Origin: an uncultured Clostridia bacterium
GTDB lineage: Bacteria > Bacillota > Clostridia > TANB77 > CAG-508
DNA: 47,494 bases
Direction: 5' to 3'
Assembly (NCBI GenBank): GCA_904419495.1
Contig: CAJFRV010000017.1
Coordinates: forward strand, 1-47,494
The position numbers and the translations under genes were made by a program. Positions within the stretch are counted from its first letter, which is position 1, and the number at the start of each line of letters is the position of its first letter. Positions 1-47,494 of the stretch are shown here, piece after piece. The notes under the pieces are model-generated. The model saw only the letters and a list, made by a program, of their open reading frames with translations. It made no database searches and was not told the DNA's origin.

Positions 1-58
1 CCAACCAACTTTGAGTTACATATCTATCCTAAAATAGCTAAAATCTAATATTTTACAG

Positions 59-97
59 TCAATAGCTAAGATTGTAATCCCTGTCTTTAGCTATTGA
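59..97. repeat. Inverted repeat beside the truncated cotJC
   Basis: TCAATAGCTAAG at 59-70 faces CTTTAGCTATTGA at 85-97, a near-perfect inverted repeat with a 14-nt loop. A further AATAGCTAA lies at 33-41. Positions 1-111 hold no coding sequence that I can recognise. The repeat lies 15 nt past the premature cotJC stop (minus strand), so it could be a terminator stem without a U-tract or part of an insertion or recombination boundary. Confidence 0.55.
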
Positions 98-111
98 CAA
101 CATTGTGGTAC

Positions 112-309
112 TCATTCTTCTGTTCCAATGTCATTTAAGATAGCTTTTGCATTTTGGTCTGGCATTCCAAATCTTTGTGACAAATATCTAAGTGAAGCTG
201 CCAATTCACCATCTGGTCCACCATATTGTGATATGATTACTTTTGCAAGTCTTGGGTCTGTGCATTTAATATTTATTGGATATTGTAACATCTTATTATA
301 TGTCCACAT
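112..309 (-). pseudogene. cotJC: cotJC 5' part (manganese-catalase-like spore coat protein), cut after 65 codons
   Basis: The true start is the ATG at 309, which shares its A with the cotJB stop (TAATG) and follows an AAAGGGGGAAT ribosome binding site. The product begins MWTYNKMLQYPIN and carries YGGPDGELAASLRYL, closely matching the N-terminus of the CotJC family, ferritin-like manganese-catalase proteins of the spore inner coat, usually about 190 aa. It ends at GTEE, exactly where the family continues into its metal-binding helix, and no frame of 1-111 continues it. The Met upstream in the ORF track (MAMGKG) is not the start. This may be a decayed gene, or a gene split by an element lying left of the window. 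Confidence 0.8.
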
Positions 310-650
310 TAGTAATTCCCCCTTTCCCATGGCCATGGTTCTTCAAGCCATCTCCATTTATTGCAAGGATAATTGATTGTTAATGGACCATATACTTTTT
401 GGTATTTATCCTTTAATTCTTTTACTTCTTTACAATATTTTCTGTGCAAGCAAAGTGCTTTTTGATCATTTGGATGTGTATCTAAATATAACGCTAATTC
501 TGTTATAGCAAATTCATAGCATCTAATTTGCTCAGCCATTTCTCTTCTTTCATCACAATCTACAGTTCTTTCTACATCTTGCATTTGATTACAATACATC
601 ATTTCATTGTCTTCTTGACATCCACAATTTCTATTTTGATTTATTGACAT
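309..650 (-). CDS. cotJB: Spore coat protein CotJB
   Basis: A short acidic protein with the CotJB signature: ELALYLDTHPNDQKAL in the middle, then YGPLT and the C-terminal PWPWE. The family takes part in inner spore coat assembly with CotJA and CotJC in the mother cell. I take the ATG at 650 (MSINQNR), which has AAAGGGG eight bases upstream, rather than the GTG at 659. It overlaps the end of cotJA by 10 nt and the start of cotJC by one base, so the three are translationally coupled. The N-terminal 40 residues contain several Cys, unusual for the family core but common in clostridial coat proteins. Confidence 0.9.
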   Translation of the reverse strand: MSINQNRNCGCQEDNEMMYCNQMQDVERTVDCDERREMAEQIRCYEFAITELALYLDTHPNDQKALCLHRKYCKEVKELKDKYQKVYGPLTINYPCNKWRWLEEPWPWERGNY

Positions 651-1000
651 TTGTTGCACCCCTTTCCTATTGTATTGGTCATTTCAATATATTTAATTTC
701 TTCCATTGATTGACCCGGTGAATATGGACTTACTAATTCTGGAAAAATAGTTCCCATTTTTAGTCCTACACATGGTTTAAAAGTTCTATCCATATATTGA
801 ATAGGAACATAACTTTGTGCTAACATTGGATTTTCTGGAAAAACACTTAGCTCTTCATCAAATCCACAATCACAACTATTAGAGTTTTCTTCGTAAGATA
901 CAACATTATTACATTTTGTTTCCATTATTTCATTTTGTAATTCACATGAATTGTTTGAATAGTTGTTGTTCATACAATAGCATTTTCTTCTACTAAACAT
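641..1000 (-). CDS. cotJA: Spore coat associated protein CotJA
   Basis: The C-terminal half carries the CotJA pattern: LAQSYVPIQYMDRTF followed by VGLKMGTIFPELVSPY. The N-terminal half is Cys- and Asn-rich (CYCMNNNYSNNSCEL) and looks like a low-complexity extension of the short family core. Its start is the ATG at 1000, preceded by AAAGGAGGAATTTTAAA. The ORF-track start at 1024 lies upstream of this ribosome binding site. It is first gene of the cotJABC operon. A CATATAAT box upstream resembles a SigE -10 element, but I could not fix a convincing -35, so mother-cell control is inferred from the family. Confidence 0.88.
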   Translation of the reverse strand: MFSRRKCYCMNNNYSNNSCELQNEIMETKCNNVVSYEENSNSCDCGFDEELSVFPENPMLAQSYVPIQYMDRTFKPCVGLKMGTIFPELVSPYSPGQSMEEIKYIEMTNTIGKGCNKCQ

Positions 1001-1101
1001 TTTAAAATTCCTCCTTTTGTACATTATATGTATAGTAACAAAAAAGGTTTACTTTTTTATTTATTTTATGATATAGTACTTCTAAAAGGAGGAATCAAAT
1101 T

Positions 1102-1488
1102 ATGGATATAAATATATTAATTAAAACTGCAAAAAGGGCTAGAGAAAATTCTTACTCTCCATATTCAAATTACAAGGTAGGCTGTGCTTTACTTACTAAA
1201 AGCGGGAAGATTTTTTCAGGCTGTAATATTGAAAATGATGGTATTATGTCTATTTGTGCTGAAAGAGTTGCTTTTACAAAAGCAATTTCTGAAGGTGAAA
1301 AAGATTTTGAATGTATTTTAGTTTTAGGTGGAAAAGAAGAATTACAATATACTTCTCCTTGCGGATATTGCAGGCAATTCATGTCTGAATTCTGTGATAA
1401 AAGTTTTGAAATTTATATGTATTATGATAATGATAAAATCGATAAAAAAACTTTAGAAGAATTATTGCCAAATAATTTTAATTTATAA
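1102..1488 (+). CDS. cdd: Cytidine deaminase
   Basis: A 128-aa protein, the usual size of the small tetrameric cytidine deaminases. It has the zinc and catalytic motif CAERVAF (Cys ligand and catalytic Glu) and the second zinc motif PCGYCRQF. SPYSNYKVGCAL at the N-terminus is the conserved substrate-binding stretch. It converts cytidine and deoxycytidine to the uridine forms in pyrimidine salvage. The ribosome binding site AAAAGGAGG lies 10 nt upstream. It is a single gene divergent from cotJ, ending at a hairpin shared with the convergent pyk gene. Confidence 0.96.
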   Translation: MDINILIKTAKRARENSYSPYSNYKVGCALLTKSGKIFSGCNIENDGIMSICAERVAFTKAISEGEKDFECILVLGGKEELQYTSPCGYCRQFMSEFCDKSFEIYMYYDNDKIDKKTLEELLPNNFNL

Positions 1489-1582
1489 TTTTATATTTTA
1501 AAATTCAATTATTTAGATAAAATATCAATCTTTAAAAATATCTAATAAGTAATCAAATAAAAGTGGATTTTTTCCATACAAT

Positions 1583-1609
1583 AAAAAAAGAGGAAAATCC
1601 TCTTTTTTT
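1583..1609. terminator. Bidirectional terminator between cdd and pyk
   Basis: AAAAAAAGAGGA, an AAA loop, and TCCTCTTTTTTT form a perfect 12-bp stem with A and T tracts on both sides, placed between two convergent genes. Confidence 0.9.
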
Positions 1610-1622
1610 ATACAGAATATTT

Positions 1623-3059
1623 TTATATTTTTGCATATACTCCTATAATTTTGCTATCTGAAGCGTTTGGTAATGTTTTTGGTCCACCTGATATAACAAT
1701 TCTATCTCCGCTCTCTAATATACCTTTTTGTTTAAGTTTTTCAATTCCTAACTCAACAACTTTATCAATATTTTCTTGCTTTTCAACATAAATAGGTGTT
1801 ACATTCCATACAATAGCCAATTGATTAAATGTTCTTCTATTATCTGTAATAGCTAATATTGGACATCCTGCTCCTAATCCTGCTAACTTTCTTGCAGAAT
1901 CTCCTGAGTTTGTATAACAAACGATAGCATCTGCTTCCATATTCATTGCAGTTACACATGTTGAGTATGCAATTTTTGTTTCAAAATCTGATAAATCAAT
2001 ATTATCATTGTTTCTAAATCTTTTCCAGTAATCTATTTCATTTTCTACTCTATTTGCAATTTTTACCATTGTTTTTACACATTCTACAGGATATTTACCC
2101 ATAGCACATTCTCCTGATAACATAATTGCACTTGTTCTATCATATATTGCATTTGCAACGTCACTTGCTTCTGCTCTTGTTGGTAATGGATTATATGTCA
2201 TAGACTCTAACATTTGAGTAGCTGTAATAGCTGGTTTGTTTGCTCTATTTGATAATTTTATAAATTTCTTTTGCATAACAGGTGGTTCTGTAAAGTCTGT
2301 TTCTGTTGCCATATCACCACGAGCGATCATTTGAACATCAGCATTCTCTACGATTTCCTCCATGTTTTCTAAACCTTCTACATTTTCTACTTTAGTAACT
2401 ATTTTTATGTCTTTTCCACCATTTTCGTCTAATACTTTTCTAACTTGATCAATATCATCTTTATTTCTAGTGAAAGACATAGCAACATAATCATAATCAT
2501 GTTCACAAGCTGTTTTTAAATCATTAATATCTTTTTCTTTTAAAGCTGGTAAACGTACTGCTGTTCCCGGTAAATTAATTGTTTTTCTACTTCCTAATCC
2601 ATTACCATGTACAACTGTACATACAATATCTTTATCTACAATTTCATCTACTACTAATTCAATTGCTCCATCATCTATTAATACTTTAGCACCCGGTTTT
2701 ACGTCTTTATATAATTCTTTATATGAAACAGATACTTTATCTTTATCTCCAACAATATCTTCATTAACTAATGTGAATTTTTGTCCGTCTTCTAGTTTGA
2801 TTTTTTCATTTTTTCCTGTAACAAGCATTCCTGTTCTAATTTCTGGTCCTTGCATATCTAATAATAAAGCTACAGGTACGTCCATCTCTTTTCTTAATCT
2901 GATTACTTCCTCTGTTTTTTCAGATTGTTCGTCCCAGCTTCCATGAGAATAATTAATTCTTGTAACATTTAGTCCCGCTTCGATTAATTCTTTTAATTTG
3001 TATTCACTTGCTGGTCCTATTGTTCCTACGATTTTTGTTTTTCTTAAAACTTCTTTCAT
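1623..3059 (-). CDS. pyk: Pyruvate kinase
   Basis: 478 aa, the standard length without the extra C-terminal PEP-utiliser-like domain seen in Bacillus. Recognisable are RINYSHGSWDEQ near the start, the B-domain, the catalytic lysine segment KIVTKVENVEGLENM, and PAITATQMLESM. The metal/phosphate segment reads MIARGDMATETDF where most enzymes have MVARGDLGVE, so this is a divergent subtype with its catalytic residues retained. It makes pyruvate and ATP from PEP and ADP in glycolysis. The ribosome binding site AAGGGAGGAAT is good. About 250 A/T-rich bases upstream (3060-3313) show no gene; I could not pick a convincing promoter there. Confidence 0.95.
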   Translation of the reverse strand: MKEVLRKTKIVGTIGPASEYKLKELIEAGLNVTRINYSHGSWDEQSEKTEEVIRLRKEMDVPVALLLDMQGPEIRTGMLVTGKNEKIKLEDGQKFTLVNEDIVGDKDKVSVSYKELYKDVKPGAKVLIDDGAIELVVDEIVDKDIVCTVVHGNGLGSRKTINLPGTAVRLPALKEKDINDLKTACEHDYDYVAMSFTRNKDDIDQVRKVLDENGGKDIKIVTKVENVEGLENMEEIVENADVQMIARGDMATETDFTEPPVMQKKFIKLSNRANKPAITATQMLESMTYNPLPTRAEASDVANAIYDRTSAIMLSGECAMGKYPVECVKTMVKIANRVENEIDYWKRFRNNDNIDLSDFETKIAYSTCVTAMNMEADAIVCYTNSGDSARKLAGLGAGCPILAITDNRRTFNQLAIVWNVTPIYVEKQENIDKVVELGIEKLKQKGILESGDRIVISGGPKTLPNASDSKIIGVYAKI

Positions 3060-3313
3060 TTCTTATTCCTCCCTTATCATCTTAAAAACCATTTTGTATT
3101 ATATCATAGCTTTATAGTATTTTTCAATGTTTTTAGATATTTTTTACAAAAAAACTATAAAATATGCAAATATATCATATTTTAGTTAATAAAGTTATAC
3201 ATTTTACTTGCATTAGTTTTTATATAATTTCTATTTAATAAACTAGTATTAAGCTAAATTAAACTAATTTAATTAAATTATTCTATATTTATTTTGCATA
3301 AAAAATAGACAAA

Positions 3314-3332
3314 GGCGAGGATAATCCTCGCC
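3314..3332 (-). terminator. Terminator of the 154-aa orphan gene
   Basis: GGCGAGGA TAA TCCTCGCC, a perfect 8-bp GC-rich stem 14 nt past the stop codon, followed on the minus strand by TTTGTCTATTTTTT. Confidence 0.85.
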
Positions 3333-3346
3333 CCTGCCCGGAACCA

Positions 3347-3811
3347 TTATTCCTGATACGTCTCGATATAATTCTCAAAACGCACTTTCGTTGTAAGCAA
3401 ATCTTCCCGCGCTGCCAGCAGGACATTTAATTGCCTGCGTGCTTTCGGGATAATTAAATTAATTTCATTCGGTGCACACGAACATAACTGATGGCTTAGT
3501 TTCTCCACATACTCGAACTGGCGTACATGGAACTTGTGAAACACATATGCATCAGCTTCCTCTAAGGAAGGCTCTTTTGCATCCGGAACGGTAACCTCTT
3601 CTCCCTTTTCTCTTAACAGATAAGCCATATCATCAATGGCTGTCTCCACTCGAGATAACTCATTTGTTACTCTCTTTAAATAGAGCCTAGGGTTTTCAAG
3701 AGGCCAGTCTACCTGTGTTTTCTGCAATGGGCTGCCATACAGCTGATCATCGAGTTCAAAGTTATGCCCCGCGCATTTCCGTGCTACATGATAAATTCTG
3801 AATTCTGCCAT
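3347..3811 (-). CDS. Orphan 154-aa helical protein of higher GC than its surroundings
   Basis: I do not recognise this family. It is soluble-looking and mostly helical, with no signal peptide or membrane segment. It has a heptad-like middle (NELSRVETAIDDMAYLLREKGE) and a motif QLCSCAPNEINLI. A clear start has AAAAGGAGGAACC 5 nt upstream, and it ends at its own GC-rich terminator, so it is a single-gene unit. Two 60-base lines that I counted were 40-42% GC, clearly above the flanking A/T-rich spacers, and codons such as CGC, CTG and GCC are frequent. This suggests recent acquisition or a strongly expressed gene. It is real coding sequence; its function is unknown. Confidence 0.8.
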   Translation of the reverse strand: MAEFRIYHVARKCAGHNFELDDQLYGSPLQKTQVDWPLENPRLYLKRVTNELSRVETAIDDMAYLLREKGEEVTVPDAKEPSLEEADAYVFHKFHVRQFEYVEKLSHQLCSCAPNEINLIIPKARRQLNVLLAAREDLLTTKVRFENYIETYQE

Positions 3812-3929
3812 AATAGGTTCCTCCTTTTAAAGAAAAAAAATTTTTAATGTACACTTTAATTATACAACTTTACATAAAAAAAGTCAAATTTAGTTTTTCT
3901 TTCTTAACTTTACACATTCTTCCAAGCTT

Positions 3930-4655
3930 TCAATTTAGTTTTATGATCGCATGCAATATTTTTTCATTTTCACTTTTTATAACTATAATATTCTCTCCAT
4001 TTTCTTTTGCATATTTACATTTTACAGTGTCTCCTAATTTTATTTGATTTTTATATTGTATTCTTATATGATTAAAAGGTCTTTTACTATATTCCTCCTC
4101 TGGTAAAGCTTCATAAGCCAAATATAAATAATATAAATTATGCATATGACCAATTACATCAATATCTCTTCTTCTGGTTGTGTAAAGCATCTCACTTAAA
4201 TATTCTTTTGGTTCTCTTATTTTTTCAATTTTCCTATCTTTAAAAACCGCTTTTTCCGTTTCTGATTTGTATCTATCTGCCATTTCCTGCTCTACTCTTG
4301 CTATCTTTTCTGTTTGACTATCTACTAATAACCATTTTGAAGTAGCAATTGCACACAAATTCTTCTTTTCATCATACACTTCAAAATCACGGTATGCATA
4401 AAACTTCTCAATTCCTCTAGACCATGTATGAATTTCAAGAATTTGTCCATATGTTGGTCTTTTTAGCACCTCTAATTCCCAATCTAATAATAACCAGTTT
4501 AAATGTGTCTCTTTAGTTGTATTAATACCAATTCCAACACTATCAGAATGATATGCTGCAATATCTTCTAAATATTCCAAAATAGCAATATTACTGACTT
4601 CATTTTTTGACCATACATCTTTTAATCCTATTTTAAATGTTTCTTTGTATATCAT
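3930..4655 (-). CDS. Acyl-ACP thioesterase
   Basis: 241 aa from the ATG at 4655, chosen because AAGGAGGAAAAC directly precedes it; the first 12 residues of the ORF-track protein lie upstream of that site. It has the double hot-dog layout of the plant FatA/bacterial acyl-ACP thioesterase family: N-terminal LNWLLLDWELEVLKRPTYG, then IGHMHNLYYLYLAYEAL, which holds the Asn and His of the active site. It releases free fatty acids from acyl carrier protein in the cytoplasm. It starts 36 nt past the pgi stop on the same strand and is probably co-transcribed with it, though no metabolic link is obvious. Confidence 0.88.
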   Translation of the reverse strand: MIYKETFKIGLKDVWSKNEVSNIAILEYLEDIAAYHSDSVGIGINTTKETHLNWLLLDWELEVLKRPTYGQILEIHTWSRGIEKFYAYRDFEVYDEKKNLCAIATSKWLLVDSQTEKIARVEQEMADRYKSETEKAVFKDRKIEKIREPKEYLSEMLYTTRRRDIDVIGHMHNLYYLYLAYEALPEEEYSKRPFNHIRIQYKNQIKLGDTVKCKYAKENGENIIVIKSENEKILHAIIKLN

Positions 4656-4691
4656 GTTTTCCTCCTTGATGACTTTTTTCTCCGTCCCCAA

Positions 4692-5999
4692 CTAATATCC
4701 CGGTTTTTCTAATAATTTAAACATATTCTTTTTGTATTCTTCTACACCCGGTTGATTAAATGGATTTACTCCTAATATATTTCCAGACATAGCGCAAGCT
4801 TTTTCAAAGAAATAAATTAATTCTCCAATATTTTCTTCATCTAATTTTTCTAGTTCTATGACAATGTTTGGAACATCTCCTGATACATGTGCTTTTATCG
4901 TTCCTTCCATTGCTTTTTTATTGACATAGTCTAATCCTTTTCCTGCTAAATAATTTAAGCCATCTAAATTGTCATCATCTGGATGAATCGTTATATCTGA
5001 GTTTGGTGTTTTTATACTAATAACTGTTTCAAACAAATTTCTTCTTCCTTCTTGAATATATTGCCCCATAGAATGTAAATCTGTTGTAAAATCAACCCCT
5101 GCTGGGAAGATTCCCATTTGTTCTTTTCCTTCACTTTCTCCAAATAATTGCTTCCACCATTCTGTAAAATAGTGCATCTTAGGTTCATAATTTACTAAAA
5201 TTTCTGTATTTTTATATAGCTTATATAAAATATTTCTTACTACTGCATATTTATAACATTCATTATATTTTACATTAGGATCATCGTATCTATCTTGTGC
5301 CGTTTTTGCTCCCATCATTAATTTGTCAATATCTATCCCTGCTACTGCAATTGGTAATAATCCAACAGCCGTTAGTACAGAATATCTACCACCGACATTA
5401 TCAGGAACAACAAATTGTTCATATCCTTCATTTTGTGCAAGTGTCTTTAATGCTCCTTTTGCTTTATCTGTTGTTGCATAAATTCTACTTCTTGCTTCAT
5501 CTATTCCATATTTATTTTCTAAGATTTCTCTAAAAATTCTGAATGCAATAGCTGGTTCTGTAGTTGTTCCAGATTTTGAAATAACATTAACAGAGAAATC
5601 TTTATCACCTATATATTCAATTAATTCATTAATATAATTTGGACTTAAGTTATTTCCAACATATAATATTTGAGGATATTTTCTTTGTTTATTTGGTAAC
5701 ATATTATAAAATGAGCTAGTTAATGCTTCAATAACCGCTCTTGCTCCTAAATATGAGCCACCAATTCCAATTACAACTAATATATCAGATTCTTTTTTTA
5801 TTTTTTTTGCTGCTTTTTTTATTCTTGCGAATTCTTCTTTATCATAATTGGTTGGTAATTCTAACCATCCAACAAAATCTTTTTCATCATTTGCTCTTCT
5901 ATGCAAATCTTTATGTATATTTTCTACTTGTTCCTTGTATGTTAAAATTGTTTTTTGTGTAATTCCTGAATGCTTTAAGTTTAAACTGATATTTGCCAT
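4692..5999 (-). CDS. pgi: Glucose-6-phosphate isomerase
   Basis: 435 aa, close to the short Gram-positive type of the enzyme. Signature segments include [14 protein letters not shown], the sugar-phosphate loop [28 protein letters not shown], and [21 protein letters not shown] near the C-terminus. It interconverts glucose-6-phosphate and fructose-6-phosphate in glycolysis. It begins with MANISLNLK behind a GAGGTAATT site. The thioesterase gene follows directly. Confidence 0.96.
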
Positions 6000-6056
6000 A
6001 TAATTACCTCTTTTCTTCTAAAATTTTCTACGGTCATTATATATATATATGTAAAA

Positions 6057-6080
6057 AAATTCAAGCATTTGCTTGAATTT
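6057..6080 (-). terminator. Terminator of spoIIP
   Basis: AAATTCAAGC ATTT GCTTGAATTT forms a perfect 10-bp stem; on the minus strand it is followed by TTTTTTTAC. It lies between the end of spoIIP and the start of pgi. Confidence 0.85.
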
Positions 6081-6109
6081 TCATTGGAGACATGACAAAT
6101 TGTTTCAAA

Positions 6110-7255
6110 TCACTTCATAATCTCATCCATAACTTTTGCTAAGTATTTCATACTTGTTAGACATTGTTCTAATGTGTTTCCTGTTGCTCCTACTTCTATG
6201 ATATTTGCATATTTTCCTGTGTGTTGGTTATATCTAGATGTTGTTAGCATAATTGGCTTAAATAATCCCGGGTATAGTTCTTCTGCTTTTTCTTGTATTT
6301 TAATCGCAAATTTTAAGTTTTGATTCCAATTAGGATGCCATAATCCTCCTGCATTTGTTCCAATAACAAACATGATTTGTGCTGCTTCTTCATCTCCAAT
6401 TTTAACTGTTGGGGCATAATCACTTCTGCTTCCTATTGCATCTCTATGTAAATCTATAATGATATCTGATGGATTGGTTTGTAATAAACTCTCTACTGTT
6501 TTTAAAGAACTTGTATAAGAACCATTATATGATGGATAATCATGATAACTTGTATCATGAATAACATTATATCCATATTGTTGTAATTGCGTAGTAAGTT
6601 CTGTTCCAACTCTTGTTACAGTGAAATTCAAATCTGTTGTTCTATAATTTCCTGTTGGTGTATAAGGATAGGCTTCACTTGAAGTATAACTTTCACAACT
6701 ATGTGTATGAAATATCATAATATTTTTGTTTTCAATTGTAATATCCGGTGTTAACATTTCTTCAGTTAATTGATAATCTGTTTGATTTTTTATTTTTACA
6801 TTTCCATATTGTGTATTATAATTTTCTGCTATTGGATTGTTTGTAACTACTTCTGTTGTAATTCCCGTTTCTGCTAATTCTATATTTTGTTCTTCTTCTG
6901 TGTTTTCTGTTTCAACATCTTCTGATATTTCTTTCATATTTTGAATTTCGTCTATTGAACTGATTTGTGTTTCTAACATTGATTTTAATATATCATTTTC
7001 GCTCAATTTTTCTTTTTCCTTTTCATCATTACGATTAATAGATGCTACAACAGGAAGTGTAGCATCTAAACAAGATAATAAACTATGACTAGATAATTGA
7101 TTTGTTACATTTTCTACTTTTTGTGTAACCTCTTGTGTATTTTTCTTTGCCCCAGAAAAATAATTGGTAATACTAAATATTAATAAAATAAGTACAAATA
7201 TACATATAATATATTTTACGATATCCTTTAACCTTAATACTGCAACATTAAACAT
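6110..7255 (-). CDS. spoIIP: Stage II sporulation protein P (peptidoglycan amidase/endopeptidase)
   Basis: 381 aa with an N-terminal membrane anchor (IICIFVLILLIFSITNYF, residues about 16-33), a low-complexity acidic linker, and the SpoIIP catalytic domain. Key motifs are IMIFHTHSCESYTS (zinc His and Glu), DIIIDLHRDAIGSR, IMFVIGTNAGG, and a C-terminal Glu in ANIIEVGATGNTLEQC. In the family it works with SpoIID and SpoIIM at the septum, degrading peptidoglycan during engulfment of the forespore. No germination protease (gpr) gene adjoins it as in some relatives. The start has a GGAGAAAAGG site immediately upstream. Confidence 0.94.
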   Translation of the reverse strand: MFNVAVLRLKDIVKYIICIFVLILLIFSITNYFSGAKKNTQEVTQKVENVTNQLSSHSLLSCLDATLPVVASINRNDEKEKEKLSENDILKSMLETQISSIDEIQNMKEISEDVETENTEEEQNIELAETGITTEVVTNNPIAENYNTQYGNVKIKNQTDYQLTEEMLTPDITIENKNIMIFHTHSCESYTSSEAYPYTPTGNYRTTDLNFTVTRVGTELTTQLQQYGYNVIHDTSYHDYPSYNGSYTSSLKTVESLLQTNPSDIIIDLHRDAIGSRSDYAPTVKIGDEEAAQIMFVIGTNAGGLWHPNWNQNLKFAIKIQEKAEELYPGLFKPIMLTTSRYNQHTGKYANIIEVGATGNTLEQCLTSMKYLAKVMDEIMK

Positions 7256-7325
7256 ATACCTTTTCTCCTTTGTCCAAATTCCTATATATATGTATATGCA
7301 AAAGTTTCAAAAATATTATTAAAAT

Positions 7326-7790
7326 TTAACTATTTAAAAAATATATAGAAATATTTAAGTATGTTGCAAAAAATAGCCATAAGATATATGGAATTAGCAA
7401 GATTCCAGATATTTTGTTTTGTTTATAAAATTGACAAATCATACAAATAACTAATACATCTAAAATGATAATCCATAAGACAGATAATAATCTAAGTTGA
7501 AATACAAAAAATATAAATGTCCATAAATAGTTAAATAGTAATTGTCCATAATATAATTGTTTTGTTTCTTTTGGTACTTCACCTTTTTCCTTTAAAAGCA
7601 TATAGGATATTCCTATTAATAAATAGATAATTGTCCAAACAATTGGAAAAACAATTCCGGGTGGAGATAATGTTGGTTTCATTAAGTCATTATAATTCAT
7701 AGAGCCTGAAGTAATAATACCAACAATTCCTCCAATGATTAATGGTAATACTGTATGAAATATTTTTTTTGCCTTTTGATTCCTGTTTAT
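7326..7790 (-). CDS. TspO/MBR family membrane protein with an apparent ATA start codon
   Basis: The ORF-track protein (124 aa from 7700) starts too late: the same frame runs 30 codons further upstream as INRNQKAKKIFHTVLPLIIGGIVGI, restoring the first membrane helix of TspO and a normal length of 154 aa. Motifs include SPPGIVFPIVWTIIYLLIG and NYLWTFIFF (aromatic helices of the porphyrin/sensor family). There are five predicted helices. No ATG, GTG or TTG exists upstream in frame. AAGGGAGGG sits 7 nt before an ATA codon at 7790, which is therefore the best start; otherwise the start codon has been lost. TspO proteins bind or degrade tetrapyrroles. The role here is unknown. Confidence 0.78.
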   Translation of the reverse strand: MNRNQKAKKIFHTVLPLIIGGIVGIITSGSMNYNDLMKPTLSPPGIVFPIVWTIIYLLIGISYMLLKEKGEVPKETKQLYYGQLLFNYLWTFIFFVFQLRLLSVLWIIILDVLVICMICQFYKQNKISGILLIPYILWLFFATYLNISIYFLNS

Positions 7791-7907
7791 ATAAAATCCC
7801 TCCCTTCTTAATAAAAGGTATTTTCAAAAAGCAAATTTTATGATATACTATTAGGTAAATTTTGTAACTAATAATCTTTGTATGGTAGAAAAGAATGGAG
7901 GACTTCT

Positions 7908-8273
7908 ATGTTTGAATTACGGAGATTAGAAAAAACAGTAAACAAGTATCTTTATTTTTTTGAAAACGAACAAGAAGAGTTTAGAAATAACATTGATTTG
8001 TATATCGATGATTTAAAAGAACTCATTAACTATACAGATTTATATATATCATCTACTCAGGAAGAGTTAGATGCTTTATATAAAACCAATATCGACTTAT
8101 ATATTCTTACCCCTACAATTGTTTTAAAACCTTTGGTGTTTATTATTATGAAAATCTTAGAAAAAATGATAAACAAAAAAAGTAAGAACATATTAATCGT
8201 AAAGAAATGCCAACGGTCTTTTAAAAACTTCTTGGAACGTTTGGAAAGAATGAAATACTTGTGCGATTTATGA
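7908..8273 (+). CDS. Hypothetical 121-aa protein with one hydrophobic segment
   Basis: I do not recognise it. Translation most likely begins at the ATG at 7908 (MFELRRLEKTV), which has TGGAGGACTTCT upstream; the TTG at 7878 in the track is before that site. The N-terminal 65 residues are charged and helical (EQEEFRNNIDLYIDDLKELI), then a short hydrophobic stretch (ILTPTIVLKPLVFIIMKIL), then a basic C-terminus. It could be a small membrane-associated protein. It is convergent with the next gene across a shared long hairpin. Confidence 0.65.
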   Translation: MFELRRLEKTVNKYLYFFENEQEEFRNNIDLYIDDLKELINYTDLYISSTQEELDALYKTNIDLYILTPTIVLKPLVFIIMKILEKMINKKSKNILIVKKCQRSFKNFLERLERMKYLCDL

Positions 8274-8291
8274 TATTTAAATCGCTCTTAT

Positions 8292-8340
8292 AAAGGATAA
8301 GGACCCTCAGAGCTTGCGCTCTTTGGGTCCCTTTCCTTTT
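8292..8340. terminator. Long bidirectional terminator hairpin
   Basis: AAAGGA..GGACCC..AGAGC / GCTCT..GGGTCC..TTTCCTTT form an interrupted stem of about 17 pairs with loop TTGC, ending in TTTT on the plus strand and rich in A on the other side. It serves the two convergent hypothetical genes and overlaps the 8339 stop codon. Confidence 0.85.
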
Positions 8341-8722
8341 AGAAAAAAAGAAAATTTTCTAACAGGCTTTTAAATGCTGTTATTTCATTCATTAGCTCAT
8401 CTGGTACGCATTTTACATTTACATTTCTGTCATCATAAACCTCATACATAATGAAAGAATACAATATTGCCAATGCTATATTCAGTTTCCTCATCGAATC
8501 CATTTTCAGATTTGGCATAAGTATCCAACTACTTATTGGAACGCAATTCATTTCCATTTTTACAAAATCCAATCCTTGTAGCACTTCCACAAAGTTTACG
8601 AATGGTTCATACCCTTCTCTTTCGTCATCTGGTAATTTTTTAAGAAAAGTGTCTAGATTTTTTTCCAGCCGTTCCTTTTCTCTTTTAATGTTCTTGAGCA
8701 TTTTCTTTCTTTTTTTCTTCAT
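8339..8722 (-). CDS. Hypothetical basic helical protein, 127 aa
   Basis: No family recognised. The start is taken as the ATG at 8722 (MKKKRKKMLKN) because AAAGGAG lies 11 nt upstream, inside the longer track ORF. The first 35 residues are a very basic helix (KRKKMLKNIKREKERLEKN), followed by a more acidic section (KKLPDDEREGYEPF) and a helical C-terminus with little hydrophobicity. It could bind nucleic acid, but only charge supports that. A single-gene unit with the shared terminator at 8292-8340. Confidence 0.65.
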   Translation of the reverse strand: MKKKRKKMLKNIKREKERLEKNLDTFLKKLPDDEREGYEPFVNFVEVLQGLDFVKMEMNCVPISSWILMPNLKMDSMRKLNIALAILYSFIMYEVYDDRNVNVKCVPDELMNEITAFKSLLENFLFF

Positions 8723-8845
8723 TCTTCTTTGAGCTCCTTTCATTTATAATATGACTCTTTTCTGCCTAAGCTTATGCTTTTGACTATATTATTATAGCAT
8801 AAATTTACATAATGAGCAATAGAGTGAATTTCATATATCATCACT

Positions 8846-11800
8846 CTATTCCTCTTTCACCAACACATTCTCATTTCCAATAATCCATCTAAAAATATCT
8901 AAAATATCTTCTGTTACATACATCTGCCCACAACTCTTGTTTTCATTATCTACTTGGACAAAAACAGGCATATTGTTTTTATCTCCGGTGAAATACTTTA
9001 TAGCACCTCTTAATTTCTTTTTCTCCTCTTCGTCAGCATTCGTAATATTTAATACCAAAATCTTATGTTTTTGTTCTCCAAAATCCTTGATATCATTTGC
9101 TACAATCTTTGTCGCATCATCTTCTCTTATGCTTAATCTTCCTTCTACTAATACAATATTCTCTTCTGTTAAACTTGAACCCGCCTTCATATAAGCGTTT
9201 TCGAATACAATAATCTCTGCTTGACCATATAAATCTTCGATTGTAACAAATGCCATAATCTTGTTATTCTTCGTATATTTCTTTTTGATAGAAGTAATAA
9301 TTCCTGCATATTTGACATGGTCTCCATCAGAAAATTTTGGCTTTTCTAAATTGATTTCTCCACCATCATATTGCATTGATGAATTTTGCTCATCGATTTC
9401 TTTCATTTGCATTGTGTTAATATTGGTTTGTCTTTCAATTTGATTTCTTATTTTTTCCAATGGATGTCCTGATATATAAATACCTAACATTTCTTTTTCT
9501 GTTGATAGTAAGTCTCTTTCTGACATTTCTTCATGTTCTTCAAATACATATTTCTTTTCATTTAATTCTTGTTTATCCTCTTCTGAACCTAAATCAAACA
9601 TAGAAACCTGTCCTGAAAATCCTTTTTTCTTACTACTTTGAATGGTATCTACAATATTTTCAAAGGAAGCAAGCAAAGTACTTCTGGTTTGTTCAAAATT
9701 GTCAAATACACCTGCTTTTATCAAACTTTCAATACATTTTTTATTAACAGCATCATCTGCAATTCTTTCACAAAAATCTGTAAAGCCTTTGTAATCCCCA
9801 TGCTCATTTCTTTCCTTAACAATATTGTCAACTGGTACAGTTCCCACATTTTTGATACTTCCTAAACCAAATCGAATTTTTCCATCTTCAACTGTAAATT
9901 TGGTACTACTTTTATTAATTTCTGGTTTTAAGATTTCAATTCCTAAATTTTTACATTCATCAATATATTGTGGAATTTTATCTAAATTTCCCAAGAAGCT
10001 ATTTAAAGTTGCTGCCATAAATTCTGCTGGATAATATGCCTTTAGATATGCTGTTCTATATGCGACAACTGCATAACAAGCGGCATGAGATTTGTTAAAT
10101 GCATATTTTGCGAATTCTGCCATTTCATCAAAAATTTTATTGGCTGATTCTGCGTCAATTCCATTTCTAACACATCCCGGAACAATTACATTTCCATTTT
10201 CATCTACTTGTCCATTAATAAAGATTTCTCTTTCTTTTGCCATCACATCTAGCTTTTTCTTTCCCATGGCTCTTCTTACCAAGTCAGCTCTTCCTAAAGA
10301 ATAACCTGCTAAGTCACGAACAATCTGCATAACTTGTTCTTGATATACCATACAACCATAGGTTACATTTAAAATCGGCTCTAATCTTGGATGAGTATAT
10401 TCATTATGTCCCGGATGTTGTTTTCCTTTAATATATCTTGGAATTTGATCCATTGGTCCCGGTCTATATAAGGAAACACCAGCAATCAAATCTTCAAGAC
10501 AGTCAGGTTTTAATTCCTTCATAAAATTTGTCATTCCCTGAGACTCAAATTGAAAAATTCCACAAGATTTTCCTTCTTGCCATAATTTATATACTTTCGG
10601 ATCTGCCATATCTTTGTCAAATTCTACATCAATTCCTCTATTTTTCTTTACCAAGTCAATGGTATCTTGAATAACTGTTAAAGTTCTTAATCCTAGAAAG
10701 TCCATTTTTAATAATCCTAGTTCTTCCAATGTTGTCATGATATATTGCGTAGAAATTTGATTATCTCTTACATATAATGGAACATAGGTGTCTACTGGGT
10801 CTTTTGTAATAACAATTCCACAAGCATGAGTCGATGCCTGTCTTGGCATTCCTTCTAATCCCATAGCAATATCTAATAGATTTTTCACTTGTGGGTCATT
10901 TTCATATTTTTCTCGTAATTCTATATTTTGCTCTAAGGCTTTTTTTATGGTGATATGCAATTCATTTGGTATCATTTTTGCTAATGTATCTGCTTCTGCA
11001 TAAGGAACATCTAATACTCTTGCTACATCTCGAATAACCATTCTTGCAGACATGGTTCCAAAGGTGATAATCTGTGAAACATGATCATGTCCATATTTTC
11101 TAGACACATAATCAATAACATCTTGTCTATGTTCATAGCAAAAATCTACATCAAAATCAGGCATACTGATTCTTTCTGGGTTTAAAAATCTCTCAAATAG
11201 CAAACCATATTTCATAGGGTCAATATCTGTAATTTCAATCGCATAAGCAATAATAGAACCTGCTCCTGATCCTCTTCCGGGTCCTACAGGAATATTATGC
11301 GTTTTTGCATAATGAATAAAGTCCCAAACAATTAGGAAATAATCTACATATCCCATTTTTTTGATAACCCCAATTTCATATTCTGCTCTCTCTAAGATTT
11401 CCTTACTTGGATTTTCTCCATATCTCTTTTTAATACCATCATCACAAAGTTTTTTAAAATAATCATAATGTGTCGGATATTCTGGCGGTACATCATAGTT
11501 GGGTAATATGGTATGTCCAAATTCAAATTCAACATTACATTTATCTGCAATTTTCACCGTATTTTCTATGGCATCTGGAAATGCACTAAAATATTCTGAC
11601 ATTTCTTCTGGAGATTTGACATACAATTCATCTGTATCAAATCGCATTCTATCAGGGTCACTCATTCGTTTTCCTGTTTGAATACATAATAGAACTTCAT
11701 GATTATAGGCATCTTCTCTTTTTAAATAATGGGCATCATTTGTAGCAACTAGTGGAATATCTAATTTTCTTGCTAGTTTTACTAATTTTTGGTTAGCCAA

Positions 11801-12349
11801 TACTTGTTCCTTAATTCCATTATTTTGGATTTCTATATAATAATCTTCACCAAAAACTCTTTTATGCCATAAAGCAACTTCTTCTGCTTTTTCTTCTTGC
11901 CCATTTAATAAAGCTTGGTTAACGGCTCCTGCTAAACAAGCACTTAAACAAATCAATCCTTCATGATATTTTTCTAACACCTCTAAATCAATACGAGGTT
12001 TGTAATAATAGCCATCTACAAATCCAATAGAAACCAATTTACTTAAATTTTTATATCCTTGATTATTCTTTGCTAATAAAATCAAATGATAATAATGGTT
12101 ATCAATATTTGGCTCTTTATCAAATCTGCTTCTAGGTGCTACATACACTTCACAACCAATAATAGGTTTGATTCCTTCTTTTTTACATGCTTTATAAAAG
12201 TCAATAGCACCATACATAACTCCATGATCTGTTAATGCCATTGCCTTCATTCCTAATTCTTTAGCTCTTACTGGTAAGTCTTTGATTCTATTTGCTCCAT
12301 CTAATAAACTAAATTCACTATGTATATGTAAATGCACAAAATCTGACAT
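8846..12349 (-). CDS. dnaE: DNA polymerase III alpha subunit (DnaE)
   Basis: 1167 aa from the ATG at 12349 (MSDFVHLHIHSEFSLLDG), which has GAGGAAGAAG upstream. The 36 residues before it in the track overlap a dispersed repeat and are not coding. Order: PHP domain at the N-terminus with intact HLHIHSE and ALTDHG metal motifs, the PolIII palm with GPGRGSGAGSIIAYA and the catalytic PDFDVDFCYEHR, fingers with YQEQVMQI and SHAACYAVVAYRTA, and a C-terminal OB fold (VKYAGIITSIKKKYTK..) for single-stranded DNA. The PDFDVDF motif and overall plan are those of DnaE1, rather than PolC. It is the replicative or lagging/lesion polymerase; PolC is not in this window. Confidence 0.96.
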   Translation of the reverse strand: MSDFVHLHIHSEFSLLDGANRIKDLPVRAKELGMKAMALTDHGVMYGAIDFYKACKKEGIKPIIGCEVYVAPRSRFDKEPNIDNHYYHLILLAKNNQGYKNLSKLVSIGFVDGYYYKPRIDLEVLEKYHEGLICLSACLAGAVNQALLNGQEEKAEEVALWHKRVFGEDYYIEIQNNGIKEQVLANQKLVKLARKLDIPLVATNDAHYLKREDAYNHEVLLCIQTGKRMSDPDRMRFDTDELYVKSPEEMSEYFSAFPDAIENTVKIADKCNVEFEFGHTILPNYDVPPEYPTHYDYFKKLCDDGIKKRYGENPSKEILERAEYEIGVIKKMGYVDYFLIVWDFIHYAKTHNIPVGPGRGSGAGSIIAYAIEITDIDPMKYGLLFERFLNPERISMPDFDVDFCYEHRQDVIDYVSRKYGHDHVSQIITFGTMSARMVIRDVARVLDVPYAEADTLAKMIPNELHITIKKALEQNIELREKYENDPQVKNLLDIAMGLEGMPRQASTHACGIVITKDPVDTYVPLYVRDNQISTQYIMTTLEELGLLKMDFLGLRTLTVIQDTIDLVKKNRGIDVEFDKDMADPKVYKLWQEGKSCGIFQFESQGMTNFMKELKPDCLEDLIAGVSLYRPGPMDQIPRYIKGKQHPGHNEYTHPRLEPILNVTYGCMVYQEQVMQIVRDLAGYSLGRADLVRRAMGKKKLDVMAKEREIFINGQVDENGNVIVPGCVRNGIDAESANKIFDEMAEFAKYAFNKSHAACYAVVAYRTAYLKAYYPAEFMAATLNSFLGNLDKIPQYIDECKNLGIEILKPEINKSSTKFTVEDGKIRFGLGSIKNVGTVPVDNIVKERNEHGDYKGFTDFCERIADDAVNKKCIESLIKAGVFDNFEQTRSTLLASFENIVDTIQSSKKKGFSGQVSMFDLGSEEDKQELNEKKYVFEEHEEMSERDLLSTEKEMLGIYISGHPLEKIRNQIERQTNINTMQMKEIDEQNSSMQYDGGEINLEKPKFSDGDHVKYAGIITSIKKKYTKNNKIMAFVTIEDLYGQAEIIVFENAYMKAGSSLTEENIVLVEGRLSIREDDATKIVANDIKDFGEQKHKILVLNITNADEEEKKKLRGAIKYFTGDKNNMPVFVQVDNENKSCGQMYVTEDILDIFRWIIGNENVLVKEE

Positions 12350-12407
12350 ACTTCTTCCTCTTTTCGTATTACTTTTTCTATTTTGCATTATATCATAATT
12401 TTTATAA

Positions 12408-12444
12408 ATGTCCAATTGGGGACGTTTCTTTTTGGGACATTTTA
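12408..12444 (+). repeat. REP-like dispersed repeat, copy 1
   Basis: Core GTCCAATTGGGGACGTTT followed by CTTTTTGGGACAT, with outer TGTCC/GGGACA and inner GTCC..GGAC inverted repeats. It lies just upstream of dnaE, within the false N-terminal extension of its ORF. Other copies are at 15513 and, inverted, at 24999. Confidence 0.8.
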
Positions 12445-12544
12445 TATTGTTATTCATATTAATACGTGTAATAACTTATATCATTAGTAAAAAGAGGACA
12501 AAAGAATCAAATCAAAAAATAAAATATATCATAAATATAGGAAA

Positions 12545-12573
12545 AGAGGTTCTGTTTTCCTAGCAGAACCTCT
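12545..12573 (-). terminator. Terminator of the Bax1-I gene
   Basis: AGAGGTTCTG / CAGAACCTCT, a perfect 10-bp stem with a 9-nt loop, 18 nt past the stop codon; the minus strand continues into TTTTCC. Confidence 0.85.
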
Positions 12574-12590
12574 CCCCTTGTATGATTTTA

Positions 12591-13241
12591 TTAATCGTCA
12601 TCACTTGCCGAAAGCAAGCGTATAAATAGATTTACTATGTCTAGATATAATGCCACTACACTGTCAACTGCATTATCTAATGTCCGTGGTTTTGTCTGTG
12701 CCTCTGCCCAGTCATATCCTATATAACCGCAGAAAATTAAAGCAACAATCCAGTCCCAAATAGATGGTGTAGAAAATCCGATTAGTAAAAAGATTATTTC
12801 ACAGATAACTACTCCTGTCAAGCAGACAAACAATACTCTTCCCATTGAAAAGAAAATTTGTGGGAATATACTTCCCAGTAAAATCATTAAGAGTGTTATC
12901 GCCACAGTTGTTACCAACGCATTCATAATAGATATCTGATCATAATCTACTAGCGCTATACTCAATACAACACCGATAGGTATTACTACCATATTGTAGC
13001 CAATAAAGCTAACCAATGCATTACTACTTTCACTCAGGTAAATTCCTGCTATGGCTACCACGAAATACCCTATTATGATAGCCACTGGGTTCCACTGCAT
13101 AAAAATTTCTGTACAGCAAACACACATTATAATGTTGATTAAGACCCCCCACAATAGAATCAGTCCAATTACAATATTATAAGTCCGCACGGATAATTCA
13201 TTGCTCTGCCGTCCTCTCATCTTTACTTCTAAATCATACAT
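12591..13241 (-). CDS. Bax inhibitor-1 (BI-1/YbhL-type) family membrane protein
   Basis: 216 aa with seven hydrophobic helices. The C-terminus ALYLDIVNLFIRLLSASDDD together with YIGYDWAEAQTK is the diagnostic Bax1-I pattern, including the acidic tail involved in pH-sensitive calcium leak in the family. The N-terminus MYDLEVKMRGRQSNELSVRTYNIVIGL is also typical. One counted line of this gene is 47% GC, well above its neighbours, and like the 154-aa orphan at 3347 it is monocistronic with a GC-rich terminator. The start has AGGAGGAAAGTAAC upstream. Its role in bacteria is not settled. Confidence 0.85.
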   Translation of the reverse strand: MYDLEVKMRGRQSNELSVRTYNIVIGLILLWGVLINIIMCVCCTEIFMQWNPVAIIIGYFVVAIAGIYLSESSNALVSFIGYNMVVIPIGVVLSIALVDYDQISIMNALVTTVAITLLMILLGSIFPQIFFSMGRVLFVCLTGVVICEIIFLLIGFSTPSIWDWIVALIFCGYIGYDWAEAQTKPRTLDNAVDSVVALYLDIVNLFIRLLSASDDD

Positions 13242-13405
13242 GTTACTTTCCTCCTAAAATTTTATAATATATGTAAACTAACAAAAAATGTTAGAATAAA
13301 AAAGGAACTCTATATAAAATGACTTTTGTCATTCTTTTTAATTATACAATAAATTAGAAAAACTACAAATTATATATCTAAAACATGAACAAGATAGAAA
13401 ATATA

Positions 13406-14266
13406 TTATTTACTATCTTGTTCTATTTTCCTTCCTACAACTGCAAATCTACCATCTTCTACATAATATGAACAAGTCGATAAAGTGATTAATTGATCTC
13501 CATAACTTGCTGTTGCATCAATAGGATATAATGAAGCATTTTTTGCATTTTTTACAAACTCATTATATTCTTCTTCTGATTCATTATTAATGAAATAATA
13601 ATAACGAAATACATTTTTTTCTGATTTATAATACACTCTTGATTTAAAAACAGAAATAATCTCATATTCTGTATCTTCCTCTGCTGTTGTAAAACGAATC
13701 ACAGGATGTTCTTGATAAAAGCTTTTCTTTTCATATTTTAGCAATTCTTGAAACATCATTCCATTTCCTAAATTATGCCCATAGATTAATAAATTATTAC
13801 TTGGTATGTTCCAGTTATAATTTGCCTCTAAAAAGATTGATCCGTTTTTACTCTTTTCGTTTTTATAATTATGTGTCATATAATAATTATTATCTGCTCC
13901 TTGTAATACGGGATAATTAATATTTGTATTTTCAATTTCTAACCAACCGACAATATCTGTATTTTGTCCTTGTAACTGTTTTACCTGCAACATTCTCTCT
14001 GTTTCCTTTTTTTGTTCCTCTGTATTTTTTCCTATTACTGTTTCTTCATTTTCTTCTATTACCCTTTCCTCGTCTTCTAAAGTATTTTTCGCAACTTCTT
14101 TTTCATATATGTCTATTGCATTTAATAATTTACTTTGTTCTTTTGCTTCTTGTTTTAAGGAAAAAAAGTTTATGATATAGATAAGCGATAAAATTATTAA
14201 TGCAGTTAAAAGTAAATAAATAATAATAGATATTCTTTTTCTTTTCGCTTTTGTTTTCTCTTCCAT
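13406..14266 (-). CDS. Class B sortase
   Basis: 286 aa: a basic N-terminus, a membrane anchor (IIIYLLLTALIILSLIYII, about residues 14-32), a coiled-coil-like acidic linker, and a sortase B domain beginning VGWLEIENTNINYPVLQG. Catalytic His164 lies in LIYGHNLGNGMMF, Cys265 in TLSTCSY and Arg273 in DGRFAVVGR, all intact. It attaches surface proteins to peptidoglycan by cleaving an LPxTG-like motif. It follows the TPKTG protein by 38 nt, so that protein is its likely substrate. I leave the gene symbol open because srtB can imply the haem-uptake enzyme. Confidence 0.93.
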   Translation of the reverse strand: MEEKTKAKRKRISIIIYLLLTALIILSLIYIINFFSLKQEAKEQSKLLNAIDIYEKEVAKNTLEDEERVIEENEETVIGKNTEEQKKETERMLQVKQLQGQNTDIVGWLEIENTNINYPVLQGADNNYYMTHNYKNEKSKNGSIFLEANYNWNIPSNNLLIYGHNLGNGMMFQELLKYEKKSFYQEHPVIRFTTAEEDTEYEIISVFKSRVYYKSEKNVFRYYYFINNESEEEYNEFVKNAKNASLYPIDATASYGDQLITLSTCSYYVEDGRFAVVGRKIEQDSK

Positions 14267-14304
14267 AATGACTCCTTGATATTAGTTAAGGATAGACATT
14301 TTGC

Positions 14305-15423
14305 CTACCCTTCTCTATTTTTCTTTTTCATAGAAATCATGACAGTTGATGATAATACAATTACTAGTATAGCTAATCCTAAATAATTTTCTACACCAGT
14401 TTTTGGTGTTTCATCTTTTTCCTCAGTCTCTGGTTTTGTTTCTGGTACAGTTGTTTCTACTGTAGAAATTTTTGCATAAATTGTTGCGTCTGCATTTAAT
14501 GGATTATTAAAATTAAATTCTGTTGTATAATTAGCATCTGTATAATATCCATCTATTTGTTCATTATCTTCTAAAACAATATGTGATTTTACTAAATCAG
14601 CTGTAATCATTGTTCCTTCATTTGCTGTAAATCGAATCTCTTTATCCTTAGCCATGACAGTTACAATTACTTTTTGTTCATCTGCATTACCAGTTACTTT
14701 ATCTGGTACAGCTGTTTCTGCAATTACATTATTATACTTATCTGTTAGAACAACTTTATCCTCTGTCAAAACAATTTTGTTAGTTGTATTTGGTGTATTC
14801 GTAACTGTAAACTCTGTTAAACTATCATTTTCAGCAATTTTTACTACATTTTCTGTTGAATCTGATTTTAGAGTACCATTCATTGTTAATGTCGGATTAT
14901 TTGTTGCCGCTGCTCCTTTGGCAATTTCAATACCATTATTTGCACCTGTTCCATTATATCCTAGATGTAAGTCTATAACTTCAACATTACCACCATTTGC
15001 AAGAACACCACCATATTTGAAGCCTGTTATAGAAACATTATTTAATATGACTGTTGCTCCATCATATGCTTGTACACCATATTTAGGTCCGTTTTGTAAA
15101 TTAATATTTTTTAATGTTAATTTACCAGCAGAAAATTGTGCTGTAAACATAGTTTGATTTCCTGATGTTGATGTCCAATCGCTAGAACCTGTGATGGTAT
15201 ACCCATTACCATCAATCGTAAGTTCTTTTTGAATAACAATTGGTGCCTTTACCGTAATATTATTTTGTAAAGTAATGGTTTCTCCATCACCAACACTAGA
15301 AATGGCACTAAGTAAAGAACTTTCATCTGTAACAGGTGTTGCAGCCTTAGCAAAATTTGGTATAAAGAAACTAATTGCAAAAATTGCTATAAAAAATATA
15401 ATGAATTTAATTGTTTTATTCAT
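14305..15423 (-). CDS. Sortase-anchored surface protein with TPKTG signal
   Basis: 372 aa: signal peptide (IIFFIAIFAISFFIPNFAKAA), then a right-handed beta-helix-like region (LLSAISSVGDGETITLQNNI; LTIDGNGYTITGSS; later LKNINLQNGPKYGV), then a short module with GYYTDANYTTEFNFN resembling Listeria-Bacteroides InlB B-repeats, a Pro/Glu/Thr-rich spacer, and a C-terminal sorting signal at residues 339-372: TPKTG, a hydrophobic helix, and KKKNREG. The motif departs from LPxTG at its first position, like the (S/P)PxTG motif of Clostridioides difficile SrtB. It is probably an adhesin-like wall protein; its ligand is unknown. It is co-transcribed with the sortase. Confidence 0.88.
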   Translation of the reverse strand: MNKTIKFIIFFIAIFAISFFIPNFAKAATPVTDESSLLSAISSVGDGETITLQNNITVKAPIVIQKELTIDGNGYTITGSSDWTSTSGNQTMFTAQFSAGKLTLKNINLQNGPKYGVQAYDGATVILNNVSITGFKYGGVLANGGNVEVIDLHLGYNGTGANNGIEIAKGAAATNNPTLTMNGTLKSDSTENVVKIAENDSLTEFTVTNTPNTTNKIVLTEDKVVLTDKYNNVIAETAVPDKVTGNADEQKVIVTVMAKDKEIRFTANEGTMITADLVKSHIVLEDNEQIDGYYTDANYTTEFNFNNPLNADATIYAKISTVETTVPETKPETEEKDETPKTGVENYLGLAILVIVLSSTVMISMKKKNREG

Positions 15424-15512
15424 TTTTTCACCTCCACTAAAATCTATTTTTTCCTGTTTTTCATTTAATTATTTACAAAATTTCTAATTAAAATTTTCCA
15501 ATTTTTTATTTA

Positions 15513-15551
15513 AAAATGTCCAATTGGGGACGTTTCTTTTTGGACATTTTT
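15513..15551 (+). repeat. REP-like dispersed repeat, copy 2
   Basis: The same core as at 12408 (GTCCAATTGGGGACGTTT then CTTTTTGGACATTTT), with one G fewer near the right end so that the outer inverted repeat AATGTCC/GGACATT is perfect. It lies between the LRR gene and the TPKTG surface gene. Confidence 0.8.
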
Positions 15552-15622
15552 ATATCAATTTATAAAAAAATTTATAAAATTAAAAGTAATAAATACATTT
15601 TTTAAATTTTTTTATAAATTAA

Positions 15623-15665
15623 GAGACGAGATATTTCTTTTTCATAAACAAAATCATCTCGTCTC
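15623..15665 (-). terminator. Terminator of the LRR surface gene
   Basis: GAGACGAGAT / ATCTCGTCTC, a perfect 10-bp stem with a 23-nt loop, 25 nt past the stop codon, followed on the minus strand by TTAATTTATAAAAAAATTT. The long loop makes it weaker than usual. Confidence 0.65.
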
Positions 15666-15689
15666 CAAAATTTCATAAATGAATTAACT

Positions 15690-17257
15690 CTATTTTATAT
15701 ATTTTACATAGCCTGTTTTATCTGAGTCTGTTTGTGTATAATTTGTTGTTATATATTCTCCAATATTTGTGATTTCTTCTTTTATATAAATGGTTTCAGC
15801 AGAATTTAATAAATTTCCACAAGAAGTACTTGTGTTTAAATTTTCTGCAATTACTAATGAGTCTATTGTTACATTTTTTAGATATCGGCAATTATTAAAA
15901 GCTCCCGTTCCTATATTTTCCACATTTTTACCTACTACTATACTCTTTATACAAGAACTATTAAAAGCATTTATGTTTATTTGTTTTACATTATCTGTTA
16001 TGGTAACACTTGAAAGTGAAAATGTATATCCAAATGCACTTTGATCTATTGTTTCTACCATTTCAGGAATAACAAAATCGCCTGCACGACCTCTTGGACA
16101 CAATTTTAATATTTTTCCATCTGCTGAATACAAAATATTTTCCTCAATTTTATATCTAGAATTTGTATTATCTATGCTAATTTCATTCCAGTTACCACAC
16201 TCTCCAAAACTAGTTATTCCCCAACAATCATTGTTATTTTTAAATGTTACACTTTTTAAATTACCGCAATGCCAAAAAGTATAACTCCCTATGCTTGTAA
16301 CATTTTGTCCAATTACTAGACTTTGCATATTATTTACACTATTAAATGCATACGAATCTATTTTTTCTATATTATCAGAAATTTCTAAATCATATATATT
16401 ATTACATTTTCTAAAAGCATTTTGCCCGATTCTTGTTACTTTTTTCCCTTTATATGTTTCTGGTATGATTAATACACCACTAATTTCTTTTTCCTTTAAA
16501 GCATTTCCATAGGTACTACTTCCGTCTCCAAGCATATAGCTAACAATTTGACTTTCACTTGTTGTTATATTTCCATATTGATCTAGTCCTGTGAAAACAA
16601 GTGTATCTTCATTATTAAAAATTATATAATACATAAATGTAATTGCCGTATCTTCTGTAATTTTCCCTGTTATCATTTCTTCATTTGGAATATACCCTGC
16701 TATTTCAGGTGCATTTTTTGTGTATTTATCTTTTAATATTACATACTGATATTCAGATAATATTTGATTTTTACTATCAACACATTGTACTGTTAAAATT
16801 TTTTCTCCATTTGTTACTTGAATATATTCTACATCTCCATTTGTATTAACCGTATAATATCTTTCACTTTGAATAAATTTTACTATGTACTCATCATTAT
16901 CTCCATCTAATACATCTGTTATACCATTTCCTAAATCTTTATTTAATTCTTCTTGTAACTCACTTTTGACTATATTTCCATACTTATTTTTGTTCATAGC
17001 TTCTACTGTTGCAGTTTCTACAGCTTCTTTTTCACTATCAATTTCTGTACTTTCTTTTGCATTTCCTGCATTATTAATGATGCCATTCTCTCCTGTAATA
17101 CTACTTATAGTTATTCCTGCTAAAATTAATAATATAATTATGGTTATTATCAAAACCAATATTGTTATGCCTTTTTCTGTTTTTACTATTTGCTTTTTTG
17201 TTATTACTACTTTATTTTGTTTTTTTCTTCTTGTTTTTCTTTTTTTATATTGTTCAT
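15690..17257 (-). CDS. BspA-like leucine-rich-repeat protein with pilin-type leader, needing a -1 shift
   Basis: The body has BspA/LRR_5 repeats (IGQNAFRKCNNIYDLEISDN, IGSYTFWHCGNLKSVTFKN) of about 23 residues. The N-terminus is a prepilin-like leader, KTEKG|ITILVLIITIIILLILAGI, of the clostridial class III type without Glu5. The track starts at a TTG inside this helix and loses the basic leader. The frame stays open upstream but contains no ATG, GTG or TTG. The only good start, ATG 17257 behind AGAGGAATAAAGG, is in the neighbouring frame and meets A-AAA-AAA-G six codons later. A -1 slip there gives a 522-aa product with a 30-residue basic leader. Programmed shifting, phase variation, and an A-run error all fit. 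The product is probably exported and pseudopilin-like. Confidence 0.75.
17239..17246 (-). promoter_or_regulatory. A AAA AAA G slippery heptamer in the start region of the LRR gene
   Basis: Seven A residues followed by G on the minus strand, positioned so that the zero-frame codons from ATG 17257 are ATA AAA AAA GAA. This is the classic bacterial -1 slippery layout. Without a slip the frame ends after 16 codons. Confidence 0.55.
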
Positions 17258-17421
17258 CCTTTATTCCTCTTTCTTTTGTTTTCTATTTGTTACTATCAGT
17301 TAAATACTTTAAGAAATTATAAATTTACAAACATATAGAAATAAAGGCTTTTAAAATATTTTTTTGTAGATTCTGATTACATTTTTTATATTTATTTCTT
17401 ACAAAACTTTCTCACTTTTGG

Positions 17422-17498
17422 TTGACTTTATTATATTTTATTGCTATTATGAAGATGAAAAAATTTTCTTAGAGTATTTAACTCTAAGAAAATTTTTT
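17422..17498 (+). other. Promoter-like element followed at once by a 17-bp hairpin (gene-free 17258-17658)
   Basis: The 400-nt gap between the LRR gene and hsp20 holds TTGACT (17422-17427), 17 nt, TATTAT (17445-17450) on the plus strand, then from 17458 a perfect 17-bp inverted repeat (AAAAAATTTTCTTAGAG ... CTCTAAGAAAATTTTTT) with loop TATTTAA. A transcript would be almost only the hairpin. It could also be just a terminator for a lost gene. Nothing coding was seen in the gap. Confidence 0.4.
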
Positions 17499-17658
17499 AT
17501 ACTTCTTTATATTTTTTACTATTCATGATATAGTATTAACATAAGATTTCTAGTTATACTTTTTTGATCATACTCTCACATATTTATTAATTTGTGTGAA
17601 ATCATTAGAGTTAAGCCATGTTTCTATTATAAAATTTCTTTTATACCAGAAAAAAATT

Positions 17659-17683
17659 AAAATCTAGCTTATGGCTAGATTTT
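17659..17683 (-). terminator. Terminator of hsp20
   Basis: AAAATCTAGC TTATG GCTAGATTTT, a 10-bp stem just past the hsp20 stop, followed by TTAATTTTTTT on the minus strand. Confidence 0.85.
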
Positions 17684-17688
17684 GATTT

Positions 17689-18108
17689 TTATTCAATTGG
17701 AATATATTTCTTTTCTGGCAATTCTTTTTTGTCCTCTTTTTTAGGAACTTCAATGGTTAATGTTCCATTTTTGAATTTTGCCTTAATTTCTTCTTCTTTT
17801 ACATTTTCTCCTACATAAAAGCTTCTTGAACATTCTCCTACATATCTTTCTTTACGTACATATTTTCCTTTTTCTTTTTCGTCATCTACTTCTTTATTTA
17901 CACTTGCATGTACTGTTAAATATCCATCTGATATCTCCATTTTAATGTCTTCTTTTTCATATCCCGGTAAATCGATATCAATTAAATATTTATCCTTCTT
18001 TTCTTTGATATCTGTTTTCATTACTTTACTTTCTGTTCCCTCAAAAAATGGATCTCTAAACATTTCATCAAATAAATCAAAATGATTTCTTCTTGGTATC
18101 ATCATCAT
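17689..18108 (-). CDS. Small heat shock protein, Hsp20/alpha-crystallin family
   Basis: 139 aa from the first of three ATGs at 18108 (MMMIPRRNHFDLFDEMF), which follows AAGGAG by nine bases; the track Met at 18126 is part of the ribosome binding region. It has the alpha-crystallin domain from about residue 35 (VMKTDIKEKKDKYLIDIDLPG, then LTVHASVNKE) and the closing strand FKNGTLTIEVPKK, with a short C-terminal IPIE anchoring motif. It is an ATP-independent holdase that keeps unfolding proteins soluble. The upstream region has a SigA promoter overlapping a degenerate CIRCE, so HrcA control is plausible. Confidence 0.94.
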   Translation of the reverse strand: MMMIPRRNHFDLFDEMFRDPFFEGTESKVMKTDIKEKKDKYLIDIDLPGYEKEDIKMEISDGYLTVHASVNKEVDDEKEKGKYVRKERYVGECSRSFYVGENVKEEEIKAKFKNGTLTIEVPKKEDKKELPEKKYIPIE

Positions 18109-18207
18109 AATAATCAACTCCTTCATTAATTATATATTTATGTGTTGACACCTTTTTTCGGTAGCACATATTTAGATTAAAAGTACTTTTATCTTTTTTC
18201 ATTTATT

Positions 18208-18235
18208 ATTATATATCTATTTTTAGCAAAGTCAA
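18208..18235 (-). promoter_or_regulatory. SigA-type promoter of hsp20
   Basis: On the minus strand, TTGACT (18235-18230), 16 nt, TATAAT (18213-18208). The -35 box lies in the spacer edge of the CIRCE-like element. Confidence 0.6.
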
Positions 18236-18249
18236 TAGTAGAGTGCTAA
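18223..18249. promoter_or_regulatory. Degenerate CIRCE (HrcA operator) upstream of hsp20
   Basis: Read on the minus strand: TTAGCACTC, 9 nt, CTTTGCTAA. The first half matches the CIRCE consensus TTAGCACTC-N9-GAGTGCTAA perfectly and the second matches at its last six bases. The spacing is exactly nine and the element overlaps the promoter, as HrcA sites do. Confidence 0.6.
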
Positions 18250-18365
18250 AATTCACAAAAATTTCATATTTCTCTTCTACATAGCCTATTTCTTAGGATT
18301 CCTTCTGTCCTTTTCAATTTTTAATCTATTTTATGTACAACATTTTACTTATTATTTTATAAATA

Positions 18366-18394
18366 AAAGACAAGAACTTTTCATTCCTGTCTTT
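18366..18394 (-). terminator. Terminator of the perR-rbr operon
   Basis: AAAGACAAGAA / TTCCTGTCTTT form an 11-bp stem with one mismatch, just past the rubrerythrin stop, followed by TATTTATAA on the minus strand. Confidence 0.7.
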
Positions 18395-18401
18395 GTATAT
18401 A

Positions 18402-18947
18402 TTAATAATTTTCAGCTTTGATTTCAAAATATGCTTTTGGATGACTACATACTGGACAAATTTCTGGAGCTGATTTTCCAATAACAATATGTCCACAGTT
18501 TCTACATTTCCATATTCTATCTCCATCACGGCTAAATACTAATCCACCTTCAACATTTTCAATTAATTTTTTGTATCTAGCTTCATGTTCTTTTTCAATT
18601 TTTCCTACTTCTTCAAATAAGTATGCAATATGGTTAAATCCTTCTTCTTTAGCTTCTTTAGCCATTCTGTCATACATATCTGTCCATTCATAATTTTCTC
18701 CTTCAGCTGCTGCTTTTAAGTTTTCTACTGTAGATTTGATATCTCCACCTTGCAATAGTTTGAACCACATTTTTGCATGTTCTTTTTCGTTTGCTGCTGT
18801 TTCTTCGAATATAGCTGCAATTTGCTCATATCCTTCTTTTCTAGCTTTAGATGCAAAATATGTATATTTATTTCTAGCTTGTGATTCTCCTGCAAAAGCC
18901 TCCATTAAATTTTTCTCTGTTTTTGTTCCTGCTAAATTCATTTCCAT
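18402..18947 (-). CDS. rbr: Rubrerythrin
   Basis: 181 aa, a standard size. The N-terminal four-helix di-iron domain has AFAGESQARNKYTYFA and ETAANEKEHAKMWFKLL, then AKEAKEEGFNHIAYLFEEV and GKIEKEHEARYKKL, supplying the Glu and His ligands. The C-terminal rubredoxin domain has CRNCGHIV and CPVCSHPKAYF. It reduces hydrogen peroxide in the cytoplasm of anaerobes using electrons passed through the rubredoxin iron. It lies 12 nt after perR on the same strand; a PerR-regulated peroxide defence operon is the natural reading. Confidence 0.96.
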   Translation of the reverse strand: MEMNLAGTKTEKNLMEAFAGESQARNKYTYFASKARKEGYEQIAAIFEETAANEKEHAKMWFKLLQGGDIKSTVENLKAAAEGENYEWTDMYDRMAKEAKEEGFNHIAYLFEEVGKIEKEHEARYKKLIENVEGGLVFSRDGDRIWKCRNCGHIVIGKSAPEICPVCSHPKAYFEIKAENY

Positions 18948-18959
18948 TTTAATTCCTCC

Positions 18960-19352
18960 CTATTTTTTATTATTTGATTTACAATCTTCACATATTCCAT
19001 AAATTGTAATACTATTTATATTCATATTATTTCCTATTTGTTTTAATAATTCTTTTGAAATTTCGTCTTTATTAAAATCATCATAGAAATCAAATATATT
19101 CCCACATTTCTCACAAATTGCATGAGAATGTTCTTTATATAAATAGTCATATCTGTCTGGTCCTACTGTCATATTTAATTTTTTGATTTCTCCTAATTCT
19201 ACTAAGATGTTAATATTCCTATATACTGTACTTTTACTTATCTGAGGTTCTTTTTCTAATACGAAATGGTAAATTTCCTCAGCTGTTGGATGTACTAGGT
19301 TTTCTTTCATAACATCTAGTATGGCTTCTCTTTGTTTGGAATAGTTGTTCAT
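18960..19352 (-). CDS. perR: Fur-family peroxide repressor (PerR)
   Basis: 130 aa from the ATG at 19352 (MNNYSKQREAILDVM), preceded by AAGGAGAGATTT. The 32 extra track residues lie over the promoter. There is a winged helix (HPTAEEIYHFVL, SKSTVYRNINILVELG) and a metal-binding C-domain: RYDYLYKEHSHAICEKCGN holds the Asp and His ligands placed as in Bacillus PerR, and CEKC plus CEDC form the structural zinc site. It represses peroxide-defence genes until an iron-bound His is oxidised. Rubrerythrin is next in the operon, and a palindromic box sits in its own promoter region, pointing to autoregulation. Confidence 0.9.
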   Translation of the reverse strand: MNNYSKQREAILDVMKENLVHPTAEEIYHFVLEKEPQISKSTVYRNINILVELGEIKKLNMTVGPDRYDYLYKEHSHAICEKCGNIFDFYDDFNKDEISKELLKQIGNNMNINSITIYGICEDCKSNNKK

Positions 19353-19368
19353 AAATCTCTCCTTAAAA

Positions 19369-19385
19369 TTAGGAATTATTCCTAA
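19369..19385. promoter_or_regulatory. PerR/Fur-type operator upstream of perR
   Basis: TTAGGAATTATTCCTAA is a perfect 8-1-8 palindrome. Its layout matches the 7-1-7 PerR box (consensus TTATAATNATTATAA), with GG/CC substituted in each arm. It lies just downstream of the -10 box and upstream of the ribosome binding site. Confidence 0.75.
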
Positions 19386-19395
19386 TTTCGTTTTT

Positions 19396-19424
19396 ATCAT
19401 ATATCTTTTTTTCGTGTTTGTCAA
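19396..19424 (-). promoter_or_regulatory. SigA-type promoter of perR-rbr
   Basis: TTGACA (19424-19419), 17 nt, TATGAT (19401-19396) on the minus strand, directly upstream of the PerR-type palindrome. Confidence 0.8.
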
Positions 19425-19473
19425 GAAAATTTTGTATAAATTTTTCATCTATTTTGACATTTTTCTACAAATC

Positions 19474-19503
19474 TTGCTATTTCTTTTCATCTTATGCTAT
19501 AAT
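19474..19503 (+). promoter_or_regulatory. Probable promoter of xpt
   Basis: TTGCTA, 18 nt, TATAAT; the -10 box is perfect and the -35 weak. The short leader leaves no room for the purine riboswitch found upstream of Bacillus xpt, so that control is absent here. Confidence 0.5.
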
Positions 19504-19539
19504 AGTTTTTATAAATATGTATTTAGGAGCTGATCTTGT

Positions 19540-20115
19540 ATGGATTTATTAAAAGAAAAAATTAAAAATGATGGTATTGTTATTAGTGAAAATGTTTTAA
19601 AAGTTGATAATTTTTTAAATCACCAAGTAGATACAAAATTAATGGATTCAATTGGAGAAGAATTTGCTGACTACTTTAAATCAAAAAATATCACAAAAGT
19701 CGTTACCATTGAATCTTCTGGAATTGCACCTGCTTACGCAGCTGCACTAAAATTAGAGGTACCTTTGGTTATCTTTAAAAAGCAATCTTCTGCCATTTTA
19801 GATACAGACACAACCATTCAAACACCAGTACATTCTTTTACTAAAAATACTGATTATGTCTTAATGGCTTCAAAAAAATATTTATCTGAAAATGATAATA
19901 TCTTAATTATTGATGACTTTCTTGCAAACGGACAAGCTGCAATGGGTGCTTATCGAATTCTAAAAGAGGCAGGTTCTTCTGTTGCAGGTGTTGGAATTGT
20001 GATTGAAAAGTCTTTCCAAGATGGAAGAAAAAAATTAGAAGATTTAGGTTTAGATATTTACTCTTTAGCAAGAGTTTCTAAGATTTCTTCTGATGGCATT
20101 GAGTTTCTAGACTAA
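19540..20115 (+). CDS. xpt: Xanthine phosphoribosyltransferase
   Basis: 191 aa, the same size as Bacillus Xpt. It starts MDLLKEKIKNDGIVISENVLKVDNFLNHQVD, the family's N-terminus. The PRPP-binding motif is ILIIDDFLANGQA, and VVTIESSGIAPAYAAA is also conserved. It makes XMP from xanthine and PRPP in purine salvage. It is usually paired with a xanthine permease (pbuX), which is absent here. Ribosome binding site AGGAGCTGATCTTGT. Single gene with its own terminator. Confidence 0.95.
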   Translation: MDLLKEKIKNDGIVISENVLKVDNFLNHQVDTKLMDSIGEEFADYFKSKNITKVVTIESSGIAPAYAAALKLEVPLVIFKKQSSAILDTDTTIQTPVHSFTKNTDYVLMASKKYLSENDNILIIDDFLANGQAAMGAYRILKEAGSSVAGVGIVIEKSFQDGRKKLEDLGLDIYSLARVSKISSDGIEFLD

Positions 20116-20117
20116 AC

Positions 20118-20153
20118 AGAAAACACATAGTTCTCTTTACTATGTGCTTTTCT
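20118..20153. terminator. Terminator between xpt and the XRE gene
   Basis: AGAAAACACATAG and CTATGTGCTTTTCT form a 13-bp stem with a bulged C and a 9-nt loop, then TTTTT; it serves convergent genes. Confidence 0.85.
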
Positions 20154-20169
20154 TTTTGATTAATTTTTA

Positions 20170-20592
20170 TTATTTTTTGACCATTGTTCCTATATATGCA
20201 AATGTTCCAAATGCTAAGAAAAGCATAATGACATAAAACAAGACTAATAATACCATACCTACTTTAATGGAAACATTTAAAAGATAACATATCCATTTTG
20301 TTAAAAACATATTAACTGAACCTAGCCCTTTTACATAACTATTATTTTTAGCTTGTACAAATTTTTCACTTGGTACTTCATAAATTGCTGATAATTCATA
20401 AATCATATCTAAATCTGGATATTCTAATCCCAATTCCCATTTCCTAATATCTTTTTCTTTTATTGTTTTACTAGATAAATGTGCCAAAAGCTCTATACGT
20501 GACCAACCTTTTTCATTTCTTAACCTAATTAATAGTTCTTCTATTCCTTCTCCTACTTCTTTTTTCTCTTTCTTCCCTTTTATTTGATCCAT
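20170..20592 (-). CDS. XRE-type HTH protein with C-terminal membrane helices
   Basis: 140 aa. Residues about 15-80 form an HTH_3-like domain (GIEELLIRLRNEKGWSRIELLAHL, then DIRKWELGLEYPDLDMIYEL), and the C-terminal third has two hydrophobic segments (WICYLLNVSIKVGMVLLVLFYV, MLFLAFGTFAYIG). HTH domains fused to membrane anchors are common in Clostridia and may sense membrane or envelope state; no target is evident. The start has GGGGAAATGAAAA upstream. It sits 55 nt downstream of the broken acyl-CoA synthetase on the same strand and may share its promoter. Confidence 0.8.
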   Translation of the reverse strand: MDQIKGKKEKKEVGEGIEELLIRLRNEKGWSRIELLAHLSSKTIKEKDIRKWELGLEYPDLDMIYELSAIYEVPSEKFVQAKNNSYVKGLGSVNMFLTKWICYLLNVSIKVGMVLLVLFYVIMLFLAFGTFAYIGTMVKK

Positions 20593-20647
20593 TTTTCATT
20601 TCCCCTATTTTATTTTCTACTGCCATCATAGCATAAGAAATATGGTT

Positions 20648-22322
20648 TTACAACACCTTTTTCAATTCTTCATTTCTTTTCGTTTTATGTGTTGTTGTCT
20701 TAATTAATGGTTCATCTGTTAATATCATATGTACCATATATTTATATTTTGGTAAAGTTTTATTTATTTCTTTTATCTTATTCCAGATAATTTTATATAA
20801 ATCTTCTTTTGAAATGTCTCCATATTTTTCTTTTACAATTTCCCTGTTATATACAACTTCTACTGCTACTTTTATTTTACTTTTATCCTCTTTATCTGGC
20901 ATACCATATACAAATGATTCTTCTATTTCCTCATTTCGATTAATTAAAGTTTCCAGTTCTTCTGGAAATACTTTTTTACCATTTTTTAAGACAATCATAT
21001 CTTTTTTTCTTCCTGTAATGAATAAAAAACCATCTTTATCTAAATATCCTAAATCTCCTGTATGGAACCAGCCATCTTGCATGACTTCTTTTGTTGCTTC
21101 TTCATTTTCGTAATATCCAAGCATGACATTTGGACCTTTTACTGTAATTTCTCCGATTCCCTTTTCATCTTTATCCACAATCTTGACTTCTGTATGCTTC
21201 ATGGGAATTCCCACTGATCCATATTTTGCATATTTGTCATTTTCAGCTGCAATAACGGGTGATGTTTCTGTTAAACCATATCCTTGTACCATATGGATTC
21301 CAAATTCGTTAAATTTTCTCTCTGTTCTACTATCAAATGGTGCACCTCCTGCAACAACAAATCGCATTTTACCACCTAGTCCATCAATGATTTGTTTAAA
21401 TAGTTTTCTTCGAATATCTATATGGAATTTTAATAGAAAATTACTAATTTTTGTTGCTACTTTAATTAATTTTGTTTTTCCTTGTTTTTCAATTTCTTTT
21501 TCAATATTGGCATACATTTTATCTACTAATAAAGGAACACCTACAAATACAGACACTTGATATTCCAATAAATTTTGTTTAATATATCGTAATCCATCTG
21601 GGAATACCGTTTTTACACCACATGCTAACATAACTACCATAGCTGTTGAACCAAATATATGGTGATATGGCAAGAAAGCAATATTAACATCTGTTGGTAA
21701 AAAGGTTTCTACAATTTGCATATCATAAACATTGGTTGCAATCCCATATTGTGATAACATAACTGCTTTTGATTTAGAAGTTGTTCCAGATGTAAATAAT
21801 AGGATACTCATTCCTTTTGAGTCGACTTTGTGATTTACAAAATCTTGATTTCCTGTTTCTAAAATTTCTTTTCCTTTTTCTAGTAATTGTTCAATATTTT
21901 CAAAGCCATCCATGTTACTCATGCAAATATACTCATGGATATTTGTTTTTTGGTTTTCTTTAATCACTTGTATTTTATCTGTTAGTTTTTCATCAAAGAT
22001 AATACCATCTACTTTACTTCTTATCAATGATTCTTCTAGCTCGTTAATTTGTACAGGCTAAGTGTGAAATTGCCCAATGATATTGATTTTTTCCAATAAT
22101 AGCAATTCGTTTTCCTTGCAATCCTTTAGCATATAAAGCTGTTCCTAATACATTTATATCTTTTAATAATTGTGTATAAGTTATATTTTTGTATTCTACT
22201 TTATTTTCTTCTTTTTTCTCTTTAATGGTAAAAGCTATATTTTCTGGATATAACTCTACAGAATGATAAATAATTTCTTTTATGTTCTCAAATTTTGGAA
22301 CTTCTCTCAATTGATTTTTCAT
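20648..22322 (-). pseudogene. Long-chain acyl-CoA synthetase (AMP-binding), broken by an internal deletion
   Basis: Two track ORFs form one gene. The upstream part (ATG 22322, behind GGAGGG) carries the N-terminal domain to AIIGKNQYHWAISHLACTN. The downstream part, in another frame, resumes with PVQINELEESLIRSKVDGIIF and includes the P-loop-like LFTSGTTSKSKAVMLS, GYGLTETSPVIA, and WFHTGDLGYLDKDGFLFITGRKKD. By comparison with the family about 12-15 residues are missing at the join (22028-22045), so a deletion of around 40 nt also changed the frame. As read it cannot make the full enzyme, which would activate fatty acids to acyl-CoA. The C-terminal 459 aa keep most catalytic motifs but lack a good start site. 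Confidence 0.8.
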
Positions 22323-22336
22323 ATTCAAAACCCTCC

Positions 22337-22359
22337 AATCTGGTTTTCTAAACCAGATT
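22337..22359. promoter_or_regulatory. Perfect palindromic operator in the acyl-CoA synthetase promoter
   Basis: AATCTGGTTT TCT AAACCAGATT, a perfect 10-3-10 inverted repeat overlapping the -10 box and just upstream of the ribosome binding site. Size and symmetry suit a TetR- or FapR/FabT-like fatty-acid repressor, but no such regulator gene is next to it. Confidence 0.7.
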
Positions 22360-22383
22360 AACATATCGATATAACTTTGTCAA
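22355..22383 (-). promoter_or_regulatory. Promoter of the acyl-CoA synthetase gene
   Basis: TTGACA (22383-22378), 17 nt, TAATCT (22360-22355) on the minus strand. The -10 box lies inside the palindrome, so a bound repressor would block it. Confidence 0.6.
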
Positions 22384-22497
22384 TATTGACTATCTATTTC
22401 AAGCATGGTAATATATATGTATATATGTTGTTTCAGGGATTTTTAATAGATTATGAAAATTTTATGAAATAAAATTTAAAATAAAGGATTGAAATAT

Positions 22498-22995
22498 ATG
22501 AGTAAAGAATTAATAAAATTGCATATTCCTAGGTGGAAAGAATTACCTAATGTAGATTTATATTTAGATCAGGTGGTTACTTTAGTAAATGAAACCTTAT
22601 CTTCTTTCTTATCAAATTCCAATTCTGAAGAAGATGCACTTATTTTGACAAAGAATATGATTAATAACTATGTAAAAAATAAAATTATAGAACCACCTAT
22701 TAAAAAAAAATACAACAAAAATCACTTGGCTAAATTTTTTGTTATTTGTGTTTTAAAAGAGGTTTATAAAATAAACGATATAAAGATATTAATTAGATTA
22801 GCTTTAGAAAGTGCACCGATTGAAATTGCATATGATAATTTTTGCAAATTATTTGAAAAGGCTTTAGATTGTGTATTTAATAAAACAGATTTCATCGATA
22901 ATTATTCTACAAATGACCGTAAGTATTTGTTAAAAGCTGTTTTACTTTCTTGTGCTTATGCGATTTATACAAAAAAAGAAATAAGTGAAAATTAA
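22498..22995 (+). CDS. DUF1836 family protein (possible regulator)
   Basis: 165 aa from the ATG at 22498 (AAAGGA nine bases upstream), not the TTG at 22489. The DUF1836 pattern is clear: IPRWKELPNVDLYLDQVVTLVNETL, LTKNMINNYVKNKII, and PPIKKKYNKNHLAKFFVICVLK. The family has a MerR-like helix-turn-helix at its N-terminus and is common in Firmicutes, but its function is not known. It is divergent from the acyl-CoA synthetase and shares the 22.3-22.5 kb promoter region, so it could be the protein acting on the palindrome there; that is inference only. Confidence 0.85.
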   Translation: MSKELIKLHIPRWKELPNVDLYLDQVVTLVNETLSSFLSNSNSEEDALILTKNMINNYVKNKIIEPPIKKKYNKNHLAKFFVICVLKEVYKINDIKILIRLALESAPIEIAYDNFCKLFEKALDCVFNKTDFIDNYSTNDRKYLLKAVLLSCAYAIYTKKEISEN

Positions 22996-23030
22996 TTCAT
23001 TTATTTCTTTTTTTATTGTTTTAGGCAACA

Positions 23031-23083
23031 AGGTTCTGGGGTATCCGACTGCAATCTTTGATTGCTATGTCGGGTCAGGTTCT
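23031..23083. other. GC-richer hairpin flanked by direct AGGTTCT repeats
   Basis: Between convergent genes, CCGAC-T-GCAATC TTT GATTGC-TAT-GTCGG makes an 11-bp interrupted stem (23045-23073). AGGTTCT occurs at 23031-23037 and again at 23077-23083 in the same direction. There is no U-tract close to either side, so it is an imperfect terminator candidate; it may be a small structured or target-site-like element. Confidence 0.5.
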
Positions 23084-23085
23084 TA

Positions 23086-23277
23086 TTATTTTAAAACTAA
23101 AGCATGCTTTGGGCAAAAATCTGAACATTTTCCACAACTAATACATTTTGCATAATCAATTGTAGGTGCTTGGAAATCTTCTTGACTTAATGCACCAACT
23201 GGACATACCTTTACTGCTGGACATTTATGATTTTGTGGACAATTTTCTACAATAATATTTAACTTTTTCTTTTCCAT
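23086..23277 (-). CDS. Small 2[4Fe-4S]-type ferredoxin domain protein
   Basis: 63 aa. The C-terminal cluster motif is the canonical CISCGKCSDFCP. The N-terminal one is altered to CPQNHKCPAVKVCPVGALS, with wider Cys spacing than CxxCxxCxxxCP, a known variation in clostridial ferredoxin-like proteins. It probably carries electrons in the cytoplasm; the partner is unknown. Ribosome binding site AGGAGGAAGCAAAGT. A single gene between the hairpin element and the GNAT gene. Confidence 0.88.
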   Translation of the reverse strand: MEKKKLNIIVENCPQNHKCPAVKVCPVGALSQEDFQAPTIDYAKCISCGKCSDFCPKHALVLK

Positions 23278-23343
23278 ACTTTGCTTCCTCCTAGTTTCAT
23301 TGTATTATATTTATTTATACTTTATTACTACCAACTATATAGC

Positions 23344-23766
23344 TTATTTTTTCCATACCATTACATATTCTTTTTCATTTGTTGTTTTATCTATTTCTTC
23401 TTTTACAATTTTAAATCCTTCTCTTTCATAAAATGCAATTGCTCTTTGATTTTTTTCATATACTTTTAGGATTAGTTCTGGGTATTTGGCTTTACAATAT
23501 TGTATCAATTTCCTTCCTATCCCCATAGACTGTTTTTCTTTTTTTACAAATATCCCTGCAATATATGTACTAGATAATCCTATAAATCCACATATATCCT
23601 CTTTTTCTTTATAGACATAGATTTCTGCCTTTAAAATTTCTTTTCTCACATCTTCAAAATAGTTATCCCAGTATGTTTCAGGAATATAGTTATGTGTTCC
23701 TTTATTTTCTTTTAACCAAATATCCATAATTTCATTTATATCTTTTTTATTTAATCCTTCAATCAT
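23344..23766 (-). CDS. GNAT family N-acetyltransferase
   Basis: 140 aa with the GNAT acetyl-CoA loop KEKQSMGIGRKLIQYCK and the C-terminal NQRAIAFYEREGFKIVKEE typical of RimI/YjaB-like acetyltransferases. It begins MIEGLNKKDINEIMDIWLK. The substrate cannot be read from the sequence. It lies 14 nt after csaA and is the last gene of the nadD-nadE-csaA-GNAT run. Confidence 0.88.
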   Translation of the reverse strand: MIEGLNKKDINEIMDIWLKENKGTHNYIPETYWDNYFEDVRKEILKAEIYVYKEKEDICGFIGLSSTYIAGIFVKKEKQSMGIGRKLIQYCKAKYPELILKVYEKNQRAIAFYEREGFKIVKEEIDKTTNEKEYVMVWKK

Positions 23767-23780
23767 CTATATCTCCTCTA

Positions 23781-24110
23781 TTACCCTAGTTTATCTCCAT
23801 TGCTTGCTTTTTTATCTGGGGTAATTAATATAACCCCTTCTTTACTATATGTTCCTAAAACCAATACTTCTGATAGAAAGTCTGCAATTTGCTTTTGAGG
23901 AAAGTTAACGACTGCTAATATTTGTTTTCCGATTAATTCTTCTGGAGTATATAGATTCGTAATTTGTGCTGATGATTTCTTAATCCCCACTTCTTCTCCA
24001 AAATCAATCTCTAATTTGTAAGCTGGTTTCCTTGCTTTTTTAAATTCTTCTGCTTTTACAATTGTTCCTACTCTGATATCTAGTTTTATAAAGTCTTCAA
24101 AAGTTGCCAT
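23781..24110 (-). CDS. csaA: CsaA-like tRNA-binding-domain protein (putative chaperone)
   Basis: 109 aa, matching Bacillus CsaA in length and pattern: FIKLDIRVGTIVKAEEFKKARKPAYKLEIDFG, then SSAQITNLYTPEELIGKQILAVVNFPQKQI and a closing GVILITPDKK. It is an OB-fold domain also found at the C-terminus of MetG; CsaA dimers bind unfolded proteins and assist export. It lies 14 nt after nadE on the same strand. Confidence 0.92.
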   Translation of the reverse strand: MATFEDFIKLDIRVGTIVKAEEFKKARKPAYKLEIDFGEEVGIKKSSAQITNLYTPEELIGKQILAVVNFPQKQIADFLSEVLVLGTYSKEGVILITPDKKASNGDKLG

Positions 24111-24124
24111 TCTATTTATTCTCC

Positions 24125-24895
24125 TTATATTTTCATATCTTTTAAATAATTTTTTCTTTCAAAAGTATAAACTGGAACCAATTCTCTTTTATGTTTTGAT
24201 GCATTGTATCTTTTTAAAATTTCTTTCTTCGCATTTTCCTCCGTGTTTCCTGTTTCTATCATTTCTGCAATTTGACTATACTTGATTCCCATTTTTTCTT
24301 CATCTGTTTTTCCACCTAATCCATCATTTGGTGCCTTTTCTAGTATTCTTTCTGGAACACCTAAATATTTTCCAATCGCTAATACTTCATCAACGGTAAA
24401 GTTTCCAATTGGATTTAAATCCGAACTATTATCTCCCCATTTTGTTGTATATCCTACCATTGCTTCACAAAGATTTCCTGTTCCAATTACTAAGTATCCT
24501 AAACTTTGTGCAATTCCATATAAGGTGGTCATTCTTAATCTTGGTTTCATATTAATAGCTGCTTCTTTTGATAGTTCTGCTCCCATTGCAGATTGTATTT
24601 CTTTTTCCATTTCATTATATGTATTTGTTAAATCTACTTTTAGAAATTTTACACCAAAAGTATCTGCTACTAATTTTGCATCTTCAAAATCATGAGAAAT
24701 AGAATGACATGGCATAGATACAGCCAGTACATTCTCTTTTCCTAATGCTTTTACTGACATAGCAAGCACAGTTGCAGAATCCTTTCCTCCACTATTTCCA
24801 ACAATAACACCTTTTGCTCCAGTTTTTTTTACATATTCTTTAATCCATATAATGGCCCTATCTGCTTGTTTAATCAATTCTTCTTTTTCTAACAT
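24125..24895 (-). CDS. nadE: NAD+ synthetase (ammonia type)
   Basis: 256 aa from the ATG at 24895 (MLEKEELIKQADRAI), which has AAAGGAGAAAAAATCA upstream; the first 23 track residues are not coding. The ATP pyrophosphatase P-loop is VGNSGGKDSATV, and GNLCEAMVGYTTKWGDNSSDLNPIG carries the deamido-NAD and second ATP contacts. There is no N-terminal glutaminase domain, so ammonia is the nitrogen donor. It makes NAD from nicotinate adenine dinucleotide. NadD, the preceding enzyme of the pathway, lies just upstream. Confidence 0.93.
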   Translation of the reverse strand: MLEKEELIKQADRAIIWIKEYVKKTGAKGVIVGNSGGKDSATVLAMSVKALGKENVLAVSMPCHSISHDFEDAKLVADTFGVKFLKVDLTNTYNEMEKEIQSAMGAELSKEAAINMKPRLRMTTLYGIAQSLGYLVIGTGNLCEAMVGYTTKWGDNSSDLNPIGNFTVDEVLAIGKYLGVPERILEKAPNDGLGGKTDEEKMGIKYSQIAEMIETGNTEENAKKEILKRYNASKHKRELVPVYTFERKNYLKDMKI

Positions 24896-24998
24896 TGATT
24901 TTTTCTCCTTTACTATTATTTGTTTTATGTATCCGTATTTTGCATATTCCATGATATATTTCAAAAGATGACTTCTCTAATTATATTGTTGTTTACAT

Positions 24999-25050
24999 AA
25001 AAATGTCTCAAAAAGAAACGTCCCCAATTGGACACTAAGCTGGACATTTT
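24999..25050 (-). repeat. REP-like dispersed repeat, copy 3 (inverted)
   Basis: On the minus strand: AATGTCC, then AGCTTAGTGTCC as an insertion relative to copies 1 and 2, then AATTGGGGACGTTT and CTTTTTGAGACATTTT. It ends at the nadD stop codon and lies in the nadD-nadE spacer. Confidence 0.8.
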
Positions 25051-25660
25051 ATTGATATAACTGATGTTTTTTTATATATGAGATAACTTCATCTGGTGTT
25101 AAATATCTTATACTTTTCCCTGCTTTAATTTTTTCTCTGACAAATGTAGAACTTAAATTACTTTTTACGGTATCTTTTGCTTTTATAAAAGCTTGTCTAT
25201 GTTTTTTTAATAATTCGTTATTTTGAATGATTTCCTCCATACAATCATTATCTCTTTCTAAGATATACAGTTTGAATTTGGTCGTAAGCTCTTCTGCTTT
25301 TTTCCATGTGCCTAATGTTTTTAAATTATCACTTCCTGTTAAAAAAGCCACTTCATAATCTTTATATTCTTCTTGTAATCTGTGTAATGTTTCAACTGTA
25401 TATAGTTGTCTTTCGCTGTCTATTTCAATTCTGGATACTTCAAATTTTTCATTTTTGTCACAGACTGCTTTTAACATTTGATAACGATGTTCATTTTCAA
25501 TTAAATCTATTTTTTCATATTGACTATTCACCGGAACAAATATGATTTTTTCTATTTCTGGATATTCTGTTATCATTTGTTCTGCAAGTGAAAAGTGTGA
25601 ATTTAATGGCGGATTAAAACATCCACCAAATACAATAATTCGTTTTTTATCATTTTTCAT
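25049..25660 (-). CDS. nadD: Nicotinate-nucleotide adenylyltransferase
   Basis: 203 aa with the nucleotidyltransferase fold. The N-terminal motif reads GGCFNPPLNSHFSLAEQ: the second His of the H/TxGH motif is kept while the first position is Leu. The rest fits: AFLTGSDNLKTLGTWKKAEEL and the ATP-binding NLSSTFVREKI near the C-terminus. It makes deamido-NAD from nicotinate mononucleotide. NadE is next downstream, so the window holds the last two steps of NAD synthesis together. Confidence 0.88.
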   Translation of the reverse strand: MKNDKKRIIVFGGCFNPPLNSHFSLAEQMITEYPEIEKIIFVPVNSQYEKIDLIENEHRYQMLKAVCDKNEKFEVSRIEIDSERQLYTVETLHRLQEEYKDYEVAFLTGSDNLKTLGTWKKAEELTTKFKLYILERDNDCMEEIIQNNELLKKHRQAFIKAKDTVKSNLSSTFVREKIKAGKSIRYLTPDEVISYIKKHQLYQ

Positions 25661-25780
25661 AGTTTTCTTATTCCTTCAAATTTATTTTCTACAATATATC
25701 ACATATTTTAATATTTCACAATTCTTTTTATACGAATTCTATACAAGCTAACAGTTTATTTTTTCCCATTCAACAAAAAA

Positions 25781-25809
25781 TGAACTTTAAGGAAGATCCC
25801 TAAAGTTCA
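25781..25809 (-). terminator. Terminator of the ABC permease operon
   Basis: TGAACTTTAAGG / CCCTAAAGTTCA form an 11-12 bp stem, followed on the minus strand by TTTTTTGTTG. Confidence 0.9.
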
Positions 25810-25815
25810 CCAAGT

Positions 25816-27465
25816 TTAAAATATTTTTCTATACAGTTTCATTTGATTCTTCTTGACATATTGATTGATTGCCAAATTGATACATACAAGTGTTATAAAT
25901 ATAGTTATCATGAAAACTGCTATGTTGTTTATGATAAATGCAATTACTGTTAGCAAAATCACCACTACTACAGCATAAAAGAATTCATACATAACATTGA
26001 CATTTTCCTTCATCATAGCATATTCACTTGTCCATGTAATTTTTGGTTTTTTCAAATCGATTAATATCATCACTTTTTCTTGTACCAAACAAAGTGCCAT
26101 TAATGTAATAAATAGAAAAATACTAAATATCATGTTCATGTTTGATACTAACAAACTATAACATATGGTAACAATACAAGTAATCACAGTATCTGCAATG
26201 AGTGCAGGATATAGTTTATATTTAAATTGTTTGTATAAGCTAATTGGTATGGTTTTCATTAGTTTTGCTTTTCTACCTTCTCTTGAAACGGCAATAATCG
26301 ATGTAAAGTTCATGATATACAATACTTGTGCAATACTAATAGCAATTGCTATTCCTATTGGACTAAATATATTTTCTTGCATATTGGTTAAAAAGTCAAT
26401 TCCTACACTTCTAACAAATGAAATTAAAGCAATGGCAGGAAGCCCAATAAATAAAATAGGATATACCATTGGCAATATGATACATTGTAAACAAAAGATA
26501 GGTGTTCTCATAATTTGTTTTAATTCTTTACTTAGAAAAGCTCTTTTAGGACTTTTGGGTTTACATTCACTTAGCTTTAATTCTGTATTTTTCTTTGTTT
26601 TCATATTGTTTGTATTAACAACTGTTCCAATAGCTCCTTTTAGATATATTTTGGATATTATCCATGTACCTAAATAATAGCTTGCGAAACTTTCTATAAT
26701 AAACAAAAGAATATTCGCCATTCCTGTCATGGTTTCATAATTTATCAAACTATTCATAATTGGTTTTAAAATAACAAAATACTCTGATATCAGTTCAATT
26801 AATCCATTGACTTCTAACATTTTTTCTGTAAATCGTTCTAATGAAATACCTTCTCCTGTTGAAAATAGACTTGTGATAATGGCAAGTACAACAAACCCAA
26901 TGAAAATAGATATATATTGAACTTGTGTCTTATTTTTTATGACATTGGTAAATCTCATAATCACAGCTGTTATAAGAGACGTCAATACAATTGGTATCAT
27001 TGGTAATAATAGTAATATAATAGTCATATATACATAAAATATGATACCTGCTTTTACTAAATATCCATATACCAATATAGGCGAAAGTAATAGCATTAAT
27101 TCCATAACATATTCAGAAACAATCATATTATTAATCTTTGCTTTTACTAATTCTATTGGTTTTATTGGCATTCTTAAAAAGATTTTTAAATCTTTTGCAA
27201 AATATAAATTGTTTAAACTTTCAAATATACTTTTTGAAAACAAAAATATAAACATAATTAATAATACAATATTAACAAATACTGGTGCCTGATTGACTTT
27301 TATCAATTCTGTTGTTAAATAATAACTTGCTACTCCCATAATCGTAGAGATGGTTCCAAATATAATTACAAATATTAATACTGTTAAGGCTTTGTTCACA
27401 ATACTTTTATTTTCATTATCTCTTCTATGTGCATTTTTAAAAATGACTTCATTTAATCTATTCAT
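25816..27465 (-). CDS. ABC transporter permease, large 12-helix type
   Basis: 549 aa from the ATG at 27465 (MNRLNEVIFKNAHRR), GAAGGGA upstream. About twelve hydrophobic helices in two halves, separated by a basic cytoplasmic stretch (TKKNTELKLSECKPKSPKRAFLSKELKQIMRT). This resembles the large ABC-2-type permeases found beside one ATPase in Firmicutes. A central motif, AVSREGRKAKLMKTIPISLYKQFKYK, is the coupling loop of these proteins. It pairs with the ATPase directly upstream to form an exporter of unknown substrate. Confidence 0.85.
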   Translation of the reverse strand: MNRLNEVIFKNAHRRDNENKSIVNKALTVLIFVIIFGTISTIMGVASYYLTTELIKVNQAPVFVNIVLLIMFIFLFSKSIFESLNNLYFAKDLKIFLRMPIKPIELVKAKINNMIVSEYVMELMLLLSPILVYGYLVKAGIIFYVYMTIILLLLPMIPIVLTSLITAVIMRFTNVIKNKTQVQYISIFIGFVVLAIITSLFSTGEGISLERFTEKMLEVNGLIELISEYFVILKPIMNSLINYETMTGMANILLFIIESFASYYLGTWIISKIYLKGAIGTVVNTNNMKTKKNTELKLSECKPKSPKRAFLSKELKQIMRTPIFCLQCIILPMVYPILFIGLPAIALISFVRSVGIDFLTNMQENIFSPIGIAIAISIAQVLYIMNFTSIIAVSREGRKAKLMKTIPISLYKQFKYKLYPALIADTVITCIVTICYSLLVSNMNMIFSIFLFITLMALCLVQEKVMILIDLKKPKITWTSEYAMMKENVNVMYEFFYAVVVVILLTVIAFIINNIAVFMITIFITLVCINLAINQYVKKNQMKLYRKIF

Positions 27466-27511
27466 TTTTACTTCTGTTCCCTTCAAAAATACAAGTTTTG
27501 TTAGAAAATCA

Positions 27512-28234
27512 TTATTCCTCTATTATCTTTAAAAATAAATCTTCTAATGAACTATTGGATTTCCATTTTTCTCTTAATTCTTCACATGTTCCCACAAATT
27601 TGATTGTTCCTTTGTCAATTACTGCAATTTTATCACATATCTTTTCAGCCACTTCTAGCACATGTGTTGAGAAGAATACGGTATTTCCTTTCTTACTATG
27701 TTCTTTCATTAATTCTTTTAATTGAAAAGATGCCTTAGGATCCAATCCTGTCATTGGTTCATCTAAAATCCAATTTTTAGGATTGTGTAATAAAACACCT
27801 ATAATAATGATTTTTTGTTTCATTCCATGTGAATAACTTTGAACTCTTTCTTTGAGAGAATCATAAATACCAAATCTCTTTGCTAATTTTGTTATTTTTT
27901 CAAATCTTGTCTTTTGGTCTACTTCATATACATCTGCTACAAAATTTAGGTATTCTATTCCTGTTAATTTTTCAAATGCATCTGGTGAATCTGGTACAAA
28001 TCCAAATTGTTTCTTTGCTTCAATTGGATTTTTTTCTATATTAATCCCATCAATTAAGATTTCTCCTTCATCTATATCTAAAATTCCTGTAAGCATTTCC
28101 ATAGTGGTTGTTTTTCCTGCTCCATTTGGTCCAATAAATCCAAATATCTGTCCATCTTCAATGGTTAAATTCATGTTTTTAATTACATTTTTATGTTTGA
28201 CATATGCTTTACTAACATTTTTGATTTTTATCAT
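27512..28234 (-). CDS. ABC transporter ATP-binding protein
   Basis: 240 aa with Walker A GPNGAGKTT, signature YSHGMKQK (the variant of LSGGQ common in ABC-2 exporters), Walker B WILDEPMTGLDP, and the switch His in VFFSTHVLEVAE. It drives the permease gene that starts 46 nt downstream. The two-gene exporter lacks an accessory regulator nearby, so its substrate cannot be inferred. It begins MIKIKNVSKAYVKHKN behind a GAAGGAAGAA site. Confidence 0.92.
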   Translation of the reverse strand: MIKIKNVSKAYVKHKNVIKNMNLTIEDGQIFGFIGPNGAGKTTTMEMLTGILDIDEGEILIDGINIEKNPIEAKKQFGFVPDSPDAFEKLTGIEYLNFVADVYEVDQKTRFEKITKLAKRFGIYDSLKERVQSYSHGMKQKIIIIGVLLHNPKNWILDEPMTGLDPKASFQLKELMKEHSKKGNTVFFSTHVLEVAEKICDKIAVIDKGTIKFVGTCEELREKWKSNSSLEDLFLKIIEE

Positions 28235-28330
28235 AATTTTTCTTCCTTCTATCTTTTTTCTAATTTTATCATTATTTATATTTTTTGCAATTCTTACAAG
28301 TTGTTGAATTTATTATATTATTTAATAAAT

Positions 28331-28897
28331 TTATTTCATCATTTCACTTAATTTTATATATACTTGGTTAGTTAATACACAATCATTTAATGCTCTATGT
28401 TCATTTCTTTGAGTTAGATGAAAATAGGTAATTAAATCATCTAATTTATGATGTCGTAAATTTGGAAGCACTTTTCTTGCTATTCTTAAAGTATCCACAT
28501 AATCATTTGATAAATATGTATCTAAATGTTCTTCCATATTATCATAAAGAAAATTAATATCAAAATTAACATTATGTCCAACAATGATGTCCTTTCCTGA
28601 AAATGTTTTGAAGTTTTGTAAAACATCCTCTAATTCTTTTCCTTCCTTCAACATCATTTCATTGGTAATCCCTGTTAAGTTTGTTGTAAAATATCCCAGT
28701 TCCTCATTTGTTTTGATAAGTTCAGAAAAATGATCTACCTCTTCTTTATTTCTAACTTTAATGGCACTAATTTCAAGAATCTCTCCATGAAAAGAATCCA
28801 AGCTGGTTGTTTCTATATCTACTACTGTATAATCTCCTACATCTTCGACTAAACTATGTCCTTTGTATATTCTACAATTTTTGTTAAGATTTCTCAT
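28331..28897 (-). CDS. DEDDh 3'-5' exonuclease (DnaQ/PolC-exonuclease family)
   Basis: 188 aa. The four catalytic acids and the His are in place: VVDIETTSLDSFHGEILEIS, GHNVNFDINFLYDN, VDTLRIARKVLPNLRHHKLDDL, and NEHRALNDCVL. It has no polymerase part and no helicase, so it is a free-standing exonuclease acting in proofreading, repair or RNA trimming. Ribosome binding site AGAGGAGTAGATGT. It begins 4 nt after the esterase stop and is co-transcribed with it. Confidence 0.9.
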   Translation of the reverse strand: MRNLNKNCRIYKGHSLVEDVGDYTVVDIETTSLDSFHGEILEISAIKVRNKEEVDHFSELIKTNEELGYFTTNLTGITNEMMLKEGKELEDVLQNFKTFSGKDIIVGHNVNFDINFLYDNMEEHLDTYLSNDYVDTLRIARKVLPNLRHHKLDDLITYFHLTQRNEHRALNDCVLTNQVYIKLSEMMK

Positions 28898-28901
28898 ACA
28901 T

Positions 28902-29612
28902 CTACTCCTCTTCTAATATCCATTTTATCCCTTTTGCCATCCTCAAATCTGCTTCATGGAAATGATTTCCTTCATTTTCTTCGTAAATCGTTTTTATTCC
29001 TTGAGAACGATATATGTTTTCTATTGCTTTTGTATGTTCTTCAACTGTTGCCAAGACTTGATTTCTAACTTTACTTTCTTTATTTCCTAGTGAAAAATAC
29101 ATGGTTTGAATTTCAGATTTCATTTTATTTTCCTTAATAAATTCTACAAAATTTGGAAACCAAAAAGAACCTGAAGCAGATGCAACTTTAGTAAATATAT
29201 CTGTTTTATATGTCGCATATACAGCAAATAAACCACCTAATGAATAGCCTGCAATGGCATAATATGCTATGCTTTTTTCTAAATCTTGTTCAATATAATT
29301 TTTTACTTGTGGTAAAATTTCTTCCATAAATTCTTCTATATATTCATTTGCTGTTCCTAAACAATCTTCATCATGTTGATTCAATTTTGGAGCAAACCAT
29401 GGTGTCATCTCATTATTCCAATCCAAATTGGATATGGAAACTAATATAAAATTAGGACAATGCAATTTTTCACATTTTTCAAAAACGCCTCTTCCTTCCT
29501 CTTCATTATAGGTATGTAATATAACAACTGGTAATTCCTTTATATCTGTTTTGGGACATTGTATATTTACATGTTTATTATTAATTTTATCTTCTATATT
29601 CAATGCTAACAC
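28902..29612 (-). CDS. Alpha/beta-hydrolase, esterase D/putative-esterase family
   Basis: 236 aa from a GTG at 29612, or 233 aa from a TTG at 29603, which is better spaced from AAGGAA. The nucleophile elbow is IAGYSLGGLFAVYATY (GxSxG), and NEGNHFHEADLRMAKG near the end supplies the catalytic His. The pattern is that of the PF00756-type esterases, which include ferric-siderophore esterases and S-formylglutathione hydrolase. There is no signal peptide, so it works in the cytoplasm; the substrate is unknown. Confidence 0.82.
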   Translation of the reverse strand: MLALNIEDKINNKHVNIQCPKTDIKELPVVILHTYNEEEGRGVFEKCEKLHCPNFILVSISNLDWNNEMTPWFAPKLNQHDEDCLGTANEYIEEFMEEILPQVKNYIEQDLEKSIAYYAIAGYSLGGLFAVYATYKTDIFTKVASASGSFWFPNFVEFIKENKMKSEIQTMYFSLGNKESKVRNQVLATVEEHTKAIENIYRSQGIKTIYEENEGNHFHEADLRMAKGIKWILEEE

Positions 29613-29656
29613 TTCCTTAAAAACGATAACTCACATCATTATATTACCACAAATGA

Positions 29657-29680
29657 GAGCAACTCTCAATAGAGTTACTC
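29657..29680 (-). terminator. Hairpin after the RhuM-Fic gene
   Basis: GAGCAACTCT CAAT AGAGTTACTC forms a 10-bp stem with one wobble pair about 30 nt past the stop at 29711. The following U-tract is poor. Confidence 0.5.
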
Positions 29681-29710
29681 CCAATAAACATATAATCTAT
29701 TTTATATTCT

Positions 29711-30647
29711 TTAGTCAGTATTCAAAAAATTCATCACTAAATCAATTAATACTTCCTTCTCCTTTGGATTAGATTCAGCTATAAGCAAAGTTAAGGCGGT
29801 TAATGTATTATTATCAATTGTTTGTTTTCCATCTTTATATAAAATCCCGTAAAAGTTTAAAAAATATATAAATAATGTGGCTGCTATTCTTTTATTTCCA
29901 TCAGCAAAGACATGGTTTTTAACTGTTAAATATAAGAAATTTGCTGCTTTTTCTTCTATACTTTTATATATGTCTTGTCCTGCAAAGCTTTGATATATAT
30001 TTCCAATGATAGATTCTAGTCCTTTATCTCTTTCTACCGCAAATAATGTACTTTCTTCATTAAATCTAAGTTTATTTATAACATTAATACAATCACGATA
30101 TTGGATTCTTCTTTCATCTATATTTCCTTTGATTTTCTTAAGTGTTCTATGGTCATAATCAATCTAATGCTTTTGAATAGTCTCCAATAACTTTTAAAAT
30201 TTCTTTTGCATCACTGTTGTCTAATCTTTCTTCCATACGATTCGCTATATCAATTAATTTTATTGTTTTTTCTAGATATTCTAATCTTTTTTGATTTACG
30301 GCATATCCTTTTAACATGTAGTCTTTTAAAATTTTTGTTGCCCATTTTCTGAAAATCACACCATTTTTAGATTTTACCCTATACCCCACGGATATAATTA
30401 CATCTAAATTATATATTTTTGATTTTCTTCCTCCTGTACTTTTGTCGGAAATTCCGACAGAAGTTCTTTCTTCAAGTTCACCTTCTTTAAAAATATTACT
30501 AATATGTTCACTGATTGTTGCGTGTTTTACATCAAATAATTCCTCCATTTGTGCTTGTGTAAGCCACACTGTTTCATCTTTTAAGTTTACTTCTAATTTT
30601 ACTCCTTGGTTTTCGAATAAAATGATCTCATTTTTCTTTTCTTCCAT
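29711..30647 (-). pseudogene. RhuM/KilA-N-like plus Fic/Doc fusion protein, frameshifted at the domain junction
   Basis: The N-terminal 162 aa (ATG 30647, AAAGGATGTGGTTTT) are a RhuM-family domain: TVWLTQAQMEELFDVKHATISEHISNIF and VIISVGYRVKSKNGVIFRKWATKILKDYMLKGY. That frame stops at 30159 after GDYSKALD. The neighbouring frame, missed by the track, continues YDHRTLKKIKGNIDERRIQYRD through LTVKNHVFADGNKRIAATLF, an intact HxFxDGNKR Fic motif, and ends at 29711. Full RhuM proteins normally read through here, so about 8 nt or a single frame change separates the halves. Fic domains AMPylate or phosphorylate targets, and Doc-like ones act as toxins. As read the product is split; the Fic half lacks a clear start. 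Confidence 0.8.
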
Positions 30648-30753
30648 AAAACCACATCCTTTATAAAATTCAGTTTATCCAGATGTTTTTGCTTATAAGT
30701 ACTAGCAAACTGTTCAATCATTTTATTAAAATTTATTTAATTTTATTAATAAG

Positions 30754-31014
30754 TTAAACTTTTCCATATTTTTCAAGTATTTTCTTTGCATAAGAACATT
30801 CTGCAATAAGTTTTTTATTTTCTTTTTTTGCATTCTCTATAATGCATTCTACCAACTTTCTTGCAATTCCTTGTCCTTGATATTCATCATTTACCTCTGT
30901 ATGTGTTATATTCCAATAATCTTCTGTTTCTAGAAAATCACATTCTCCTACTTGGATTGTATTATTATATACAACTGCTCTATTTTTCTCTTTATCAAAT
31001 ATAATTTCAATCAT
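30754..31014 (-). CDS. Small GNAT-type acetyltransferase (YidJ/PF14542-like)
   Basis: 86 aa, one third of a normal GNAT fold. It has EVNDEYQGQGIARKLVECIIENAKKE (acetyl-CoA loop) and AECSYAKKILEKYGK, the pattern of the compact GCN5-related acyltransferase family. I start it at the second Met (31014), six bases from AGAGGAG, rather than the first. The family's substrates are mostly unknown. It lies alone between the RhuM-Fic gene and the large foldback element. Confidence 0.85.
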   Translation of the reverse strand: MIEIIFDKEKNRAVVYNNTIQVGECDFLETEDYWNITHTEVNDEYQGQGIARKLVECIIENAKKENKKLIAECSYAKKILEKYGKV

Positions 31015-31127
31015 CATATTCTCCTCTACTTTCTTTTAAGTCTTATGTTTATAAATTTTATTATTTTTTATTCATAATACCATAAAAAAAAGAATTCTGA
31101 AAGATAATATAGTTTTTGTTCAGACTG

Positions 31128-31328
31128 GATTGTCATTAAGCAAGCATATATATTATTTTTTATTAATTGACGAATGTGACGTGGAGTAGATGTACAAATT
31201 CTTAATTTTAAACAAATGAGGAAGCGAGATATCGAGAGGCTCGTTTGTTTAAAATTTAGAATTTGTAATCTATGGAGCTAGCCGAGGAAATAATAAAAAA
31301 TAATATATATGCTTGCTTAATGATAATC
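31128..31328. repeat. Nested foldback element A, about 200 bp
   Basis: Outer arms 31134-31165 and 31291-31322 are a perfect 32-bp inverted repeat (begins CATTAAGCAAGCATATATAT), extended outward by a wobble-paired 6 nt. Inside are two unpaired, GC-richer stretches (around GTGACGTGGAGTAGATG and GGAGCTAGCCGAGG), then a second 28-bp inverted repeat (31193-31220 / 31240-31267) and a 19-nt loop GAAGCGAGATATCGAGAGG. No ORF. It could be a MITE-like element or a large structured RNA; it lies in the gap before the DUF2207 gene. Confidence 0.85.
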
Positions 31329-31444
31329 ATATCTCAATAGAAACGTAATATATTATATTTTTATGACTTTTATATGATTTCATTTACAAAAACTTTAAAT
31401 TTATATATAATCTTCATATAAAATAATTTTTTTGGGGGATGCAA

Positions 31445-33622
31445 ATGAAATATTTAAAATACTTTTTTAGAAAGATTAAAAAAATGGTAAAAGGCATTAT
31501 TGTAAATGCAAAACCTTTTCTATTTATTATACTAATTCTCTTTTTATCTATAGCATCTGAAGGCTATACATGGGAAGATTTTGGTCTTGATGGATTTAGC
31601 TTAAATCCCAATGATTACTGCAATTTAACAGATATTGACTACACCGCAGTTTTACATGATGATCCAAATGGAAATGCCAGTGTTGAAATTACAGAATATT
31701 TAACATTTGATGTGCATGCAGGCTCAAAATCTAATACCTATAAAGAATTATGGAGAGAACTTCCCGAAGAATATGTTGATGGATTAAAGGTAACTTATGA
31801 TGTCAAATCAGTTACACAAATTCTGGACAATGGTCAAGAAATACCTTATTCAGAAACTTCTAAAATGTATTGGGAAGATTCCGACTATACCCAAAGTTCA
31901 ACTATGCGTTGGCATCATAGTGATAGCTCAGGAAGTTATCCAGATAATGATGAGTCTTTGCTAATATACATTCCTTGGACATATCGAGAAAAAATGACTT
32001 TTAAAATTGTATATTCTATGAACAATGCAGCTTTAAAATATAATGATTGTTCTGAATTATATTTAGCTATGTATTCTGGAAATACGATTACAAAACTAAA
32101 TTCTTATAAAGCTCAAATTCTCATACCAGATGAAATAATGCCATCCACTTACTATGCATATACATTTGGAACGGCTAATAATCGATTGCCGCTTATCGAA
32201 TCAGATTATATAAATGATGGCTATCATACATTTTCAATTAATTTGGATAAGTCTGATTTAAAATTCAATTATCACAATCGTTATATAGAATTTTGTTTAT
32301 TGGCATATGGTGATGATAAACATATTTTTACAAAATATGCACCTAATAATAGATATTCAAATGAAAATGTTTTAGAGGAATGTATTGCAGAAAATGAATA
32401 TTATGAAACGCAAAATAGAAAATTTGATACATATAAAACACTATTATTGATAGCATCTATATTTGGTACGATTTTAATAGTGTATACTACAAAAAATAAG
32501 TATATGAAAACTAAGGAAAAATACAACTTATATACCCCAGAGGTAGACTATGATTATTTTAGAGAAATACCAAGTGACTTAGACCCTATTTTTGCTTCTG
32601 AGTTAGTATTTATGAAAGATCCTTTTGATGAAAATAAAGAAAAACAAGAAGAATATGCAGCAATTTTACTTAGTTTAGTAAGAAAGAAATATGTTAACAT
32701 TACGAAATTAGATAATAATCTTGACTGGGATAGTTCAAATACAGTCATTTCTATAGAACCTACTCGCACCAATTACGCAACACCAGCTTTTACGGATTCT
32801 CCAGATTATTCACCAGAACCTATTTATACAACAATAAATGAAAATACTGGTGATGTTTTAGAGCCACTTACTACTTCTGAAAGACTTTATTTAGAATTAT
32901 TGGAAAGACATTCTAGAACTTATCATAATTCAATTACAATTAATCAATTACAAAAATGTATTGATAATGATTATGTATATACAAATGCATTTGTGAAAGA
33001 TATAGAAAAGAAACCTATTTTAGAAAGTGGTGTCATGCAAGGATATTTCCAAAGTGCAGATTATGATGCACCTAAAAAAGAGCTCAATAAAAGTGCTAAG
33101 TCAAGCCTAATTTTAGGATTAATTTTATTAATTGTTATAAATCTAATTTCCTACTTTACACCTATGGCATTAGCCTTCGGGGCATATACGATTTTTGGAA
33201 TCGCTTGTTTGTGGAAATATTTTTATCTAACTTCAAAAGCAAGTAATTTAGTTTTATTTACACAATATGGAGCTAATGAACAAGCTAAATGGTATGGTTT
33301 ATACAATTTCTTAAATAGTGATACTTTGATGAATGAAAAAGAAGTTCATGAATTACCTTTATGGGAAAAATATTTGATTTACGCAACTGCTTTTGGTATT
33401 TCTGAAAAAGTGATAAAAGCGATAAAGATACATGCAGTAGAATTAAATATTGATAGCAGTCCTATATTAAACCATCATTTTTATATTCACTCAAGTAGCT
33501 TTCATAGGACCTCTAGAGCCTTTGGTCGCTCTATTCATACCTCCTCAAGAGGCGGTGGATTTGGTGGACATGGTTATGGTGGAGGCGGCCGTGGAGGCGG
33601 CGGTGGTGGCGGAGGCCATTAA
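31445..33622 (+). CDS. DUF2207 family membrane protein with Gly-rich C-terminus
   Basis: 725 aa from the ATG at 31445 (GGGGG six bases upstream). There is an N-terminal signal or anchor (PFLFIILILFLSIASEG), an extracellular DUF2207 domain (DYTAVLHDDPNGNASVEITEYLTF; YKELWRELPEEY; IYIPWTYREKMTFKIVYSM), a membrane helix (TLLLIASIFGTILIVY), a cytoplasmic region (FASELVFMKDPFDENKEKQEEYAAILL), two more helices, and a terminal RGGGFGGHGYGGGGRGGGGG tail ending in His. This tail is typical of the family in Firmicutes. Function unknown; membrane location is clear. Confidence 0.92.
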   Translation: MKYLKYFFRKIKKMVKGIIVNAKPFLFIILILFLSIASEGYTWEDFGLDGFSLNPNDYCNLTDIDYTAVLHDDPNGNASVEITEYLTFDVHAGSKSNTYKELWRELPEEYVDGLKVTYDVKSVTQILDNGQEIPYSETSKMYWEDSDYTQSSTMRWHHSDSSGSYPDNDESLLIYIPWTYREKMTFKIVYSMNNAALKYNDCSELYLAMYSGNTITKLNSYKAQILIPDEIMPSTYYAYTFGTANNRLPLIESDYINDGYHTFSINLDKSDLKFNYHNRYIEFCLLAYGDDKHIFTKYAPNNRYSNENVLEECIAENEYYETQNRKFDTYKTLLLIASIFGTILIVYTTKNKYMKTKEKYNLYTPEVDYDYFREIPSDLDPIFASELVFMKDPFDENKEKQEEYAAILLSLVRKKYVNITKLDNNLDWDSSNTVISIEPTRTNYATPAFTDSPDYSPEPIYTTINENTGDVLEPLTTSERLYLELLERHSRTYHNSITINQLQKCIDNDYVYTNAFVKDIEKKPILESGVMQGYFQSADYDAPKKELNKSAKSSLILGLILLIVINLISYFTPMALAFGAYTIFGIACLWKYFYLTSKASNLVLFTQYGANEQAKWYGLYNFLNSDTLMNEKEVHELPLWEKYLIYATAFGISEKVIKAIKIHAVELNIDSSPILNHHFYIHSSSFHRTSRAFGRSIHTSSRGGGFGGHGYGGGGRGGGGGGGGH

Positions 33623-33650
33623 TACTACCTAAAAGATATCCTATAAAAGA

Positions 33651-33680
33651 AAAGAAAGAGTGTTAAAATACTCTTTCTTT
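33651..33680. terminator. Bidirectional terminator between DUF2207 and the polyamine operon
   Basis: AAAGAAAGAGT / ACTCTTTCTTT form an 11-bp stem with loop GTTAAAAT, followed by TTTTATTT; it lies between convergent genes. Confidence 0.88.
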
Positions 33681-33705
33681 TTATTTAAAATTTAAATTCT
33701 TGCTA

Positions 33706-35169
33706 CTATTGATTCTTCAATATGTCTTTTAATTGTAAACAATTTAATTGAATATCAAGACTATGTTCTATTTTTTCTCTAGGAATGGTTTTGTAAATTG
33801 TTTTTGAAATATATTTTTCTGCAAAATGAATGATTTCTCTATATTCCTTAATGTCATCAGGAAAATATATTCCTCCTTTATCTTTATTTTTTATCATCCA
33901 GCAAACAGCTGCTAACGCTGACATGGCAACAGGTGTTATTGTTGGTGTTTGCCAGAAGGATGATTTTTTGTCCTTATATAAAAAATGTTTCTTAATTCTA
34001 TTTCCTACCCATACTGGCTCAAATTTATCTCCTAATAATAGTATTCCTACATATTCTGTGCCTCGTTTTATATTTTCTTTGTAAGGAATTTCTGCTCTTT
34101 TAGGGTATTTAAATCCTCGTATAATTGAAATATCATCATCTTGTGGCTTATGGATATCTGGATGAAGATAATCATTTACTTTCGCTTTTTTCAAGTATTT
34201 TACTGCAAATTCACAAGGAGAGTATAAAAATATAACTGTTGGTCTATATACGACCTCCTCCCCTTTTTTTACTTCAAGAGATTTTGCTATCGTTATTGTC
34301 TCTTCGTGAGGAACTAAAAATCCTTCAAATTCTCCTTTTGGATAATATGTTTTTCCTACTTTATCAATTGCTATATCTTTAAATTCTAAAAAACCATTTT
34401 TTAAATCTAGCTTTTTACATTCTTTTTCATAATCGATTTTCTCACTCGTACCAATATTAGCAGTTGCTTCACTTAACATTTCGAAGAAAAATGAATCCAC
34501 TGACCATGTACTATATAGTTTGTTTTCATCAAATTTTTCTTTGATTTCTTGATAATCATTATCATTTACGTGAACTTCTTTTAAATCAAGAGCCTTCGCA
34601 AGTTCATTGAATTTATTTTCCTTTAAAAGTTTATGATATTCTTCATTATTCTTAAATTGCTTTTTTACAATGTATTCTAGCCCTGCTTTTACAAAATGAG
34701 AAACCAACCCAGGATTATTTCCATGTTGCAACACGATAGGATATTTATTCACATTGCTTTTTTGCTTTAATTGATTTCGTGATTCATTTTTTTTCAAGTT
34801 TTCTTCAAAAATATTATACCAATTATCGCTCCAATCTGTCTCTCCTGTGTTTAGATACATGATATTTTTATTTGCACACCATTCTATGAAATCTTTTGTA
34901 CCAACACTATCAGCAAAATCAATTAATAAATCGCCCTCTTCTAAATATTTTGAAAATATGCTTTTGAAATTTTCTCTATTAATATCCGCTACAAGGAAGT
35001 TCCCCATCTTCCCTCCAAGTTCGAGAAAAAAAGTATATTCAAGCTTATCCCTAGATATTACGAAATATTTGTCTTTATCATATTTTATTTCTTTAGAAAT
35101 TTTCTCGAAAAAACTTTTTCCTACTGCACCAAAGCCAAATTGTACTATTTTATTTTTAAATTCAATCAT
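33706..35169 (-). CDS. Homospermidine synthase-like NAD-dependent enzyme
   Basis: 487 aa. There is a Rossmann nucleotide site at the N-terminus (VQFGFGAVGKSFFEKI) and saccharopine-dehydrogenase-like architecture with LLIDFADSVGTKDFIEWC, YLNTGETDWSDNWYNIF, PIVLQHGNNPGLVSHFVKAG (the motif I rely on most), and TWSVDSFFFEMLSEATANIGTSE. This is the bacterial homospermidine synthase plan, which joins aminobutyl groups from putrescine/spermidine; length also fits. It starts 4 nt after the 220-aa gene. Saccharopine or carboxynorspermidine dehydrogenases are shorter and start differently. Its pairing with an ATP-grasp polyamine ligase suggests a polyamine conjugate. Confidence 0.86.
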   Translation of the reverse strand: MIEFKNKIVQFGFGAVGKSFFEKISKEIKYDKDKYFVISRDKLEYTFFLELGGKMGNFLVADINRENFKSIFSKYLEEGDLLIDFADSVGTKDFIEWCANKNIMYLNTGETDWSDNWYNIFEENLKKNESRNQLKQKSNVNKYPIVLQHGNNPGLVSHFVKAGLEYIVKKQFKNNEEYHKLLKENKFNELAKALDLKEVHVNDNDYQEIKEKFDENKLYSTWSVDSFFFEMLSEATANIGTSEKIDYEKECKKLDLKNGFLEFKDIAIDKVGKTYYPKGEFEGFLVPHEETITIAKSLEVKKGEEVVYRPTVIFLYSPCEFAVKYLKKAKVNDYLHPDIHKPQDDDISIIRGFKYPKRAEIPYKENIKRGTEYVGILLLGDKFEPVWVGNRIKKHFLYKDKKSSFWQTPTITPVAMSALAAVCWMIKNKDKGGIYFPDDIKEYREIIHFAEKYISKTIYKTIPREKIEHSLDIQLNCLQLKDILKNQ

Positions 35170-35173
35170 TGTT

Positions 35174-35836
35174 CTATATTTCTTCTTTCTCTAATCGTTC
35201 TTTTATTGTTTTTGTTAATATGACTTTTTTTGGAAATACATATCCATCTGTTATATAAATCTCCATTCCTTTTTCTTGAAATTTTAAGAAAATTTTTTTC
35301 AAGTCTGGTTGAATTTTATCTCCTACCACTATGATTTTCACTATACCATTTTTCTTAAAATATTCAGATGTTGGAATATCATGTTTGTATAAATCCCAAC
35401 TATTATCAAAAATAGATTCCTTTGCTCTATATCTATTTGTTCTATAGCTATCAATCAAAAAAGCTGGGTTTGCATCATTTTTTAGTTGTATATTTTTTAA
35501 TTTTTCACTTCCATTTATTAAGCAACTTTCAATTAAATACGTATTTGTCGTTGCTTGTGCGTCTTGTTGTTCATCCGTCCCATTAAAAACTGGTATGGGT
35601 CTATAACCTAGATGTGCTAAATCGATTCCCAATTCTATACTTTCTTTACCCGGTAAATCAATAAATATCGCTGTATCTTGTTGATATTTTTTTAAAAACA
35701 TTGCTTTTCTATCTAGCCAATCACCAATAGGTTGTCTATGATAAGTATCAATTGCAACAAATGGTACTGGTCTCACCCATTGTGTCCATTTCGCACCTTC
35801 AGGTGCATATATTTTATATATTTCTTTTCCTCTCAT
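35174..35836 (-). CDS. Unrecognised 220-aa protein of the polyamine operon
   Basis: I do not recognise it. Soluble-looking; no signal peptide or membrane helix. The conserved-looking stretches are PVPFVAIDTYHRQPIGDWLDR, FIDLPGKESIELGIDLAHLGYRPIPVFNGTDEQQD, and a C-terminal IVVGDKIQPDLKKIFLKFQEKGMEIYITDG. The Asp/His/Arg-rich N-terminal part could form an active site; the last 60 residues have an alternating strand-helix pattern. It sits 11 nt after the ATP-grasp gene and 4 nt before the synthase gene, so it almost certainly shares their task. Confidence 0.8.
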   Translation of the reverse strand: MRGKEIYKIYAPEGAKWTQWVRPVPFVAIDTYHRQPIGDWLDRKAMFLKKYQQDTAIFIDLPGKESIELGIDLAHLGYRPIPVFNGTDEQQDAQATTNTYLIESCLINGSEKLKNIQLKNDANPAFLIDSYRTNRYRAKESIFDNSWDLYKHDIPTSEYFKKNGIVKIIVVGDKIQPDLKKIFLKFQEKGMEIYITDGYVFPKKVILTKTIKERLEKEEI

Positions 35837-35847
35837 TTTCTTACCCT

Positions 35848-37053
35848 CTATTTTTCAATTAATACTGGAATATCTTCTGCATAAGAATCAATTCTTGGAT
35901 ATGGACTCATTCGTGCATAATATCCAGCATGCTCTCCTTCTATTGTATATGAGCCAAGACAAATATGGTATTCTTTTCCATCTTCACTTTTTAATGGTTT
36001 ACTTTGGAAGTTTTTCTGTGCCAAGTATTGCTTTGGATGCTTTTTTACATCTTGTAAAATTCTTTCATATTCATCTTCTTTACACGCTTCTTTAATTGAA
36101 ATCCTCTCTCCTACTCTACCATAAACTGGTTTATATATAAACCCTTCTTTTTTTCCTACATCCTTTACTTCTACTGTTTCTGGTAATAATGTTTTCCACG
36201 TTTTCATACAAATACCAGCTTTTTCCAGCTCTTCCCAAACAAACGGAAATCTTTTGCTTTGAGCATATATGCTAATAGGATGGTTGCAAGATTTCGTTAT
36301 GGTGTTAAAGTATCCATCCCATCTGCGTGGTTTCATTTGGATAAGCCATTCCAATGGAGTAAATCTAAAAATTAAATCTATACTTTCTTGATTATTATCT
36401 AAAATACAATAAGCTTTTTTATCTTTAAAATTAATATGATCTGCTGCTCCATAAATAATCTTGTAACCTTCCTTTTCAAGTCTATCTCCTAAGTATTGCA
36501 TAACTTGCCTATCATCACTAAAGCAAGTACAATGTACCATCATAATCGTTCCTTTTTTGTTTAATTTGTTGTTTATTGTATCCACCATTTTTTCACCAAA
36601 TGAATGATATTCTAATTCAGGCATATTTATCATTTTACGTGCTATATCTGGTAATAGTGAACTTTCTGCAAAACCTCCTGGACAATCACTATTTACTTCA
36701 GTTACAACCCAATGATTGTCTGTGCTTGGATGAAAATCATATCTCATAAGTCTAATATTTTGAGTTTTATCATAAGTTTGCATATTTGGTATTTGCTTTA
36801 AAATTTGTTTAGGAAGTGCTAATTTTTTTGCAAGTTTACGATTTTGATTTAAATATTCTTCTGCTAATCTAGTTTCTTTATCTAAGCTTTTGGTAAGCTT
36901 AATGATTTCTTCATTTTCTTTTTGCGTTAATATCAATATATGTTTTGATAAAGTGTTACTATCACAAAACTGTGGATCCCATTTATAGCAGTCAAACATG
37001 GCTTGAATTTTATATTCATAATATCTATCTTCGGGAATCTTGATTAATTTCAT
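35848..37053 (-). CDS. Glutathionylspermidine-synthase-type ATP-grasp ligase
   Basis: 401 aa matching the C-terminal synthetase half of glutathionylspermidine synthase (as in YgiC/YjfC): RLMRYDFHPSTDNHWVVTEVNSDCPGGFAESS, MMVHCTCFSDDRQVMQYLG, FIYKPVYGRVGERISI, and CLGSYTIEGEHAGYYARMSPYPRIDSYAEDIPVLIE. The N-terminal amidase domain of the E. coli enzyme is missing, so only the ATP-dependent amide-forming activity is expected. It would couple a polyamine or amine to a carboxylate. It leads the three-gene core 11 nt before the 220-aa gene. The actual acid partner is unknown; glutathione is not typical of Clostridia. Confidence 0.88.
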   Translation of the reverse strand: MKLIKIPEDRYYEYKIQAMFDCYKWDPQFCDSNTLSKHILILTQKENEEIIKLTKSLDKETRLAEEYLNQNRKLAKKLALPKQILKQIPNMQTYDKTQNIRLMRYDFHPSTDNHWVVTEVNSDCPGGFAESSLLPDIARKMINMPELEYHSFGEKMVDTINNKLNKKGTIMMVHCTCFSDDRQVMQYLGDRLEKEGYKIIYGAADHINFKDKKAYCILDNNQESIDLIFRFTPLEWLIQMKPRRWDGYFNTITKSCNHPISIYAQSKRFPFVWEELEKAGICMKTWKTLLPETVEVKDVGKKEGFIYKPVYGRVGERISIKEACKEDEYERILQDVKKHPKQYLAQKNFQSKPLKSEDGKEYHICLGSYTIEGEHAGYYARMSPYPRIDSYAEDIPVLIEK

Positions 37054-37089
37054 AACCTCTCTCTTTTCTCTACAAATTACAATTTTTCA

Positions 37090-37602
37090 TTATATTCCAA
37101 ATTCCTTTGCATATTGGACAACACCTGTTATTTCTATGTCTGTGTCATTCAATTTCATAGCCATAAAATTTTCATTAGCCACATCAAAAGGTGCTTGTAT
37201 TCCATATTGTGTTGCTGGAATGTATCCAAACTTTGGATAATAGTTCTCACTTCCTAAGACAATAGAATAATGATATCCTAATTTTTTAGCTATCTTATGT
37301 CCTTGCTCAATTAGCATACTACCAATTCCTTGTTTTTGGTATTCTGGTAATACAGCAAGTGGTGCTAAAGCTATTTCTTCATAATTTTCTATTTTTATTT
37401 TTGTAAATAAAATATATCCTACAATTTTATCATCTTTAACAGCTACTAATGATAATTCTGGAATAAAACTATCACTATTCCTTAAAGCCACTACCAAATC
37501 CTGTTCATTTCCATCACTATGTTCTGCCATTTCAAACGCTGTTTTGACAACCATATATACTTCTTCATAATCTTTTTGATTTTCTTGTCTTATTTCTATC
37601 AT
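37090..37602 (-). CDS. GNAT N-acetyltransferase, YhbS-like
   Basis: 170 aa. YhbS-like order: IRQENQKDYEEVYMVVKTAFEMAEHSDGNEQDLV, a central ALAPLAVLPEYQKQGIGSMLIEQG (acetyl-CoA loop), and SIVLGSENYYPKFGYIPATQYGIQAPFDV. The ribosome binding site GAGGAGAATGTAAT is strong. It ends 36 nt before the ATP-grasp gene on the same strand and may be the first gene of the polyamine operon, for example acetylating an amine, although YhbS-like proteins also occur alone. Confidence 0.85.
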   Translation of the reverse strand: MIEIRQENQKDYEEVYMVVKTAFEMAEHSDGNEQDLVVALRNSDSFIPELSLVAVKDDKIVGYILFTKIKIENYEEIALAPLAVLPEYQKQGIGSMLIEQGHKIAKKLGYHYSIVLGSENYYPKFGYIPATQYGIQAPFDVANENFMAMKLNDTDIEITGVVQYAKEFGI

Positions 37603-37653
37603 ATTACATTCTCCTCACAACTTGTTATTATCCATCTAAGCATATCATAAAAA

Positions 37654-37700
37654 AGAAAATTATTCTATATATCAGACCAAAGCCTGTAAAATAATTTTCT
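37654..37700 (-). terminator. Terminator of the P-type ATPase gene
   Basis: AGAAAATTATT / AATAATTTTCT form an 11-bp stem with a 25-nt loop, then TTTTTTATG on the minus strand. Confidence 0.7.
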
Positions 37701-37724
37701 AAAAGGTAATATTTTGTTAAATAT

Positions 37725-39107
37725 TTATGGTGCTTTACATAACTTTCTTTTTATAAAAATAATCACATAACTAATTATCGCTAAAATCACAACAATTCCT
37801 ATTTGCTCAACTACCAATGGTGATAATTTTAATAAATTTCTAAATAGATATGTTGCCACATAGAATCCAACAGCTGTTGTACTAAATAAAAATGCATGAA
37901 CTTTATTAAATGGCATACAAACCTCTTGAACGGCTAATATACTTACAAATCCAATTAGTAGGTACATCATAGTAGTTAATGTATTTTGCTCTATTCCCAT
38001 ACCATTTCCTAAAACTGTTAAAACTATTATATTTAACATAATTACAATGGCAAATGGAAGTGCATTTGTTAAGGCTGTCTTCAAAAATGTTCCTTTAATT
38101 GGTTTTTCATTTCTTTCAAAAGATATAAAGAAAGAGGTATATGCTTCAATTACTAAGTCTATTAATGTAATTTGTATTGGTATAAATGGAAATTCCATAT
38201 TGGTTAATATACAAAATACAGATAATAAAATAGAATATATAGTTTTAATAAAAAATATTCTTGCAACACTTGTAATGTTATTAACCACTCTTCTTCCTTC
38301 CATTAGTACATCTTTTAAGACACTAAAATTAATAAGACTAACCCTTTTGGTAACATTCCGAAGTAATGCTGCTGCTGTTGCAATGACTGATTGTGTGATA
38401 TCTGTTTGTCTTGTAATATATGCTTGTATAAATAGAATAATTCCAAATGGAATAATGACAAAACTTGTAAATCTTGTTACCTTTTTCATAGAATTAATTA
38501 ATTCTGAATTGTTAGATTTTTGTTTTTTTGCTGAACTAATAATTCTATTGGCAAAATTATTCTCTCCTACTTTTTCTATTTTGGCATAACATTTTCCACT
38601 AACCACATAACTTCCTGAAAGCAATGTGTCTTTTTCACTTTTTAAGATTAAATCTGATTCTCCTGTAAGTAAGGATTCATTAACTTCTATTTCTCCACTG
38701 ATAATTTGTGCATCTGATGGAATTTGATCTCCTTGTGCTAAAACAATTGTATCTCCTAATACGATTTCTTCTACATCTATTTTTTTCTCTTTTCCATTTC
38801 TTATGACAGTTGCTTTTGCTGTATTTAGAATCGACAATTTTTTCACTAAATTTTTTCCATGGATTTCTTGTATAATACCAATGAAAACATTTACTGCGAT
38901 AATTGCAAAAAAGAATACATTTGTATATGCTTTTACTGAAATTAATGCAATCGCAATTATCAAATTATATAAATTAAATAATGTAAATACATTGTCAGCA
39001 ATAATCTTCCAATTTGATTTTAAATTGTCTTTTGGAAGTGTATTCACATTTCCTTTTTGTATTTGTTCTTCTACTTCTTTGTTTGATAATCCGTGTATTT
39101 TGTCCAT
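37725..39107 (-). pseudogene. P-type ATPase lacking the catalytic P and N domains (in-frame deletion)
   Basis: 460 aa in one open frame. Residues 1-248 are the actuator and first helices of a CtpE-like/calcium-type P-type ATPase (LFNLYNLIIAIALISV, VEEIVLGDTIVLAQGDQIPSD, NESLLTGESDLI). It then jumps at about residue 249 (near 38360) from QSVIATAAALL to RNVTKRVSLINFSVLKDV, which belongs just after the hinge, before the last helices (LMEGRRVVNNITSVARIFF). The phosphorylation motif DKTGT, the nucleotide domain and TGDGVND are all missing, some 300 residues. It cannot pump, unless the remaining frame has a new role. Ribosome binding site AAGGAAGGATATTAAAAAA. Listed as pseudogene. Confidence 0.82.
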
Positions 39108-39144
39108 TTTTTTAATATCCTTCCTTTCTTAAGGCACAAATCTG

Positions 39145-39276
39145 GTTGGAAAAGAATTAAATTTTGGCTAGGAAAACGAGTTTGAAATTTATGAGGCGTA
39201 CTAACTGTACGTTGAATAAATTTCAAATGAAGTTCGCCACTGCGCAACGCCAAAATTGTAATTATTTTTCAACCAT
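39145..39276. repeat. Nested foldback element B, about 130 bp
   Basis: Outer arms 39145-39170 and 39251-39276 pair with few mismatches (TGGTTG..TTTTGGC / GCCAAAATT..CAACCA). Inside are unpaired stretches on both sides (TAGGAAAACGAG; TGAAGTTCGCCACTGCGCAAC), an inner perfect 12-bp stem TTTGAAATTTAT / ATAAATTTCAAA, and a CGTAC TAACT GTACG tip. The layout matches element A at 31128; read in the opposite direction it also has a GTGGCG-type left loop and CTAGCC on the right. It lies upstream of the ATPase remnant. Confidence 0.8.
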
Positions 39277-39370
39277 CCTTTCTTTTATCATAAGTCTTAA
39301 CATTTATTACACGATGAAAAAACAAAAAGGTTGGAAAATTTTTTAAAAAATTGTCAATAATACAAAAAAA

Positions 39371-39428
39371 CAGAATTAAGTATGTATTGCACAAACCATT
39401 TGTAGTTTTACAACATCTCCTAATTCTG
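39371..39428 (-). terminator. Terminator-like structure after the Fic gene
   Basis: Outer stem CAGAATTA / TAATTCTG; inside, ACAAA CCA TTTGT and TTGTA GTTT TACAA overlap and are alternatives. On the minus strand it runs into TTTTTTTGTATT. Probably the end of the Fic transcript. Confidence 0.5.
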
Positions 39429-39453
39429 CTTTTAATATTATTCTTATAAATTT

Positions 39454-40116
39454 CTAGTTATTTTCAAAAACAATTCCATCGATACACTCATCAAAAATAA
39501 ATTGTTTAATTTTCTCTTTGTTATTTGTACTATAAAATTCAGATAACAAAATTGTAAAATCTTTTAACTTATTATCTGGAACTTTTATAATTCCGCAACC
39601 ATTTTCAATCATAATCTTATTAGCACAAATTGTACTTGTTCTTTTATTTCCATCCCAAAACAATTGACTTCTCATACCATATAACATATACTCTATTGCT
39701 CTTTCTGTAGCATTTTCTATTTGCAATATATGAGTTATCTGTTGTTTTACTTTTTCTTCACTTGATATTTCAGGAATATAATCTGTTCCAGTTATTTGAA
39801 CTTTACCTTGTCTTAATACTCCCCAAGCAATACTTTCATTTCTTGCTACAAATTCATTTATTTTACAAATAAAATCAAGGTCAAAAGCTTTGTCTACATT
39901 ATTTATAACATATTTCCAAGCATCTCTTAAATTTAATATACATTGAATTTCATCTATTTTTAAATTTGGAACATTAACCCCTTCCAATATTGTTTTAGTC
40001 TCTGGAAAAGTTATATTTAAACCTTCCATTCTTGCATTGGCATATATATTATCTACTAAATTTTTTTTTGCTAAAAATATATTTTGTTCTAAAGTTAAAT
40101 TATATTTATTATTCAT
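39454..40116 (-). CDS. Fic domain protein with Gln in place of the catalytic His
   Basis: 220 aa; N-terminal NIYANARMEGLNITFPET resembles the inhibitory helix motif (S/TxxxEG/N), then a Fic core: MRSQLFWDGNKRTSTICANKIMI. The normal HPFxDGNGR motif is QLFWDGNKR here, so the His that activates the target hydroxyl is Gln while the phosphate-binding DGNKR remains. It may be inactive, act as a pseudoenzyme/antitoxin, or use another base. Ribosome binding site AAAGGACTTGAAAAA. A single gene between the two terminator structures. The family normally AMPylates proteins. Confidence 0.86.
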   Translation of the reverse strand: MNNKYNLTLEQNIFLAKKNLVDNIYANARMEGLNITFPETKTILEGVNVPNLKIDEIQCILNLRDAWKYVINNVDKAFDLDFICKINEFVARNESIAWGVLRQGKVQITGTDYIPEISSEEKVKQQITHILQIENATERAIEYMLYGMRSQLFWDGNKRTSTICANKIMIENGCGIIKVPDNKLKDFTILLSEFYSTNNKEKIKQFIFDECIDGIVFENN

Positions 40117-40270
40117 TTTTTCAAGTCCTTTCTCAAATTTGTATAATTTCTATTTTATTTTTCAAATCTCTTTTGACTTGTTGGTGTTTCAATTTTTTCT
40201 TCTGACTACTTTTATATTATACTACAAAACACTTAAATTTACTATACTTTTAGACATTTTTATACATAAA

Positions 40271-40582
40271 TTAATTTTGTCGTTTTTTCCCACATTTAGC
40301 ACAATACTTATCATTCCTATTCAAAACAGAACCACATGTATGACAAGTTTCACTTAATTTTGTGCCACAATATATACAATATATATGACTTTTATCTTGC
40401 GAAGCACCACATTTAAAACATGTTTTTTGGTTTTGTTTGTAAATCATATATATGATAACACCTGCTATATTGGTAATTAATGTAATACCACCCCATAAAT
40501 ATGGATTTAATTTTGATTTTAGAGCATTTTGATAAATATATAAAGCAAGTAATACCCAATATATCATAAAGAAAAACATCAT
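40271..40582 (-). CDS. Membrane protein with two C-terminal zinc ribbons
   Basis: 103 aa: two hydrophobic helices (FFFMIYWVLLALYIYQ, WGGITLITNIAGVIIYMI), then CFKCGASQDKSHIYCIYCG and CHTCGSVLNRNDKYCAKCG, which are two zinc-ribbon units. No ribosome binding site is visible near the first ATGs. The preceding sequence in the same orientation looks like the remains of an XRE-type regulator with its own membrane segment, so this may be the C-terminal part of a decayed larger protein. Confidence 0.6.
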   Translation of the reverse strand: MMFFFMIYWVLLALYIYQNALKSKLNPYLWGGITLITNIAGVIIYMIYKQNQKTCFKCGASQDKSHIYCIYCGTKLSETCHTCGSVLNRNDKYCAKCGKKRQN

Positions 40583-40663
40583 AATAGCTAGAGTTACTTT
40601 TTTTTAAGTTATATCTATTTTCTTCTATGAGATTATCTATACTCTCTGGATGTTTTCTTTGTT

Positions 40664-40762
40664 CTATTCTGTTATATTTAATTTTTCTGCAAGTTCTGCT
40701 TGCGTCATGTTTTTTTCTTTTCTACGTTGAGCAATAAATTTTCCAATTTTTACTTGATCCAT
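40664..40762 (-). pseudogene. XRE helix-turn-helix N-terminal fragment, 32 aa
   Basis: Too short for the track. From the ATG at 40762 (AAAGG upstream): MDQVKIGKFIAQRRKEKN, MTQAELAEKLNITE, stop. This is the first half of the HTH_3 domain of a very common clostridial regulator, which normally continues DRAVSKWENG. Shortly downstream, in another frame, PESIDNLIEENRYNLKKS may be a remnant of its linker, leading into the zinc-ribbon gene. It looks like a regulator that lost most of its middle. Confidence 0.65.
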
Positions 40763-40870
40763 ACTTTTACCTTTGTTATTATTGTAAATTCCTTATCGTA
40801 AAAAGTAAACATACTAATCGTTGAGTGAGGAAAACAACAATTAATAGAATAACATAAGTTGTATATTTTT

Positions 40871-41332
40871 TTATTGATTTTCTATCTTAAACTTTGTTAC
40901 AGATTTATCTATTTCAATTAAAAGTACTTTTCCCGTAATATCAGCTGTTGCTATTCCTGTTGCATGATCTATATCGACTTTACATACTAATAAATTACCC
41001 GTAATTGATACGTCTATATTATTTAATCTATTCATACTACTTCCCGTAACAATATTAATAATTGCTAAAGATTTATTATTAAAATATTTTTTGTTATACT
41101 TATTAGAATAAAAATCATTCATATTTTTTGGTAAATCTATATAATCAACAAATTCCATGTATTCTTGATAATTTGATATTATCTTACTTTCATAGCTGGA
41201 ATATCCGTCTTTTATAATCTCATAATCAACATCATTACTACTTTCATTCTTTGCTTTAAAAAATACTTCTATTATTATTGCTATTACAATTACCACTAAT
41301 GCTACAATTATTACTAGAACTTTTTTGTTCAT
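40871..41332 (-). CDS. Membrane-anchored hypothetical protein, weakly PrcB-like
   Basis: 153 aa from the ATG at 41332 (AAAGGGGAAATATTA upstream), not the longer track start. An N-terminal helix (VLVIIVALVVIVIAIIIEVFF) anchors it outside the membrane. The C-terminal half (FNNKSLAIINIVTGSSMNRLNN, LLVCKVDIDHATGIATADITGKVLLIEIDKS) has the beta pattern of PrcB C-terminal domains, but the match is weak. It is not a lipoprotein: no lipobox Cys is seen. Function unknown. Confidence 0.65.
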   Translation of the reverse strand: MNKKVLVIIVALVVIVIAIIIEVFFKAKNESSNDVDYEIIKDGYSSYESKIISNYQEYMEFVDYIDLPKNMNDFYSNKYNKKYFNNKSLAIINIVTGSSMNRLNNIDVSITGNLLVCKVDIDHATGIATADITGKVLLIEIDKSVTKFKIENQ

Positions 41333-41528
41333 TAATATTTCCCCTTTACAATTTACCAATTCTTGTTAGGATTATATAATAAAAGGCAGAATATCTCAAT
41401 TTTTTATTTATCTTATTTTTTTGTTCATCCTAGAAGATTACATTCAAAATTTTTAGTCTATATTTTTCTAAATTTTAGGATTATAAAAATACAAAAATAT
41501 GACATAATAAAATAAAAAAGGAATTGCT

Positions 41529-42233
41529 ATGGAATATACTGTTAATATGATTATGCAAAGCTTGAAACTTTTAGGTAATGAACAAATTAAAAAAATATAT
41601 ATGAAACATGGTGCAAAAGAACCATTGTATGGAGTAAAAACAGGAAATTTACAACCTATTGCAAGAAAAATAAAAAAAGATTATAAATTATCCATAAAAT
41701 TATATGAAACTGGAAATTATGATGCTATGTATTTAGCTGGCTTAATTGCAGATTCTCAAAAAATGTCTAAAGAAGATTTTACTAATTGGATAGAAAAAGC
41801 ATATTGTCATAGCTTATCTGATTATACAGTTGCAACAACATTAGCCAAATCTGAGCTGGCTCAAAAAATTGCAGATGAATGGATAAGTAGCAAAAAGGAA
41901 TTATATCAGTCAGCTGGCTGGACATGTTATTGCCAACTTTTAAAAGATAAACATAATAATGAAATTAATAAAGAAAAAATAGAAAAATTCTTGTATCATG
42001 TTGAATCGAACATACACAAAAGTGCTAATCGTGTTCGTTATTCCATGAATCAATTTGTCATCACTGTTGGGAGTTTTTATAAACCTTTAGAAGAGCAAGC
42101 ACTTGAAGTTGCTAAAAGCATTGGTCAAATCCATGTGGATATGGGTAAAACAAGTTGCAAGACACCTTTAGCAACAACTTATATTCAAAAAGCCATTGCT
42201 AAAAGAATTTCATCTTGTAAAAAAATTAGATAA
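41529..42233 (+). CDS. AlkD-like DNA alkylation repair protein (HEAT-repeat glycosylase family)
   Basis: 234 aa, all helical HEAT-like repeats, with KEPLYGVKTGNLQPIARKIKKDYKLSIKLYETGNYDAMYLAGLIAD, SLSDYTVATTLAKSELAQKIADEWI, and QSAGWTCYCQLLKD. This is the AlkD/PF08713 pattern; members excise positively charged alkylated bases from DNA without base flipping. Some in this branch are inactive structural homologues, so activity is inferred. Ribosome binding site AAAGGAATTGCT. Single gene. Confidence 0.82.
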   Translation: MEYTVNMIMQSLKLLGNEQIKKIYMKHGAKEPLYGVKTGNLQPIARKIKKDYKLSIKLYETGNYDAMYLAGLIADSQKMSKEDFTNWIEKAYCHSLSDYTVATTLAKSELAQKIADEWISSKKELYQSAGWTCYCQLLKDKHNNEINKEKIEKFLYHVESNIHKSANRVRYSMNQFVITVGSFYKPLEEQALEVAKSIGQIHVDMGKTSCKTPLATTYIQKAIAKRISSCKKIR

Positions 42234-42240
42234 AAATAAT

Positions 42241-42264
42241 GGAGTATTATATTTTTAATACTCC
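42241..42264. terminator. Terminator between the AlkD-like and DUF4256 genes
   Basis: GGAGTATTA TATTTT TAATACTCC, a perfect 9-bp stem between convergent genes, overlapping the last codons of the DUF4256 gene. Confidence 0.75.
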
Positions 42265-42795
42265 TCTAAACCCTCTATTTGAATAATATGACTCTGCCCT
42301 ATTATGATAAATGAATGTCCTATTATATCTTTTATCTCCAAATATTGCCCCACCTAATAATCGTGTTTCATTTTCTGTTAATAACCAACTAGATGATTTT
42401 AAATCAAAATCATCTAGCGTTTGAAGATATATATATTCTTTTTCTGTTAATAATTCTATATGATGTTTTTCAGCCTCAAACACAGCACTTGATACAGGTT
42501 TATTTGTTTTTCTCTTATCAAGTGCTTCATTATCATAACATAAATTTCTTCTATCAATTGGTGATTCCTTTGAACAATCACAATATATATAATGATCACT
42601 TTCTTCATCATACATAATGACATCTGGCTCTCCACCTGTTTGTTCCATGTATTTTAAAGATAGTAAAATATCTTCATTTAGCCTTTCCAAAATACTATCC
42701 CATTTAACATCTATATGTCTATTCATATTTTCTTTAAATCTTTTTTCTAAAATGCAGATTAATTCTGTATTTGTCAAATTTCTTCCTCTTTTCAT
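42247..42795 (-). CDS. DUF4256 family protein
   Basis: 182 aa matching DUF4256 over its whole length: LEKRFKENMNRHIDVKWDSIL, MEQTGGEPDVIMYDEESDHYIYCDCSKESPIDRRNLCYDNEAL, LQTLDDFDLKSSSWLLT, and FIYHNRAESYYSNRGFRGVLKI. The family is cytoplasmic, widespread in Firmicutes and Bacteroidetes, and of unknown function. The stem-loop at 42241-42264 overlaps its 3' end. Ribosome binding site not striking; the start MKRGRNLTNTEL fits. Confidence 0.9.
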   Translation of the reverse strand: MKRGRNLTNTELICILEKRFKENMNRHIDVKWDSILERLNEDILLSLKYMEQTGGEPDVIMYDEESDHYIYCDCSKESPIDRRNLCYDNEALDKRKTNKPVSSAVFEAEKHHIELLTEKEYIYLQTLDDFDLKSSSWLLTENETRLLGGAIFGDKRYNRTFIYHNRAESYYSNRGFRGVLKI

Positions 42796-42931
42796 TTTTT
42801 ATTATACTGATTATTTCTATAAATTGTGTTCTTCTACTATTCTATCTTCTTTTTTTACTTTTATACTAATAATCATATTTATCTCTATTTAAAATTGTAA
42901 TTTATAATCACAATAGTTTTAAAAAATAATT

Positions 42932-43441
42932 TTAAACTTTCTTTCGAGTCAATAAAATTCCAATAATTAATCCAATAAGGATAATCGGTGCTATTCTGAC
43001 AAATAGCCATTCAAATGAATGTAAAATAACTCCTAAAACAGCCTTTTCAGGATTACTATAATCCCAATTTAAGTATGGACTATTTAATAATATTAAAGAT
43101 ATGAAAATAATTATTATAATTATACATAATGAAATTAGTAACCAATGAACTATTTTTCTTCTCTCATTCTTCCTTTGTGATAGTTGTAAGTTTATTATCT
43201 CCAGTTTTTCTGAAATTGCTTTTATATCATCTGCTTTAGACTCAGAAATATTTTCTCCAAGTAACTTGCTTACAGGTGTTTCAAGAACTTCTGATATTGA
43301 GATTAACATTTCTGCATCAGGAACAGATAAACCTTGTTCCCATTTAGAAATTGTTTGTCTAACCACATTTAACTTTATAGCAAGTTCTTCTTGTGAAAAT
43401 CCTTTTGATTTTCTTAGTGCTTTGATATTTTCTTTTAACAT
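42932..43441 (-). CDS. XRE-type HTH regulator with C-terminal membrane helices
   Basis: 169 aa from the ATG at 43441 (MLKENIKALRKSKGFSQEELA), which has AAAGGAG upstream; the track's first 21 residues are not coding. HTH_3 domain (KLNVVRQTISKWEQGLSVPDAEML), a linker, then helices WLLISLCIIIIIIFISLILL and IAPIILIGLIIGILL. It is of the same type as the gene at 20170. The 327 bases from 43442 to 43768 hold no gene that I can support; a plus-strand ORF there is antisense to the next gene. Confidence 0.85.
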   Translation of the reverse strand: MLKENIKALRKSKGFSQEELAIKLNVVRQTISKWEQGLSVPDAEMLISISEVLETPVSKLLGENISESKADDIKAISEKLEIINLQLSQRKNERRKIVHWLLISLCIIIIIIFISLILLNSPYLNWDYSNPEKAVLGVILHSFEWLFVRIAPIILIGLIIGILLTRKKV

Positions 43442-43768
43442 TTTACAACAACTCCTTTCTTTACTAAAACTATTATATAAAGAACAGTCCGTTGCTACAA
43501 GCAATGCTTATTAACATTTTAAATTTATCTCTATAAATTAGTATTTTTTTACTTATATATTGTAATTTATTGGTTATTAAACATAAATATTCTATCTTCA
43601 TATTTGTTGTTATTATTTGTATATTCATTTATGACACTATTCCAAAAACTATAAGCAGATTTACTCCCAAAAGGAAGGAGATACTTCCCAATTGACTTTA
43701 TACATATCAAAACATTCAAAAGCAACTCTTTTACCTATTTTATTTCTTCTATACCATTATAGTAAAAA

Positions 43769-44137
43769 TTATTTTTTATGTTTAAATACTGGGAATATCA
43801 AAGCAATTCCAATCCCTAAATATATAAGCGTACTAGAAATTGAAGATATAGAAGCATACCCCTCTAAAAAATCCAAAAAACTTAGATTTAAACCATACGC
43901 CCCTATACTTAGCATTATTGAAGAAAACACAGCAATAATGCCATTCGCAACAACATTGCCTCCATTAGCTTTATATTTTTTATATTTTATAAATTCAACT
44001 ATAGAAGCAATTAAAATAATTAAACTGTTCAAAAGCCATACTGGCATAACTGCAAGTCCACTAAGATTATTTGCATCACGTGTATCCAACCATATCAGAA
44101 ATGTGAGAAAAATTGTTATAATTTCTGCTATTATCAC
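43769..44137 (-). CDS. Small four-helix membrane protein, unknown
   Basis: 122 aa from a GTG; the correct start is uncertain because the nearest ribosome-binding-like sequence (AAAAGG) is about 24 nt upstream. Four hydrophobic segments (IIAEIITIFLTFLIWL, WLLNSLIILIASIVEFI, IIAVFSSIMLSIGAYG, ISSTLIYLGIGIALIFPV). I do not recognise the family. It is the first of two small membrane proteins near the GntR-ABC module. Confidence 0.6.
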   Translation of the reverse strand: MIIAEIITIFLTFLIWLDTRDANNLSGLAVMPVWLLNSLIILIASIVEFIKYKKYKANGGNVVANGIIAVFSSIMLSIGAYGLNLSFLDFLEGYASISSISSTLIYLGIGIALIFPVFKHKK

Positions 44138-44215
44138 TAATAGTAAATACCACTTTTAGTTCCTTTTACTTTTCTATAATACTTCTACCTTATACAATTA
44201 TATATTGAACTCTAG

Positions 44216-44461
44216 CTATCTTTTATTTATTTCTTTTTGTATTTCATTGTTGTTTTCTAATAACCAATATCTGGTAATCAGCAATATAATTATTGGAATA
44301 ATAGCTAAAAATGGATTAACAAATGCTAACAACAATGCTCCAATCAGAAAGCATATGGCTCTTTCCTTTAATCTAAACTGATTAATTTTAAGTTGTGCCT
44401 TTAGTTCGTCAACAGACATTTGGTATAATTCTTTACCATTATAAGATAACTTTCTGTTCAT
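44216..44461 (-). CDS. Small membrane protein, 81 aa
   Basis: Start at the second ATG (44461), seven bases from AAGGAGG; the first Met overlaps the site. A charged N-terminal half (YQMSVDELKAQLKINQFRLKERA) and one or two helices (ICFLIGALLLAFVNPFLAIIPIIILLITRYW), then a charged tail. No family recognised. On the same strand as and just downstream of the ABC permease; it may be part of that operon. Confidence 0.7.
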   Translation of the reverse strand: MNRKLSYNGKELYQMSVDELKAQLKINQFRLKERAICFLIGALLLAFVNPFLAIIPIIILLITRYWLLENNNEIQKEINKR

Positions 44462-44542
44462 ATTCATTCCTCCTTAAAATTATTTAACCAGATGATTGTT
44501 GCTACATATATAATATAAACTGCCTATTGATAGCGTTCTAAA

Positions 44543-45217
44543 CTATTCTTCTTTATTTTTATATATTTTATATGCAATTTTATATGATATTAGATACATG
44601 ATTATTGTACTTATACTTGCTATTATTATTCCAAATCTAGTAATAAAGTTATTTACCATTTCTATATCAATATTGATATTGGCTTTGTTTATTAAAAAGT
44701 ATATTCCACCAAGTATTGCAACTATAATAAGCACTAATATAAACATCTGGATTCTTCCTTTTTCTGCTCCCCATTTATATATACTTGGAATTTGAACTGA
44801 TTGTAGAAAAGATATTCCAAAAATACCTCCTATTGTTGCTATAATTAAACTTTGGTAATCAAGATTTATTATATTTTCAGGCCTTAAATAATTCATAATA
44901 TTTACAACTATTATAGTTAGCAACATTCCTAATAATCCGCCTAATATAGTTGCACCTATTGCTAAAATATATTTTTCTCTTACTAATTCTTTTCTATTAG
45001 TTGGTAATGTTAAAATATACCTATTAGACTTTGACATTTCGTCATAACTAAATGTTGAAAGAGAAATCATACCAACTATTGCACAAATTACGGTTGGTGC
45101 AATAGTAATAGCATCCGTTCCTATTATTGCAATTCCACAAAACAAAATTATTATAATTAATGATGCTTTGTAAGTTGCTAAGTTATACAAATCTTTTTTT
45201 AATAATCCTTTTATCAT
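44543..45217 (-). CDS. ABC-2 type transporter permease
   Basis: 224 aa with six hydrophobic helices. It starts MIKGLLKKDLYNLATYKASLIIIILFCG, the typical N-terminus of the short ABC-2 permeases that follow YtrB-like ATPases, and has SLSTFSYDEMSKSNRYILTLPTNRKELVREKYIL, the conserved coupling loop. It lies 2 nt after the ATPase gene. In such GntR-controlled modules the exporter responds to cell-wall-active peptides or ionic stress; the substrate here is unknown. Confidence 0.88.
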   Translation of the reverse strand: MIKGLLKKDLYNLATYKASLIIIILFCGIAIIGTDAITIAPTVICAIVGMISLSTFSYDEMSKSNRYILTLPTNRKELVREKYILAIGATILGGLLGMLLTIIVVNIMNYLRPENIINLDYQSLIIATIGGIFGISFLQSVQIPSIYKWGAEKGRIQMFILVLIIVAILGGIYFLINKANINIDIEMVNNFITRFGIIIASISTIIMYLISYKIAYKIYKNKEE

Positions 45218-45219
45218 TC

Positions 45220-46077
45220 TTATTTTTCCCCCTTAATATAAAATAACATTATATCTTCAATAGACGGCTTATCAATAGTTGTAATATTATATTTGTTTCT
45301 AATAACGCTTTTATCATTTGTTAATACCTCATATTGATATTTTCCTTTTTTGTAAGCAATATAATCTTTTCCACCTAATCTAATAAAATCCTCTTTACTA
45401 CACTTGATTATTCCATAGTTTTCAAGTAATTCATCTGTTGGTAAATTAAAAATTATTTTTCCTTTTTCTATAAATACTATATAATCTGATATATGTTCTA
45501 AATCTGTGGTAATATGTGTTGATAATAATATTGATCTTGTTTCATCTTCTTCAATATATTTTCTAAAAATATCTAGTATTTCATTTCTTACAACTGGATC
45601 AAGACCACTTGTAGGCTCATCTAATATTAAAATTTTAGGATTATGTGATATAGCTGTTGCAATTTTTAATTTCATTTTCATACCACTTGAAAAATCTTTT
45701 ATCAATTTATCTGTTGGTAAATTGAATTGTTTTAAAAAATCTATATATTTATTTTCATCCCAATTCTTATAAAAATCTTTCATAATAGAATTAACTTGTT
45801 TTGCAGTTAAGTATTCTGATAGAAAACTATCATCTAATACCACACCTGTTTCTTCTTTTATTTCTTTTTCATTTTTTATGCTATCTTTTCCAAATATCTT
45901 TACATTTCCTTCTGATTTAGTAATATTTAGTATCGATTTAATGGTGGTTGTTTTTCCTACTCCATTTTCTCCAATTAGTCCTACGATGCAACCTTGTGGC
46001 ACATTAAAAGTAACATTTTTAAGTTCAAAATCATTATATTTTTTTGATACATTTTGTAATTCAATATTATTTTTCAT
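45220..46077 (-). CDS. ABC transporter ATP-binding protein (YtrB-like)
   Basis: 285 aa from the ATG at 46077 (MKNNIELQNVSKKYNDF), AGGGGGATTTTTAGT upstream; the six extra track residues overlap the GntR gene. Walker A GENGVGKTT, signature FSSGMKMK, Walker B ILILDEPTSGLDP, switch STHITTDLEHIS. It has a C-terminal extension (about 60 aa) beyond the ATPase core, as in YtrB/BcrA-like proteins. It energises the downstream permease. Confidence 0.92.
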   Translation of the reverse strand: MKNNIELQNVSKKYNDFELKNVTFNVPQGCIVGLIGENGVGKTTTIKSILNITKSEGNVKIFGKDSIKNEKEIKEETGVVLDDSFLSEYLTAKQVNSIMKDFYKNWDENKYIDFLKQFNLPTDKLIKDFSSGMKMKLKIATAISHNPKILILDEPTSGLDPVVRNEILDIFRKYIEEDETRSILLSTHITTDLEHISDYIVFIEKGKIIFNLPTDELLENYGIIKCSKEDFIRLGGKDYIAYKKGKYQYEVLTNDKSVIRNKYNITTIDKPSIEDIMLFYIKGEK

Positions 46078-46078
46078 A

Positions 46079-46456
46079 CTAAAAATCCCCCTCAAATATC
46101 ATTTTAAATAATTCTTTTACTTCTTCCTCAGATATATTGGATATTTTTGAAATATCATATATTTTTTCTATATAGTCTTGGATTTCTTTTAGTTTTTCCT
46201 CTTTGATTAGTTCTAAATTTTTAGGAGCGACAAAGCTTCCTTTTCCTTGAACTGTTTTTATAAATCCTGCTTGTTCTAGTTCATCATAAGCTCTTTTTAC
46301 TGTTAGAAAACTAATCTTTAAATCATTTGCTAGACTTCTTACAGATGGCAACATGTCTTCCTCTTTTAGTTCATTGGAAAATATAGCTTCTTTTATTGCA
46401 TTTTCTAATTGTTCATAAATGGGTACACTACTATTATTACTAATTATTATATTCAT
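46079..46456 (-). CDS. GntR family regulator, YtrA subfamily
   Basis: 125 aa from the ATG at 46456 (MNIIISNNSSVPIYEQLENAI), with GAGGAGGG upstream. A winged helix of the GntR type (MLPSVRSLANDLKISFLTVKRAYDELEQAGFIKTVQGKGSFV) with only a short helical C-terminal tail, which defines the YtrA branch; there is no ligand-binding domain. It probably represses its own operon with the ABC genes. It ends one base before the ATPase start codon. Confidence 0.9.
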   Translation of the reverse strand: MNIIISNNSSVPIYEQLENAIKEAIFSNELKEEDMLPSVRSLANDLKISFLTVKRAYDELEQAGFIKTVQGKGSFVAPKNLELIKEEKLKEIQDYIEKIYDISKISNISEEEVKELFKMIFEGDF

Positions 46457-46493
46457 ATTTTCCCTCCTCACTGTTATTGTCTGTTATATTTTT

Positions 46494-46521
46494 ATTATAA
46501 CACCTTATAACAATGTGTCAA
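46494..46521 (-). promoter_or_regulatory. SigA-type promoter of the GntR-ABC operon
   Basis: TTGACA (46521-46516), 16 nt, TATAAT (46499-46494) on the minus strand. GTTATAA occurs twice in the spacer and -10 region (TTGTTATAAGGTGTTATAAT) and may be the operator. Confidence 0.75.
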
Positions 46522-46547
46522 TACTTTTTTTCAAAATTATTATAAAA

Positions 46548-46569
46548 AAAACTACATCATTGTAGTTTT
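46548..46569 (-). terminator. Terminator of the GNAT remnant gene
   Basis: AAAACTACA TCAT TGTAGTTTT, a perfect 9-bp stem followed by TTTTATAATAA on the minus strand. Confidence 0.85.
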
Positions 46570-46615
46570 CTTTTAGATATTAAATTTTTTTAAAATAAAA
46601 GCTTTTTATAATAAT

Positions 46616-47150
46616 TTATAATTCTAGTTCATCATCTTCTTCTATTTGTTTATCTCGTTCTAAGTTTTTAGAAATATAATAGGTCGAACTATTTTTCATT
46701 CCATTTATGCCAAAACCTAAATTCCTATAAAATTTAAGTAGATAATCTCTTGCCTCAGCTTTCATACATTGACAAGCTATACTTTTTGAATATTCTTCTG
46801 CTTCATTAATTAATCTTTTAGCAATACCTCTTTTTCTATAATCTTCTTCTACAAATAAGCCTTGTATAAATGTATAACTCTCTTCCTTATTCAATTCTAA
46901 CATTATATAGCCAACTATTCTACTCTCAAATCCTTCATCATTTAATAAAGAAGCCACATAAGCAATATATGACTTTTCTTCATTAAATATTTTATCATAA
47001 ATATAATTAGGATAACCGATGTCCAATTCCAACATTGCTACCGTAATTAGCCAAAAGTTTTTCATATAAATCATTTATAATATCTTTATCTTCTTTTTTT
47101 GCTTCTCTAACGATAGGTCTTAAATATTCTACTTCAACATTGCTTTTCAT
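46616..47150 (-). pseudogene. GNAT acetyltransferase, frameshifted near residue 43
   Basis: From the ATG at 47150 one frame reads MKSNVEVEYLRPIVREAKKE, then DKDIINDLYEKLLANYGSN and soon a stop at 47007. The other frame, which the track begins with a spurious MIYMKNFWLITVA, carries the rest: GYPNYIYDKIFNEEKSYIAYVA, SYTFIQGLFVEEDYRKRGIAKRLI (acetyl-CoA loop), AEARDYLLKFYRNLGF. Together they make one normal 175-aa GNAT protein joined by a single frame change at about 47010-47030. Either a sequence error or a broken gene. It ends with an acidic EEDDELEL tail. Confidence 0.75.
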
Positions 47151-47200
47151 TGCTACCACACTCTTTTTTTATTCTATTTATTGATTAGATAATATCATAA

Positions 47201-47230
47201 AAGAGAGTAATTATCAATAATTACTCTCTT
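47201..47230 (-). terminator. Terminator of the last membrane gene
   Basis: AAGAGAGTAATTAT CA ATAATTACTCTCTT, a perfect 14-bp stem right after the 47236 stop, then TTTATGATATT on the minus strand. Confidence 0.85.
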
Positions 47231-47235
47231 TAGAA

Positions 47236-47493
47236 TTAAACTCTTAACTTAAATGTTTTAGGTGCATACTTATATGCAAGAAATAGTGAAATCAAACAAT
47301 AAGCAATACAGAATACTATTGTTGCTATACCAAAAGTAAATATAGGCATTTGAATTTGTATCATATACCAACAAACAATATAAGTTAATCCTTGCACCAC
47401 TTTATATGTACTACTTTTCATTTCTGTACTTACATTATAAGGTTGTAATAAATAATACATTACCAAATAATGAACTGAAAAGAATATACTCAT
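47236..47493 (-). CDS. Membrane protein, cut by the window edge
   Basis: The visible 85 aa hold about three hydrophobic segments (FFSVHYLVMYYLLQPY, GLTYIVCWYMIQIQMPIFTFGIATIVF, IAYCLISLFLAY) and a basic C-terminus (KYAPKTFKLRV). The first Met is at the window edge, so the true start may lie outside. No family recognised. It carries its own terminator and is separate from the GNAT gene. Confidence 0.55.
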   Translation of the reverse strand: MSIFFSVHYLVMYYLLQPYNVSTEMKSSTYKVVQGLTYIVCWYMIQIQMPIFTFGIATIVFCIAYCLISLFLAYKYAPKTFKLRV

Positions 47494-47494
47494 T

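Follow-up and report, generated by a model that had tools for sequence, protein, structure and literature searches.

In the Bacillus cereus group, the intergenic repeats bcr1-bcr3 are mobile and MITE-like, and bcr10 and bcr18 have a conserved secondary structure for which an RNA function is suspected (PMC3446304). REP and REPIN sequences with RAYT (PMC2817692, PMC3116915) and the CGTC/GTAG-tagged repeats (PMC3733652) are palindromic intergenic repeats of high copy number. For human microbiomes, gut metagenomes have yielded predictions of palindromic intergenic structures as candidate structured RNAs; these are 80-132 bp long, come from Bacteroidetes and are mostly terminator-like, with mobility unreported (PMC8040213).

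Like IS66-family MITEs, the element described here is short, non-coding, multicopy and intergenic, with an 8-bp duplication and the terminal repeats of IS66 elements of the same genus; unlike them, it has as its interior a conserved, covarying structure that does not stem from the autonomous elements we examined, and nearly the whole element forms one long hairpin with perfect, copy-specific arms. Likened by description to the bcr repeats, it belongs to another clade and has MITE character and conserved structure in one element. It shares the high copy number, palindromic form and intergenic location of REP/REPIN sequences, and some cores in the same genome ride inside REP/REPIN-type ends, whereas in the class of the copy studied here the structured core is far larger, the ends are of IS66 type and the duplications measure 8 bp. 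From the microbiome RNAs, likewise intergenic palindromic structures, it is set apart by description and not by comparison with their 3161 models; within this partial coverage of the literature, we found no published description of the family.

The window copy

We analyzed a window of 47,494 nucleotides, contig CAJFRV010000017.1 of an uncultured Clostridia bacterium (genome G000 below; G203 is a sister genome, and L-numbers denote loci with copies or elements). An earlier note, made from the sequence alone, had pointed to a foldback at 31128-31328 that no gene explains. The foldback is present, and two inverted repeats indeed lie one within the other; the sole correction concerns the extent, as the mobile unit spans the 233 bp at 31112-31344. 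The perfect outer arm measured 33 nt (31133-31165 with 31291-31323) and sits in a longer arm of 57 nt with 86% complementarity (31112-31168 / 31288-31344), while the inner arm with its 19-nt loop was recovered at 28 nt and 93% complementarity (31193-31220 / 31240-31267). No ORF of at least 80 aa covers the foldback, and no inverted repeat within 1 kb in the window is longer. The neighboring genes diverge from the intergenic gap that holds it, a GNAT gene (30754-31017) being read leftward and a DUF2207 gene (31439-33622) rightward, and the candidate promoter of the latter, TTTACA-17-TATAAT at 31383-31411, is a good match and starts 39 bp beyond the right end of the element. The features of the copy are the following.

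31104-31111, unstranded: left target-site duplication ATAATATA, 7/8 identical to 31345-31352 (8/8 in sister copies)
31112-31125, plus strand: left terminal repeat GTTTTTGTTCAGAC, 12/14 identical to the IS66-family element end GTTACTGTTCAGAC (L298/L300)
31133-31165, plus strand: left outer arm, perfect 33 nt; sequence copy-specific, near-perfectly complementary in sister copies
31169-31184, plus strand: basal internal loop, 5' side, GACGAATGTGACGTGG (conserved GACGAATGTGA...), near-invariant columns in alignment A1, common to core subfamilies A-D and F
31185-31220, plus strand: covarying inner helices, 5' side (RNAalifold, pair counts, inverted repeat)
31217-31246, plus strand: apical motif TGAGGAAGCG(n)CGAGAGGCTCGTTT (pattern search, chance expectation in the window 0)
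31240-31271, plus strand: covarying inner helices, 3' side (inverted repeat, RNAalifold, pair counts)
31272-31289, plus strand: basal internal loop, 3' side, ...GGAGCTAGCCGAGGAA; AGCCGAGGA near-invariant in A1 and in other subfamilies
31291-31323, plus strand: right outer arm, perfect 33 nt (inverted-repeat search, folding)
31331-31344, minus strand: right terminal repeat, decayed, reading GTTTCTATTGAGAT on that strand, 10/14 identical to the left end
31345-31352, unstranded: right target-site duplication GTAATATA, 7/8 identical to ATAATATA

The predicted RNA folding energy of the foldback was -100.4 kcal/mol, compared with -41.8 +/- 4.5 for shuffled sequences (z = -13.2; 0/200 shuffles were as stable). 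The promoter and terminator scan gave no evidence for the core, the promoter part being uninformative. An AT-rich intergenic site would suit a chance palindrome or a terminator, an explanation that the folding (z = -13), the at least 20 homologues in the genome and the absence of a terminator match refute, leaving it a negligible probability.

Family size and spread

By BLAST, the element had homologues in 77 of 211 genomes of the same genus and no further full-length copy in its own. The copies of the own genome are missed by BLAST because they belong to diverged subfamilies, and finding them needs a covariance model. Such a model (R1), built from 30 diverse homologous cores, gave 21 matches in G000 and 46 in G203, a few of which are opposite-strand echoes of the palindrome; the further copies that the earlier note had proposed to look for thus number about 20 in the own genome, with 40-odd matches in the sister genome. 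Across the bacterial family, which consists of uncultured gut Clostridia, copies were found in at least 107 of 390 genomes and at least 23 of 39 sampled genera, and an order-wide sample added at least one matched genome outside the family and no other among the candidates scored; all R1 counts are lower bounds, as eight candidates were scored per genome. The apical pattern occurred in at least 113 stretches of genome contigs, all from MAGs of uncultured Clostridia, Eubacteriales or Clostridium, and plasmids, phages and viral contigs gave no match to the element.

Terminal repeats and target-site duplications

In intact copies, both ends read GTTACAGTTCAGAC, GTTACAATTCACAG or GTAACTATTCAGTGG and have 8-bp direct repeats outside them. 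The repeats, a check proposed in the earlier note, agreed at 8/8 positions in over twelve sister copies and at 7/8 in the window. Perfect 8-mers flanked the copies at L083, L117, L128 and L107 (TTTAATGC, GTATAGAA, TAAAGTTA and TTTAAATA) as well as L241, L242 and L244-L249 (ATTTTATT, CATATGTT, AACATATG, TAATTCTT, CCAATTTA, GTTATTTT, AATTGTAA and AAAATTAG), and at L074 the left end of the window copy recurs, as GTTTTTGTTCATAC, with a perfect duplication. Among all loci examined, duplications were found for 18 of the 42 GTTAC-ended pairs 130-400 bp apart and for 0 of the 64 control pairs 400-4000 bp apart. A near-empty site was also found, AGTTATTG being present once in L168 and twice around the copy L080:1609. 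The window locus itself has no clean empty site: the orthologues in G202, G203, G204 and G027 are all filled, and the distant DUF2207 loci (G083, G073, G025) share the right flank only, from ~31368. In the four orthologues, the substitutions cluster in the right arm.

With its 233 bp, no transposase gene and ~20 copies in G000, the element has the makings of a MITE, and the dispersed copies, the 8-bp duplications and the near-empty site bear out the suggestion of a mobile MITE-like unit. In 93 of the 127 subfamily-A copies, the 130 nt flanking the core contain no recognizable GTTAC motif, and some copies carry other ends, of GTTTCAG type or, in G000, of REP type. Outer ends of a third type, TTTAAGTTTCAGnATTTTT / TTTCCAGTTTCAG, were seen at L043, L057, L040, L035 and L162, where the arms are perfect over ~45-56 bp and a clear 8-bp duplication is absent. 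A sister class of structured cores occupies the same GTTACAGTTCAGAC ends, again with 8-bp duplications, at L241, L244, L245 and L248; its interior differs and has the basal motif GAGTGCGATTGGAGCAACC on the opposite strand.

IS66-family partners

An exact GTTACAGTTCAGAC-end search for autonomous elements of 1-3 kb in 206 genus genomes listed inverted pairs of ~48-320 bp, and the partners were reached only through the transposase family. IS66-family genes in genomes of the genus lie within elements of 1.6-1.95 kb that have 8/8 target-site duplications and ends reading GTTACTGTTCAGAC, GTTACAGTTCAG, GTTACTACTCAGCCC or GTTACTAGATAATGG. The first of these, at L298, L300 and L302, matches the window's GTTTTTGTTCAGAC at 12/14 positions and also matches the GTTACAGTTCAGAC of sister copies, the right end of the window copy being degenerate; GTTACTAGATAATGG is also the end of the L114 copy, and the L300 element lies in G027, a genome that also holds a copy at the window locus. 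Two of the IS66 proteins matched the transposase model with E values of 4.5e-48 and 1e-52, and both carry the NCBIfam name IS66 transposase while scoring just under the curated cut-off (164.2 and 179.6 vs 180). The Pfam cut-off for IS66 was passed in 30 of 195 genomes, and G000 has no IS66 match. An IS256-family mobilizer (PF00872) was rejected, as the family is present in 3 of 12 genomes and GTTAC ends do not flank the gene.

Since the autonomous elements that share its ends and its 8-bp duplication length carry genes for IS66-family transposases, we assign the element, by sequence, to the IS66-type MITEs; for the window copy the assignment rests on the sister copies, because its own ends match at 12/14 and 10/14 positions and its duplication at 7/8. 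Mobilization in trans by an IS66 transposase appears likely from the shared ends.

A conserved single-strand structure in the core

The core alignment of 30 sequences contains 36 stem pairs, with 96.6% of the cells paired. The compensatory changes that the earlier note had proposed to look for occur on both sides in 23 of these pairs, and the covariation score was 0.508, compared with 0.163 in shuffled and at most 0.095 in slid alignments. The interior loops, said in the note to look conserved, are near-invariant in alignment A1: basal GACGAATGTGA.../...AGCCGAGGA and apical GAGGAAG.../...AGAGGCTC. Subfamilies that differ considerably in their stems and apical tips still share the basal loop and the architecture. 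Between orthologous copies, not all of them independent pairs, substitutions amounted to 3.7% in the core and 9.7% in the flanks.

Mismatches of the G-U and A-C types numbered 45:16 in the inner stems and 76:100 in the outer arms. The excess of G-U in the inner stems points to a function of the plus strand when single stranded, in the core only, and the counts in the arms point to a double-stranded role at the DNA level. The suggestion of a large structured RNA is upheld for the conserved, covarying structure, while the support reaches as far as the single-strandedness of one strand. The two earlier readings hold jointly: the element is a MITE with a conserved single-strand structure inside.

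Strong covariation, zero Rfam matches above the gathering threshold (in the window and 20 loci with diverse copies) and the presence of the same core on more than one end type would all fit a family of structured RNA genes that recombination has dispersed and whose terminal repeats are incidental. Against this stand the near-empty site, the perfect 8-bp duplications that flank GTTAC ends (0/64 at control spacings) and the fact that autonomous IS66 elements share these ends; the duplications rule it out as the complete explanation, and we regard it as very improbable.

A structured insert of another kind, ~150 nt long (AACAAYAGC...GCGTCnTTGTTCGnCGCCAAATTT...AAATTTGTGTGC... and a hairpin) was seen in the 5' strand of the inner stem at L033 (~7000-7170), L120, L046 and L114. 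An IS200/IS605-like account of these four copies, whose left half is seemingly replaced, was rejected in favor of the insert. In several species, subfamily-A cores are nested, in opposite orientation, in the apical loop of a subfamily-D core (L047 ~1402, L113 ~2021, L068 ~350). Short tandem duplications inside the core (L131 ~5902, L101 ~1694, L117 ~2444), such as the CGCGAAGAATGTAG repeated in the L131 apical loop, apparently reflect slippage in the hairpin.

Genomic context and orientation

Nearly all copies (139/143) avoid ORFs. Where the neighboring genes are in tandem, the core strand runs counter to them in a ratio of 59:17. With GC skew as a proxy for the direction of replication, it runs against the leading strand in 105 copies and with it in 35; the anti-leading bias is also seen between divergent or convergent genes (29:13), and the p-values on orientation are optimistic because the copies are related. 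One possible reason is that copies are lost when their orientation puts the stronger hairpin into the lagging-strand template. The stronger hairpin is formed by the plus strand, in 143/143 copies as RNA and in 142/143 as DNA.

These numbers lend themselves to a purely DNA-level element, a minority reading that we take seriously, in which the core would be an ssDNA hairpin recognized in transposition or replication, like REP/RAYT or IS200/IS605 ends, and not an RNA. The one-strand G-T wobble and the orientation bias would then reflect the strand exposed at the fork, in keeping with the stabler DNA hairpin of the plus strand, the agreement of orientation with GC skew, including the divergent and convergent gaps, and the G000 cores found inside RAYT/REP-type ends. 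Arguing against it, the core stays conserved after insertion in orthologous copies, lies at least 50 nt inside the ends and is missing from those autonomous IS66 and RAYT elements that we inspected, so that neither transposase needs it.

A second type of ends

In G000, 14 of the ~20 cores lie within TGTCCAATTGGGGACGTTTC ends, 13 of them with an end on both sides; there are 106 such ends in the genome, and they also flank a RAYT gene at C24. The window contains REP-like ends TCCAATTGGGGACGTTTC at 12411-12428 (+), 15519-15536 (+) and 25015-25032 (-), compared with 106 genome-wide and 0 in the control. The REP-like ends mostly form inverted pairs that enclose different contents (about 80, 145 and 280 bp), one pair at G000:C24 holding the RAYT/Y1_Tnp gene, and several RAYT genes in G000, G203 and G205 are surrounded by REP-like palindromes. 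We saw no consistent duplication outside REP-type ends.

The 14 cores and the shared RAYT gene ends could be taken to place the element with the REPINs, BIMEs and other REP/RAYT (Y1 transposase) elements, a placement that we consider quite unlikely, given that the window copy has no such ends and its class has 8-bp duplications. As the REP/RAYT-type ends are unrelated to the IS66 type, the core travels on two end types; subfamily-B cores, some inside REP-type ends and some without them, further indicate that it is not tied to IS66 ends. Tentatively, the core may be an independent structured module, a parasitic or passenger RNA that at least two unrelated transposition systems have carried, with IS66-type and RAYT/REP-type ends, and that contributes a function of its own (host-factor recruitment, or protection or regulation of the element), its arms being rewritten in concert by hairpin-templated correction; we hold this to be rather unlikely.

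Mirrored changes in the outer arms

The outer arms vary between copies, even orthologous ones, yet remain near-perfect palindromes. Perfect arms of at least 18 nt were found in 57 copies and comprise 51 distinct sequences; the ungapped arm has a median length of 31 nt, and the longest extends over 99 nt with zero mismatches. The orthologues L043 and L015 are roughly 90% identical in the flanks and about 97% in the core, and in an arm block of ~21 nt about half of the positions differ, indels included, with every difference mirrored in the other arm. In this pair as well as in L098/L071 and L130/L035, the arms match better within a copy than between the orthologues. Hairpin-templated correction is the simplest account of the mirrored changes; repeated replacement at a hotspot is possible.

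Discussion

We favor, with a probability of about 0.83, an old non-autonomous MITE with IS66-type ends, the core of which acts as a folded single strand, most likely RNA, with arms that act at the DNA level and are corrected through the hairpin, and of which the window copy is decaying. An IS66 transposase would cut in trans at the GTTAC ends, and the element would insert into AT-rich intergenic DNA through an 8-bp staggered cut. The plus strand of the core would fold, most likely as RNA and alternatively as extruded ssDNA, and its two internal loops may be bound by a putative factor; the core would be kept under selection. In the outer arms, one arm would be copied from the other with the hairpin as template, so that arms change fast between copies and stay palindromic. 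The insertion of the window copy, immediately upstream of the DUF2207 promoter, probably predates the split of five species, and as the right end of the copy is decaying, the copy is probably immobile now.

Template-switch correction in palindromes has been studied mainly in laboratory constructs, and the mirrored arm changes in orthologous copies would be a natural record of the process. The interiors of MITEs are usually uninformative; here a demanding covarying structure with near-invariant loops has been kept in at least 23 of the 39 genera sampled from one Clostridia family, with copy numbers that reach 40-odd in a genome and with different types of ends. If the core is an RNA, it would represent an abundant, uncatalogued class of bacterial RNA tied to mobility.
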